DNA from: a virus
Reading direction: 5' to 3' (one strand)
IMG/VR virus record: IMGVR_UViG_3300022919_000006
Span: 1-46,471 of that record
Length of the DNA stretch: 46,471 nt
Shown: piece after piece, positions 1-46,471 of the stretch
How the letters are laid out: the number at the start of each line of letters is the position of its first letter
Numbering within the stretch: position 1 is the first letter of the stretch
The notes under the pieces: model-generated
The model's database searches: none
What the model was told of the DNA's origin: nothing
The model's input: the letters and a program-made list of their open reading frames with translations, nothing else
Made by a program: the position numbers and the translations under genes

Positions 1-149
1 TAGCTGTTGCGCTAGCTGAATTCATAACAGACGATACTCCGCCAATGTATGTGTTAGGTTGTTGTTTTCTTGCTCCGCTTGAAAAAACAGGGTTGAATTG
101 TCCAAATCCTATCAGGGGCAAAAAGAGCAATAAAAAATACTTTCTCATA
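1..149 (-). CDS. Secreted protein, partial (cut by window start)
   Basis: The reading frame starts with ATG at 147-149, two bases past the stop of the fibre gene, and is still open at position 1, so only about 49 residues are visible. The first 17 residues (MRKYFLLLFLPLIGFGQ) look like a Sec signal peptide ending in the GFGQ cut region common in Flavobacteria. The rest is small and polar. It lies last in the minus-strand fibre operon. The second fibre copy (42671-45142) has no equivalent gene after it and is followed by lysis genes, so this gene belongs to only one version of the locus. Function unknown. Confidence 0.6.
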
Positions 150-151
150 AT

Positions 152-2845
152 CTAATAGTTTATTATCGATAAATAATCGATTGTTCCATTGCTCCATAAA
201 ACAGCTCTACTCCCCGCTATTCCATTTAATACGGCAGTGCCGTCCAATTGTACCAAAGTACGCCCAGAGCCTTGAACAAATGTAATTGCTGCGCTTCCTG
301 CTTTTCCATAAGAAGCCGTAACGCCTCCGTTACAAGTGATATTAATTGCGCTTGCCCCGTTATCAATAACAACGTGTCGCCCATTCTGACCTAGCCCTCC
401 TGCATTTGTAGTTGCTGTCGTAATGCTTACAGCTGTAGTAATTGTAATTAATGGAGTTGTTTTAGTTTCTACAAACGCACTCGTAACTATACTGGTGTCA
501 TTGTCTCCTATCGCTGGTGTTGGTGCTTTTGGATCGCCTGTGAATGTTTGGCTGTTTATGTCTGCTTTTAAATCTAACTGCCCTTTACGCACTAATTGAT
601 TACTTGTTGTAGCGTCAACTGTTGCACTTGCTGACCCTGTGACTTGTAATGCATCTATATTGTTATTTGTAAAAGTACCGCCGTTTTGAATAGCTACTTT
701 TCCATCGTCATATATTTGCATTTTAGCAACCCCCCTTACTTGAAAAATATGACCATTAGCACCAGCACCTAAAACAGTATTTGCTAAATCTGTAGTTGAG
801 TTATATGCCAGCGGTTTTGCGGGATTAGACGAGTAACTTGAGATTATATTATTAATCCCGTTAAGGTCAAATCTAAGTTCTTGGGCAGTGTCTACAAATC
901 TCTGTAGGTTTAAATTTCCTAAAAGGTTCAATGCGTAATTTCTAACCCCCGTAAAAGCTCCATTATTGAAATTCCCTGATATTCTGACAGTCGATAAAAC
1001 ATCATTATTTGCAGTAGCATTAACTGTTCCGCTTACCGCAAAACTTCTACCAAACTGGAAAGGTCCTGTTATATTGTTTGAAATATTTATTCCTGTAGAG
1101 TTTTCAAACATAGAAGTATCGCCCATTTTTCCATCAGGTTGCCACTTTATAAAAGTATTAGAACTACCCGGGCCTCCTACATCAAAATATCTAGTCTGTT
1201 TAGGCGCTTTTAATGAGTTTTCTACATAATCAGCAATCATCGCATACCCTGTATCGTTTGGGTGTGTAGTATCAGGAATGTAAGGGCTACCGTAAAAAAT
1301 ACCTGACCCAGCGTTTGTGTCTATTACAGGAATAGATAAATAATTGGCGATTGCTATTTCAGCTTTTATATACTGCTCGTAAGCTGGTGTACTCGTCCAG
1401 TTTGTTTGCGTAGGTGTTAGAACATATATTTTAGCATCAGGAAAATTCCTTTTAATAGTTTCTAAATTAAACCTAAACGCTTCCGTAAACGACAATGTCC
1501 TATCTAGTGACGCAAAAGTCTTGCCCAAAACAGTTGTAATATTTCCTAAAGTACTAACAGTTCTATCGTTTATGCCTATCATAACGGTAATCATGTCCGT
1601 CCCTGCGGGAATAGCCGTTACTTGCGTGTAAAGTTCAGGAGCACCACCGCCCGGCATGGTTCTGGCACCGCTTTGAGCTAGTTTTGTAAAAGATTTGAAG
1701 CCTAATCTAGCGTTTATAATATCTAAATATCCTGTTGTGCCTGTTGTGCTTCCCGCTCCATAAGTAACACTATCACCTAATCCTACTAAGTCTATTACTG
1801 ACGGTTGTATTACATTCGTTTGTCTGTTAATTGCGTCAACTGTTCCGTATTTCACGCCTGTACCATCAGGTACTAACGAGTTTTGCTTGTTTACCGTGTT
1901 TTCCTTTCCGATATTCAAAGTATTCAAAGCGTCTGCTACATTTGCGCCAACAACTCCGCTATCGTTTACCGTTGTGCTTGCTCTTGATGAAATTGGCACA
2001 TCTAAATACGAATTATAAGAACTGCCATAATACACCGATTGAGTAATATTCGCGCCTGCGGTTCCTACTTTTTCAGCTGATACATGGTAACGTATTCTTT
2101 CACCAACTGCTACGGATAACGGACTTGCTAGATTGCCAGATACAGGCACGTTTGTAACGCTCCCGTCCACTAAAGTAAGTAGCCCACTGTCAAGTATTGT
2201 AATCACCGTAACACCTAAACTCCCAACGGGCGCGCCTGTGATACCTGAAGCTATCGGAGTACCGTTATTGTCGCACTTGTACAGCTCCACTGTCCAGCGT
2301 TGTTGCGCTGAATTCGGAGAAGTGCTAGCGGATAGATTGCCAGCGTAAACACCTACAGGGAATATAGTAGCTGTTGCAAATGGTATTCCTATTAAATCTT
2401 GTGCAAAATAAGTTTTTACATTATCGTTATTAACTACGTTTTGGATTGCGCTCGCTACGCTTCCTTTGCCTGTTGCGTTGGTTAAATAAAACGTTCCTGC
2501 TGTTATCGTAGTAGGATCAGCTGTAAACCAAACACGGGTTGATATTCCTGCGGTAGTAGCAACGATAGTTCCTATTTTTGCATCCAATCCTGTTATATGA
2601 CCGCCTAACGTTTGTGTAAGCACACTATAATTTAACGGCACGTAAGGAATCGGTAAATTTGTAGGTGTCATTTTATTAACCAAACCATCCGATTCTAAAA
2701 CACCAACTTCTAGAGCTGTTGTGCTAGTTGCGGGTGTTTTAATCTTTAACGTGTTGGTTGTAGTATTTCCAAACGTCGGATTTTGAAGCGTTTGAGCTTG
2801 TGTAAATCCTGTAATAAGTAATAATAGTAAAATGTATTTTTTCAT
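152..2845 (-). CDS. Fibre / receptor-binding-like protein with SGNH hydrolase domain, copy A
   Basis: This 897-residue protein has a Sec-type signal peptide (about residues 1-17, cut after TQA). Residues 18-310 are a threonine- and valine-rich region closely related to the N-terminus of copy B at 42671-45142. At about 355-540 sits an SGNH/GDSL esterase domain: block I GDS near 355, GxND (GINDR) in the middle, and DTTHPND, the Asp-x-x-His block, near 527. The C-terminal part carries the tail-fibre motif FTGDPKAPTPAIGDND. SGNH domains in phage tails usually deacetylate host polysaccharide; that role is inferred. It is the third gene of a cassette with 2858-3517 and 3520-4143. A signal peptide on a supposed virion protein is odd, so a secreted host-modifying enzyme is an alternative. 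Confidence 0.75.
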   Translation of the reverse strand: MKKYILLLLLITGFTQAQTLQNPTFGNTTTNTLKIKTPATSTTALEVGVLESDGLVNKMTPTNLPIPYVPLNYSVLTQTLGGHITGLDAKIGTIVATTAGISTRVWFTADPTTITAGTFYLTNATGKGSVASAIQNVVNNDNVKTYFAQDLIGIPFATATIFPVGVYAGNLSASTSPNSAQQRWTVELYKCDNNGTPIASGITGAPVGSLGVTVITILDSGLLTLVDGSVTNVPVSGNLASPLSVAVGERIRYHVSAEKVGTAGANITQSVYYGSSYNSYLDVPISSRASTTVNDSGVVGANVADALNTLNIGKENTVNKQNSLVPDGTGVKYGTVDAINRQTNVIQPSVIDLVGLGDSVTYGAGSTTGTTGYLDIINARLGFKSFTKLAQSGARTMPGGGAPELYTQVTAIPAGTDMITVMIGINDRTVSTLGNITTVLGKTFASLDRTLSFTEAFRFNLETIKRNFPDAKIYVLTPTQTNWTSTPAYEQYIKAEIAIANYLSIPVIDTNAGSGIFYGSPYIPDTTHPNDTGYAMIADYVENSLKAPKQTRYFDVGGPGSSNTFIKWQPDGKMGDTSMFENSTGINISNNITGPFQFGRSFAVSGTVNATANNDVLSTVRISGNFNNGAFTGVRNYALNLLGNLNLQRFVDTAQELRFDLNGINNIISSYSSNPAKPLAYNSTTDLANTVLGAGANGHIFQVRGVAKMQIYDDGKVAIQNGGTFTNNNIDALQVTGSASATVDATTSNQLVRKGQLDLKADINSQTFTGDPKAPTPAIGDNDTSIVTSAFVETKTTPLITITTAVSITTATTNAGGLGQNGRHVVIDNGASAINITCNGGVTASYGKAGSAAITFVQGSGRTLVQLDGTAVLNGIAGSRAVLWSNGTIDYLSIINY

Positions 2846-2857
2846 GTTTATATTGGT

Positions 2858-3517
2858 TTAAATAAAAATATTAAAAGATCCTGCTGATAAAGGAAAAGCA
2901 AAATTTAATACAGATCCTGTTTGCGTCCATTGTGCTTTGGCTTGTGGTGATCCATCCCAAAACCATGATTTAACTAAAGCTGTAGTTTCTATATCGTGAG
3001 AAGTTTCTCCCCCTGTAGCTGTAAATTCTATTTGTTCTGTCAACCCTGTTGCGGTTAGTAAGTTATTCAAAGCATCCGTAACCGTAACGCCTGGTACACT
3101 AGAATTATTTACAACATTATCCGATTCCGTGGCAGGTTCTTCAGATGCATCGATCCAAACAAAACCATTCCATTGCCAAAGTCTAACGGGTAAGCTGTCA
3201 ATATCCAACTGCATATAAAAATCTGCATAATTATATGTTGGCGGTGGTGTTAAATTTGGATCATCAATTCCGGTGTATAGCTGAATCCCGTTATTTACTA
3301 AATCATCGAAGTTTTGTTTTAATGAATTAATTGCTTCAACAACGCTATTCTTTTCGTCTGTTGTTAATGTATCTAAGTCGCCAATGTTATTATTAGCAAA
3401 ATCCAACATTACATTTAGAACGGCATTTAATACTGGTCCTGTAATCTCGTTGTTACCATTAGCTACAATGTAATCGTTTATTTGCTGTAAAGCAGTTGCG
3501 TAAGTCGGTGTAGCCAT
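2858..3517 (-). CDS. Conserved fibre-cassette protein, copy A
   Basis: A 219-residue protein with a close paralogue at 45146-45808. The first 130 residues are nearly the same in both copies (including the stretch NGNNEITGPVLNAVLNVMLD), while the last 60 differ. The N-terminal half is helical. The middle has a short sequence with Tyr and Trp (YNYADFYMQLDID, LWQWNG) that resembles fibre-adaptor proteins, followed by a diverged C-terminal domain. Its position between 3520-4143 and the fibre suggests a baseplate or fibre-attachment role; this is inferred from context. Gaps to its neighbours are 2 and 12 bases, so the three genes are surely co-transcribed. Confidence 0.7.
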   Translation of the reverse strand: MATPTYATALQQINDYIVANGNNEITGPVLNAVLNVMLDFANNNIGDLDTLTTDEKNSVVEAINSLKQNFDDLVNNGIQLYTGIDDPNLTPPPTYNYADFYMQLDIDSLPVRLWQWNGFVWIDASEEPATESDNVVNNSSVPGVTVTDALNNLLTATGLTEQIEFTATGGETSHDIETTALVKSWFWDGSPQAKAQWTQTGSVLNFAFPLSAGSFNIFI

Positions 3518-3519
3518 TA

Positions 3520-4143
3520 TTAATAATTATTAAAGTCGTTATTAAAATCATCATTGAAATCTCCATGAGGTGTAAATACAACATCTTGAAATAAATTATC
3601 AAAGTCATTTGGACCACCTTCATAAATAAAAGGCAATTCGTCCTCCAATGCTTCGGATAATGAAACAAGTTTTATAATTGCGCCACCGTTTGCATTTTGA
3701 GGGTCATAAGTATAATTACTCGTTGTCATTCCAAACTCAAAACCATATATCTCTACCGTTCCGTCGTACAGTTGTAAAGCAACAAAATAATCCGCATTGT
3801 CTAATTGTTGAAGTGTACATTTAACCTTTTGATTTACTCCTAAAACATTTATCGTAACTCCATGTAAGTATTGAGGTATTCCGTTTACAACTGATTTTTC
3901 AACTGTTCCAAAAATAGTTGATCCGTTTTCGGTCATTGAAAATAAAAAGCCGGACAAATCTTCTTTTAAATTAAATAATACTTTGTAACGACATTCATAA
4001 ACTCCCTCGATAGAAACTGTACTCGTTAATATTTGTTTATTTAAAACGTCCGCACGATTAACCAAAACGGCTTGTTGGTAATAGTTTTTTATAACATTAC
4101 CACAAGATAAATCTAAGCCGTTTCTTAATTTTTCGCAACTCAT
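3520..4143 (-). CDS. Structural paralogue family member, copy A (207 aa)
   Basis: One of three related proteins in the window, with 45811-46434 (near-identical copy) and 6699-7304 (distant). Shared features are an N-terminal NG-x(4)-C segment, YYQQAV near residue 21, the strand DGTVEIYGFEFGMTT near 125, and a closing FTYD/YTYD-x-GG element. The C-terminus is acidic with repeated DFNNDFNN. The stop and the upstream gene's stop/start overlap by one base. Because the third paralogue lies directly after the capsid gene, a virion role (head decoration or fibre adaptor) is plausible, but no database family is recognised. Confidence 0.7.
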   Translation of the reverse strand: MSCEKLRNGLDLSCGNVIKNYYQQAVLVNRADVLNKQILTSTVSIEGVYECRYKVLFNLKEDLSGFLFSMTENGSTIFGTVEKSVVNGIPQYLHGVTINVLGVNQKVKCTLQQLDNADYFVALQLYDGTVEIYGFEFGMTTSNYTYDPQNANGGAIIKLVSLSEALEDELPFIYEGGPNDFDNLFQDVVFTPHGDFNDDFNNDFNNY

Positions 4144-4742
4144 TATTTATTTACATTTGAAGATCTGAAACCGTAACCTTTTGCCTTTGTGCCTCCGCAT
4201 TTATCAGAACCGCATCCGCATTTATCAGTAGGACAATGTGTGTAATCGAAAATAGTTGTGTTTTGACAAATATACCTTTGTGTTCTTTCAAATGAAATTA
4301 AACCCATGTTTCGATATTTGTCTGCAAAATTATTTAACGCTTTTTGATCTATTGGTATTGAAAATTCATTTGTTTTTTGAACTAATCCAGTAGCAGTGTC
4401 ATTGAATCCGTTAAGCATAACATAACGAGCATACGAATAATAAGCCATTATTTTATAAATTCCCTCGAATGGTCTTAATTTACCGCCACAATCTGTATAA
4501 TTACCACCGTCTAATAATGCTTTTTTATCTGTGTAATTAATGGGTTGTTCTGGCTTTGGTTCGGGAGCATCATCATAAGCAATAATTTCATCATTTATCT
4601 GCTCTATTTCAATCCAGAAATCACAAAACAATTCCGCTAAATCAAAACTAGAGGCTTCGTTTTCAGATACACATAATTTTGATAAGTCGCAATGCTTTGC
4701 GAGTATTCCAATGCAATTATATTGGCTAGGTAGTAAGTTCAT
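4143..4742 (-). CDS. Probable head-tail connector-like protein
   Basis: A 199-residue reading from MNLLPSQYN. A frame 14 codons longer exists, but it would overlap the portal gene by 59 bases instead of 17. Mostly helical, with a central aromatic helix (YKIMAYYSYARYVM) like DUF6712-type gp6 connectors that follow portals in Bacteroidota phages. The C-terminus has a cysteine-rich tail (HCPTDKCGCGSDKCGG) that may bind a metal. The last bases of a second copy of this gene occur at 46434-46471. Confidence 0.6.
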   Translation of the reverse strand: MNLLPSQYNCIGILAKHCDLSKLCVSENEASSFDLAELFCDFWIEIEQINDEIIAYDDAPEPKPEQPINYTDKKALLDGGNYTDCGGKLRPFEGIYKIMAYYSYARYVMLNGFNDTATGLVQKTNEFSIPIDQKALNNFADKYRNMGLISFERTQRYICQNTTIFDYTHCPTDKCGCGSDKCGGTKAKGYGFRSSNVNK

Positions 4743-6138
4743 TTGGATCAATTTTTTCTGGACTACCCAAAAGCGCATCTGCAACCTCCATGGTAAAGCC
4801 GTAAATTTCTGTAAATATTGTTATAGCACTATTGTAATCAGTCAATCCTTGCGCAAAAGATTGCTGAACTTGTAAAACCCCTTGGACACCTCCTACAGAA
4901 CCTCTTAAACTTGCCTGAGCTTCTTTCGTAGCATCGTCAACTACAACTTCCTGAACACCTTCAACTACTTCTTTTATTGAAATATCAACAATAGGAATAA
5001 TTTTACACGGGAAACCCAAATAGGTTAATGTATCTTCAATTTCTTTTCGCTCATCTTGCGTTTGCTCGGTATAAAACTTCTTCATTTCTAAATAAGTTTC
5101 TGATTGAGTTCCGAAAATTGATGATTCTGCCTTAACCAATTGAGCGGGGATATTATTTGCTTGAGAATAAATATTATCTCTTACGTAATTTTTAGTTTCA
5201 GATGCTAATTTGTCATCAAATTCAGCTTTTACCTGACCTACTTTAAAAACCTTTTCAACTTCTACTCCCGTTTCTAATGCTAAATGATAAGTTCCTCCAA
5301 TATTTTCAGAACCTAACCATTTTGCAATATCTTCATTAACTGCTTTTTCATCTTCTGTATCTAAACCAGATGTAACAACATAAGTTTTACCTAAAAATCC
5401 TGTTCTTACGCTTCTATTTATGTACATTGCATATCTGTACTCCCAATCCATATCATTATAAACAGCGTCAAAAGGAGATAGAGCGTATTTAAATTCAGGT
5501 GTTAAGTTCATGTAATAAACCTGACCACGATAATAAGGCAACATAACAGCTAAATCAACTTCAAGTTCTTTTGGTTCGGTTGCTAAATAATCAGCCTTTA
5601 TTTGAGCTAAAATTACTTCAGGGTTATTATCAAAAGGATAGTACCATTCGCCCGTATATGCTTTTGTAGATTTACCAAAACCTTTCTTTTCAATAGAACA
5701 ATCTTTTAACCAATACTTTGATATATAATCGTTGTCATCTTCTTTCCCGATTCTTGATTTAGTATATTCTAAAATATCAATTGTAGGTTTTAGAACTGCA
5801 TTTTCTAATGTTTGACCAATATGAAAGAATGTTCCGTTTTGTCTTGAAACATCAACTGCTGACATTCTAACAACCTTTGAAAGTTTATAGTTTTTATCAG
5901 GATTAACAACGGTATCATTTTCAACTCCTTTACCCGAAATGTATTTAGCAAAAACTTTAGATGCAGATTTACCTGAAGGACTATTTAAAATAGCTAATTC
6001 AATCTCATTTGGATAAAGATTATTTTGCCCGTTATAATAAATAGATTCGTCTTTATTCTCTTCTAAAGGGAAAAATCTTCGGTACAATTCAACGAAAGTA
6101 GCTCTGAATTTTCCAACTGGTATTTTAGGTAAATCCAT
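4726..6138 (-). CDS. Probable portal protein
   Basis: A 470-residue protein with the early motif YYNGQNNLYPNE, followed by NSPSGKSASKVFAKYISG, and a C-terminal segment ASLRGSVGGVQGVL. These are features I associate with the portal family of Bacteroidota siphophages. The portal would form the dodecameric ring through which DNA enters the head. The gene overlaps its upstream neighbour by one base. It lies downstream of the protease and capsid genes and far (12 kb) from the terminase, which is not the usual order. The identification rests on remembered family motifs, not a search. Confidence 0.7.
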   Translation of the reverse strand: MDLPKIPVGKFRATFVELYRRFFPLEENKDESIYYNGQNNLYPNEIELAILNSPSGKSASKVFAKYISGKGVENDTVVNPDKNYKLSKVVRMSAVDVSRQNGTFFHIGQTLENAVLKPTIDILEYTKSRIGKEDDNDYISKYWLKDCSIEKKGFGKSTKAYTGEWYYPFDNNPEVILAQIKADYLATEPKELEVDLAVMLPYYRGQVYYMNLTPEFKYALSPFDAVYNDMDWEYRYAMYINRSVRTGFLGKTYVVTSGLDTEDEKAVNEDIAKWLGSENIGGTYHLALETGVEVEKVFKVGQVKAEFDDKLASETKNYVRDNIYSQANNIPAQLVKAESSIFGTQSETYLEMKKFYTEQTQDERKEIEDTLTYLGFPCKIIPIVDISIKEVVEGVQEVVVDDATKEAQASLRGSVGGVQGVLQVQQSFAQGLTDYNSAITIFTEIYGFTMEVADALLGSPEKIDPNELTT

Positions 6139-6695
6139 TATTTACGTTTTTTAGGACCACGTTTTTGTTTAGACATTGGCGTTTTTTCAGCAGATATAAC
6201 AGTATTCGTTTCTATAATTTTAGAATCTACTTTTGTTTGTGTAAACTCTAAATCTAAATTAAGTCCAAATGGATTTTTAGCCTGTTTATCATATTCTTCA
6301 ATTATCATGTCTACTGAAACTTCAACAGGAAAATTAAACATTTTTACACGTTCTTTATTTTCTTCTTCAGTACCGTTTGAAATAAATTCTTTTATAAATT
6401 CATCAGTTAAAATATTATCATATTGGCGGTATGTTCTACCGTTTTTTTTATACGTTAATATTTTACCCTGAATTTTTTTAATCTGTATAGTTTTCATAGG
6501 ATTTACTTTTTGTAAAGTTACCGATTTTTTCGAATACTTTAAAACTAATTTTTGCCAATCCGTGCCAAAGGAACATCCGGCACAATTCGGCACTCTTCCA
6601 AAGGCTTCTTTGAAGAATTCCAAATATAAATGCATAAGGTTAGAATCTCTTCTAACCTTAGCTTTATCTAATAATATAAATTCATTAATTGTCAT
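6138..6695 (-). CDS. Unknown protein between capsid and portal genes
   Basis: A 185-residue protein with a basic C-terminal tail ending KQKRGPKKRK. Residues 30-45 include a CAGC pair inside a predicted helix, and the centre has KNGRTYRQYDNILTD. It sits between the 201-residue structural paralogue and the portal, with 3-base and 1-base junctions, so it is probably a head-assembly or virion component. The lysine-rich tail could contact DNA; that is a guess from composition only. Confidence 0.55.
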   Translation of the reverse strand: MTINEFILLDKAKVRRDSNLMHLYLEFFKEAFGRVPNCAGCSFGTDWQKLVLKYSKKSVTLQKVNPMKTIQIKKIQGKILTYKKNGRTYRQYDNILTDEFIKEFISNGTEEENKERVKMFNFPVEVSVDMIIEEYDKQAKNPFGLNLDLEFTQTKVDSKIIETNTVISAEKTPMSKQKRGPKKRK

Positions 6696-6698
6696 GAT

Positions 6699-7304
6699 TT
6701 ACACACTTGGCGCACCGTTATCGAAATTAGAATCGAAATCCGCATTTTCAGAGCCTGGAGGCGTTGAGTTATAAACTAAAGGAACATAATTCTCAGGTGC
6801 AATGTCTAAAGAAGATAAAACAATTGCAGTACCTCCACCGCCTTCTTGAACATCATACGTGAAATCTCCTGTAGTTAAACCGTTTTCGAATCCGTAAACC
6901 TCAACAGTACCATCAGTAAATTGATAAACAACAACGTATTTCCCCTTACTCAATGAATCCAAAATACATTTTGCTTCTTCTGTAGATCCTACAATTAAAA
7001 GCTGTGCATTATGTTTATATTGAGTAAAACCTAAATCAGATAATGTTTTATCAAAATATCCTTTATAAGAACTTCCTGATTCTGGACCGGTGAATCTAAA
7101 TCCTGTTTTACCATCTTTCAAAGCAAACTGAACGTTATAAGCGCAATCTGGATCTTCCGAAGTAGGAACGCTTAAAACAACTGATTCTGGATCAATATCT
7201 GCTTTATTAATTACAACCGCTTGTTGGTAAAATCTACGGGCAGGAGCAACACAAGATGCATCCTGACCGTTTTTTAATGTACCACATATACTTGCTACTG
7301 CCAT
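6699..7304 (-). CDS. Structural paralogue next to capsid gene (201 aa)
   Basis: A distant relative of 3520-4143 and 45811-46434. It shares the N-terminal NG-x(4)-C pattern, RRFYQQAVVINKAD near residue 23, DGTVEVYGFENGLTTG near 130 and the closing GGGTAIVLSSL. It follows the capsid gene with an 18-base gap. Proteins of this size directly after the major capsid gene are often head decoration or head-completion proteins. The family duplication suggests one ancestral gene gave rise to both a head-proximal and a fibre-proximal component. Confidence 0.65.
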   Translation of the reverse strand: MAVASICGTLKNGQDASCVAPARRFYQQAVVINKADIDPESVVLSVPTSEDPDCAYNVQFALKDGKTGFRFTGPESGSSYKGYFDKTLSDLGFTQYKHNAQLLIVGSTEEAKCILDSLSKGKYVVVYQFTDGTVEVYGFENGLTTGDFTYDVQEGGGGTAIVLSSLDIAPENYVPLVYNSTPPGSENADFDSNFDNGAPSV

Positions 7305-7322
7305 TTTATTTGTTTTTTAAGA

Positions 7323-8393
7323 TTAAACACTTGGCGAAGCTGTTTCAGCACCAATGTAAACATATTGATTAGTTACTAATGCAGAACCTACATTTGCACC
7401 ACCTTTGATATAAATTTGGTCATCGTCTTTTGAATACCAAATATCGAAAGCAGGTAATTGATCTAATTCAGTTGTTCCGATTAAGATATTTGTATCATTA
7501 GTCAATAAAGCTCTGTATGGATTTCCTAAAGAAAAAGCATTAATAACACCATCAAATTCTCTGTGAACGTGTACGGGTATTCCAAAAATTCTTAATTGAG
7601 CATCAACAGAATAAGTTCTTTGAGCAGTTAAGCCATCAGCAGAAAAACACTCACAGTTGATTCCTGTTCTGTCTCCCATTCCGTTTAACCAAGAAACCAA
7701 AACCGCTGCCATTGCTTGTGTCATTTCAAAACGAGCTGTTGCAGGATTCCACCAAGGTTGCAAAGATGCATATTCGTAAGCTTTTGTTAAGTAAGCATAC
7801 AAAGCAGGACCAGTTAAACCAGTTCCAGCAACATTCTCATCAACTTCAATTTTATAACCGTCCATTGCTTCGGCTTGCGTGAAAATACCGTCAGCACCTT
7901 CAAGATAATCGTTTGAGCTTGCAGAATCGGCAAACCAAACTCTACGCCAAATCGCAGCCTGTAAATTCTTTTGGAATAAATCAACAATATATTGCATCAA
8001 AGAACTGTTCAAATCAGCATCTCCGAATAAGCGTTTGTGTTGATTCCAGAAAAGCAAAAAGTTTTCGTCAAAAGTATTAATACAAATAGGAATTTTACAA
8101 GCAATCATGGCCGTTTGCCATGCTTTAGTTGAAAAACCTAAATCTAAATCACATGAAGGAATAGAACAGTTATTCGTTGCTTTTACAGGGAATGCGCCAT
8201 AATTAGGTGCGTTATCCAAAATAGGGATTAAAGCACCTGGGCGAATACCAGTTACTATCTGATGTCCATCTGCAATATCTCCAACCTCGAAAGTGCTGGT
8301 GTAAATTGCTTTTGAAATATCGATGTTGTCAGCAGTTACAAGGTCAGTAACCAAGGCTAAAACCGCTGTGTCAAAATTTGTTGTAATTGCCAT
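7323..8393 (-). CDS. Probable major capsid protein
   Basis: A 356-residue protein starting MAITTNFDTAVLALVTDL, directly after the ClpP-like protease (1-base gap), the classical position of an HK97-fold capsid gene. It contains a long helical block with NLQAAIWRRVWFAD and conserved Trp/Phe residues, a cysteine pair (NNCSIPSCDL), and a C-terminal beta region with IKGGANVGSAL. It lacks an obvious N-terminal scaffold, so scaffolding may come from the long C-terminal part of the protease. The call rests on position, length and general resemblance to capsid proteins of Bacteroidota phages. Confidence 0.75.
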   Translation of the reverse strand: MAITTNFDTAVLALVTDLVTADNIDISKAIYTSTFEVGDIADGHQIVTGIRPGALIPILDNAPNYGAFPVKATNNCSIPSCDLDLGFSTKAWQTAMIACKIPICINTFDENFLLFWNQHKRLFGDADLNSSLMQYIVDLFQKNLQAAIWRRVWFADSASSNDYLEGADGIFTQAEAMDGYKIEVDENVAGTGLTGPALYAYLTKAYEYASLQPWWNPATARFEMTQAMAAVLVSWLNGMGDRTGINCECFSADGLTAQRTYSVDAQLRIFGIPVHVHREFDGVINAFSLGNPYRALLTNDTNILIGTTELDQLPAFDIWYSKDDDQIYIKGGANVGSALVTNQYVYIGAETASPSV

Positions 8394-8394
8394 T

Positions 8395-9435
8395 TTATTT
8401 TTGTTTGTTTAAGTTAGCGATTGCTTTTGATGCGTTACTTACAGCAGGTGCAGGTGTCGCAGGTGCAGGATTTGGTTTCCCTGCTACTGGGGCAGGTCTT
8501 GAACTTGCTTTGTATCCTGCAATTAAAGCGTCTTTAGATTTGTTTTGAGTATCTAACTCAACAGCTTTATTTGATACCGCTTCTAATTGTTCAGTAAGTA
8601 ATGCAATAGTCGCGTTTGCTTCTGCTAATGCTTCTGCGTTCGTGTCAGTTTCATCTTCTGACTGTATTTCTTGCAACTCTCCCGCAATAAATACATAAGT
8701 TTCTCCATCGGGCATAATAAAACTGCCATCTGCATCCATGCCATCATAGTAGGCTTTATCACCAACTTTTATAACGGCATCGTCTTCCAATTCGTAAAAG
8801 TCTAGTTCTTTGCCGTCCGCAGTAGAAACCACTTTGTTTGAGAACTGACCTAAAAACTTAGCTACTTTGTTATATAGCGTTTGTGTTTTTTTATTCATTT
8901 GTTTATTATTTGTGTTAGTACTATTATATTTTGCCACTGCGATATACTCTTTTATTTCTAAGCCAAATTTTTCAATCTCTTGATTGGTCATCATTCGATC
9001 CTGTTTCATTAAAGAAATAGCTTCATCGTAAGAAAATTTAGTTTCTGACGCATATATGTTCGCTATTTTAATTTCTTCGTCTTTAAGAACTTTAACCGCT
9101 TCTATTAAATCCTCAGCATATCCACCAGCCTCTACACTAGGCATGTGGATTAAAACATTGTTTTGAGCATAAGCATATCTTTGTCCTTTTTTTCCCGCTA
9201 ACATTATTACGCTTGCAATAGAAGCCACCATTCCAACAGCAACTGTCTCAACTCCTTGCGGTAAAGACTTTAAATAGTTATAAATAGCACGACCCTCGTA
9301 AATAGAGCCTCCTGGAGAATGTATGTTTACAACAAGAACTTTAGAGTTGTCAGTGTTTTTAACAGCATCTACAACACTTTGAAGTGTTATTTCTACCCCA
9401 ACCTCTCCTATTAAATATATTTCGTTGCTCTGCAT
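8395..9435 (-). CDS. ClpP-like prohead protease, possibly fused to scaffold
   Basis: A 346-residue S14-family serine protease. NIHSPGGSIYEG (residues 37-48) is the strand-turn of ClpP, GMVASIAS (68-75) holds the likely nucleophile Ser72, and LIHMPS (95-100) the likely catalytic His97. After about residue 165 the sequence changes to an acidic, Ala/Glu/Gln-rich coiled-coil (230-290) and a proline-alanine tail, which fits an internal scaffold domain. Phage versions cleave the scaffold inside the prohead. It is the first gene of the left head block, and a tRNA island on the opposite strand lies just upstream. Confidence 0.85.
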   Translation of the reverse strand: MQSNEIYLIGEVGVEITLQSVVDAVKNTDNSKVLVVNIHSPGGSIYEGRAIYNYLKSLPQGVETVAVGMVASIASVIMLAGKKGQRYAYAQNNVLIHMPSVEAGGYAEDLIEAVKVLKDEEIKIANIYASETKFSYDEAISLMKQDRMMTNQEIEKFGLEIKEYIAVAKYNSTNTNNKQMNKKTQTLYNKVAKFLGQFSNKVVSTADGKELDFYELEDDAVIKVGDKAYYDGMDADGSFIMPDGETYVFIAGELQEIQSEDETDTNAEALAEANATIALLTEQLEAVSNKAVELDTQNKSKDALIAGYKASSRPAPVAGKPNPAPATPAPAVSNASKAIANLNKQK

Positions 9436-9451
9436 TAGTAAATTTTTTATA

Positions 9452-9479
9452 AAATTACATTACAAATACAATGTAATTT
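9452..9479. promoter_or_regulatory. Perfect 10-bp inverted repeat, candidate operator
   Basis: AAATTACATT and AATGTAATTT form a perfect palindrome around an 8-base spacer. It lies between the protease gene start (minus) and the tRNA promoter (plus), the only divergent junction in the left half. A dimeric repressor site is plausible. The AT-only arms could also form a weak hairpin. Confidence 0.4.
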
Positions 9480-9501
9480 GTAAAAAACATTGTCAAAATA
9501 T

Positions 9502-9531
9502 TTGGTCAATTGAAATGGTTTTGTATATTTG
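9502..9531 (+). promoter_or_regulatory. Bacteroidota-type promoter for the tRNA
   Basis: TTG at 9502-9504, then 19 bases, then TATATTTG at 9524-9531: an exact TAnnTTTG -7 box with a -33 TTG. The tRNA begins four bases after the box, so transcription should start about at the tRNA's first base. Confidence 0.75.
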
Positions 9532-9534
9532 CAT

Positions 9535-9606
9535 AGCGTTAAGGTGTAACTGGTCGCATTGAAGTCTCATAAACTTTACGGGCGGGTTCGAATCCCGAAA
9601 ACGCAA
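9535..9606 (+). tRNA. tRNA-Met(CAT), somewhat degenerate
   Basis: The cloverleaf can be drawn by hand: D stem 9544-9547/9556-9559 with GG in the loop, anticodon stem 9561-9565/9573-9577 with loop CTCATAA (anticodon CAT at 9568-9570), a 4-base variable loop, and T loop TTCGAAT with 4 of 5 stem pairs. The acceptor has five good pairs (9536-9540 with 9600-9604) and A-A mismatches at both ends. A mismatch at 1:72 is typical of initiator tRNA, but the three G-C pairs of an initiator anticodon stem are missing. An Ile(CAT) identity after lysidine modification is possible. No CCA is encoded. Confidence 0.75.
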
Positions 9607-9647
9607 CTAAACAACGTATGAAGTGATACGTATCTAATTAATAACCT

Positions 9648-9677
9648 AAAGCACCTTTTAACCGAGGTGCTTTTTTA
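9648..9677 (+). terminator. Rho-independent terminator after tRNA
   Basis: AAAGCACCT (9648-9656) pairs with AGGTGCTTT (9665-9673), with an 8-base loop and a T run directly after. It closes the tRNA transcript. Confidence 0.85.
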
Positions 9678-9689
9678 ATTTAAATAATT

Positions 9690-9899
9690 ATGAAAATACT
9701 AATCCTTATCCTAATTTTATGTACAGGGTGTAAAACGTACTATCCCAAAGGGTGCAAAATCACTACTCCCAACGGCAATTTTTACACCAATGATTTTATT
9801 GTTAAGAATGATTCAATTTTTATAGTAGAGTTTAATGGGGATAGTATAAGAAGAACTGGGATGTTTAAAGTAAGTGAAGTAACCATAGAAAATAATTAA
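9690..9899 (+). CDS. Small lipoprotein
   Basis: A 69-residue protein with an N-terminal hydrophobic segment (ILILILILCTGC) ending in a lipobox, Cys14 being the predicted lipidated residue. The remainder is a short beta-rich domain. It is on the opposite strand to the surrounding structural operon, in an island with the tRNA. Phage lipoproteins of this kind may act at the host membrane, for example in superinfection exclusion; that is inference from type alone. It lies behind the tRNA terminator and no own promoter is obvious, so expression may depend on read-through. Confidence 0.6.
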   Translation: MKILILILILCTGCKTYYPKGCKITTPNGNFYTNDFIVKNDSIFIVEFNGDSIRRTGMFKVSEVTIENN

Positions 9900-9901
9900 T
9901 T

Positions 9902-10150
9902 ATGAAAACTAAAAAAATAGAACTAAGTATTGATTTTAAAGTAGATATTATTTCTCAGGAAGTTATGATAGGAATATCAGGATTGATTAATAAATATAAT
10001 ATTTACATACAGACTTCCGTAAATGATTATAACTCCTGCGATTTGTTTACTAAAAAAATAAGTGTCAAAGGCGAGTTCTACAACTTAGAACAGTTATTCG
10101 ATTTCAATAAAGAACTTCAAGAAATATTAACATCAAAACAAAACCCGTAA
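9902..10150 (+). CDS. Unknown 82-residue protein of the plus-strand island
   Basis: It starts two bases after the lipoprotein's stop, with an A-rich leader. The sequence is beta/helix mixed (IELSIDFKVDIISQEVMIGISG), soluble and without recognised motif. Its stop codon lies in the stem of a bidirectional terminator. Co-transcription with the lipoprotein is likely. Confidence 0.55.
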   Translation: MKTKKIELSIDFKVDIISQEVMIGISGLINKYNIYIQTSVNDYNSCDLFTKKISVKGEFYNLEQLFDFNKELQEILTSKQNP

Positions 10151-10177
10151 TTGTTAGTTACGGGTTTATATTTTTTT
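10141..10177. terminator. Bidirectional terminator between convergent genes
   Basis: AAACCCGTAA (10141-10150) and TTACGGGTTT (10158-10167) form a perfect 10-bp hairpin with a 7-base loop. The T run on the plus side (10168-10177) and the A run on the other (10135-10143) let it work both ways. The stop codons of both converging genes lie inside the stem. Confidence 0.85.
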
Positions 10178-10394
10178 CCATGTCAACAATTGCCCTACGA
10201 ACAGTATTAACCGATATTTTAAAATGAGTTGCAACAATCTGATATCTCTTCATTATTGCTGGTTCATAAGTAATCGATTTGTAGAACAAATAAATATCGT
10301 AGTCCGTCATTATTGATAACGGCATACGTCCAATCTTAACGAATGTTTTTACAATCTTCATGTTTGAACTTATGTAATCTGCTACTCTTGCCAT
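10158..10394 (-). CDS. Small HTH-like protein
   Basis: A 78-residue basic protein. The C-terminal half (QIVATHFKISVNTVRRAIVDME) reads like a helix-turn-helix with a short turn between two helices. It ends in the shared terminator and overlaps the upstream gene by 13 bases. It could be a small transcription regulator at the end of the tail operon, but a structural role cannot be excluded. Confidence 0.5.
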   Translation of the reverse strand: MARVADYISSNMKIVKTFVKIGRMPLSIMTDYDIYLFYKSITYEPAIMKRYQIVATHFKISVNTVRRAIVDMEKNINP

Positions 10395-10693
10395 TTATCG
10401 CATTTAGTTATTGATTGTCGTAATTTATAAGATAATATACAGAAGCAATCTCCACACATCTTATTCGTAAGTTCTGGAATGTTTTTATCTGTTACCTGGC
10501 ATGATTCAATTGGTTCATCTTCATAATCATTGCAAGTTAAGCAAATTTCTTTTCTTTCAGAAGCTAATAATTCAATATCTAAATTCTCATTTTCGAAATT
10601 AAATTTACCCTCAAAAAAAGGTTCTATTCCATCTTCTATAATAGTAGATGCCTTGCCTTTTGCACTTTGATATTTATCTTTAAAATTTTGCAT
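10382..10693 (-). CDS. Cysteine-rich small protein after tape measure
   Basis: A 103-residue protein with two cysteine pairs in the second half (EICLTCNDYED and KMCGDCFCILS) plus single cysteines at SCQ and KCDKW. This suggests a zinc-binding fold of the type seen in small proteins encoded next to tape measure genes in flavobacterial phages. It overlaps the tape measure gene by 14 bases. Function unknown. Confidence 0.6.
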   Translation of the reverse strand: MQNFKDKYQSAKGKASTIIEDGIEPFFEGKFNFENENLDIELLASERKEICLTCNDYEDEPIESCQVTDKNIPELTNKMCGDCFCILSYKLRQSITKCDKWQE

Positions 10694-13523
10694 ATAATTG
10701 TACGTTACGATTATCAGAGGCTTCTACCATTCCGTTTTTTGCGCCTTTTGCTGTTCCTGCTTCTGCGCCAATTGCAACAGCTTCCGCAATCATTAGTGCC
10801 AACTGTGAATTATTTGCATTATTATTCAAATCGTTTTGATTTAAAATGTTTGATGCTCCGTTTAATCCAACACCTCCACCTGCTTGATTTATTGCGCTTA
10901 ATTCATTAGCGAACATTGAGGTTGAACGTGCATTTATTACACTTTCTCCTGCGCTTAAATTAGCCGTAACATTGTCGCTTGTTCCGCTCCCAGAACCACG
11001 CAGTCCAATAACACCCGAATCAGGGAAGAAACCCGTCGCATAACTTGGTTTTTTAATCTCTGGACTTTTAGTGGCTGAAATCTTTTTTACGTTTTGCAAA
11101 CCTGAAACAACTGCCGCACCTGCTGCGAGCGCGCCCAATGCAGGACCAACTATAGGTATTCCTGCCATCGCGCTATAAGCCGATTGCGCAGCCTTATAAG
11201 TGTCAATGGTTGTTTGAGCAATTGCAGCCGCTTTTCCAGCTTTGCTTTCTGCTCCGAATATAGAAGCTAAATTACCAAATGTATCACTAGCTAATTGTAG
11301 TTTATTGTCTAAAGTAGCTTTATCAATATCTTTTTGAATCTGTGCATATTTGGCATTAATCAAGGAAATATCAGCACCAGTTTGTTCAGCGTTTAAAACT
11401 TCTTGCTGTCTTTTTATTTCATTCTGTTGCTTTTCAATTTCAGACTGTGCTAAGAAGTTTTCCTCGTTAATTACTTTTTGATTTTCTAAATCTAGTAATT
11501 GTTTTTCTTTCGCCTGGGCATCACGTTCAATTTGCAATTGCTCTTGCGAAATTCTGTTTTCTTCATTTATACGATTAATTTCTGCGTTATACTCCTGTTG
11601 GTTTATAGCACCGTTTTCTAAGCGTATTTTTTGAAATTCCTGTTCAGCCAGTAAATCATTTGTTAATGCTTGTTTTTTTATTTCATACTGAGCATCGGAT
11701 AAAAATTTAGTGCTTTCTAAAATCCTAGCGTTTTTATCTAATTCAATATTAAGTTCTAGTTCTGCATTTTGAATTGCTAATTCAGCATTCTTTTGAGCAA
11801 ATTCTGTTGCAATCTGCGCTTTACCTACCTCGTATTCCCTAGCAGATATTTTCTTTTTATCGTATTGTAATTTTAAATCAGCTAATTCTTTATCAGCTAA
11901 TTGTTTATTGAATGCAAATTCATCTTCTAAGGATTTCTTTTTAAATCCCTGAGTAGCTACAAATAAATCAATTTCAGCACGTGATTTTGTCAACGCTCTT
12001 TCAATTGCCTGTTCGTCTAATTCTTTTTGCTTATCGGATGCTTCTTTTCTTAATGAATTAAGATTAGCCAACTGTTCTGATTCTTGTCCCGTGATACGTT
12101 CTTGAATATCGGAAATATTAGTTAACGCCTCAGCACGTTGATCTAATGCCTCCGTTGTTTGTCCTTCTGCTTTTAATTTTAAGTTTGCAACTTGTAAAGC
12201 TTTATTTGCTATTGCCAACTCAGAAGCAGATTGTTTTTGCAATACAACTCCTAACTGGTTGTTTACAGCGATACGCTCCGAAATGGACTTAGTTTCATCA
12301 TCTCGTTGCTGTCTTAATTTTTCAGCTTGCTTTTGATAGTCTAATTGTATTTTTGTAGCCTGTCTTTGTTGTACTGCTAATTCTCCCTCAGCTTTTGCAA
12401 GATTAGCAGAAGCAACAGAAGCGTTTTTAACTTCTTGTGTAAAGTTTCTAATTCCTTTTGCGGTTTCTTCTGCTCCTACAAATTCCAAAACATTAGCCAA
12501 ACCATTAGCTACAGATTCAGCAACCTTGCCAACTAATTCCAATTGCTTTATAAATACATTTGCAAAGAACAAACCTAAGGGTTTTATTACTTTAAACAAC
12601 CCTTTGAATACACCAGTCACAGCACCAGTCACAACGGCTAATTTTTGCGTTCCTTCTTCTGTACTTTGTAAAGATTCTTTAGCTAATTTAAACGCACCAA
12701 CTACTGCGCCAACCGCAATAGCCAAAGCAGCGATAACAGCACCGATTGGAGTTGCTATAAATGCTAATCCTGCCTTTAATGCTCCAAGTATTCCCACACG
12801 AATAGCAGAAAAAGCACCTGTTAATACATTTCCTGCGCCTCCCGCTTGATTTGATTGTTGTATAAATCCACCCAAACCACCATTAAAAGCTTCTTGAGCT
12901 TCAAGAGCTGCCTCTATTCCTTCCTGATAATTACCAATATTCATGGCTTGCTGAGTAGTTCCGCTTGAATTAGCTCTTACAAACTCAGTATTTTGATCAA
13001 TTCTTTCATTAAGCAATTGCATTAAATTGGCTTCTTCCTCAATATTAGGGTTTAACTGGCTTACAATTCTGTTTAATTCTGCACTTGACGCTCTGGCATC
13101 GTTTCTATTATTAATTTGTCTTTCAAGAGCTTCAGTGCCTAGATTAATTAAAGAAGTTGTTTTACCTTCTGCATCTTGATAAGCCGTTAATTGTGTGGTT
13201 GTTTGTCTTATTTCTGTTCTAACCCTACTAATAGACGTTGCTAAATTTAATTCGGCTTTTTGTGCTTCTCTTTGAGTTTTTAATAAAGCATCTAGTTCTT
13301 TTTGGTTCGCTTCAATAGCATCGGTATTGTCTCCAGCAGATTCTTCTAAAGCACGTTGCGACTTAGTAAGTAAATCAATTTGTTTCTGAGTTTCTTTTGC
13401 CTGATCGGAATAAGCTTTTTGTTCTTTTCGCAAATCAAAATAAGTGTCCTGCAAATCGCTTAAACTACTTTGAAGCTTATTTGTATCTAATTGGAACGAT
13501 GCTAAATTTATAATCTCTGCCAT
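10680..13523 (-). CDS. Tail tape measure protein
   Basis: A 947-residue protein, the longest of the window, made mainly of long coiled-coil segments rich in Gln, Glu, Lys and Ala (residues 15-120 and 370-690). A hydrophobic block with two to three membrane-like helices (about 240-290, including FIATPIGAVIAALAIAVGAVVGAF interrupted by small residues) and an Ala/Gly-rich region near 740-780 follow the usual pattern. It would set tail length and pass through the host membrane during DNA entry. At about 0.15 nm per residue the predicted tail is about 140 nm. The long tail points to a siphovirus. Confidence 0.85.
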   Translation of the reverse strand: MAEIINLASFQLDTNKLQSSLSDLQDTYFDLRKEQKAYSDQAKETQKQIDLLTKSQRALEESAGDNTDAIEANQKELDALLKTQREAQKAELNLATSISRVRTEIRQTTTQLTAYQDAEGKTTSLINLGTEALERQINNRNDARASSAELNRIVSQLNPNIEEEANLMQLLNERIDQNTEFVRANSSGTTQQAMNIGNYQEGIEAALEAQEAFNGGLGGFIQQSNQAGGAGNVLTGAFSAIRVGILGALKAGLAFIATPIGAVIAALAIAVGAVVGAFKLAKESLQSTEEGTQKLAVVTGAVTGVFKGLFKVIKPLGLFFANVFIKQLELVGKVAESVANGLANVLEFVGAEETAKGIRNFTQEVKNASVASANLAKAEGELAVQQRQATKIQLDYQKQAEKLRQQRDDETKSISERIAVNNQLGVVLQKQSASELAIANKALQVANLKLKAEGQTTEALDQRAEALTNISDIQERITGQESEQLANLNSLRKEASDKQKELDEQAIERALTKSRAEIDLFVATQGFKKKSLEDEFAFNKQLADKELADLKLQYDKKKISAREYEVGKAQIATEFAQKNAELAIQNAELELNIELDKNARILESTKFLSDAQYEIKKQALTNDLLAEQEFQKIRLENGAINQQEYNAEINRINEENRISQEQLQIERDAQAKEKQLLDLENQKVINEENFLAQSEIEKQQNEIKRQQEVLNAEQTGADISLINAKYAQIQKDIDKATLDNKLQLASDTFGNLASIFGAESKAGKAAAIAQTTIDTYKAAQSAYSAMAGIPIVGPALGALAAGAAVVSGLQNVKKISATKSPEIKKPSYATGFFPDSGVIGLRGSGSGTSDNVTANLSAGESVINARSTSMFANELSAINQAGGGVGLNGASNILNQNDLNNNANNSQLALMIAEAVAIGAEAGTAKGAKNGMVEASDNRNVQLYAKF

Positions 13524-13524
13524 T

Positions 13525-15444
13525 TTATACTTTGTTTATTTTTACAAACTCTCCCGTTGATTTTTCGCCTTCCGTGAATGGTATTTTATTACAAATGTAA
13601 TAAGCGTTTTCTTGTTTAAAAAATACTGGCTTAGTCAAATCCAAGCCTATAAAATCATTCTCAGTCATTGCCATTAAAATATTGTGAACTCTAAAATTAA
13701 TAAATATCTTTTGGTATTCGGTATAATTATTATAAATGGCTTCTTCAAAAAGAGTATTAGTATTAATACCAACAGGGATAGAACTTACAATTATTTCCTC
13801 TTCTAATGCTTCAGATATTATTTTAAAGCTTCCTGTTTTTGTTTCTTTACGAATAAAATAAAACCTTCCAGACAATCCTTTGTAACTTATTTCTATAACG
13901 CCTTCGTTGTCTTTTGCTTCGGCTTCCCAAATTTTATATTGATTGGTTTGGAAACCTGGGAACTGTGTTACAATCATTTTATCAGGAGCGTATATTTTTG
14001 ACTGGGCTATTATTTTTTCATCTTCAATATTTTGATTCGGAACATATAAAAATCCATCTCCTTGATTATCTGTATCGCTATCTTTTTTTAATTTAAAAGT
14101 ATTTTTCTGAGCGTAACCATTTGTGTAAATTTCGCCTGTTCTTTCTATAAAAGTATGGGATAAATCCTGAGCGTTTGCAAAATCAATTCGGCTATCTAAA
14201 GTTAGAAATTCAATTGTATTTATCTCTCGGTTATAAATAGGTGTCAATCCAGTTCTCCAAAGAATTTCCTTTATAAAATCTTTTATTAAAAAATCTTTTA
14301 ATTCGTTTTGTAAAGTTGTAGTTCCTAAATCGGATTGGTATATTGTAAAATTTGTATGGTAGTGGTGCCATTCATAAAATTGGTAAAGAAAAGAAATAAA
14401 AAAGAAGTTTCTTTTTACCGATATCTTTATTTCTATAACATCATTAGTATTGCAAGATAAATTAAAGTTAAGTATTTGTTCAGCGGAATAATCTTCATTA
14501 TCAAAGTTTAATATACTTCCGATTACAACACCGTTTTTTAAAACATTTATATCAACCCCTTTATTTATATAACCGTAAGATGGTCCTGTACTGTATGTAG
14601 CTTTTCTAAACCTAGCGTACATTGCTATTTTTAAATCAAACACATAAGTGCCGTCTGATGGTATTACATATTTCCAGTTATCAATTAAAGTCCCTTCATC
14701 AACTACAGAAGAATCCCAACTATATTTTTGTATAGGCTGGCATATCCCCGCAACTGTATTCGGGTTATTATCTACGTATGCGTTTTTTACCAATGTAGCT
14801 ACGACTTCATCTGTTTGGTTTTCCGCAATGTCTTTCGGATAGGTAATGTATAATCCTTCTATGTATGACAAGTTCGTGTAATCACACTCAAACCCAAATG
14901 TTGAAAACACCAATTCCCATAATTTACGAATAGAAAAACACGGTGCTAAATAATCAATATTAATTCCGGTTTCAAATAGTGTTTTTCCTCCGTAATCCGC
15001 AATGATGTACTGATAGTATTCGTTCGTAAAGCTATTTATTACATTGTCAAAGTTTTTCTCATGCTCAAAGTTTGATAAATTCAAATCTTTACCGAGTGTT
15101 TTATTTTCAATAGCTTTGAAAAAATCTACCATCCCATCAACTACGGATCCTTTGTATTTGTCATCAGTTCCTGAAACATTAAACCATCCTTTTGAAACTA
15201 AATCGAACCCGTTTGATTTTAATTGTGCTGTATTTTTTATGTATGGTATTTGTGAATTGTCGCCACTAATACCTAGTTGTTGCATAGCTCTTGTGTTAGC
15301 GGGGCTTTTATCAAATTCAAATGAATTGGTAGTAGAGCAAGTTACATTCGCTATATCAAATATGTCTGATATTTGTTTAGTAAATTTTATATTTGTTTTC
15401 TCTGGTAAATCAATTTGATTACCATTTACAATTAATTCGACCAT
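13525..15444 (-). CDS. Tail/baseplate protein (639 aa)
   Basis: It begins with VELIVNGNQIDLPEKTNIKFTKQ, a start pattern I associate with a large tail protein of Bacteroidota phages that follows the tape measure neighbourhood. It is rich in beta strands and aromatic residues (for example WHHYHTNFTIY), with no recognised enzyme motif. Probably a baseplate hub or distal tail component. The stop lies one base from the tape measure start and the gene overlaps the upstream gene by 13 bases. Confidence 0.6.
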   Translation of the reverse strand: MVELIVNGNQIDLPEKTNIKFTKQISDIFDIANVTCSTTNSFEFDKSPANTRAMQQLGISGDNSQIPYIKNTAQLKSNGFDLVSKGWFNVSGTDDKYKGSVVDGMVDFFKAIENKTLGKDLNLSNFEHEKNFDNVINSFTNEYYQYIIADYGGKTLFETGINIDYLAPCFSIRKLWELVFSTFGFECDYTNLSYIEGLYITYPKDIAENQTDEVVATLVKNAYVDNNPNTVAGICQPIQKYSWDSSVVDEGTLIDNWKYVIPSDGTYVFDLKIAMYARFRKATYSTGPSYGYINKGVDINVLKNGVVIGSILNFDNEDYSAEQILNFNLSCNTNDVIEIKISVKRNFFFISFLYQFYEWHHYHTNFTIYQSDLGTTTLQNELKDFLIKDFIKEILWRTGLTPIYNREINTIEFLTLDSRIDFANAQDLSHTFIERTGEIYTNGYAQKNTFKLKKDSDTDNQGDGFLYVPNQNIEDEKIIAQSKIYAPDKMIVTQFPGFQTNQYKIWEAEAKDNEGVIEISYKGLSGRFYFIRKETKTGSFKIISEALEEEIIVSSIPVGINTNTLFEEAIYNNYTEYQKIFINFRVHNILMAMTENDFIGLDLTKPVFFKQENAYYICNKIPFTEGEKSTGEFVKINKV

Positions 15445-16292
15445 AACAAAGAAGGATTAAAACGATGATATAAACCTACTTGGAAATTTACAGAATATAC
15501 TTTTTTTATATTATCCCATTCAACGGAATTGTTATTAGTAAATACTTTTTTCCAAGTCCCGTTTTGATAAGCGTAAATATCAGGACTGCAGACAAAATCT
15601 AAAGCATAGTCACGGTATTCTTTTGGTATTTTAGAATAACATTCTAAACCGCTTTTGTTTTCGTTACCTAAGTCGATTATGTTATTTGTCGCACCGATAA
15701 CTGAGCCTAGATTGAGCCCAGTTTCTTTTGCCGTGTAGCTTTCGAATAACCAATAACTATAACCTCCTTTTTGATTTAAGAATTTAAGATAAATATTGTT
15801 ACACCCTTTAATTCTTTTATAATCGATATTTGTCACATCGGCTAAGTTTTGTTTTTGAATAACGTAACCGCTGGAAAGGAAATAATCGTAAATTGGGAAT
15901 CCCGACCATACAGGCAAATTTAAAGAAGGTCTTAATGTTTGGTTTGGAGAAATAGTTTGATTGGTATCGTTTACTCTTTTTCCTCCACGAACAAAGTCTT
16001 TTATAAAAGAAAGGTTAGTCCCTTCATTTGTAGTAATTGAAATTTGAATACTAATCGAACTATTCGTTTCTCCGTCTGGCACATCGAAAAGACTTTTAAT
16101 AACCGATTGAATATTTATAAAAACATTATTGTTTATGTCGGCATAAGAAATAAAAGGAGTGCTTATTTTAAGATTACTTAGATTAGTAAATACAACTCTA
16201 AAATAAACCACTGGCAAATCAGCAGAAATATTAAACCAAATTTGATTATTAATAAAATAACCGTTACCGTTTAAGTCATGAGAAATTATCAT
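15432..16292 (-). CDS. Tail-associated protein (286 aa)
   Basis: A beta-rich protein with repeated short strands in the first 120 residues and a C-terminal domain containing KGCNNIYLKFLNQKGGYSYW. It overlaps both neighbours (13 and 17 bases), so it is translated with them. From its place between a neck-like protein and the large tail protein it is probably a tail tube tip or distal tail component. No family firmly recognised. Confidence 0.5.
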   Translation of the reverse strand: MIISHDLNGNGYFINNQIWFNISADLPVVYFRVVFTNLSNLKISTPFISYADINNNVFINIQSVIKSLFDVPDGETNSSISIQISITTNEGTNLSFIKDFVRGGKRVNDTNQTISPNQTLRPSLNLPVWSGFPIYDYFLSSGYVIQKQNLADVTNIDYKRIKGCNNIYLKFLNQKGGYSYWLFESYTAKETGLNLGSVIGATNNIIDLGNENKSGLECYSKIPKEYRDYALDFVCSPDIYAYQNGTWKKVFTNNNSVEWDNIKKVYSVNFQVGLYHRFNPSLLWSN

Positions 16293-16746
16293 GTAATTGT
16301 TTTATTAAGATTTTGTTTATTTCAACCGTTATACCTTCTTGTAATTGCGAGTAAATATAATCTAAAACTTCTTTACTATTTAGAACTTGTAAAAGATCCG
16401 TTCCGTCTGGGTAATATTCAGTACCTTCTTTTTTAATCTTCTGAGCAACCGCAAATGCAATTCCTCTCGCTTCATTTCCTCCTATTCCAAACTTTGCGTT
16501 TACCCATGTTATTAACGGTGCGATTGGTGGCGCTTTGCCTGGTTTTCTTCCGTTGGCTAACCAATAAGTATAATCTATCCCCCATATTTCGCCGTTACCA
16601 TTGTTTACACGAGCTTCCAAACTGTTTAGCCATTGACCAGTTGCATTCATTCCTAATGAAATAAATTTTGGCTTAAGAAACAAATCAATCACACCATTCA
16701 TTGTGGATATAATTAATTCATCTGGTATGCGTATTTCATTAGCCAT
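16276..16746 (-). CDS. Neck / tail-completion-like protein (HK97 gp10 type?)
   Basis: A 156-residue protein with the helix-turn YWLANGRKPGKAPPIAPLI around residues 63-81, followed by a helix with ARGIAFAVAQKIKKEGT. This order (aromatic patch, GRKPGKAPP turn, long basic helix) resembles gp10-like neck proteins that complete the head-tail junction. The start ATG shares one base with the stop of the preceding small gene. Confidence 0.55.
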   Translation of the reverse strand: MANEIRIPDELIISTMNGVIDLFLKPKFISLGMNATGQWLNSLEARVNNGNGEIWGIDYTYWLANGRKPGKAPPIAPLITWVNAKFGIGGNEARGIAFAVAQKIKKEGTEYYPDGTDLLQVLNSKEVLDYIYSQLQEGITVEINKILIKQLHDNFS

Positions 16747-16901
16747 TAATAATAAATAAAAATTGAAACCCTTAAATTAGTTCCTTTTATTGCAATTCCT
16801 TTTTTGCTATTAGAAGGATGATAAAATAATTTTGATTTTCTTTTTAAACCACTACAATCACTAATTAATTTAGATGATATTTCTGGACACATACATATCA
16901 T
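16746..16901 (-). CDS. Small gene, 51 residues
   Basis: Reading MICMCPEISSKLISDC, then a basic region, ending VSIFIYY. It fills the gap between 16907-17089 and the neck gene, starting five bases after one and sharing one base with the other (TAATG). This coupling is the main evidence that it is translated. Two early cysteines (CMC). Function unknown. Confidence 0.5.
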   Translation of the reverse strand: MICMCPEISSKLISDCSGLKRKSKLFYHPSNSKKGIAIKGTNLRVSIFIYY

Positions 16902-16906
16902 AATTC

Positions 16907-17089
16907 CTAAGTTATTTTAAAATTTTGATACCTATTTAATTTTGAATTATAAAATAATGGGTTTTCTTTTATAAATTCATCTGCTTTTTCAAATCCTATT
17001 TTTTCAACAACTCCGTTAAAATAATTATGATTAAGCAATCTTTCGTTCATTGGCATGTCTGACTGAAATGTAAAATATAATGATTCCAT
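16907..17089 (-). CDS. Small unknown protein, 60 aa
   Basis: It begins MESLYFTFQSDMPMNERLL and contains an amphipathic helix (EKIGFEKADEFIKENPLF). Genes on both sides are four to five bases away on the same strand. Probably a minor tail or assembly factor; nothing more can be said. Confidence 0.5.
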   Translation of the reverse strand: MESLYFTFQSDMPMNERLLNHNYFNGVVEKIGFEKADEFIKENPLFYNSKLNRYQNFKIT

Positions 17090-17093
17090 ATCC

Positions 17094-17606
17094 TTAAGTT
17101 ATTTGCGTAAATGTATAATTAACTTTCCATCCATTATAATTATCATCTAAATAATTATGTATCAATATTGCGTCTTGATTCATATCAACGTTAACATTTG
17201 TAACTCCTAATAATTCACAAGTATCTAAAATATTATCACAACCTAAACATTCTATAATAGGTAGGAATATTGTATTCCATTTTGATTCATCTACTGGATG
17301 CCCTTTAATTTCATTATAATTGTTTACGCCTAAATTTTCTTTTTTCAATACCCATAATGAAAAAGTCCAAACACAAGTTTTACCAGTAATTAAATTAGTA
17401 ACGCTATTGCGTTGTTTTACTTCACGGAAACGTACATCAGTCAAGAATACATGTACGCAACAATCTTCTTCATTCGTTTCGCTCTGAATAATGTTTATTT
17501 GACTATTAATTAATGGAGCTGAGAAAGTCCAGCACAATCCACATTTGTCTTGCTCGTTCCATAAATCAGTTTGGTCTTTCCAGAATTTAACTATATCTAA
17601 AGCCAT
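17094..17606 (-). CDS. Unknown 170-aa protein of head-tail junction block
   Basis: It has two cysteine clusters (KCGLCW near residue 21 and EEDCCVHVF near 46) and a later pair (IECLGCDNILDTCELLG near 122-138). Beta-rich, with a final strand set WKVNYTFTQ. Size and position, between the terminase block and the neck protein, would suit a tail terminator or connector, but the sequence alone does not prove it. Confidence 0.5.
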   Translation of the reverse strand: MALDIVKFWKDQTDLWNEQDKCGLCWTFSAPLINSQINIIQSETNEEDCCVHVFLTDVRFREVKQRNSVTNLITGKTCVWTFSLWVLKKENLGVNNYNEIKGHPVDESKWNTIFLPIIECLGCDNILDTCELLGVTNVNVDMNQDAILIHNYLDDNYNGWKVNYTFTQIT

Positions 17607-17607
17607 T

Positions 17608-17769
17608 TTACTTATGCCATTTAATTACTTTATACCCTTTATATCTTCCACAATTTAATAGATGTTCGTGCATTTCGTAAATACTTGCAGAAAGTAGTAT
17701 TTCAACTTCTGCGTAATTTCCCTTTAAGCTTTCGGATAAGTTTGAAATATGTACATCAATTACATTCAT
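17608..17769 (-). CDS. Small gene, 53 residues
   Basis: MNVIDVHISNLSESLKGNY, then a helix with a His/Glu-rich turn (YEMHEHLLNCG) and a basic end (YKGYKVIKWHK). It lies exactly between two larger genes with 1- and 2-base gaps. Likely real by packing; function unknown. Confidence 0.5.
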   Translation of the reverse strand: MNVIDVHISNLSESLKGNYAEVEILLSASIYEMHEHLLNCGRYKGYKVIKWHK

Positions 17770-17771
17770 AT

Positions 17772-18296
17772 CTAATTAATTTTTGCTAATTTCTTTTCTA
17801 TTTCACTTTTAGTAACTTCTAAATACTGCTTATCAAAAACAACATTATAAGGTAATTCACGAATCAAATCGTATTTTAATATATCTCCCTTTGCTAAATT
17901 ATCCAAAGTGTTCATTAAACCGAACTGATCTAATTTATTGATTCCGGCTTGCAATAATTTAACATCAGGATCAGAACGTAAATAATTAGATTCTAGTTCT
18001 GAAATAGTTTTTAATTCATCTCTAATCCATAAAAAGAAACTCATTGCTTTGTTTACTTCTATGTTTTGAACATCTGACAAGAATACGAATTGTTTACGGT
18101 CCTGGAGCATTAAAAAAAACAATTGTTCTAAATCTCCTGTTTGCATTAACGATGGAAGTTGCTCTTTTAAAAGCCCCCATTTCAAATAGATAAGTGATTC
18201 GAAGTCAAAGTTAAACAATTTTGAACTACGTTTACCGTTTTTGATTAAGAAATCGAAATCTTCTTGTGAAATCTGTGATAGTTTTTTGTTTAGCAT
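17772..18296 (-). CDS. Unknown helical protein, 174 aa
   Basis: An all-helical, charged protein starting MLNKKLSQISQEDFDFLIKNG. There is no cysteine cluster or membrane segment. It lies a few genes upstream of the tape measure, where siphophages often encode tail assembly chaperones; no frameshift signal was found, so that role is only a possibility. It overlaps the upstream gene by 7 bases. Confidence 0.5.
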   Translation of the reverse strand: MLNKKLSQISQEDFDFLIKNGKRSSKLFNFDFESLIYLKWGLLKEQLPSLMQTGDLEQLFFLMLQDRKQFVFLSDVQNIEVNKAMSFFLWIRDELKTISELESNYLRSDPDVKLLQAGINKLDQFGLMNTLDNLAKGDILKYDLIRELPYNVVFDKQYLEVTKSEIEKKLAKIN

Positions 18297-18571
18297 GTTT
18301 TATATTTTACTTTCCAAACGCCTACATTATTAAAATTATCCGATGTCCAACAATTTACACCTTCTACGGGCTTTTTATATTCTTTTTGATATTCCTGACT
18401 GTTTATTACATAAATAATATCTAGGTATGATTCATTTGCCACTTCTATAAAAGTTGGGTTTTTATGAAATTTATCAAAACTTAAACCTTCTTTTATTATA
18501 GATTCATAGCTTTGACCTCCTGATTCATCTAGTTTATCAAAATAAGTAAAAGATTCAAAATTAATGTCCAT
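18290..18571 (-). CDS. Unknown 93-aa protein next to terminase
   Basis: An acidic, aromatic-rich protein (FESFTYFDKLDESGGQSYE), ending with VWKVKYKTC. It follows the large terminase gene after an 18-base gap. It could be a head-completion or packaging accessory protein. No recognised motif. Confidence 0.45.
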   Translation of the reverse strand: MDINFESFTYFDKLDESGGQSYESIIKEGLSFDKFHKNPTFIEVANESYLDIIYVINSQEYQKEYKKPVEGVNCWTSDNFNNVGVWKVKYKTC

Positions 18572-18589
18572 AATAATTTATTTTTTAGG

Positions 18590-19897
18590 TTAATCAATCA
18601 CGCCCCCACCAGAACGTTTTACTTTTGGTTTTAATTCAAAATAACCTCGCATCATTATTGAATCCCATTCATCAGGCGAGCGTCCTATAACTTCTTTTAT
18701 TTTGTCTTTGCTGATAATTCCTTTCTTTCCGTCCTTGTCAATATCCTTTTCTTTTATCTGTTCCATTTCTTCGCCTGTAACATCAACAATTGATTTGTCA
18801 TCGCAATTCTCGGAACATTCACGATCAGATATTTTTTTAGCCATTATAAAAGAACATTGACTTTTTAGGTTATCATAATTTTCATCATTCAAAGCTTTAG
18901 AATTATTTACAAATCCTTTGCATTTCATAAAGTCGACTACTCCGCCGCCTACTCCATCTTCATCTGCAATTATATTACTTAAAGAAACTCCATGTTTTAA
19001 TTGGATTTCTTTTCCTTTCTTGACTACAAAATCCAATCCTGATTTTTCAATACAATAACGAGCAATACAAACCCAACCATGCCAAACACGAAAAACCGTT
19101 TTATCTTTTCCTTTTCTTGCAACATCAATAGTCATGTATTTTAATCCCTCAGGAACTAAATGTTTTGAATTAAAATAATCTACAATCGCATCCTGTTCAA
19201 TTAATGTTGCAGGGTCATCATCATATTCCCAATTTCCATAATACAAACGTTGTTTGCTGTTTTTATCTAGTCTAAGCAATGATTGTAAGTAACTAGGGTG
19301 TAAGTGCGGGTTATCTGTTGGAAGAGATTGTATAAACTTCCTGTAATTATCTAAAGTGTAATCCTTAGCAGGTTTATAAAACTCTTTGTAAGTCCAGTTC
19401 TTAGCGGGATTACAAGATCCTAATATTTTAGGGATTAAATTAAACTCGTGAAGTTTATAACGGATACGTGATTTAACAATTTGCCATGCTTTATAAACTA
19501 ATTGATTGCACTCATCAATAAAAGCACCTGTAATCTCCAGAGAACCTAAACTATCAAACTCTGGGTCTGATGGATATAAAAACAAATCCTTTAAAATTAT
19601 TTGGCTTCCGTTATCCCAGTAAATAATGTGATCCTGAGCGTTATATTTAAATTGGTTTGTTATTTTTAATAACGATGCTTGCTCAAAAAAAGTATTTAAA
19701 GTTGTTTCTTTTAAGGTTTTTAGTTTTGATCTACCCATTAACCAACGACTACCAGCATAAGTCTGGCACATTTCAATTAACCATAAACATCCTAAAGCAG
19801 ATTTACCACCACCCGCAGCACCTCCGTAAAGTATTTCCTCTGTAATATTATCCTTTAAATAATAAACAGCATGTTCTTGTTTAATTAATAGCTTCAT
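18590..19897 (-). CDS. terL: Terminase large subunit
   Basis: A 435-residue packaging motor. The ATPase domain carries a Walker A motif GGAAGGGKS (residues 25-33) and Walker B AFIDEC (125-130, acidic pair DE). The nuclease domain has TIDVARKGKD with Asp258 and IIADEDGVGGG with Asp312/Asp314, typical metal-binding positions of the RNase H-like nuclease. It cuts concatemers and pumps DNA through the portal. It overlaps the small subunit gene by 17 bases. The cos or pac mode cannot be read directly. Confidence 0.92.
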   Translation of the reverse strand: MKLLIKQEHAVYYLKDNITEEILYGGAAGGGKSALGCLWLIEMCQTYAGSRWLMGRSKLKTLKETTLNTFFEQASLLKITNQFKYNAQDHIIYWDNGSQIILKDLFLYPSDPEFDSLGSLEITGAFIDECNQLVYKAWQIVKSRIRYKLHEFNLIPKILGSCNPAKNWTYKEFYKPAKDYTLDNYRKFIQSLPTDNPHLHPSYLQSLLRLDKNSKQRLYYGNWEYDDDPATLIEQDAIVDYFNSKHLVPEGLKYMTIDVARKGKDKTVFRVWHGWVCIARYCIEKSGLDFVVKKGKEIQLKHGVSLSNIIADEDGVGGGVVDFMKCKGFVNNSKALNDENYDNLKSQCSFIMAKKISDRECSENCDDKSIVDVTGEEMEQIKEKDIDKDGKKGIISKDKIKEVIGRSPDEWDSIMMRGYFELKPKVKRSGGGVID

Positions 19898-20321
19898 TAG
19901 GGTTTATTCCAGAACCCAAAGAAATAACATTTGTAGTAATTCCTCCAGAATGTTCTTGTTGTACTTTAGTCCCGTATTTACTAGGATTTAATTTTCCTAA
20001 TACCCATTTACGCGCTTCAATTTGTAAATTGTTTCTTTGAATAATGTTATGATTAGTAACTGGTCCTTTATCGGTTTCAATAACATCTTCCCCTTGCTTG
20101 TCTGCAATTAAAAGTATTTCATCAAGTAATAATAATTCTCTACTCTCACACGCGCGCGCGTATTGTTTTGATTTTTCCTCGTCTTCTTCTAACCAATTGT
20201 AAAAAGTTTGACTGCTTGGCATTCCATTAGTATCTAAAGCATAACGCAAAGATTTTCCTGAATTTATTTCAGAAATAATATAATCAAATGATTCTTGCTT
20301 TTTATCTTCTGTGTAAGACAT
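19881..20321 (-). CDS. terS: Terminase small subunit
   Basis: A 146-residue protein with an N-terminal helix-turn-helix (SLRYALDTNGMPSSQTFYNW) in the style of small terminases, and a C-terminal KWVLGKLNPSKYGTKV segment that is a signature of this family. It recognises the packaging site and recruits the large subunit. Position directly upstream of and overlapping terL supports it. Confidence 0.85.
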   Translation of the reverse strand: MSYTEDKKQESFDYIISEINSGKSLRYALDTNGMPSSQTFYNWLEEDEEKSKQYARACESRELLLLDEILLIADKQGEDVIETDKGPVTNHNIIQRNNLQIEARKWVLGKLNPSKYGTKVQQEHSGGITTNVISLGSGINPNEAIN

Positions 20322-20322
20322 T

Positions 20323-20490
20323 TTACTTTTTAATTATTGATAACACTTCAGCTAACTGATATTTTTCAAATGATAAGATTTCTTTTGCTCGTTCTTCTGA
20401 ACATTCAAATTCTTGATTCTTAAATCTTTTTAATTCAGCTTTAGTGTCGTGAAAATTAGCCAAAACTTTTAATGTAACTATTTTTTTCAT
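20323..20490 (-). CDS. Small conserved phage protein, 55 aa
   Basis: MKKIVTLKVLANFHDTKAEL with a following Arg/Lys-rich helix and one cysteine (FECSEERAKEIL). It looks like small phage proteins of Bacteroidota that begin with a short strand and a helix bundle. The start shares four bases with the stop of the glycosyltransferase gene, and the stop is one base from the terS start. Function unknown. Confidence 0.6.
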   Translation of the reverse strand: MKKIVTLKVLANFHDTKAELKRFKNQEFECSEERAKEILSFEKYQLAEVLSIIKK

Positions 20491-21440
20491 GCTTCAAGTA
20501 ATTTTATCCAATCAGATTCTTTTCCTAATTCTTCAAACTCTGGAACTATTAATTCACGTTTTAATATTGTTTCAAAATCAATATAATTCATTTCAAACGG
20601 CACAATGTAACCGTTAACCCCATTTTTTATTTGTTCTTTCCCAGAAGCAAAAGGTGTAATTATGCAAGGAGTCTTAACCTGCATTGCTTCGTAAACTGAA
20701 TAAGCAAAACCTTCTGTATCGGATAACTGAACTAAGTAATCAGCTTTGTTTATTTCTTTGAATGGTTCTCTTGTAACTCCTTTAAAAATAACATTAGGAC
20801 AATTCTTAAACCATGATACAACTTGTTTCGCAAAATTATGTTTTATATTCCCGTAAACATTCCAAATATACGGTATTTTTTTTGAATCTAATTGTTGTGA
20901 TAATTGCAACATTCTTTTAAATCCTTTTTCTCCTGATAACCTGGAGCATGTAACTAATGTTAGGATATTGTTATTTTGTTTCGGTTCGTGTTTAATAGTA
21001 TTGTCAAGAAGGTTATAAATTACTGCATCACATTTATAAGGTGTTGCTTCTTCAAAAGCTTCTTTTACGATTTCGCCAACGCAAACATGGTGTGTTGTTT
21101 TTTCATGTTTCAAATATTTGAAATTCCAATTTGAAATAACGTGTCTGTAATCAGCGTGTACTACTTGAATAACTTTATCAGCGTTTATATTATCGTATGG
21201 GCTAAATCCCCATGCCGTAGAGTTCACAAAGTAATCGAATTGGTATTGCTTTGATTTATCAATTTTTACAACATCTACATAATCAGAAATCTCAAAAAGT
21301 AAATCATTGCTTTCTACCCAATCAAAAATTAAAGTAATTTTGTAATGTTTTGACATTCGTTTACAGAAATTAGCTACGAAGGTTTCGACGCCTCCTAAAA
21401 TATTGTAATTGCTTATGTATATGCCTAATGTTTTTTTCAT
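20487..21440 (-). CDS. GT4-like glycosyltransferase
   Basis: A 317-residue enzyme beginning MKKTLGIYISNYNILGGVET. An in-frame start 12 codons upstream is less likely because it precedes the usual first strand. The N-terminal GGVETFVANF loop and the C-terminal EGFAYSVYE (Glu243 and Glu251, the E-x7-E pair) mark a GT-B fold retaining glycosyltransferase of family 4, preceded by LVTCSRLSGEKGFKRM, the strand-loop that binds the nucleotide sugar. In phages such enzymes glycosylate phage DNA, virion proteins or host surface sugar; here the acceptor is unknown. It follows a terminator-like hairpin. Confidence 0.8.
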   Translation of the reverse strand: MKKTLGIYISNYNILGGVETFVANFCKRMSKHYKITLIFDWVESNDLLFEISDYVDVVKIDKSKQYQFDYFVNSTAWGFSPYDNINADKVIQVVHADYRHVISNWNFKYLKHEKTTHHVCVGEIVKEAFEEATPYKCDAVIYNLLDNTIKHEPKQNNNILTLVTCSRLSGEKGFKRMLQLSQQLDSKKIPYIWNVYGNIKHNFAKQVVSWFKNCPNVIFKGVTREPFKEINKADYLVQLSDTEGFAYSVYEAMQVKTPCIITPFASGKEQIKNGVNGYIVPFEMNYIDFETILKRELIVPEFEELGKESDWIKLLEA

Positions 21441-21475
21441 ATATGTAAAACTACAAAATTCCATTGTAAAAAGCA

Positions 21476-21512
21476 AAAAACCATCACAAAGTTAATTGGA
21501 TGGTGTTTTTTG
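21476..21512. terminator. Terminator-like hairpin upstream of glycosyltransferase
   Basis: AAAAACCATC (21476-21485) pairs with GATGGTGTTTTT (21499-21510) with one bulged base. T runs follow on both strands. It separates the gene at 21518-21691 from the glycosyltransferase, so the latter may need its own promoter or partial read-through. Confidence 0.65.
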
Positions 21513-21517
21513 GTGTG

Positions 21518-21691
21518 TTACAAAACCTCTTGATTAGTTGATAAATATTTTTCAACATCTTCAATGGTCATACTCCAAGAAGAAGGAAAATCAATTGTTT
21601 TTACATCATTATACATATTTCGATATTCGAAAGTATCTCGTTTATTATCGGAATATATTTTATTAACACAGGTCACTTCTTCAATTTTCAT
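21518..21691 (-). CDS. Small unknown protein, 57 aa
   Basis: MKIEEVTCVNKIYSDNKRDT, then an acidic second half (IEDVEKYLSTNQEVL). It starts three bases after the stop of 21695-21940 and ends at a terminator. Function unknown. Confidence 0.5.
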   Translation of the reverse strand: MKIEEVTCVNKIYSDNKRDTFEYRNMYNDVKTIDFPSSWSMTIEDVEKYLSTNQEVL

Positions 21692-21694
21692 CCC

Positions 21695-21940
21695 CTATTT
21701 AATTTTAAGATTAATAATTTCTTCCTGTAGATTTTTTACAACCTTGTCTTGGATTTCAAGTAAATCCTTGCGTTTGTCCGACTTGCATTTAAGATGGTTG
21801 TATTTCGATTGTAAAACATCGTAATCGTCCCGCAACATATCATTTACATGTGTCTCTAGTCTCAAAGAGCATTTTACAATTATAAGCCAAATGCATAATC
21901 CAGCCGATAAAGCGAAAAAAAATAGTGCGTATGTTTCCAT
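21695..21940 (-). CDS. Single-span membrane protein with coiled coil
   Basis: An 81-residue protein. One N-terminal membrane helix (YALFFFALSAGLCIWLIIV, residues 4-22) is followed by a basic coiled coil. The shape resembles i-spanin-like or membrane-anchored small phage proteins, but it is not near the lysis genes. Two bases separate it from the next gene upstream. Confidence 0.5.
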   Translation of the reverse strand: METYALFFFALSAGLCIWLIIVKCSLRLETHVNDMLRDDYDVLQSKYNHLKCKSDKRKDLLEIQDKVVKNLQEEIINLKIK

Positions 21941-21942
21941 GG

Positions 21943-22380
21943 TTATACTAATTGATATTTAGGCTGTTCGTTTTCGGTTTCAAATAATTTAGTATAATCC
22001 ATTACGTTTGGAATGTTGTCCAGTTCGCAAAGGTAATCTACTACTGCGCATAAGCCTTTGAATTGGGTTTCTTTATCTTTTCCTACGCTCCAATTACCAT
22101 AGAATTTATCTTTCCACTTTCCAAACATGAAAATCTGTTCAACATATATTAATTCTTCAAAAGAATATCCTGTTTTTTCAATAGTTAGGTTTGGTAAAAA
22201 ATTATTCACTCTTTGTAATACAGAATCAAAAGCTATATTATCTATCCAAGCCTGACTATTATCACAAATATTTCCTACTGCGCACATGGTACAATCCATA
22301 GCGTTTAATTCCCCATTATGATAAGCATTATACAATTTTGTTACTGCGTTATCAAATCTTACTGTTGTTTTCATAGTCAT
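21943..22380 (-). CDS. Conserved hypothetical protein with CxxC motif, 145 aa
   Basis: KLYNAYHNGELNAMDCTMC near residues 15-33 and AVGNICDNSQAW after it resemble a conserved family found in Flavobacteria and their phages; no function is established for it. The start overlaps the upstream gene's stop (ATGA). Confidence 0.55.
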   Translation of the reverse strand: MTMKTTVRFDNAVTKLYNAYHNGELNAMDCTMCAVGNICDNSQAWIDNIAFDSVLQRVNNFLPNLTIEKTGYSFEELIYVEQIFMFGKWKDKFYGNWSVGKDKETQFKGLCAVVDYLCELDNIPNVMDYTKLFETENEQPKYQLV

Positions 22381-22574
22381 TTTGTGTTAGCGTTTACAAT
22401 TTCATAATCAATTTCTATTTCCGACAATGGTTTATCGAAATTTGGGTCAGTTAAACGTATTTTTAAAGAACGTTCTTTTACTTTCCTTAGTTCTTTATTC
22501 AAACGTTTATTTTCTTTCTCTAAAGCATCTATACGTTGCTGTAAAAAGTCTTGGTGCTGTTCTTGTGCGCTCAT
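22377..22574 (-). CDS. Small coiled-coil protein, 65 aa
   Basis: The first 35 residues form a strong coiled coil (QHQDFLQQRIDALEKENKRL), followed by a basic hinge and an acidic tail. It overlaps the next gene by four bases. Function unknown; small oligomeric adaptor proteins of this type are common in phage early regions. Confidence 0.55.
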   Translation of the reverse strand: MSAQEQHQDFLQQRIDALEKENKRLNKELRKVKERSLKIRLTDPNFDKPLSEIEIDYEIVNANTK

Positions 22575-22576
22575 AA

Positions 22577-23356
22577 CTATACGATTTTTTTATTCAACAA
22601 TTTTTCCACTTCTTCTTTTGTGATGGTTGTGATTGTTTCAGCCCATTGACCAAACTGAAATACTATAGCGTTCCATTTACCATAACTTACCCATAAATTA
22701 TCTCCATCAAAATTACAGTATTTTTCAAAATCTAACATATATGATTCTTCATTGTAATCTGAAAACATACTTATATTTAAAGGCTTTACATGATGATTTT
22801 TATACCTCCTAACCGCTTCCAATTTCAACGCTTCGAAAACTTCTTCGGGGGTGGCTTTGATCGGATTCCAATCCTTACAATTTTTTAAATATTCTCCATC
22901 AACTACCCACTTACAATTTGACCATTCACTATCTGTGAATCCGTATGAATTATCGTCTAACTGATAGCAAAAAATACTATTTCCTGCTTTATACCATTTG
23001 TTTACCTCTAACTTAACCTCAAACACCTCAGGAAATTCTTCACGCATATTGTATTTTAGGACATGCTCTTTAGTAATCGTATAAGTCGGTTCCGTTTCAA
23101 TACAACATGCATTCAAAAATATTTCTTCGTTCCATGTTTCGTGGACAGTTCTGTATTGCTCGTTAGGATAGCTATTATTTCCGATATTACCTCTTTTTAA
23201 AACGTAATTATTTATCAAATAAGGATGCTCGTCAAAATCATAAATAGTGTTAAAATTGATAAATGCGTGTCCTTCCAACTTCGGCTTAATCATATTGAAT
23301 TGGTCTTGATTGCATTTCATGGCCAATGGGGAAAATTCTTTTTTTGATGGTTTCAT
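22577..23356 (-). CDS. Unknown 259-aa early protein
   Basis: It has repeated aromatic segments: VNKWYKAGNSIFCYQLDDN and WSNCKWVVDGEYLKNC near 125-165, then a helix EEVFEALKLEAVRRY, then FGQWAETITTITKEEVEKLLNK at the end. The pattern is one seen in early-region phage proteins of unknown role. Two bases from the next gene. Confidence 0.5.
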   Translation of the reverse strand: MKPSKKEFSPLAMKCNQDQFNMIKPKLEGHAFINFNTIYDFDEHPYLINNYVLKRGNIGNNSYPNEQYRTVHETWNEEIFLNACCIETEPTYTITKEHVLKYNMREEFPEVFEVKLEVNKWYKAGNSIFCYQLDDNSYGFTDSEWSNCKWVVDGEYLKNCKDWNPIKATPEEVFEALKLEAVRRYKNHHVKPLNISMFSDYNEESYMLDFEKYCNFDGDNLWVSYGKWNAIVFQFGQWAETITTITKEEVEKLLNKKIV

Positions 23357-23370
23357 AAGTTTTTTAGTTT

Positions 23371-24066
23371 TTAGTTTTTAAAGTAATTTTTTAGTGATTC
23401 TCCGTACCATTCCCAATTATCAACACCTCCGTTTTCTAAAGCTGTTAATTTTTCATTTCGGCCTAAAAGTTCTTCGTAATCAGAATAATTAATCTTAACT
23501 TCTGAATCAACTATGATTAGTTGCTTTTGAGATTCCATTGTTTTAATATCATCTTTTAATTTATCGTAATCTTTAATTACAATGTCAGTCAAAGCTTTTC
23601 TATTTTCTACAATAGCGTCCATTTTACGAATTTCTTCTTTATTATCGGATAATTGCTTTTCTTGTTGTTTAATTAACGACTTACTTTCGGCTATAATATC
23701 AATCAAACCACTAAGAACGTTTTTAGATCCTTTAATTTTATCTTTTAAGCTTTCGTTCTCTTTCCATTCAAAAGGCTCGTCCCTCAATTCTTTACCTCTT
23801 ACAAAGAAAATATTTTCTTCATCTATATTGTTTTCTGAAAAAATTATTTCTAACAATTCATTAGCCTGGCTTACTTTTTCATCACAATAACAAGTGCTTT
23901 TATGACCTACCATACAAGCGTCACAACCTCTGAATTGTTCTGCAATTTCATCCAAGTTTTTGCCTTGTATTTCTATTTTTACCAAGACTTTGTAAAAGTC
24001 TGTATTTTCATCTTTTTCTATTACTAATACTGGGCGATTATTATAATATTTTAATTGTTTTTCCAT
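23371..24066 (-). CDS. Unknown 231-aa protein with coiled coil and cysteine cluster
   Basis: A cysteine cluster near residues 49-60 (GCDACMVGHKSTCYC) may bind zinc. A long coiled coil (about 100-190) follows and the end has WEWYGESLKNYF. Overlaps the upstream 52-residue membrane protein by 16 bases. Function unknown. Confidence 0.5.
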   Translation of the reverse strand: MEKQLKYYNNRPVLVIEKDENTDFYKVLVKIEIQGKNLDEIAEQFRGCDACMVGHKSTCYCDEKVSQANELLEIIFSENNIDEENIFFVRGKELRDEPFEWKENESLKDKIKGSKNVLSGLIDIIAESKSLIKQQEKQLSDNKEEIRKMDAIVENRKALTDIVIKDYDKLKDDIKTMESQKQLIIVDSEVKINYSDYEELLGRNEKLTALENGGVDNWEWYGESLKNYFKN

Positions 24067-24209
24067 TTTAGATAGGTTATTATTAATATCACTAAGATTA
24101 TTTGGAATATTGCACCGTCAATCGGTACGCTTATAGTTTTGCAATGCGGGTTGTGTTCACGTCCTGCAACTGCGCACCATTCTTCTGAAAATGGTTCTGG
24201 GGGTTTCAT
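24051..24209 (-). CDS. Small membrane protein, 52 aa
   Basis: MKPPEPFSEEWCAVAGREH, then a C-terminal membrane helix (IFQIILVILIITYL, about residues 34-47) with a short basic end. Its start overlaps the stop of 24206-24337 (ATGA) and its end overlaps the next gene by 16 bases, so it is firmly set in the operon. Topology suggests a tail-anchored peptide. Confidence 0.5.
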   Translation of the reverse strand: MKPPEPFSEEWCAVAGREHNPHCKTISVPIDGAIFQIILVILIITYLKWKNN

Positions 24210-24337
24210 TCTACTTCATTAGCTTTGTCAGTTAATATTTTTTGAGCCAACTCTTTGAAAGTTGTTTTTTCTTTAATCGCTTTGATGGTTAGAATCTCAA
24301 TGACTTTTTCGTCTAAATGGATTTGTTTTGCTTTCAT
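24206..24337 (-). CDS. Ribbon-helix-helix-like small protein, 43 aa
   Basis: MKAKQIHLDEKVIEILTIKA followed by IKEKTTFKELAQKILTDKA: one short strand then two helices, the outline of a CopG/MetJ-type DNA-binding dimer. Such small proteins often regulate phage operons. It is not long enough for any other domain. Four-base overlap with the next gene. Confidence 0.5.
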   Translation of the reverse strand: MKAKQIHLDEKVIEILTIKAIKEKTTFKELAQKILTDKANEVE

Positions 24338-24403
24338 GTTTATATGTTTTTATATATCACATATATATAGAATACTTTTTAATATACAATACGCTTATTC
24401 AAT

Positions 24404-24526
24404 TTATACCAATTCTAAATAAACTTTCTCAATAAACGAAAAAGTAACGATTGTTATATTATGCTTATCTTTTAAAGCTTGTTTTTCTTGTTCTGATAGG
24501 GATCGCCAGTAGCGGAGTTCGTCCAT
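24404..24526 (-). CDS. Small unknown protein, 40 aa
   Basis: MDELRYWRSLSEQEKQALKD, helical, ends VYLELV. It starts one base after the helicase-methyltransferase stop. Supported only by position and codon use. Confidence 0.4.
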   Translation of the reverse strand: MDELRYWRSLSEQEKQALKDKHNITIVTFSFIEKVYLELV

Positions 24527-24527
24527 T

Positions 24528-26708
24528 TTAAAAAAGAGTTAGCGTTGAGTTTTTTTCTTGAACGAATGCTTTGTGATTGCTTTCATTTATTTTGAAATAA
24601 CTTTCTTTTAATTCAATTGATATTGATTTACGATTCATTTTAATAGCGGAGCAACCCTCAGACCCAATACCTCCAAACGGACTGAATACAGTTTCACCTT
24701 CGTTTGAATATAAATGCAATATCCTTTCAATAGTATCTAATTGTAAAGGACAAATATGCTTTTCGTCATTTCCGTCACGCCCAGAACGGTATTGTAATGT
24801 TCTTGAATAATCAATATCATACCAAACAGGGGATGCGTATTTTTGCCATAAATCAACTGGTAAATAATCCCCTCGTGAACTATCTTTATCTTGGTGTGTT
24901 ATTGGTACTTCGTTATCTCCCTCGTTTCTAAAAAATAAAACATAATCCGGAATACCTACCCTTGACATTATAGAATCTTTTTTAATTGTTTTATGAAGTA
25001 ATCCTAATGCTTTTGTTCTTTGCATTTCTGTAACTGGGTTTTTCCATAAAGTAACTTTAGAATGATAAATAAAACCCTCTTTTTGAAACCAATCAATTAA
25101 CATTCCTGAAAAGTCACGCAATCCGATATAACCCTCTTTTCCTTTTTGAATTGGCAGGTCCATACAATGTATCGCACACATACGACCACTTTTAAGAACT
25201 CTTTTCAATTCTGGAATAAGATACTTAAAATGATTTTCAAATTGTTTATAATCTGAAACATTTCCCATATCTTCCTCTTTATCTGAATACACATAAAGTT
25301 CTGCAAAAGGAGGGCTAAATACAATTACATCTGCTGCATTGTCTGGAATGTTTTTTGTTTCTTGAACGCAATCGCCATTTATTAAATGATACTGATCTGT
25401 TTTTATTTCTTTATTCATAATTTTTACTTTTGATTTAGATGTTTTATAATTTGCTTCTGAACTGTATTTTGCCATTTCATGTATTCTTTCAAAATGTTGT
25501 TTCTCTTTTTCTAAAATAGAGTTTCTAACATTAATTTGACTTTCTGGAATTAGAATATGTACGGTTACTTTTCTTTGTTGACCAAAACGATAACATCTTC
25601 TTACTGCCTGATAGAATGCTTCAAATTTGAAATCATAAGACATAAATACCATTTGATTGCATTGTTGGTAATTCATACCAAAAGAAGCAATTGAAGTTTT
25701 TGTAATTAATGTTTTAAATTCATTGTTTGCAAATCCATTTAAGTATTTTGCTTTATATTCTGGTGTGTCCGAACCTTGAACATTTACAGAATTTTCAATT
25801 AACTTTGATAACGTGTCTGTTTCTTGGTTCTTCAAACCCCAAACTATAAACTGATCATTATTTGAATTTACAATTTCTAATGTTTTTTCAATTCTGGAAT
25901 CAAAAGATCTATTTAAATCTTTGTGTAATTCAGTTGCAGAAACAGCAACATCCCCGAATAAATTTTCGCTTAAATTTTCAACTTTTATAATGTGTTCAAT
26001 ATATTCTATTTCAGGTAAATTATATCCTTCTGAATTAAAACCTAAACTACTAGGATTATCGATAGCCATTGACCAAGTAGCAACGTATTTCCAGAAGGCA
26101 TCTTTTGCGTGCTTTCTTAATCTCCATTTTGAAGTTTCTCCCCCATCGTGTACAAAAAACATTGCTAAAATTTCTAAATAACTCATTCCACCTAAAAATT
26201 CAGAATGCTGACCTAGTTCCATATGATCGTTTGGCGAAGGAGTGGCGGTACAACAAAGCTTATAAGGGGTTTTTTTAAAAGTTTCTATTATCAATGATGA
26301 TAGTTTTCCGTCACGACCTTTTAATATACTGGATTCGTCTAAAACAACACCTGAGTAAATACTCGTGTCAATGTTTTTTAATTGGTCGTAATTAGTAATA
26401 TTAAAAACATCTAATTCAATCCCGAACTTTATAGCCTCGTTTTTTGTCTGTTCTACAATTGCCAAAGGTGCTAATATCAAAACTTTCTTTTTAGTCTTGT
26501 TTTGAACCTGTTTTGCCCATTCCAATTGACAAAAAGTTTTACCTAAACCACAATCAAAGAAAAAAGCAAAACGCCCTTTAAACAATGCTGTTTGTACTCC
26601 AAACTTTTGAAAATCTTTTAATGATTTATTTAATTTTGATTCTGAAATTTTAAATCCGCTTTCAGTAAATGTTTTTCTTTTAGTTTCTAAAAATTGGTCG
26701 TAGTTCAT
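24528..26708 (-). CDS. SNF2-type helicase fused to DNA methyltransferase
   Basis: A 726-residue fusion. The N-terminal half is a superfamily 2 helicase: Walker A GLGKT (54-58), DES box (124-126), TATP (154-157), and motif VI QAVRRCYRFGQ (367-377). The C-terminal half (from about 435) is an amino-methyltransferase of the beta type: catalytic motif SPPF (465-468) precedes the SAM motif FSPFGGIGSEG (675-685). It would modify adenine N6 or cytosine N4, likely to protect phage DNA from host restriction, with the helicase part loading or moving along DNA. No separate restriction nuclease is visible, so it is best read as an anti-restriction orphan enzyme. Confidence 0.85.
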   Translation of the reverse strand: MNYDQFLETKRKTFTESGFKISESKLNKSLKDFQKFGVQTALFKGRFAFFFDCGLGKTFCQLEWAKQVQNKTKKKVLILAPLAIVEQTKNEAIKFGIELDVFNITNYDQLKNIDTSIYSGVVLDESSILKGRDGKLSSLIIETFKKTPYKLCCTATPSPNDHMELGQHSEFLGGMSYLEILAMFFVHDGGETSKWRLRKHAKDAFWKYVATWSMAIDNPSSLGFNSEGYNLPEIEYIEHIIKVENLSENLFGDVAVSATELHKDLNRSFDSRIEKTLEIVNSNNDQFIVWGLKNQETDTLSKLIENSVNVQGSDTPEYKAKYLNGFANNEFKTLITKTSIASFGMNYQQCNQMVFMSYDFKFEAFYQAVRRCYRFGQQRKVTVHILIPESQINVRNSILEKEKQHFERIHEMAKYSSEANYKTSKSKVKIMNKEIKTDQYHLINGDCVQETKNIPDNAADVIVFSPPFAELYVYSDKEEDMGNVSDYKQFENHFKYLIPELKRVLKSGRMCAIHCMDLPIQKGKEGYIGLRDFSGMLIDWFQKEGFIYHSKVTLWKNPVTEMQRTKALGLLHKTIKKDSIMSRVGIPDYVLFFRNEGDNEVPITHQDKDSSRGDYLPVDLWQKYASPVWYDIDYSRTLQYRSGRDGNDEKHICPLQLDTIERILHLYSNEGETVFSPFGGIGSEGCSAIKMNRKSISIELKESYFKINESNHKAFVQEKNSTLTLF

Positions 26709-26719
26709 AGTGCTTTTTA

Positions 26720-26917
26720 TTATTTAATTAAATATTCAATGTAGTCTGTTATTTGGACTGATTTATGTATAAAAGATTGTTTACATTCAGCCCTTTTTGT
26801 TTCCTGTTTTTTAATATGATAATTTAATTCCTGATTTTTTCTAGCCCGGGCTATTTTCAAAGATTTAATAATTAATATCACATCATCTTTTTGTAATGTT
26901 AACTCTATTGTTTCCAT
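26720..26917 (-). CDS. Small unknown protein behind leader RNA B
   Basis: A 65-residue protein starting METIELTLQKDDVILIIKSL. An in-frame start ten codons upstream lies inside the leader hairpin and is less likely. Helical and lysine-rich. It is the first gene after the promoter at 27024-27052 and leads directly into the helicase-methyltransferase (11 bases). Confidence 0.5.
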   Translation of the reverse strand: METIELTLQKDDVILIIKSLKIARARKNQELNYHIKKQETKRAECKQSFIHKSVQITDYIEYLIK

Positions 26918-26930
26918 AATGTTATAAAAT

Positions 26931-27013
26931 GAGAAAACCCCAAACAATGCACTACTACTGTTTAGGGTTTCTCTATTAGTATTTCTACTAAAATATTTTC
27001 CTGTCGGTAGTGC
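26931..27013 (-). ncRNA. Leader RNA B: hairpin with 5'-end-complementary loop
   Basis: Read on the minus strand. The transcript's first bases hold GCACTAC (27013-27007). Downstream, AAACCCTAAACA (26970-26959) pairs with TGTTTGGGGTTT (26946-26935), a 12-bp stem with one U.G wobble at pair 7. The 12-base loop contains GTAGTGC (26955-26949), a perfect 7-base complement to the 5' end. TTTTCTC follows. The layout matches leaders A (30283-30377) and C (40322-40413), so this is probably a pseudoknot/attenuator element controlling the genes from 26917 leftward. Confidence 0.6.
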
Positions 27014-27023
27014 TTCGACTTTT

Positions 27024-27052
27024 CAAAGATAATCAATTATTTCAATAATCAA
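27024..27052 (-). promoter_or_regulatory. Promoter for leader B transcript
   Basis: On the minus strand, TATCTTTG (27031-27024) matches TAnnTTTG exactly, with TTG at 27052-27050 and an 18-base spacer. The leader's GCACTAC begins ten bases after the box. Confidence 0.7.
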
Positions 27053-27060
27053 AATATATT

Positions 27061-27333
27061 TCAATTCAATTCATCAATTACTAAATTATGATTTCTCCAG
27101 TTCGTACAAAAACCGTCTGGAATTTTACCATCGCTATCAACAACATTACAAACTGGTTTCTTTTCTCGATTACAAGCGATTAAAACGAATAAGTTTTTGT
27201 GTTGGTAGTAATACTCGATTTTATAGAAATCTTTCGGATTAGCGTCTAAATTTAGCAAATCCAGCAATGCGTCGGCTGTTTTTCTAAACGCTTCTTCTTC
27301 TATCTCCGTAAATAAACTTAATTGTTGTCCCAT
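27061..27333 (-). CDS. Small protein with clamp-binding-like N-terminus, 90 aa
   Basis: It begins MGQQLSLFTEIEEEAFRK. QLSLF at residues 4-8 matches the pentapeptide by which DNA polymerase partners bind the bacterial sliding clamp. The rest is a helix and a beta region with three cysteines. A role in recruiting host replication is a hypothesis from that motif alone. Confidence 0.5.
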   Translation of the reverse strand: MGQQLSLFTEIEEEAFRKTADALLDLLNLDANPKDFYKIEYYYQHKNLFVLIACNREKKPVCNVVDSDGKIPDGFCTNWRNHNLVIDELN

Positions 27334-27335
27334 TG

Positions 27336-27725
27336 TTAGAATAGTGGGGGTAATGGTTTTTGGATTGGTAATAATTGATAGTGTGTTATCTCTAAATTGT
27401 CGTAATGTAATTTATGCCGTTTATAGTCTTCAGAATAATATAATCCGTTATCTGTCCAGTAGATTAGTTTAAATCTACTCATGTCGTACGCCCCAGCTTT
27501 CGGCAAATCAGCTTCACTTTCGATTTTTGTCCATGAATTGTTTGTTTCGATACCTTGTAGTGATTTGGGTCTAATATTAGCATTCTTTTTTGACCATTCA
27601 TTAAACTGTTCAGATGTTATATTTACATGGTCAAAATAAGCCATGTCAAACCATCCGTTTTCGTCTATGTGTGGATTGTAGTTAACCCCATAAGCCTCTC
27701 TAATAATCTCTTCTTTAGTTTTCAT
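27336..27725 (-). CDS. Unknown 129-aa early protein
   Basis: It starts MKTKEEIIREAYGVNYNPHI, contains WTKIESEADLPKAGAYDM (a segment seen in many phage early proteins) and ends QLLPIQKPLPPLF, a proline-rich tail. Two-base gap to the neighbour. Function unknown. Confidence 0.55.
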   Translation of the reverse strand: MKTKEEIIREAYGVNYNPHIDENGWFDMAYFDHVNITSEQFNEWSKKNANIRPKSLQGIETNNSWTKIESEADLPKAGAYDMSRFKLIYWTDNGLYYSEDYKRHKLHYDNLEITHYQLLPIQKPLPPLF

Positions 27726-27736
27726 TTGTTTGTTTT

Positions 27737-27910
27737 TTAGTTTTTAAATAAGGGTTTGTTTTCTAACAGTTTTTTAAACGCAATAAGTTCTTTATCTACA
27801 AACGTTATAAATTGCTCCATTGCTTTTAACTGCGCCAAAGAATAAGGTTTTGAATATTTAATTCGTTTAGCTTTTTTATTCGGGTGTATTGTGAAATAGT
27901 TTGGTTTCAT
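27737..27910 (-). CDS. Small basic protein, 57 aa
   Basis: MKPNYFTIHPNKKAKRIKYS followed by a helix (LAQLKAMEQFITFVDKELIA). The start overlaps the upstream gene's stop by four bases. Function unknown; basic N-terminus could bind nucleic acid. Confidence 0.5.
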   Translation of the reverse strand: MKPNYFTIHPNKKAKRIKYSKPYSLAQLKAMEQFITFVDKELIAFKKLLENKPLFKN

Positions 27911-28158
27911 AAAATTTGTTTTACGCTCGATATTGAGCTAGTGTTAATTTTGCTGTTTTTAGTATCAAAATAATCTGGAACCTGTTTTAAACTTTCAGAT
28001 AAATTCATTCTGTTTAAAATCTCTATCTTTTCAGTTATTCTTACCATTTCAACTGAAAGTTTTAAGAACGATTCACGAGGGCAATACGGAGTAAAATTTA
28101 TGTAATTTTGCAACTGGATTTCTAAACGGTTTCTTTGAGTAATGGCATTCATAATCAT
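27907..28158 (-). CDS. Small helical protein, 83 aa
   Basis: Helical first 60 residues (ITQRNRLEIQLQNYINF, SFLKLSVEMVRITEKIEIL) and a serine-rich tail. It overlaps the resolvase gene by four bases and follows it in the operon. Function unknown. Confidence 0.5.
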   Translation of the reverse strand: MIMNAITQRNRLEIQLQNYINFTPYCPRESFLKLSVEMVRITEKIEILNRMNLSESLKQVPDYFDTKNSKINTSSISSVKQIL

Positions 28159-28484
28159 TCGATTTTAAATTTAATAAACTCGTCTCCTTTTTTAACAATT
28201 GTTTTAAGAACGTGTAACTCATAAATGTTTCTATCATCTACTCCGAATTTCTTAACTAAACAATCAATAAAAGTTTTGCAACAGTTATCTATATCAGAAC
28301 TTTTAGAGCTAAACCCAAATATTAAACCTATTACAATATATTCTTTATTTGGAAATACAATTGATTTAGGTAATAAATACATGATGTGATTTATAAAAAC
28401 ATCATATTTTTTAGTCCTGAATCTTTTGCCCTGGTAAGCTTCGTTTATGCTTAGTGGTTTGATATTAATTTTAGTGAATTGCAT
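28155..28484 (-). CDS. rusA: RusA-like Holliday junction resolvase
   Basis: A 109-residue nuclease. SINEAYQGKRFRTKKY (12-27) is the RusA entry motif, and DIDNCCKTFIDCL (64-76) supplies the catalytic acidic cluster (Asp64, Asp66, Asp74) with DDRNIYEL after it. RusA enzymes cut four-way junctions formed during replication and recombination, here probably resolving phage DNA before packaging. Length and motif order match the family. Confidence 0.85.
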   Translation of the reverse strand: MQFTKINIKPLSINEAYQGKRFRTKKYDVFINHIMYLLPKSIVFPNKEYIVIGLIFGFSSKSSDIDNCCKTFIDCLVKKFGVDDRNIYELHVLKTIVKKGDEFIKFKIE

Positions 28485-28496
28485 AATGTTAAATTA

Positions 28497-29243
28497 TTAA
28501 AATTTATAATCTCCTTTAACTTCTAATCTTTTCTTTTTTAGAATGTGCATAAATTTACCTTTGCTTTCGTCTTTTTCCCATTGTGAAATTAAGTTTTCAA
28601 GTTGTTGTCTATCAAATCCATCAGTAATTTCATTTATTCTGTCCTGAACTTTGTCCCAATATTTTTGCCCTGAGTTTTTTATTTTGTCATAAGCTTTATG
28701 AACATCATCAATAGATAATGTATTTTTTGTTAATTCAAGCTTTTCTCTTTGGTGTATTTTTTCTCGTTCTTCGGCTTTAAACTCCAAATACATTGGGTAC
28801 CATTCCCCATAAATTAAATTTGAATCAACTCCTCTCATAGTGCTTCCAAACTTTCCTGTACGAGCCATTTTAAAAAACAGAATAATATCATCTAAAGTTT
28901 CGAAACTGAATTTTTCCAACGTATCAACTGTTAAAACTTCAATTTGGGTATCGCTCATTTTAGTTGCAAACCCGAAAGAATCCATGAATCTTTTCACTAA
29001 AATATTAACAACACTATATCCTATTTGCCCATTTTCGCCTTTAAAAACACTTCTAATAGTAGGGCTTTCGAATGTTTTAGATATGCTTAAATTCATTTCC
29101 ATAACGGCTAAACTTGCAGTTCCAGAAATAATATTTTTACTTAAATCTAAAGTTTTTAGCTGTTTCAGATTGCATTGCGGTTGCAAAGATTTCTGCGTTT
29201 GATTGTCCTGAGGTGTTTTGTCGTTTTGCATAATTATCTTCAA
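28497..29243 (-). CDS. Unknown replication-region protein, 248 aa
   Basis: It contains FFKMARTGKFGSTMRGVDSN and GEWYPMYLEFKAEERE (about 120-160), a conserved stretch I associate with replication-region proteins of Bacteroidota phages. It overlaps the upstream gene by 107 bases, unusually long. A start at 29102 (MEMNLSISK) would remove the overlap, but the N-terminal part also reads like real protein. Confidence 0.55.
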   Translation of the reverse strand: MKIIMQNDKTPQDNQTQKSLQPQCNLKQLKTLDLSKNIISGTASLAVMEMNLSISKTFESPTIRSVFKGENGQIGYSVVNILVKRFMDSFGFATKMSDTQIEVLTVDTLEKFSFETLDDIILFFKMARTGKFGSTMRGVDSNLIYGEWYPMYLEFKAEEREKIHQREKLELTKNTLSIDDVHKAYDKIKNSGQKYWDKVQDRINEITDGFDRQQLENLISQWEKDESKGKFMHILKKKRLEVKGDYKF

Positions 29244-30012
29244 TTATTTTAATAAAGTTCGATTTTGTAAAAATCCAATCAAATGAGGCTATCCAATTTT
29301 TATTGTTTTGCCCTTGTAAAAAAGGCGAATCCCTTGTTTTTTCGATTGCAATTTTTATCAATTCTTTTCCATATTCTTTTTCAATGTTTTTTATTTTAAT
29401 TTTTCTGGCATCGGTTATTTTTTTAACTTCTGGCAAAATTCCCCTATTATCATTAAAAAACTTTTGAAGTTGATTAAAATCAATTTTATCGGGTGGGGGA
29501 TGAATTTTTAATTCATCTAAAACTAGCACACTACTATTATCTTTCTTTTCTTCAATAATTTCTTTTTCTATAGCTATATCAATTACAGTATCAATAACAT
29601 TATCTATAGCTATTACTTTATCTATAACAGCGATGTTTGCGACAGGGTGCGATTGCAAAGTATCGCATTGCGATGTTGTGCGATTTTTTCCGATTGTTTC
29701 GGCTTGCTCTAAAGTTAATTTTTCCGATACAAATTCATCGTATAAATCTTTATGCCAACGCTTCAAATTTCCAATTCTACCACTTAAACTTTTATCGTGT
29801 TTGCCTAGTATGTATTTTTCTAAATCTGCCTTTAAATGAGATTTTATTTGCTCGAATACAATGTTTACAAGTAATTCATCTGTAATAGGATTTTCATCAT
29901 TTACGTATGAGAAAATATGCTTCATTAAACGTCCTGCCACATCATCAGGAAGTTGTTTTATAGTGCTTAAATAGTTTGCGTATAAAATAAATCCTTTTTT
30001 ATTTTCAGCCAT
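29137..30012 (-). CDS. Replication-organiser-like protein
   Basis: A 291-residue protein. The N-terminal domain (FILYANYLSTIKQLPDDVAG) resembles DUF6291-type proteins at phage replication loci. Residues 130-155 are a low-complexity Val-Ile-Asp repeat, followed by a linker with KIHPPPDK. The C-terminal domain (SPFLQGQNNKNWIASFDWIF) resembles DnaD/DnaT-like helicase-loader modules. It probably initiates replication by recruiting host helicase; inferred from architecture and context. Confidence 0.65.
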   Translation of the reverse strand: MAENKKGFILYANYLSTIKQLPDDVAGRLMKHIFSYVNDENPITDELLVNIVFEQIKSHLKADLEKYILGKHDKSLSGRIGNLKRWHKDLYDEFVSEKLTLEQAETIGKNRTTSQCDTLQSHPVANIAVIDKVIAIDNVIDTVIDIAIEKEIIEEKKDNSSVLVLDELKIHPPPDKIDFNQLQKFFNDNRGILPEVKKITDARKIKIKNIEKEYGKELIKIAIEKTRDSPFLQGQNNKNWIASFDWIFTKSNFIKIIEDNYAKRQNTSGQSNAEIFATAMQSETAKNFRFK

Positions 30013-30244
30013 TTGAAACCTCGCTTTCTGTAATTTTATTTATTTCAGTACGAAGTGTTTTAGCGAATTTAATTGCTGTGGATTTGTCAATTAAAATTTC
30101 AAATGGTTTGTTGTTTTCTTCTCCTCTTATGCAAATAACATCTAAAGTATCGTTTTCGTTATTAATTATTTGATTTTCATAAGCAACACTTATAAAATCA
30201 TCATCATTAACTAAATCAATAAACTTTAATTCAAATTTTGCCAT
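30005..30244 (-). CDS. Small protein, first gene after leader RNA A
   Basis: 79 residues, MAKFELKFIDLVNDDDFISV, beta strands then a helix (KSTAIKFAKTLRTEINKIT). It overlaps the replication gene start by eight bases, so it leads the replication block controlled by the leader at 30283-30377. Function unknown. Confidence 0.55.
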   Translation of the reverse strand: MAKFELKFIDLVNDDDFISVAYENQIINNENDTLDVICIRGEENNKPFEILIDKSTAIKFAKTLRTEINKITESEVSNG

Positions 30245-30282
30245 AATAATAACCGTTTTAAGCTACGGATAAACTATTTAGT

Positions 30283-30377
30283 TAAAACAAAAACTCCCAT
30301 AATTCAAATCGCGTCTCACTTCGATTTTCCTTATAGGAGTTGTGTAATTTTTTTAAGTTAGGTATAATGTGAGACGC
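30283..30377 (-). ncRNA. Leader RNA A: hairpin with 5'-end-complementary loop
   Basis: Read on the minus strand. GCGTCTCAC (30377-30369) lies close to the predicted transcript start. AACTCCTATAA (30341-30331) pairs with TTATGGGAGTT (30302-30292), an 11-bp stem with a U.G wobble at pair 7. Inside it AAATCG pairs with CGATTT (30327-30322 with 30311-30306). The apical loop contains GTGAGACGC (30319-30311), a perfect 9-base complement to the 5' end. TTTTTGTTTT follows the stem, as in an intrinsic terminator. Interleaved pairing would give a pseudoknot. Confidence 0.65.
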
Positions 30378-30388
30378 TAACTACACTA

Positions 30389-30415
30389 CAAACATACAAA
30401 TTTTATTTCAAACAA
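30389..30415 (-). promoter_or_regulatory. Promoter for leader A transcript
   Basis: On the minus strand TATGTTTG (30396-30389) is an exact TAnnTTTG box. TTG triplets lie 16 bases (30415-30413) and 21 bases (30420-30418) upstream, either of which could serve as -33. The complementary GCGTCTCAC begins 11 bases downstream. Confidence 0.6.
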
Positions 30416-30439
30416 AACAAAATTCGGGATGGTTTATTT

Positions 30440-30467
30440 AAAAAAGCCGAACCATTACAATCCGGCT
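30440..30467 (-). terminator. Terminator after HNH gene
   Basis: On the minus strand AGCCG (30467-30463) pairs with CGGCT (30449-30445) and is followed by a T run. It ends the endonuclease transcript just before the next promoter at 30389-30415. Confidence 0.6.
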
Positions 30468-30541
30468 ATAAAATGATTCAACTATCCGACCCAATCAAAG
30501 CAACAATTATGCGGGTCTTTTTGGATTCGTTCTTTTTGTTT

Positions 30542-31363
30542 TTAAAGCGTATTAATATCGATTTCTAAATTATTCTCAATCAACGAATGCAAATCGAAGT
30601 GCCATTCGTAGAGTTTTTTCGCAATCCTGTGCGACCATTGTGCAATATTAGAAGTGCTATAAAAAGTATCAATTGGGTACATTTCTTTTATTTTTTCACA
30701 CGGCACAAACTTCTCCCCATTAACCTCAATTTCTTTTGTGAGGTTATCCAAACCAAATAAAATTAATTTAAAATCATCTTTCCAAAACCTCAAAGATTTG
30801 ACTAAATTTTCAAACTTACCGTTATCATATTCAACCCTGTAACAGTTTTGGTCAATTATTATAGTTCCAAAACCTAAAGGAGTTTTTACTCTTGGTCTAT
30901 GAGTTATATAATTATTTATTTGTTTTAATCTTTTCTGAATATATAAAAAAGAAGATTGCTTGTTTGCCAATCCATTATCCCAAGCGTGTCTAACGTTTTC
31001 TCCACAAGTGTTCCATTCCAATTCATCTGCTCGGTTGTCATACTTTATACCTTTTTTATGGTTTACCTGTGGTTTATTTTCAGGATTTGGAATCCAAGTG
31101 TGAGCTATAATTCTACTCACTCTTGTAGTTTTTGTTTTCCCATTTTCAGTAAGACCAACCGATAAATAACCGCTTCCGTTATCTGTTTGGGTTAAAATCC
31201 TTTCTTTTTTAATTGCCCTACCTCCGAAGTTGTGAGCTACAATTTGTTGTTTTGATTTTATTCTTCCTAAGTTAGAAGCTAAATACTGTGGATTTAAAGA
31301 ATATGGCTTAAAAACCTCTCCTTTAATTTCTCTTGTTTCTTTGTTATTGTAATGCAATTCCAT
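30542..31363 (-). CDS. HNH endonuclease fused to the C-terminal part of an invaded phage gene
   Basis: A 273-residue protein. Residues 12-130 are a NUMOD4-HNH nuclease: GEVFKPYSLNPQYLASNLGRI, then VNHKKGIKYDNRADELEWNT with His102 and Asn110, then ENVRHAW. From about residue 159 (KTPLGFGTIIIDQNCYRVEY) to the end (KLYEWHFDLHSLIENNLEID) the sequence matches the C-terminal part of a common Bacteroidota phage protein whose N-terminus (ELKHLAGYLP) lies just upstream at 31384-31461. The homing gene appears to have landed in that gene and captured its 3' half in frame. It has its own -7 box at 31387-31394. Confidence 0.8.
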   Translation of the reverse strand: MELHYNNKETREIKGEVFKPYSLNPQYLASNLGRIKSKQQIVAHNFGGRAIKKERILTQTDNGSGYLSVGLTENGKTKTTRVSRIIAHTWIPNPENKPQVNHKKGIKYDNRADELEWNTCGENVRHAWDNGLANKQSSFLYIQKRLKQINNYITHRPRVKTPLGFGTIIIDQNCYRVEYDNGKFENLVKSLRFWKDDFKLILFGLDNLTKEIEVNGEKFVPCEKIKEMYPIDTFYSTSNIAQWSHRIAKKLYEWHFDLHSLIENNLEIDINTL

Positions 31364-31383
31364 TTATTATGTTTTTAATTGTT

Positions 31384-31461
31384 TTACAAATATATAAAAA
31401 TAAATTGGATTAAAGGCAAATAACCGGCTAAGTGTTTTAACTCTAATTTTTCTATTTTCAT
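31384..31461 (-). pseudogene. N-terminal stub of phage gene broken by HNH insertion
   Basis: A 25-residue frame MKIEKLELKHLAGYLP, then nine unrelated residues and a stop. The first 16 residues read like the start of the phage family whose C-terminus is fused to the HNH endonuclease at 30542-31363. Its start shares four bases with the preceding 30-residue gene. So the original gene is split into a dead stub and a fused tail. Confidence 0.6.
31387..31394 (-). promoter_or_regulatory. -7 box for HNH gene
   Basis: TATATTTG on the minus strand, exact consensus, about 23 bases before the HNH start codon. A TTG lies 22 bases upstream (31419-31417), a slightly long spacer. Confidence 0.5.
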
Positions 31462-31550
31462 AATGTTTTATTTTTATTTCTATGATAATACCCATTTAAA
31501 GCTAGGATTACAGCTAGTAGAAATGATATTATTGGGATGGATAGTATCAT
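31458..31550 (-). CDS. Tiny membrane protein, 30 aa
   Basis: MILSIPIISFLLAVILALNG followed by a basic, polar end (YYHRNKNKTL). It has one membrane helix with positive residues after it. Both ends overlap neighbours by four bases (ATGA), strong evidence that it is translated. Function unknown. Confidence 0.5.
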   Translation of the reverse strand: MILSIPIISFLLAVILALNGYYHRNKNKTL

Positions 31551-31771
31551 TCTTTATCTATTTTTTTGGCGTTGTAATTCATTCTCGATTGTATTATTAA
31601 ACAGCCTGATGCATCATATTCAGCTATTACACCAAGAAGCCTAGGTAATTCAAAATTAAACACTCTCGATGTATACACAGGATCTTTTATTAGTTTAGAA
31701 TCTCTTAAAATCACTTCCATCATATTCCATTCCCATTTTGAAATTACTCTATTTCGGTGGCACGGACTCAT
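31547..31771 (-). CDS. Small unknown protein, 74 aa
   Basis: MSPCHRNRVISKWEWNMMEV; helix followed by beta strands. Overlaps its neighbours by four bases on both sides. No family recognised. Confidence 0.5.
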   Translation of the reverse strand: MSPCHRNRVISKWEWNMMEVILRDSKLIKDPVYTSRVFNFELPRLLGVIAEYDASGCLIIQSRMNYNAKKIDKE

Positions 31772-32010
31772 GTCTGTAAAATTTCTTCAATAATTTTTAC
31801 ATCTCTACCGGAAATATTAGGATTCTGTTTTAGGTACCCAATTTTTAATTCGTGTCTGTGAGCCTGACCATAATAATTATACATCCTATCAATGTTTAAT
31901 TTAGAAGTCATTAAATTTCTGATTCCTCCTGCTTTTTCGTTTAGATAAGGAGTTGTTAGCTTTACCGCTTCGGCAAATGCTGGTCTATTTAATTGGGTGT
32001 GTTGTATCAT
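31768..32010 (-). CDS. Small unknown protein, 80 aa
   Basis: MIQHTQLNRPAFAEAVKLTT with a central basic helix containing NLMTSKLNIDRMYNYYGQAH. It looks like short helical proteins of phage early operons. Four-base overlap with the next gene. Confidence 0.5.
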   Translation of the reverse strand: MIQHTQLNRPAFAEAVKLTTPYLNEKAGGIRNLMTSKLNIDRMYNYYGQAHRHELKIGYLKQNPNISGRDVKIIEEILQT

Positions 32011-32012
32011 AT

Positions 32013-32150
32013 CTAATTTAATTGTATTAACATTCGTATCGCTATATCCAAAGCTTCCGTTAGTAGTTTTGGGTCTGTTTGATTATCGTGCTTACCTAAA
32101 CGCCAATCTTGATGTGTTTGGAGTACTTGTATTGCTTCTTTTAAGTTCAT
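32013..32150 (-). CDS. Small conserved phage protein, 45 aa
   Basis: MNLKEAIQVLQTHQDWRLGK, then LTEALDIAIRMLIQLN. The sequence pattern HQ-x-WR-GK with LTEALDI is one of the most common small proteins of Bacteroidota phages, of unknown function. Two bases from the next gene. Confidence 0.65.
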   Translation of the reverse strand: MNLKEAIQVLQTHQDWRLGKHDNQTDPKLLTEALDIAIRMLIQLN

Positions 32151-32168
32151 AATGGGTTTTTTATAAAT

Positions 32169-32246
32169 TCAACAATCAGTAAAAAAAAATGAGCCGATCG
32201 CAATGAGCGAGGATATTGCTAGGATTAGTTTTTGTGGGGTTGTCAT
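32169..32246 (-). CDS. Tiny hydrophobic peptide, 25 aa
   Basis: MTTPQKLILAISSLIAIGSF and a short end with one cysteine: a single membrane helix. Its start overlaps the lipoprotein stop by four bases. Small membrane peptides are frequent here, but this is the weakest of them. Confidence 0.35.
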   Translation of the reverse strand: MTTPQKLILAISSLIAIGSFFFTDC

Positions 32247-32527
32247 TGTTCTATTTGTTTAAAATCTTTACAATATTGCTCGTAATCATTTTTAGCAAGT
32301 TCCTGAATGTTCAATACAACTAGTGTTTTGAATCCTATAAACTTTTTTAACTCCATGTAATTTGGATATGAATTATCAATGGTTTTAAAAAAAGTACACC
32401 CATTCCCATCTTCACAATCATCAGTTTCAAAATTATATGATACTATAAAATACCTATGTTGGTCTGTAAATTTTTCACAAGAATTTAAAGCTACTATAAT
32501 TAGCGTAAATAATATTATTTTTTTCAT
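32243..32527 (-). CDS. Lipoprotein, 94 aa
   Basis: Signal sequence with lipobox: IILFTLIIVALNSCEKF, Cys17 being lipidated. The mature part has two further cysteines in an acidic loop (DDCEDGNGCTFF) that could form a disulfide in the periplasm. Overlaps its neighbours by four bases. It would sit on the outer membrane or periplasmic face of the host; possible superinfection exclusion, unproven. Confidence 0.55.
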   Translation of the reverse strand: MKKIILFTLIIVALNSCEKFTDQHRYFIVSYNFETDDCEDGNGCTFFKTIDNSYPNYMELKKFIGFKTLVVLNIQELAKNDYEQYCKDFKQIEQ

Positions 32528-32994
32528 ATCCCTAAAGTTTTTTTAGCCGAAGCTGTTAGTTTTAAATTACACTGAACTAAATCTTCAATCGAATTTAATA
32601 TACCTAATGATTTCGGAAGTTTATCTTCAAATACTAATTCGAAATAAAAGTTATTATTAACAATATTTACAATTATATTATCAGACATGATTTGATTATT
32701 AACATAGCATTCAAACCCCTCAAACAAAACCCTGTCTTTTGCTTCTTGGTATTCTTGCATTCTTTGATTGAATAAACGACCTCCAGAATCTTCTATATGA
32801 CAATCTCGTAAGTTAGGCTCTTCCAAAACAACCCAAAAACCCTCAACTAATTTGGAAGGAACGAATTGCCAAAACTCTAGCTTTTGAAGCAGAAATTGAT
32901 CGTATTGGAATCTAAGATACCTATATTCATAATCTTGAATATTTTTAGTATTTAAATATTCTCCGAATACCGTATTTGATATTAATCTTTCCAT
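32524..32994 (-). CDS. Unknown 156-aa protein
   Basis: MERLISNTVFGEYLNTKNIQ; aromatic and acidic, with a segment FWQFVPSKLVEGFWVVLEEP near 36-56. No recognised motif. Overlaps the neighbours by 4 and 13 bases. Confidence 0.5.
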   Translation of the reverse strand: MERLISNTVFGEYLNTKNIQDYEYRYLRFQYDQFLLQKLEFWQFVPSKLVEGFWVVLEEPNLRDCHIEDSGGRLFNQRMQEYQEAKDRVLFEGFECYVNNQIMSDNIIVNIVNNNFYFELVFEDKLPKSLGILNSIEDLVQCNLKLTASAKKTLGI

Positions 32995-33209
32995 AAATAT
33001 AAGTTTTTTAAATCCGAAATACGAAGTCCGACTCTAGCTTTTATCGGTCGAACGTTCATACATTGGATTTCGTTAATTTGTTTTTTTAGCAAAATCAACA
33101 CTCGATAATACTTTTCGATTTTCGGGTGTCCTGCTTGCGTGTAGTGATTCTTTTCGTTTGCTTGGATAAGAATGTTGCGTCTGTTGTTTAAGTTCTGTAA
33201 ACGGCTCAT
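32982..33209 (-). CDS. Small basic protein, 75 aa
   Basis: MSRLQNLNNRRNILIQANEK, helical with many Lys/Arg/Asn. Overlaps 33206-33472 by four bases. Could be a small nucleic-acid binder; no family recognised. Confidence 0.5.
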   Translation of the reverse strand: MSRLQNLNNRRNILIQANEKNHYTQAGHPKIEKYYRVLILLKKQINEIQCMNVRPIKARVGLRISDLKNLYLWKD

Positions 33210-33472
33210 AATTCGGTTGCTTTTTTGATTAGTTGTTTAGCTTGCTCCCTCATAGACATTGAGGCGTAATCAGAATCTACTATTCTATATAATAATTCCA
33301 ACATCAAAGGAGCACATGCAATTAGTTTTGCGTTGGCTTGCCAGTTTTTCATAGAATCGTTGAAGTGAACAGGACTATCACAAATAATATTCCCAGAGAT
33401 TATTTCATTTTCTGATTCTGCATATACACCTGTTGTATCTATTTTCCACTCTCCTTTTGTAAATTCGCTCAT
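33206..33472 (-). CDS. Conserved phage protein (TKGEW family), 88 aa
   Basis: TKGEWKIDTTGVYAESENEI at the start and ANAKLIACAPLMLELLYRIV in the middle are the signature of a very widespread small phage protein of unknown function. Two four-base overlaps with neighbours. Confidence 0.7.
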   Translation of the reverse strand: MSEFTKGEWKIDTTGVYAESENEIISGNIICDSPVHFNDSMKNWQANAKLIACAPLMLELLYRIVDSDYASMSMREQAKQLIKKATEL

Positions 33473-33864
33473 AATCCTTCGTTTTTTAGTGTTAATTCTT
33501 TTTCTTCTAAAGTTAAAAATGCATTTTGCAAAATATGCACTTCTTTTTTAAAATTTCTATACAAATTAAATTGATCCCCGCTTCTATTAATTAATTCAAT
33601 TTCAAAAGAATTAGGAAGCAAATAAACCACAAAATAATTTAGTTGATAATAAATGCACTCGATAACTATTCCTTTGGAGAACCAAGATTTTCTTTCAAAA
33701 CCTAAATTTAACAACCATTCTTCTGTTAATGGTATTGGTTCAATTGCGGAAATTCCTAAGCCGTTAATGAAATGTTTATAAATATTTTCTACCTCAATAA
33801 TTTCTTTTCCATCGGGTCTTATTTTATAAACCAAATTACCTTGCCTCAGTTCCGTTGTTTTCAT
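33469..33864 (-). CDS. Conserved phage protein, 131 aa
   Basis: ELRQGNLVYK at the start, IEPIPLTEEWLLNLGFERK at 40-58 and HILQNAFLTLEEKELTLKN near the end match a family widely found in phages of Bacteroidota. Function unknown. Confidence 0.65.
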   Translation of the reverse strand: MKTTELRQGNLVYKIRPDGKEIIEVENIYKHFINGLGISAIEPIPLTEEWLLNLGFERKSWFSKGIVIECIYYQLNYFVVYLLPNSFEIELINRSGDQFNLYRNFKKEVHILQNAFLTLEEKELTLKNEGL

Positions 33865-33898
33865 AAATTAATAAATATTTTGATTTGTCTGTTGATGG

Positions 33899-34111
33899 TT
33901 ATTGGTTGAAGGTTTCGTTTATGTACTCTAACGCATCTGTAACTCCCGCAGTATCTTCTATAGCCTGACCCGCACAATGCGCATCAATAATCTGCTTTTT
34001 TTCGGTTTCTAATAAAGATTTAGCCTTTTCATAAGCGGGTAATTGTAAAAAATCGTGCATCTTAAGTTCTGGCTCTAAGAAGTCGATAAGTTGTTGCATC
34101 GCTGTTTTCAT
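33899..34111 (-). CDS. Small conserved phage protein, 70 aa
   Basis: MKTAMQQLIDFLEPELKMHD, then EKKQIIDAHCAGQA and DALEYINETFNQ. The MQQLI...EKxQIIDA...YxNxTF outline is a common small family in Bacteroidota phages and hosts. It overlaps its upstream neighbour by four bases (ATGA). Confidence 0.65.
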   Translation of the reverse strand: MKTAMQQLIDFLEPELKMHDFLQLPAYEKAKSLLETEKKQIIDAHCAGQAIEDTAGVTDALEYINETFNQ

Positions 34112-34269
34112 TTTCCTTGTTTTTTTAAAAGTTTTTCGTATTCCTTGTTAACTGCATCTTCTGCAATTTGTTTGCATCGCCTTTTATCAATAAGGCGATA
34201 CATTGAACTTTTAAAAGAAATATTCATAGTTTCTTTTTTGTCGTCTTTGTCTAATTCAAATCTTCCCAT
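34108..34269 (-). CDS. Ribbon-helix-helix-like small protein, 53 aa
   Basis: MGRFELDKDDKKETMNISFK followed by two helices with SSMYRLIDKRRCKQIAEDAV. One strand then two helices suggests a small DNA-binding dimer, as expected near an early promoter. It is the second gene of the leftward operon. Function inferred only from shape. Confidence 0.5.
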   Translation of the reverse strand: MGRFELDKDDKKETMNISFKSSMYRLIDKRRCKQIAEDAVNKEYEKLLKKQGK

Positions 34270-34271
34270 AA

Positions 34272-34406
34272 TTATTTTACTTTATTTAATTTACGTTTTT
34301 CTGCTCTAATTCTTCTTCTCGATTCTCTGCCAGTTTCAAAAACAGTAGGCGTTTTATCTCTTGTTATTTTAAAAGACTTGTCTAAATATTCTTCTCTTTC
34401 CCACAT
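34272..34406 (-). CDS. First gene of leftward early operon, 44 aa
   Basis: MWEREEYLDKSFKITRDKTP, then a strongly basic C-terminus (RRRIRAEKRKLNKVK). It lies about 25 bases behind a TACATTTG box. The basic tail suggests RNA or DNA binding. No family recognised. Confidence 0.5.
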   Translation of the reverse strand: MWEREEYLDKSFKITRDKTPTVFETGRESRRRIRAEKRKLNKVK

Positions 34407-34431
34407 AATTATTTTGTTTAAATTGTTTTGA

Positions 34432-34439
34432 CAAATGTA
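34432..34439 (-). promoter_or_regulatory. -7 box of leftward early promoter
   Basis: TACATTTG on the minus strand matches the consensus. A TTG at the usual distance is missing, so it may need an activator or be weaker. It drives 34406 and the genes to its left. Confidence 0.5.
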
Positions 34440-34506
34440 ATACTTATTTATATTTAAAATACATTTTTAATACAATTTAAATCAATTATAAATAACATTT
34501 TTAATA

Positions 34507-34536
34507 TTGTTTATCCAATTACATTCCATAAATTTG
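34507..34536 (+). promoter_or_regulatory. Rightward early promoter
   Basis: TTG (34507-34509), 19 bases, TAAATTTG (34529-34536): same consensus and same spacing as the tRNA promoter. It lies 27 bases before the first rightward gene. Confidence 0.75.
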
Positions 34537-34562
34537 TCCAAACATTAAAAACTTATCGAATT

Positions 34563-35606
34563 ATGAAAAATGAAATTAAATTAGTCCAATCCCCAGTTAT
34601 TACACATAAACTTCAAGAAGCGGGTAAACAGGTGTCAAAAAGAATTGCCGATTTAGAATTAGACAAACAAGTAGCTACAGAAGATTCAATTAAGCCATTG
34701 AAAAGCTTAAGAGCAGAATTAAATTCTGAAAAAGCAGATTTTGAAACTCAAAAAAAATTTGTTAAAGATGCTGTAAATAATCCTTATAATGAATTTGAAG
34801 CTATTTTTAAAACAGAGATAACGGATAAATACAAAGTTGCAGATGATTTATTAAAAGACACAATTAGCGCTTATGAGTCAAAAATAAAACAAGCTAAAAA
34901 ACTTTCAGTAGAAACTTATTTTAATGAGTTGTGCCAATCTGAAAAAATCGACTTTATTACATTTGATAAATTAGGAATAGATATTAATTTATCGATAACA
35001 GAAAAAAAATACAAAGAGCAAGTTAACGATTATATTATGAAAGTAGTTGATGATTTGGCTTTGATAAAATCTACTGATTATGATGCCGAAACATTAACCG
35101 AATACAAAAAGACGCTTAACGTTTCGAATGCCATCACAACGGTTAAAACACGTAAAGAAAATGAAGCTATTGAAACGGCAAGAATTAAGGCAGAACAAAC
35201 GCAAAACCGTAAAAACTACTTAATTAAATTAGGTTTAAATTATGTGGAAATCACTAATTCTTACGAATTTAATGATGATATTTTTGTATCTTTAAGTGAT
35301 GTTGAAAGTCTATCCAAAGAGGATTTTACAAAAAAATATACTGAAATTGAAGCAAAAATAAAAGACTTGCAATCAAAAGAAGTTGAGGTTGTTGAAAGTC
35401 CTATAGAAACACGTTCGGATATAGGTATAAATCCATCAACAGGGCGCGGCAGAGTAGTTGTTTCGTCTCCAATTTCCGCACCATTAGAAGCTACTGTTGT
35501 AGAAGAAATAAAAGTTGCTTCATTCGAAGTAAAAGCAACTTATTCTAAGTTAAAATTACTTGGACAGTTTATGAAAGACAATGGAATCGAATATAAAAAC
35601 ATCTAA
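34563..35606 (+). CDS. DUF1351-like protein, RecT partner
   Basis: A 347-residue, mostly coiled-coil protein with the DUF1351 look: ISKRIADLELDKQVATEDSI-like helices (residues 20-60) and a long run of charged helices to 290, then a C-terminal module ASFEVKATYSKLKLLGQFMK. Proteins of this type are encoded immediately upstream of RecT in many phages, which matches the order here. Its exact role in recombination is unknown. Confidence 0.7.
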   Translation: MKNEIKLVQSPVITHKLQEAGKQVSKRIADLELDKQVATEDSIKPLKSLRAELNSEKADFETQKKFVKDAVNNPYNEFEAIFKTEITDKYKVADDLLKDTISAYESKIKQAKKLSVETYFNELCQSEKIDFITFDKLGIDINLSITEKKYKEQVNDYIMKVVDDLALIKSTDYDAETLTEYKKTLNVSNAITTVKTRKENEAIETARIKAEQTQNRKNYLIKLGLNYVEITNSYEFNDDIFVSLSDVESLSKEDFTKKYTEIEAKIKDLQSKEVEVVESPIETRSDIGINPSTGRGRVVVSSPISAPLEATVVEEIKVASFEVKATYSKLKLLGQFMKDNGIEYKNI

Positions 35607-35618
35607 TAAAAATAAAAA

Positions 35619-36413
35619 ATGACTACAACTACAGCGGTTCAAGAACCTAAAAAAGTAAGTATTGGAAACTTTTTAAACTTTCCAAATACACAAAAATTCC
35701 TAGAAGATAATTTGAAGGAAAATAGAAAAGAATTTGTAAGCAATCTACTTTCTTTATGCGCTGGAGATCCAAACTTAGCTTTGTGTGACCCAAATCAATT
35801 GATGCTATGCGCTATGAATGCCACGGCTTTAAATCTGCCTTTAAATAAAAATCTTGGATATGCTTTTATTATTCCTTATAAAGGAGTTCCAAGCTTTCAA
35901 ATATCTGCCAAAGGATTAATTCAATTAGCATTAAGAACGGGGCAATATAAGTTTTTAAATGCTTGTGAAGTACGTGAAGGAGAAATAGCACGTAATAAAT
36001 TTACTGGAGAAATTAAATTTTTAGGAGAAAATGAAGAAGCTCCTGTTGTTGGATATATGGCTTGTTTGGAATTATCAACAGGGTTTAAAGCATCTGTTTA
36101 TATGACAGAATCGCAAATTGAATTTCACGCAAATAAATACAGCCAGGTTTATCGTTCAGATAAGCAATATTCAAAAAGAGCTAGTAAATGGAGTGACCCA
36201 GACGAACGCCCAAAAATGGCAAAGAAAACTGTCTTAAAATCTCTTTTAAATAATTTCGGAGTACTTTCTACGGAGTTAGTAAAAGCATTAACTACAGATG
36301 ATAATAATGAATATGAGCAACCTAATAGAGGCTCACGAAATTCAAGTATTCAAGAAGCTGAAATTGTACAACAAAATGAACCAAATCAAGAACCCGAAAA
36401 AGTGCAAATATAA
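35619..36413 (+). CDS. recT: RecT-like single-strand annealing protein
   Basis: A 264-residue protein. LCAGDPNLALCDPNQLMLCA and LPLNKNLGYAFIIPYKG near 50-90, followed by FQISAKGLIQLALRTGQY (about 93-110), are hallmark segments of RecT. It pairs complementary single strands for recombination-dependent replication and repair. The last 40 residues are acidic and flexible. Stop and next start overlap (TAATG). A partner 5'-3' exonuclease may be the neighbouring metallo-hydrolase. Confidence 0.9.
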   Translation: MTTTTAVQEPKKVSIGNFLNFPNTQKFLEDNLKENRKEFVSNLLSLCAGDPNLALCDPNQLMLCAMNATALNLPLNKNLGYAFIIPYKGVPSFQISAKGLIQLALRTGQYKFLNACEVREGEIARNKFTGEIKFLGENEEAPVVGYMACLELSTGFKASVYMTESQIEFHANKYSQVYRSDKQYSKRASKWSDPDERPKMAKKTVLKSLLNNFGVLSTELVKALTTDDNNEYEQPNRGSRNSSIQEAEIVQQNEPNQEPEKVQI

Positions 36414-37033
36414 TGTACAACGTTTTATCAAGTGGATCAAAAGGTAACTGTGTTATTTATTTAGATTCTATTGCGGTTGATATGGGGATTTCGTACAAAG
36501 CAATTGAACCTTATAAAGGCAATTTACAGATAGTTTTATTGTCTCATATACATTCAGACCACTTTAATATCTCAACAATTAAAAAACTTTCTTTTGAACG
36601 CCCTACATTGCGCTTTGCGTGTGGGGAGTTCTTAAAAGAGTATTTATACGGAATTAAAAATGTTGATATACTGGAATCAGGTAAAATTTACGATTACGGA
36701 GCTTTCAAAATTTCTCCCATCACTTTATACCACGATGTACCTAATTTTGGATATAGAATTTTCAAAGGAGAAACTAAAATTATTCATTGTACCGATAGCT
36801 CTCATTTAGAAGGAATAACCGCAAAAGATTATGATTTATACGCTATTGAAAGTAATTACAACGAAGATACTATTTTTGAAAGTATTGAGCGTAAAAAAGC
36901 AAATGGAGAGTTTACATATCAAAAAGGAGCTGTAAATAGTCATTTGTCAGAACAGCAAGCAAGGGACTTTATATTTAAAAACCGTGGAGATGAATCAAAA
37001 GTTTTAAGACTTCACGAATCAACCAGTCTATAA
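36413..37033 (+). CDS. Metallo-beta-lactamase-fold nuclease-like protein
   Basis: A 206-residue protein. LSSGSKGNC (5-13) then SHIHSDHF (44-51), the HxHxDH metal motif, and HCTDSSH later fit the YycJ/MBL phage hydrolase family. Next to RecT it could be the recombination nuclease. Its stop (37031-37033) is part of a TAACG motif that resembles the start of an attC-like site, so the cassette array begins right at its end. It may be shortened there. Confidence 0.75.
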   Translation: MYNVLSSGSKGNCVIYLDSIAVDMGISYKAIEPYKGNLQIVLLSHIHSDHFNISTIKKLSFERPTLRFACGEFLKEYLYGIKNVDILESGKIYDYGAFKISPITLYHDVPNFGYRIFKGETKIIHCTDSSHLEGITAKDYDLYAIESNYNEDTIFESIERKKANGEFTYQKGAVNSHLSEQQARDFIFKNRGDESKVLRLHESTSL

Positions 37034-37083
37034 CGAACCCCCTCAACGACATTGAAGTAATTGATACGGTTGTTGGGGTTTGC
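37031..37083 (+). repeat. Possible boundary site of the cassette array
   Basis: It begins TAACG like the attC-like sites. AACCCC (37035-37040) pairs with GGGGTT (37075-37080) and CAAC with GTTG inside. Unlike the six clear sites it does not end in TGTTA. It may be an attI-like edge or a decayed site. Confidence 0.35.
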
Positions 37084-37086
37084 CAC

Positions 37087-37210
37087 TAACGGCTGATGCT
37101 ACACGATGGTTGGTTAAGCACAAAACCAACATCGATTTAAGACAAATTATTCAAGTGCAAAACAAACTTTAAATTAAACAATCAACCCAGCTATTGTGTA
37201 GCATATGTTA
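37087..37210 (+). repeat. attC-like site 1
   Basis: Left core TAACGGCT and right core ATATGTTA. Arms ATGCTACACGAT (from 37095) and ATTGTGTAGCAT (to 37204) are nearly perfect complements. The left arm has a longer unpaired spacer than the right, as in the other sites. The preceding boundary has no matching partner upstream. Confidence 0.65.
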
Positions 37211-37237
37211 CTGGCTGTGTTTTTAAAATCAAACATT

Positions 37238-37597
37238 ATGGAATTAGGAAAATTGAAAAACCATTTTGAACAAATGGAATCAGGAAAAGTATTAGATTAC
37301 AAATTAAGCAAACCATTCTCTTGGAGAGGTGTTTATGCTGAATGTGCTTTTGAAATATTAAAAGAAAGTTCTACAAAAGAAGAAAATATAGCACAAATAG
37401 AAAAAGCATTAACCGAAGAATTTCACGGCTACAAAGGTGGTGAATTTAGATATGATTTAGACACCGAAGTTCATTTTGAAACTGATTGTGGTAGTTGGTC
37501 AGATGGTGGCTATTCAAGAAGGCTAATTGAAGAAATTAAACAAGAAAAGCAATATGATTCGGTTGAAGAAGAACTCGTTAATCTGATATTTCTGTAA
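37238..37597 (+). CDS. Cassette 1 protein, unknown, 119 aa
   Basis: It starts MELGKLKNHFEQMESGKVLD. An in-frame ATG at 37205 overlaps the recombination core and adds 11 residues. Acidic with a conserved-looking centre, KPFSWRGVYAECAFEI and CGSWSDGGYSRR. Twelve of the last thirteen bases before the next core are complementary to the cassette's start. Function unknown. Confidence 0.65.
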   Translation: MELGKLKNHFEQMESGKVLDYKLSKPFSWRGVYAECAFEILKESSTKEENIAQIEKALTEEFHGYKGGEFRYDLDTEVHFETDCGSWSDGGYSRRLIEEIKQEKQYDSVEEELVNLIFL

Positions 37598-37606
37598 CAT
37601 AGCCAG

Positions 37607-37688
37607 TAACGTTTTGTAGCTTGGCGATGTGCCAAACGGAAACTTGAATTAAAAAATAATCATCTGGCATATTGCCAAACCGCTGTTA
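37607..37688 (+). repeat. attC-like site 2
   Basis: TAACG at the left, CTGTTA at the right, shortest of the six (82 bp). Paired arms are TTGGCGATGTGCCA and TGGCATATTGCCAA. The left spacer is about five bases and the right one. Confidence 0.65.
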
Positions 37689-37723
37689 TAGTAAGTGGCG
37701 GGTAATTTAAAAAAATAATAATT

Positions 37724-37972
37724 ATGGATTTATTAATAAAATTTACAGATTCTTCAAATTCATTTACTTTAGGGTGTGAATATGGAAGGTTGTTATCAAT
37801 GTTTGAAAAAGGTATTGAAACAATAGAAAATAATGGATTTCCAATTCATTTACAAAATAAAGAAGTAATTATATCTACTTGTAGCAATTTTGGATATATA
37901 CCGATTTTTGGAGAAACATATTACGATGAATGGATAGACTTTAAAGCTATTAAAAATAGTAACTTCAATTGA
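37724..37972 (+). CDS. Cassette 2 protein, unknown, 82 aa
   Basis: MDLLIKFTDSSNSFTLGCEY, with GRLLSMFEKGIETIENNG after it. It starts 36 bases after the core with an A-rich leader. The FTLGCEYGRLL outline resembles small mobile proteins with FxxGxExGxL helices. It is alone in its cassette. Function unknown. Confidence 0.6.
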   Translation: MDLLIKFTDSSNSFTLGCEYGRLLSMFEKGIETIENNGFPIHLQNKEVIISTCSNFGYIPIFGETYYDEWIDFKAIKNSNFN

Positions 37973-37995
37973 AGACGAATCGTAGCTATTTACTA

Positions 37996-38122
37996 TAACG
38001 TTTGCAGGTTGTACACGTTGCGGAGAGCCAAAAACCATAATTACTAACACAAAAACATCATTAAATTATGCCTAAAAAATCAAGTACAAACCCAATACCG
38101 CAATGCGTACAACCTGCTGTTA
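37996..38122 (+). repeat. attC-like site 3
   Basis: Strongest pairing of the set: GCAGGTTGTAC (38002-38012) against GTACAACCTGC (38107-38117), then TTGCGG against CCGCAA. Core ends are TAACG and CTGTTA. The spacer holds an ATG (38068) whose frame runs through the right arm into cassette 3. Confidence 0.7.
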
Positions 38123-38355
38123 CCAGTAGTTATTTATTTGACTGGAATACGATAAAAGACAAAATTATTGAACCTGAATATTTTATGGGAGTTGATACTT
38201 ATGATAAAAAAAGAAATGCTTATTGCTTAACTAGACGTGTTGATGGAACTACCGAAGTATTATTATCAAAAGTAATTAAAGACGAAAACGACTTTGAAAA
38301 AGAAGTTGAAAATTTAGCAAAATATTTTAATGCAAAAGTTCTTCGTAGTTATTAA
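38068..38355 (+). CDS. Cassette 3 protein a, translation may begin inside attC
   Basis: A 95-residue reading whose first 17 or so residues (MPKKSSTNPIPQCVQPA) are encoded by the spacer and right arm of site 3. The cassette-borne part (from SSYLFDWNTIKDKII) continues through YFMGVDTYDKKRNAYC and LSKVIKDENDFEKEVENLAK and reads like a real protein. An internal start at 38185 (MGVDTYDK) would leave only 56 residues. The GVDTYD strand resembles the start of RNase H-like folds, as in terminase nucleases, but too little remains to call an enzyme. Confidence 0.55.
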   Translation: MPKKSSTNPIPQCVQPAVTSSYLFDWNTIKDKIIEPEYFMGVDTYDKKRNAYCLTRRVDGTTEVLLSKVIKDENDFEKEVENLAKYFNAKVLRSY

Positions 38356-38375
38356 ACGAATAATTATAAAAAAAT

Positions 38376-38684
38376 ATGATAGCAAAAAAAGTTACTAGAT
38401 ATTATTCAGATTGTGGAAGAGGTTTTTGGAGAAAACAACAGGCAATAACTCACGATGTAAATTGTAAATGTTGGAAAAATCCAATTCATAAAACTTGCTT
38501 AAGTTGTAAATTCAAAAACATAATCAATGATAGCAACGGAATGGAAGATGAACCACAATTTTTACAAACGTGGAAACAAAATAATTGTAAAAATCCTGAA
38601 ATGGATATGGATAAAATGTTTATTCCTGCTCACGAAAATGCACCTGAAATTTGTATAAGATGCCCAAAATGGACTGCGAAATAG
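38376..38684 (+). CDS. Cassette 3 protein b, cysteine-rich, 102 aa
   Basis: The second gene of the same cassette. Cys-x-Cys-Trp and Cys-x2-Cys pairs (DVNCKCWKNP, KTCLSCKFKN) plus ICIRCPKW at the end suggest one or two zinc-binding sites. It starts 20 bases after protein a. A cassette with two genes is less usual than one. Confidence 0.6.
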   Translation: MIAKKVTRYYSDCGRGFWRKQQAITHDVNCKCWKNPIHKTCLSCKFKNIINDSNGMEDEPQFLQTWKQNNCKNPEMDMDKMFIPAHENAPEICIRCPKWTAK

Positions 38685-38715
38685 TTCTTATGAAAACTAA
38701 AAGCATAATTACTGG

Positions 38716-38800
38716 TAACGGAGGATGATAAGAGCAGTTTGCTACTACAGAAGCTGAATCGAAGGACTGAACGTCTGCAAATTGCTTTTATCATATGTTA
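38716..38800 (+). repeat. attC-like site 4
   Basis: TAACGG at the left, ATATGTTA at the right. Arms GATGATAAGAGCA and TGCTTTTATCAT pair imperfectly, followed by TTTGC/GCAAA. 85 bp. Confidence 0.65.
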
Positions 38801-38840
38801 CCATCATACCACGTATTATTAACAAATAAAAGAATAAAAA

Positions 38841-39233
38841 ATGAAAGCAATTATCAAAGTTGAAAAAGAAGTAGAAATTAGAAAAGTAAAATTACAAGTA
38901 GCCGTAAGATATGATGATGAAGATATTCCTTATAATTTTCCATTAAGAAATGGAAATATGTGGAATGCTACAATCGATATTGATGGAGGAAGAGTTCTTG
39001 ACTGGCCTAAAGGGAAAAAAGGAAATCTTGAAATGAAAATATGTGATGAAGGATCTTATTATTTGCTTGATGAAGATGATAATGTTGTTTTGTCATTAGA
39101 ACAGGATTATGTACCAAATAAATTATTGCCTGGAGAATATGGAGATTACTTAAAACTTCATATTGATGAAAATGGATTAATTACAAACTGGTACTCAAAA
39201 CCATCTATCGCAGATTTTATAGACGAAGATTAA
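38841..39233 (+). CDS. Cassette 4 protein, conserved in phages, 130 aa
   Basis: MKAIIKVEKEVEIRKVKLQV, then RYDDEDIPYNFP, then WNATIDIDGGRVLDWPKGKK and YYLLDEDDN, GEYGDYLKLHIDENG. I recognise this overall layout from small proteins spread among phages of unrelated hosts, which fits cassette exchange. Function unknown. Confidence 0.65.
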   Translation: MKAIIKVEKEVEIRKVKLQVAVRYDDEDIPYNFPLRNGNMWNATIDIDGGRVLDWPKGKKGNLEMKICDEGSYYLLDEDDNVVLSLEQDYVPNKLLPGEYGDYLKLHIDENGLITNWYSKPSIADFIDED

Positions 39234-39255
39234 CCGCAATATTGGCGGTTGATGG

Positions 39256-39385
39256 TAACGTCCTGCAGATAGGCGAAGGCAATTGCCGATAAAAAATAAT
39301 CTTTAAATTAATCATAAATAACAACAAAATGAAAACAAAATTTAAATTCAAGAACCAATTAATTGCTTGCGCTTATGTGCTGTTA
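39256..39385 (+). repeat. attC-like site 5
   Basis: TAACGTCCT and GCTGTTA cores. GCAGATAGGCG (39264-39274) pairs imperfectly with CGCTTATGTGC (39370-39380). 130 bp. The right arm encodes part of a signal peptide. Confidence 0.65.
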
Positions 39386-39610
39386 GTAGCTGTTTTTCTT
39401 GTCGGATGCGAAAAAGAACCTGCCACTAAAGCCAATGAGTATTTATCAGACAAACCCGTTTACGAAATAGTTACGGGGGTAAAATATAGAATAGTAGTTA
39501 TTGATTCCTGCGAATATTTATTCGGAACAGATGGAGGTGCTTATAACGGTGGTTATTTTTTATCTCATAAAGGTAATTGTAAGTTCTGTTTAGCACGTCA
39601 CGCAAAATAG
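39329..39610 (+). CDS. Cassette 5 lipoprotein with signal peptide crossing the attC core
   Basis: A 93-residue lipoprotein: MKTKFKFKNQLIACAYVLLV, then VFLVGC with the lipidated Cys27. The start codon and first 18 residues are encoded by the preceding site; the recombination core (GTTA, 39382-39385) falls in the middle of the hydrophobic stretch. Thus the signal peptide is assembled from two parts. The mature protein has three Cys (SCEY, NCKFC) that could form disulfides in the periplasm. Confidence 0.6.
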   Translation: MKTKFKFKNQLIACAYVLLVAVFLVGCEKEPATKANEYLSDKPVYEIVTGVKYRIVVIDSCEYLFGTDGGAYNGGYFLSHKGNCKFCLARHAK

Positions 39611-39614
39611 CTAC

Positions 39615-39742
39615 TAACGTTCTGCAACTTGTGGTAGTTTGGGGTAAATAAATCCTAAAGTACCGATTCAAAACAGATTTTACAAATACAAGACTAAAAA
39701 TAAATTAATAACTAATGCCCGAATTACCACAAATTGCTGTTA
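39615..39742 (+). repeat. attC-like site 6
   Basis: TAACGTTCT and GCTGTTA cores. GCAACTTGTGGTA (39623-39635) pairs with TACCACAAATTGC (39725-39737), 11 of 13. 128 bp. The spacer holds an ATG (39715) whose 14-codon frame ends inside cassette 6. Confidence 0.7.
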
Positions 39743-39776
39743 TAGCTTGTGGTGGGTAACTAAAACAAAACGTTTT

Positions 39777-40136
39777 ATGAAAAACTTAAAAGTAGTAAAA
39801 GTAGATTCAGATTCAGTTGAATTTGATAACGGAGTAAAATTATACTCAAATCACGACCAAGATTGTTGTGAAAATCATTATTTATCAATGAGCGATTTAA
39901 CTATTGCTGATTTTGATGGATTGGAATTTGACTTATCAAATGATGATTTCTTTGAAAGAATTGAAGATTATGGAATTGCGTTAAAGCCGATAAAAGGGCA
40001 TCCTGTGAGAATACCTGGTTATGGTTCTAACAATGGATATTATTCATCAAACCTAGATTTAATAATTACAAACCCTGATGGAAGAACAACTTATAAAGAG
40101 TACAATATTTCCGAATGCCAAGACTGGAACGACTAA
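39777..40136 (+). CDS. Cassette 6 protein, 119 aa
   Basis: MKNLKVVKVDSDSVEFDNGV, then DQDCCENHYLSMSDL and GHPVRIPGYGSNNGYYSSNL. The layout (beta start, DCCExHY, VRIPGYGSNxGYYS) matches a known unknown-function family (DUF7448-like). It starts 35 bases after the core, preceded by an A-rich leader. An in-frame start ten codons upstream is less likely. Confidence 0.65.
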   Translation: MKNLKVVKVDSDSVEFDNGVKLYSNHDQDCCENHYLSMSDLTIADFDGLEFDLSNDDFFERIEDYGIALKPIKGHPVRIPGYGSNNGYYSSNLDLIITNPDGRTTYKEYNISECQDWND

Positions 40137-40162
40137 TGAAAACGAAATCGAGCCATAAGCTA

Positions 40163-40403
40163 TAACTACTTTATACTCGTTACTAACTATATTAAACCCT
40201 TGTAAATAATGGAACAAAACCTTGACAACAGTTATTTTATAACTTATTCAAATTACTTTGAATTAGAGGGTAAAACTTTTTCGTTTAGGAAAAATTATTG
40301 TATTTTTGATTAAACGTTACAGCATCTCAATTAAAGTAACAAAAAAAATATAACGGCCAATTATACAAAGAACGAGTTGAGATGCGTTTAGAGTATGGTT
40401 GGC
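40163..40403 (+). repeat. Possible degenerate attC-like site 7 at the array's right edge
   Basis: It begins TAACTACTT; TATACTC (40171-40177) pairs with GAGTATG (40391-40397), followed by GTTGGC. At 241 bp it is twice the usual length and holds a promoter and leader C. The left core is supported by its match to cassette 6's start (13/14); the right end is doubtful. Confidence 0.35.
40301..40308 (+). promoter_or_regulatory. -7 box for leader C transcript
   Basis: TATTTTTG fits TAnnTTTG. No TTG at the usual distance upstream. Leader C's GCATCTCAA starts 14 bases downstream. Confidence 0.5.
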
Positions 40404-40413
40404 ATTTTTATTT
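40322..40413 (+). ncRNA. Leader RNA C: hairpin with 5'-end-complementary loop
   Basis: GCATCTCAA (40322-40330) lies near the transcript start. GCCAATTATAC (40356-40366) pairs with GTATGGTTGGC (40393-40403), 11 bp with two U.G wobbles. Inside, AACG pairs with CGTT around a 10-base loop. The loop region contains TTGAGATGC (40377-40385), the perfect 9-base complement of the 5' end. ATTTTTATTT follows. The inner part is alike in sequence to leader A (shared TGAGAYGCG and TATGG). It ends four bases before the HNH start codon. Confidence 0.6.
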
Positions 40414-40416
40414 AAT

Positions 40417-40935
40417 ATGGAAATTTGGAAAGAAGTAAAAGGATATGAAAATTATTTTTATGTAAGTAATTTTGGAAATATAAAAAGAAAGAAAAGAAAT
40501 TCTTCAAACGGGAAGAATTTAAATGAAAAAATCTATTCTCCATATAAAGACAAAGATGGGTATCTTGTTTTTAGACCTATAATAAATAAACGACAAATAG
40601 TTTTAAAGATTCATAGATTAGTCGCAATTACATTTATTTCTAATCCAGATAAAAAAAAATGCGTAAATCATATTGACGGGAATAAAACAAATAATTTATT
40701 AAAAAACTTAGAATGGTGTACTAATAAAGAAAACACTAATCACGCTTGGTCTATTGGGTTAAATAAAAAACATCGTTCAAAAAAAGTAATAAACAAAATA
40801 ACTAATGAAGTTTTTGATTCGATAATAGATGCCTCAAAATCTATAAATAGAAGTGCTTTTTACTTGTCTAAAAGGCTTCTTGGAAAAACAGTAAACAATA
40901 CTGATATGATTTATTTAAAATCCAAATTAAATTAG
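40417..40935 (+). CDS. HNH homing endonuclease (NUMOD4-HNH-NUMOD1)
   Basis: A 172-residue free-standing endonuclease. N-terminal [20 protein letters not shown] is the NUMOD4 element, [18 protein letters not shown] with His85 and Asn92 is the HNH core, and the end ([20 protein letters not shown]) is a NUMOD1 DNA-binding helix. A TTG codon at 40399 is possible but the ATG fits the domain start. Leader C precedes it closely, so it may be regulated by that RNA. It cuts and copies itself into DNA that lacks it; target unknown. Confidence 0.85.
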
Positions 40936-41008
40936 ACCATGTATTTAATTTATAATTTTTCCCTACCTTTGTAAAGATAGGTTTTATTTTTTTTAGTTAG
41001 TAGTTACG

Positions 41009-41040
41009 AAAAATCCACTCTGTATGAGTGGATTTTTTTT
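41009..41040 (+). terminator. Strong terminator after HNH gene
   Basis: AAATCCACTC (41011-41020) and GAGTGGATTT (41026-41035) form a perfect 10-bp stem with a 5-base loop, and a run of T follows. On the reverse strand an A-rich side exists, so it may also work for the convergent genes. A TACCTTTG box at 40964-40971 lies just upstream, without a -33 TTG. Confidence 0.85.
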
Positions 41041-41087
41041 TATTACTATTGACCTGTAAACCTTAATCCATGCCAATGCGTAATTTT

Positions 41088-41192
41088 TTATTTAAAACTT
41101 TTTAATTCTACTGGAGCAATTGATTTACCATCGTTTACAATCAAACCTACTGAATCATAGAATTTTTCGAATAATATTTTTAATGTTTTCAT
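41088..41192 (-). CDS. Tiny protein at end of lysis operon, 34 aa
   Basis: MKTLKILFEKFYDSVGLIVN, then ELKSFK. Same strand as the lysis genes, 42 bases after the gene at 41235. Weak; supported only by an open frame with A-rich leader. Confidence 0.35.
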   Translation of the reverse strand: MKTLKILFEKFYDSVGLIVNDGKSIAPVELKSFK

Positions 41193-41234
41193 AATATATA
41201 GTTTTTCAATTATATATTCAATTACCGTGCCAAA

Positions 41235-41381
41235 CTAGATTTTATCCAAAATATCATCAACCTTTTTCGTATTATCAGTTCCTTTAACGCCTTTTTGATT
41301 GTTTATAATCATTCCGGTACCAAGTTTTAATACTGATTTCAGAATAATTCCGAACGTTGTTTTCCAGAATGGCTTTTTCAT
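41235..41381 (-). CDS. Small basic protein of lysis operon, 48 aa
   Basis: MKKPFWKTTFGIILKSVLKL followed by a polar lysine-rich end. Its start overlaps the endolysin stop by four bases (ATGA). The first half could lie along a membrane. Function unknown. Confidence 0.5.
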   Translation of the reverse strand: MKKPFWKTTFGIILKSVLKLGTGMIINNQKGVKGTDNTKKVDDILDKI

Positions 41382-41899
41382 ACTATTGATTTTAAGAATT
41401 TACCAAAATAAGTACCGATTAAATTAGCGCAATCTGTACCGTTAATTATTCTACGAGCGTTTATATAGTCAGTTTTCTCATTAAAATAATCACTTAACTT
41501 TTTACCAGTAAACCACCCGTTTAACATTCCTTCAAAGCAAATCCAAATAGCCGGCTCAACTTCTAACGCTAATTCTGGATTTAAAATAAAATTCCAGCCT
41601 TTGTTATTTTTTGCTGTAGCTTTTTTGTAATTGGCCAACCAAGTTAATTGAACATACCCACGGCCGTAATATTTGCCTTCATACGCTTTACCTTTTCCTT
41701 TTCCGTACTCTTCTATCGGTTGCATTGTTTTAGCTGTTTCGTGCCAAGCGGTTGCAAGTATGTAATCAAGAAACCTGCTATCTGTTAACTGCCTTTTTTC
41801 GTATTCATTAAACATAGCTTCGAAGCCCTGTACCTGCTGTTGAGATAATTTACCAAATTCTTTACGGATGTTGTTGTATGTTTCTTTTCTATTTATCAT
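41378..41899 (-). CDS. GH19-like endolysin
   Basis: A 173-residue enzyme. TAWHETAKTMQPIEEYG (50-66) holds the likely catalytic Glu54, with a second acid (Glu63/Glu64), and YYGRGYVQLTWLANY (77-91) is the substrate-site loop of glycoside hydrolase family 19. Phage members degrade peptidoglycan and release progeny. There is no signal peptide, so a holin is needed; membrane proteins follow upstream in the operon. It overlaps the next gene by 11 bases. Confidence 0.85.
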   Translation of the reverse strand: MINRKETYNNIRKEFGKLSQQQVQGFEAMFNEYEKRQLTDSRFLDYILATAWHETAKTMQPIEEYGKGKGKAYEGKYYGRGYVQLTWLANYKKATAKNNKGWNFILNPELALEVEPAIWICFEGMLNGWFTGKKLSDYFNEKTDYINARRIINGTDCANLIGTYFGKFLKSIV

Positions 41900-42086
41900 T
41901 TTCTTTTTTTATACGTTCTTTCCTAATGTACCATTGATTAGTAATCTGTAACACTAAAAGCGTAAAACTCAACATCGCCATTATGGATTTAAAAACAATG
42001 TCGGCGTTCACATATTCACTAATAAAATAGAACACTGTTGAAAACCATGTTCCAGTATTAAAGAATTTTGATAATATATGATTCAT
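41889..42086 (-). CDS. Small membrane protein of lysis operon, 65 aa
   Basis: Two membrane-like segments (about 15-30 and 35-53) and a basic cytosolic end (YIRKERIKKENDK). Position between endolysin and 42090-42395 suggests a holin or spanin-like helper. Confidence 0.55.
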   Translation of the reverse strand: MNHILSKFFNTGTWFSTVFYFISEYVNADIVFKSIMAMLSFTLLVLQITNQWYIRKERIKKENDK

Positions 42087-42089
42087 AGG

Positions 42090-42395
42090 TTATTTAGGTT
42101 CTAATTTGTAGAAAGCTACGGCAATTAATATAAAAATACCGATGTTTAAATAGTTTAATAATTCAGAATCTAAAGATATAAAGAATTTTAATACAACAAA
42201 CAAAAGTATAGACAAAGACAATGAAGTGCCTATAAAGCGAACATGTTTATCTTTATGCTCGTAAAACAATAATGCTAATATTGCATAATTAGAAACAAAA
42301 AACGCCCCATTCCAAAAGGGCGTATCTTTTCCAAACGCCATATACACAGCGGTAAACATAAGTAAAGCGTATATTGGTATATTTTCTATTTTCAT
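42090..42395 (-). CDS. Membrane protein of lysis operon, 101 aa
   Basis: Three or four membrane segments across residues 5-97, with short loops. Size suits a holin, but the upstream neighbour is also a candidate. It overlaps it by four bases. Confidence 0.55.
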   Translation of the reverse strand: MKIENIPIYALLMFTAVYMAFGKDTPFWNGAFFVSNYAILALLFYEHKDKHVRFIGTSLSLSILLFVVLKFFISLDSELLNYLNIGIFILIAVAFYKLEPK

Positions 42396-42649
42396 CCTTT
42401 TGGACCAGTTTTTGGTATTGGGTCTCCGAATGCCTGCGTTTTATTCGCATCCTTCTGCGTGAAGAAATTCTTAAGCAAATAAGCACAGCCACCTCCAATA
42501 GCAGACAAAGCAATTAAACGCCAATTAAAGAATAATTCTCCACGTTCGGCACTATCGGATATAATAGCGATTACAGGTGTTAAGATTGCAATTAAAAGCC
42601 CTCTTAAAAAATCCCGCCATCCTAATGATAAAAAATTTGATTGTTTCAT
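42392..42649 (-). CDS. Holin-like protein, 85 aa
   Basis: MKQSNFLSLGWRDFLRGLLI then two membrane helices (FLRGLLIAILTPVIAII and LIALSAIGGGCAYLLKNFF) and a polar tail ending IPKTGPKG. Two helices, small size and a hydrophilic C-terminus fit a class II-like holin. First gene of the lysis block, 21 bases after fibre copy B. Confidence 0.55.
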   Translation of the reverse strand: MKQSNFLSLGWRDFLRGLLIAILTPVIAIISDSAERGELFFNWRLIALSAIGGGCAYLLKNFFTQKDANKTQAFGDPIPKTGPKG

Positions 42650-42670
42650 TTTTATATTTGTTTTAAATTA

Positions 42671-45142
42671 TTAATGTGCTGTCCAGTTCGTACCGTTATA
42701 AAATACTGGAACTCTTATTGCTCCACCGCCAACTACTGTAGCATTATAAGTCGGTGCTGTTGCATCGGTAACGTATGCCATATCTCCAACCGCCCCAGTT
42801 GGTAATGTTCCGACAGTATAGGCTTTTAGTTTTAAAACATTAGCAAGTGTTACGGTGTTTGTCACAACGTCCCCAGTTTTATTAACGGTAAATGTGTTTG
42901 ATCCATTATTTTGACCTACATACGCAAAACCTGATCCACTAACCCCTATGTTAGACAATACACCCGCACCTGTTGACGATGTCGTTGTTGCTTGTATTGC
43001 TGAACTTGTAGTTGCTGTCTGTCCTAAAATAGCAGAATATGATGCCGATGCAATAGCATTTACGGCAACACCTGTACTTTCTGAGAATGTCTTAACGCCT
43101 GATATTGATTGATTACCAGTTGTCTTAACGTAACCAGCATCAGCCGTTGCAATAGCACCCGTAACAAAAGCCGTTGTCGCTATACTAGTATCATTATCTC
43201 CTGCCGTTGGTGTTGGCGATGTTGGGTTTCCTGTAAATACTGGACTTGCTAAATCTGCTTTTAAAACTATAGCAGTGTCAAACTCGCCTTTACGCATGAA
43301 ATGATTTGTAGATGAAGCTGCCACCGAGCCTGATGCGTTGCCTACTACATTTAATTTATCCGAGTTAGGCGCACCGCCAAATCCGATGTTACCCGTATTT
43401 CTAGCGATTTCAAAACCATCTACTACTACACCAGAATTTTTACTTTTTATTAAAAAATTACCAGTAGTATTACTTTCAAAAACACCCCACCCAAAACTAC
43501 CTACATAATCCCCTATTTGTAAAACGGGAACTGTATTACTTGGTGACGATATTCTTAATTGTGAGGTTATTTTAACTAAACCAGAAAAATTACTAATTCC
43601 TGTGTTGACTAAAGCGTCAACGGTATTCCATTGGGCAGGTACTGCTCCAATCATCACTGCGCCAAAGTGATTGTTTTTACCCGTTGCGTGAATGTCCCAA
43701 TTAGTAATTGAGCCTTTTGTTTGAGCATCGATGTGTAAGCCGTAAAGATTATCTACCGTGCCGGATGCCCCACCTAAATCTCTGGCAAAAAACCCTTTAG
43801 CTACCGTAATATGCCCTGTGCCCGTTATCCTATTTTGTGACAAATATCCAGTCAATCCGTAAATAGCAGAATTAGGACCAGACATAGCCGATGATGACGA
43901 GTAATTTAGTCTTGATTGATACCCATTAAAATGGTCATTTGGCAAAGACCCCGCCATTTCGGTCGAAGCATCAAAAGTGCCATATCCCTCATTTGGGGAA
44001 ACCGTGTTGATTAATGAGTAATCATCGAATGTATGCCTGTTTATAACTGTAAGTAGTTTAGATACACTTAATCCCACTCCATAAGTAGTATTTTGTGTTC
44101 CTGTTTTATATCCGTTAGATCCGTCTTTGAATATTTCTGAGTTACCGATAGAGTTAGACCCTGTGAATACTGGTAAAAATGTAGCTGTGCCTAATATTCT
44201 AGCGTCTAAGCTATTCAAAGCATTCGTGGTTGTGAGTCCTGAAACTACACTTTTATTAACAACTCCATCTGTAGTGGTGGTTACTGGCACATCATAATAA
44301 GAGCTATGATTAGACCCGTAGTAAACAGAAAAAGTAACGTTTGAACCAGCTGTCCCAACTTTAGTTGCGGATACGTGATAACGCACCCTTTCGCCTGTAT
44401 TTAGTGTTAATTGCTCGGTTAAAGTTCCAGAAACTGTAATATTTGTAATTGCAGATGCTGACAAATCCAAAATACTACTGTCTAATATAGCTATTACCGC
44501 AACTCCTAAATCTCCAACTGGTGCGCCTGTGATTCCTGACGAAATCGGAACACCTAAATTATTAGTTTTATAGACTTCAACTGTATACCTTTCTTGCGCT
44601 ATATCGCTATCAACCATTACAGACAATTGACCTGAGTATATCCCGGGTGCTGAAATTGTATTAGCAGGTTGCGCAATACTTATTATATCTTTTGCAAAAT
44701 ATTGTTTTTGATCGTCTCCGTTTACTAAATTCGTAGGCGATGCGCTGGGAGTTGACCCCTTACCTGTTGCACTTGATGCAAAATATACAACGCTGTTAAC
44801 CGTGGTGTTATCGCCTGTGAAATAAATCCTGTTTGTTTGCCCTGCGGTTGTTTGGCCTATTTGTCCTAAACGAGTGTCAATACCTACTAAATGCGCTCCT
44901 AGTGTAGATGTTGTTACTGAATAATTTATTGGGTGTGGCGGTTGGTTGATAGGCAGATTTTCAGGAGTCATTTTATTTAAAACACCATCAGATTCCAAGA
45001 CACCGACTTCTAAAGCAGTTGCGCTAGTTGTATTCGTTTTAACTTTTAATGTGTTGGTTGTTGTATTCCCAAACGTTGGATTTTGTAATGTTTGCCCGTA
45101 CATTGAAACGGTACATAATAGTAAAAAAAGTATTTTTTTCAT
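42671..45142 (-). CDS. Fibre / receptor-binding-like protein, copy B
   Basis: An 823-residue relative of 152-2845. The signal peptide (residues 1-16, cut after MYG) and the first 310 residues are closely alike; the SGNH hydrolase domain is replaced by a different central domain (about 320-560, with HFNGYQSRLNYSSSSAMSGP). The C-terminal part again has FTGNPTSPTPTAGDND. So the two copies share ends and differ in the middle, the usual pattern of receptor-binding diversity. Which, if either, is used in the virion is unknown. Confidence 0.75.
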   Translation of the reverse strand: MKKILFLLLCTVSMYGQTLQNPTFGNTTTNTLKVKTNTTSATALEVGVLESDGVLNKMTPENLPINQPPHPINYSVTTSTLGAHLVGIDTRLGQIGQTTAGQTNRIYFTGDNTTVNSVVYFASSATGKGSTPSASPTNLVNGDDQKQYFAKDIISIAQPANTISAPGIYSGQLSVMVDSDIAQERYTVEVYKTNNLGVPISSGITGAPVGDLGVAVIAILDSSILDLSASAITNITVSGTLTEQLTLNTGERVRYHVSATKVGTAGSNVTFSVYYGSNHSSYYDVPVTTTTDGVVNKSVVSGLTTTNALNSLDARILGTATFLPVFTGSNSIGNSEIFKDGSNGYKTGTQNTTYGVGLSVSKLLTVINRHTFDDYSLINTVSPNEGYGTFDASTEMAGSLPNDHFNGYQSRLNYSSSSAMSGPNSAIYGLTGYLSQNRITGTGHITVAKGFFARDLGGASGTVDNLYGLHIDAQTKGSITNWDIHATGKNNHFGAVMIGAVPAQWNTVDALVNTGISNFSGLVKITSQLRISSPSNTVPVLQIGDYVGSFGWGVFESNTTGNFLIKSKNSGVVVDGFEIARNTGNIGFGGAPNSDKLNVVGNASGSVAASSTNHFMRKGEFDTAIVLKADLASPVFTGNPTSPTPTAGDNDTSIATTAFVTGAIATADAGYVKTTGNQSISGVKTFSESTGVAVNAIASASYSAILGQTATTSSAIQATTTSSTGAGVLSNIGVSGSGFAYVGQNNGSNTFTVNKTGDVVTNTVTLANVLKLKAYTVGTLPTGAVGDMAYVTDATAPTYNATVVGGGAIRVPVFYNGTNWTAH

Positions 45143-45145
45143 TGT

Positions 45146-45808
45146 TTATATAAATTGAATTATTGAATCTGCTATAGGTGTAAAAGTAAATGTTACGGTT
45201 GTCCCTGAAAAACTCCAATCTCCTTTTCTTAATAAAACTGAATCTAAAAAACCGCCAGTAGGTTTTGTTGTAACGCCAATATCTATAAAATCATCTATTC
45301 CATTAGCCGTGAATTCTAGCCCATCATGCATTCCTGAATTTGTATTTAAATAATTCAATGCATCTGTTACAGAAACACCAGGCACATCAGAATTATTTTC
45401 AACATTGTCCGAATTTGTCGAAGGAACTTCGGAATAATCTAACCATTCTATACCGTTATATTGCCATAATTTAACAGGGCTGTCATCCGATATATCCAAC
45501 TGCATATAAAAATCAGCGTAGTTATATGTTGCTGGAGGCGTTGTGTTCGGGTTATTATGTCCAGTATGCAATTGAACGCCTTTATTCACTAAATCATCAA
45601 AGTTTTGTTTTAGTGAATTTATCGCCTCAACAACGCTATTTTTTTGATCGGTGGCCAACGTGTCTAGATATCCGATGTTATTATTAACAAAGTCCAACAT
45701 CACATTTAAAACAGCATTTAATACAGGACCTGTAATCTCATTGTTACCATTAGATACAATGTAATCATTTATCGCTTCTAAAGCCTCTGCATATGTGGGT
45801 GTAGCCAT
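45146..45808 (-). CDS. Conserved fibre-cassette protein, copy B
   Basis: 220 residues, closely related to 2858-3517 in the first two thirds (shared NGNNEITGPVLNAVLNVMLD and YNYADFYMQLD), with a different final domain. It lies between the two partners of the cassette with 2- and 3-base gaps. Same inferred role as copy A (fibre adaptor). Confidence 0.7.
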   Translation of the reverse strand: MATPTYAEALEAINDYIVSNGNNEITGPVLNAVLNVMLDFVNNNIGYLDTLATDQKNSVVEAINSLKQNFDDLVNKGVQLHTGHNNPNTTPPATYNYADFYMQLDISDDSPVKLWQYNGIEWLDYSEVPSTNSDNVENNSDVPGVSVTDALNYLNTNSGMHDGLEFTANGIDDFIDIGVTTKPTGGFLDSVLLRKGDWSFSGTTVTFTFTPIADSIIQFI

Positions 45809-45810
45809 TA

Positions 45811-46434
45811 CTAATAATTATTAAAATCGTTATTAAAATCATCATTAAAATCTCCATGAGGTGTGAACACAACGTTTTCAAAAAGATTATCAAAATCACT
45901 TGCGCCACCTTCATAAATAAACGGTAATTCATCTTCTAATGCTTCGGATAAAGATTGAAGTTTTATTATTGCGCCACCATTTGCGTTTTGAGGATCGTAA
46001 GTGTAATTTGCTGTTGTCATTCCAAACTCAAACCCATAAATCTCTACTGTACCATCATATAATTGTAGAGCGACAAAATAATCTCCATAATCTAATTGTT
46101 TCAAAGTGCATTTTACGGTTTGATTTACACCTAAAACATTTATAGTAACTGAATGTAAATATTGAGGGATTCTGTTAACAACACTCTTTTCTACAACTCC
46201 AAAAATAGTTGATCCGTTTTCTGTCATTGAAAATCTGAAACCTGATAAGTCTGGTTTTAAATTAAATAACACTTTGTAACGGCACTCATAAACATCTTCA
46301 ATAGAAACCGTACTGGTTAAAATTTGTTTGTTTAAAACATCTTCACGATTAATCAAAACGGCTTGTTGGTAATAGTTTTTTATAACATTACCACAAGATA
46401 AATCTAAGCCGTTTCTTAATTTTTCGCAACTCAT
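45811..46434 (-). CDS. Structural paralogue family member, copy B (207 aa)
   Basis: Near-identical to 3520-4143 over the full 207 residues (same YYQQAVL, DGTVEIYGFEFGMTT and DFNNDFNN tail). Nucleotide identity rises towards its start and becomes perfect from 46354 to the window end. Its third relative is 6699-7304. Confidence 0.7.
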   Translation of the reverse strand: MSCEKLRNGLDLSCGNVIKNYYQQAVLINREDVLNKQILTSTVSIEDVYECRYKVLFNLKPDLSGFRFSMTENGSTIFGVVEKSVVNRIPQYLHSVTINVLGVNQTVKCTLKQLDYGDYFVALQLYDGTVEIYGFEFGMTTANYTYDPQNANGGAIIKLQSLSEALEDELPFIYEGGASDFDNLFENVVFTPHGDFNDDFNNDFNNY

Positions 46435-46471
46435 TATTTATTTACATTTGAAGATCTGAAACCGTAACCTT
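46354..46471. repeat. 118-bp exact direct repeat of 4063-4180
   Basis: Every base from 46354 to 46471 equals 4063 to 4180 (offset 42,291), and the base before (4062 C, 46353 T) differs. The match runs exactly to the window end, as expected where an assembly stops at a branch or a terminally redundant genome closes. Confidence 0.9.
46434..46471 (-). CDS. C-terminal end of connector-like gene, partial
   Basis: The last 12 or so codons (ending FRSSNVNK) of a second copy of the connector gene at 4143-4742; identical bases. The window ends inside it. Confidence 0.6.
   Translation of the reverse strand, partial: GYGFRSSNVNK

Follow-up and report, generated by a model that had tools for sequence, protein, structure and literature searches.

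Organization of the locus

The window, that is, the whole 46,471-nt stretch of viral DNA that we analyzed (IMG/VR record IMGVR_UViG_3300022919_000006), belongs to a tailed phage of Bacteroidota and encodes a large terminase, a portal, a maturation protease and a tape measure as tailed-phage markers. A short rightward operon with RecT and a hydrolase carries an array of small genes and hairpin sites at its 3' end, and a leftward operon converges with it. The hydrolase is also found in the Freya phages; their annotated genes past it differ and no array is evident in the annotation.

All sites were called with our own scanner and scripts. Scanning the whole window on both strands with a strict pattern (AACG, a stem score of at least 8 and TGTTA) yielded six sites on the plus strand and none on the minus strand, all within the array, relative to a background of 0.67 per strand in first-order Markov simulations. 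A preliminary description of this DNA had placed six TAACG...TGTTA hairpin sites at this location, and these are the only strict-scan matches in the window. Its span for the array (37087-40166) also holds almost to the base: six cassettes, each delimited as a hairpin with the one or two genes behind it for the reasons given below, occupy positions 37091-40166.

All features of the array lie on the plus strand. The left flank (37035..37087) fills the interval between the phage operon and the left border of the array and contains GCCACTAAC without a complementary partner, as expected for a target flank. The first hairpin site, H0 (37088..37209; stem score 12), reads AACGGCTG-ATGCTACAC...GTGTAGCAT-AT-GTT and forms cassette 1 (37091..37610) with a gene at 37238-37597 (119 aa, phrog_12889); the start GTTACTGGCTGTG faces the reverse complement of its own end, GTTACTGGCTATG. 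A homologue without sites (87% nucleotide identity) is present on another phage contig (L077). Cassette 2 (37611..37999; ends GTTATAGTAAGTGGC / GTTATAGTAAATAGC) consists of H1 (37608..37687) and a gene at 37724-37972 (82 aa). Cassette 3 (38000..38719; ends GTTACCAGTAGTTAT / GTTACCAGTAATTAT) comprises H2 (37997..38121; stem score 15) and two ORFs, of which the first (38068-38355) starts within H2 and reads across GTT and the second lies at 38376-38684. H3 (38717..38799) and a gene at 38841-39233 (130 aa) make up cassette 4 (38720..39259; ends GTTACCATCATACC / GTTACCATCAACCG). Cassette 5 (39260..39618; ends GTTAGTAGCTGTTTT / GTTAGTAGCTATTTT) begins with H4 (39257..39384), within which a lipoprotein-like gene (39329-39610; 93 aa, phrog_19356) starts and encodes most of its lipoprotein-type signal peptide. 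This gene spans both hairpin and unit, and its homologues on other phage contigs align from residue 1. Finally, H5 (39616..39741) and a gene at 39777-40136, encoding a 119-aa DUF7448 protein (Pfam PF24240), form cassette 6 (39619..40166; ends GTTATAGCTTGTGG / GTTATAGCTTATGG).

The right flank (40167..40210) follows straight after the last AAC and contains no hairpin site. It has a conserved equivalent in the sister phages P12002L and P12002S, and it may correspond to the position of an attI-like end. A repeated 68-bp element found at the array ends of P12002L has no clear counterpart in the window. Further downstream, a possible degenerate seventh site (40311..40394; AAACGTTACAGCATCTCAA...TTGAGATGCGTTTAG) was recognized by direct reading and missed by the scan; unit ends were not found for it, and an HNH gene (40399-40935) follows directly.

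The start of each unit had been described as complementary to that unit's own end, and we observed this in all six. Over the 12 positions past the shared GTTA, units 1-6 match their own ends at 10, 9, 10, 8, 10 and 9 positions, relative to a mean of 3.5 (maximum 7) for the other start/end pairs, and the own pairing ranks best among the 720 permutations. Palindromic AAC/GTT core boxes and an internal L''/L' stem are present at all six sites, and the arm sequences are different at each site. Because R'' is complementary to the cassette's own R', a circular cassette would re-form a site. As previously noted, no integrase is visible: PF00589 (tyrosine recombinase) had no match across the window. 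An Rfam cmscan of the window also returned no match. With at least two neighbouring attC-type sites (called with our own scanner) and no intI in cis, the window represents a CALIN rather than a complete integron.

Exchange of cassettes between sister phages

The evidence for cassette gain and loss comes from P12002L and P12002S, not from the window phage. These are complete genomes of named phages, as is Peternella_1, whereas IMG/VR contigs may contain fragments or host DNA. The main shared segments of the array region are 97.6-99.7% identical between P12002L and P12002S, and the two phages differ by whole cassettes. At all five junctions examined, shared and differing sequences meet at AAC|G. 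Two of them are the left and right borders of array 1, where on the right AAC gives way to the conserved flank; a third lies where a shared unit is succeeded by different hairpins, and the other two delimit a cassette with a methyltransferase gene. This last cassette, hairpin and gene together, is 970 nt long and 100% identical in both phages, where it has different preceding units and different following sequences. In addition, a stretch of 421 bp is exactly duplicated in L138, a chromosomal array linked to intI; it has the same borders and runs AAC, hairpin, GTT, unit, AAC.

The junctions and this duplication show that hairpin and downstream gene move as one and that crossover takes place at AAC|G, which is G|TT when read on the complementary strand; the mobile unit is thus the hairpin and what comes after it, read AACG-first. 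The junctions between the sister phages accordingly point to a G|TT crossover (AA|C on the opposite strand). The proposal that cassettes are joined at GTT and that each site is owned by the preceding gene is not supported as it stands, given the same junctions and duplication. Our own first model, with the hairpin assigned to the preceding gene and the crossover at GTT, was likewise dropped on the junctions of P12002L and P12002S. Moreover, ORFs 38068 and 39329 start in hairpins 2 and 4 and cross GTT, so the mobile unit does not have its border at GTT. In the wider set, such ORFs occur in 13 of the 43 phage units when only ATG starts are counted.

Hairpin-first cassettes explain why these two ORFs begin inside hairpins and continue through GTT. 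They also explain why phage arrays open with a hairpin that has no partner in the left flank and close at AAC without a hairpin. We had read the missing hairpin behind the last unit as decay, and dropped this reading since the absence follows from hairpin-first cassettes. Far from forming a fixed block with no exchange at the cores, the cassettes of P12002L and P12002S show gain or loss of whole units at AAC|G. One pair of contigs (L040 and L078) has a unit in common from GTT onward with different hairpins in front. This suggests that the junction lay on the opposite side or that a hairpin was replaced, and is a case that needs a second kind of event under the hairpin-first model.

Gene polarity

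We further compared the phage arrays with integrons of the same phylum. IntI (TIGR02249, above the curated cut-off) was found in 105 of the 395 sampled genomes. Nine of the 20 intI flanks that we took bear arrays with self-complementary units and window-like architecture, which places the window's sites among the integrons of this phylum. Together with the gain and loss of cassettes at AAC|G in the sister phages, this supports the earlier proposal of an integron-like cassette array in a phage.

In 42 of 44 phage units the genes are encoded on the AACG-first strand, relative to 5 of 53 intI-linked units (Fisher P = 2e-19); the phage sample is not random, since its arrays were found partly through cassette proteins. 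The two phage exceptions (L089 at 16977 and L175 at 574) each have an ORF on the AACG-first strand that starts in the hairpin. When read in gene sense, the intI-linked arrays present AAC(A/C)...CGTT, like all six attC sites of a class 1 control. A canonical cassette has its attC at the 3' end of the gene, whereas here the site precedes the gene.

The left spacers had been reported to be longer than the right ones. We found this asymmetry in 64 of 65 phage sites (median 5 and 2 nt, respectively), and it provides a clue to the inverted polarity. The AACG-first strand also gives the more stable fold in 43/43 phage sites and 46/53 intI-linked sites. Spacer asymmetry and strand stability give both sets the same site polarity, so the difference lies in the orientation of the genes and not of the sites. 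These results show that the genes have the reverse polarity of those in canonical cassettes, the hairpin preceding the gene, and this inversion appears to be new.

Structure of the phage sites

The phage sites also differ from the intI-linked ones in their stems. Across 43 phage units, the R stem is near-perfectly matched at positions 1-9, then matches at a frequency of 0.79 at position 10, 0.02 at position 11 and 0.77-0.93 at positions 12-15. Position 11 carries G at the start and A at the end in 37 of the 43. The intI-linked R stems match through position 10 or 11 and drop off from position 12. In the L stem, 55 of 65 phage sites have G/A differences, i.e., G·T wobbles on the coding strand, with none at positions 1-6 and nearly all at positions 7-16. 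Overall, the L arms of phage sites present 80 such wobbles and few gaps, relative to more than 150 one-sided gaps over 71 intI-linked sites, as expected for extrahelical bases. The phage sites largely lack the extrahelical bases that canonical attC carries in one L arm, and for this reason we classify these sites as an attC variant rather than as canonical attC. They form what appears to be a new structural class of their own, defined by a 15-bp R stem, a fixed G/A mismatch at position 11 and wobbles replacing bulges. The strand may be chosen through these wobbles, which turn into C·A mismatches on the opposite strand.

Distribution of the cassettes

Cassette 6 recurs in several unrelated phages. 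The same DUF7448 query retrieved relatives in 42 viral contigs and at 2 bacterial loci. In several of these contigs the gene adjoins sites of this kind, with unit ends that are different yet self-complementary; one of these is the complete genome of Winogradskyella phage Peternella_1. Other contigs contain the gene without a site, which indicates that these genes occur outside cassettes too. The viral scan with cassette protein 1 identified one relative and that with cassette protein 3a none. Two phage contigs (G003 and G004) have a common array of about fourteen sites, and a related phage (G005/L007) carries a different array of the same kind at a comparable position. None of the array-bearing phages examined encodes IntI, and inspection of IMG/VR contigs with IntI-like genes gave no convincing case of a linked phage-type array.

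It had been suggested that the phage may collect accessory genes from a host or helper integron. Simple collection from host integrons seems doubtful: host cassettes are mostly of opposite polarity with another site structure, and cassette 6 is almost confined to phages. Whether Bacteroidota phages keep a pool separate from that of their hosts, with the hairpin 5' of the gene, wobble-coded sites, phage-to-phage movement and a recombinase supplied in trans, appears to us an evenly balanced question.

Interpretation

Our results make it likely that the array is a set of six attC-type cassettes without an integrase (CALIN) in a tailed phage of Bacteroidota, with inverted polarity and a recombinase acting in trans. 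Each cassette consists of a hairpin site that folds, with one or two genes behind it. The recombinase would be a tyrosine recombinase, most likely the integrase of a host integron, acting on the folded AACG-first strand (here, the coding strand) and cutting between AA and C, the mirror of the canonical G|TT. Captured genes would be collinear with the phage operon, with upstream phage promoters driving their transcription, and the cassettes may circulate mainly among phages.

Alternatively, a phage-specific system with a non-IntI recombinase could have converged on an attC-like hairpin. This is unlikely. The sites do form their own structural class without the canonical bulged bases, and the examined array-bearing phages are all devoid of IntI, but crossover at AAC|G and hairpin polarity are as in intI-linked sites. 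According to Qi et al. 2023 (PMC9892861), moreover, IntI1 recombines the P12002L_attC2 site, and the top strand gave no product.

We consider it distinctly unlikely that the array is an ordinary host-derived CALIN, i.e., a fragment of a canonical Bacteroidota array that became fixed in a phage genome through illegitimate recombination, with neither a particular polarity nor a pool specific to phages. The opposite polarity is consistent over about 15 phage contigs, the R stem and wobble pattern differ from those of the hosts, DUF7448 is distributed largely among viral contigs, and the sister phages are still exchanging cassettes. These observations weigh against such an origin, although chromosomal arrays have the same architecture, five of the 53 host cassettes also carry inverted genes, and phage CALINs are already known (PMC9892861).

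The units could also be small elements of a transposon type, bounded by terminal inverted repeats (GTTA...TAAC), the hairpins being separate spacers. The inverted repeats at the unit ends and the unit common to L040 and L078 without its preceding hairpin fit this reading. It is nevertheless very improbable: no transposase or target duplication was seen, the duplicated or shared segments in L138 and the sister phages take in the preceding hairpin exactly, and ORFs read from hairpin into unit. Lastly, hairpins that act between accessory genes as terminators of transcription or as mRNA elements, with incidental pairing of unit ends, would fit the more stable fold of the coding strand, and hence of the mRNA, in 43/43 sites, but we reject this reading as extremely improbable, given sister-phage junctions at AAC|G, own-end pairing that is position-exact and far from chance, and the lack of a T run after the hairpins.

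Phages swap accessory genes constantly and by routes that are usually untraceable; here, both the units and the points at which they are cut can be read exactly. Should the inverted polarity hold, phages own an integron-like exchange system adapted to phage operons, and cassette capture could be followed directly in sister phages. This raises two questions: does an integrase of the host act on a viral gene pool, and can strand choice rest on G·T wobbles in place of bulged bases?

Comparison with known systems

In XerC/D pdif modules and REP-type palindromes, short sites flank exchangeable genes, as here. The pdif sites are about 28 bp long with conserved arms, whereas in the window no two sites have the same arms, and each arm pairs with its own partner alone. 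Class 1 cassettes (dfrA12, aadA2, aadA22, dfrA37 and aac(6')-Ib) share palindromic attC and AAC/GTT cores with the phage array, but in gene sense their sites all read AAC(A/C)...CGTT and sit at the gene's 3' end, opposite to what the phage arrays show.

Phage CALINs, including that of Polaribacter phage P12002L, have already been described (Qi et al. 2023, PMC9892861). That study attributes the "divergent directions" of the P12002L attC to mosaicism, and its available text makes no mention of a hairpin travelling with the gene behind it, a polarity rule, a class of sites or any exchange of P12002L with P12002S. Like the window, the P12002L arrays have no integrase, self-complementary units and hairpin-first cassettes. 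In contrast, the TJE1 array of that study begins with AACA, has an extra base in the left arm and looks canonical.

The chromosomal integrons of Bacteroidota share with the window AACG-first hairpins, about 10 bp of complementarity between unit ends and the AAC|G crossover, and their cassettes of hairpin and unit are read toward intI. Unlike in the window, intI is present, the genes lie on the opposite strand (48/53), the R stem is broken from position 12 and one arm carries one-sided gaps.

The hairpin and R box encode the conserved signal peptide of a lipoprotein (YVLLVAV) in the window (39329-39610) and at two comparison loci, L168 (506-769) and L186 (259-507), and the recombination site therefore doubles as coding sequence. 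Another hairpin of the window, which resembles a degenerate site (AAACGTTACAGCATCTCAA...TTGAGATGCGTTTAG; 40311-40394), lies immediately 5' of the HNH endonuclease gene; no complementary partner for its unit ends was found in nearby sequence. The phage genome also contains a tRNA-Met gene (9535-9607).

Among the other phage contigs, G003 presents an array of about 14 cassettes (locus L089, 8502-17208), and the same array is carried by G004. Near-identical sites of 46 bp were observed at three hairpins of the L089 array, with the loop TCGTTTTAATG, which is also present in sites of Polaribacter phage P12002L. In P12002L (L103, reverse complement), the two arrays share an identical 68-bp element, which begins at the final AAC of each (positions 11425 and 19451) and represents a candidate attI-like end. 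Locus L101 presents a comparable pair of elements (positions 5301 and 15292).

Many IMG/VR contigs (L227-L306) encode an IntI-like integrase with about 50% identity to Bacteroidota IntI, and most of them present no recognisable arrays of the phage hairpin-cassette type. Across the phylum, 105 of the 395 sampled genomes possess IntI above the TIGR02249 cut-off, although complete integrons are rare in Bacteroidetes according to IntegronFinder 2.0, among complete RefSeq genomes (PMC9024848).
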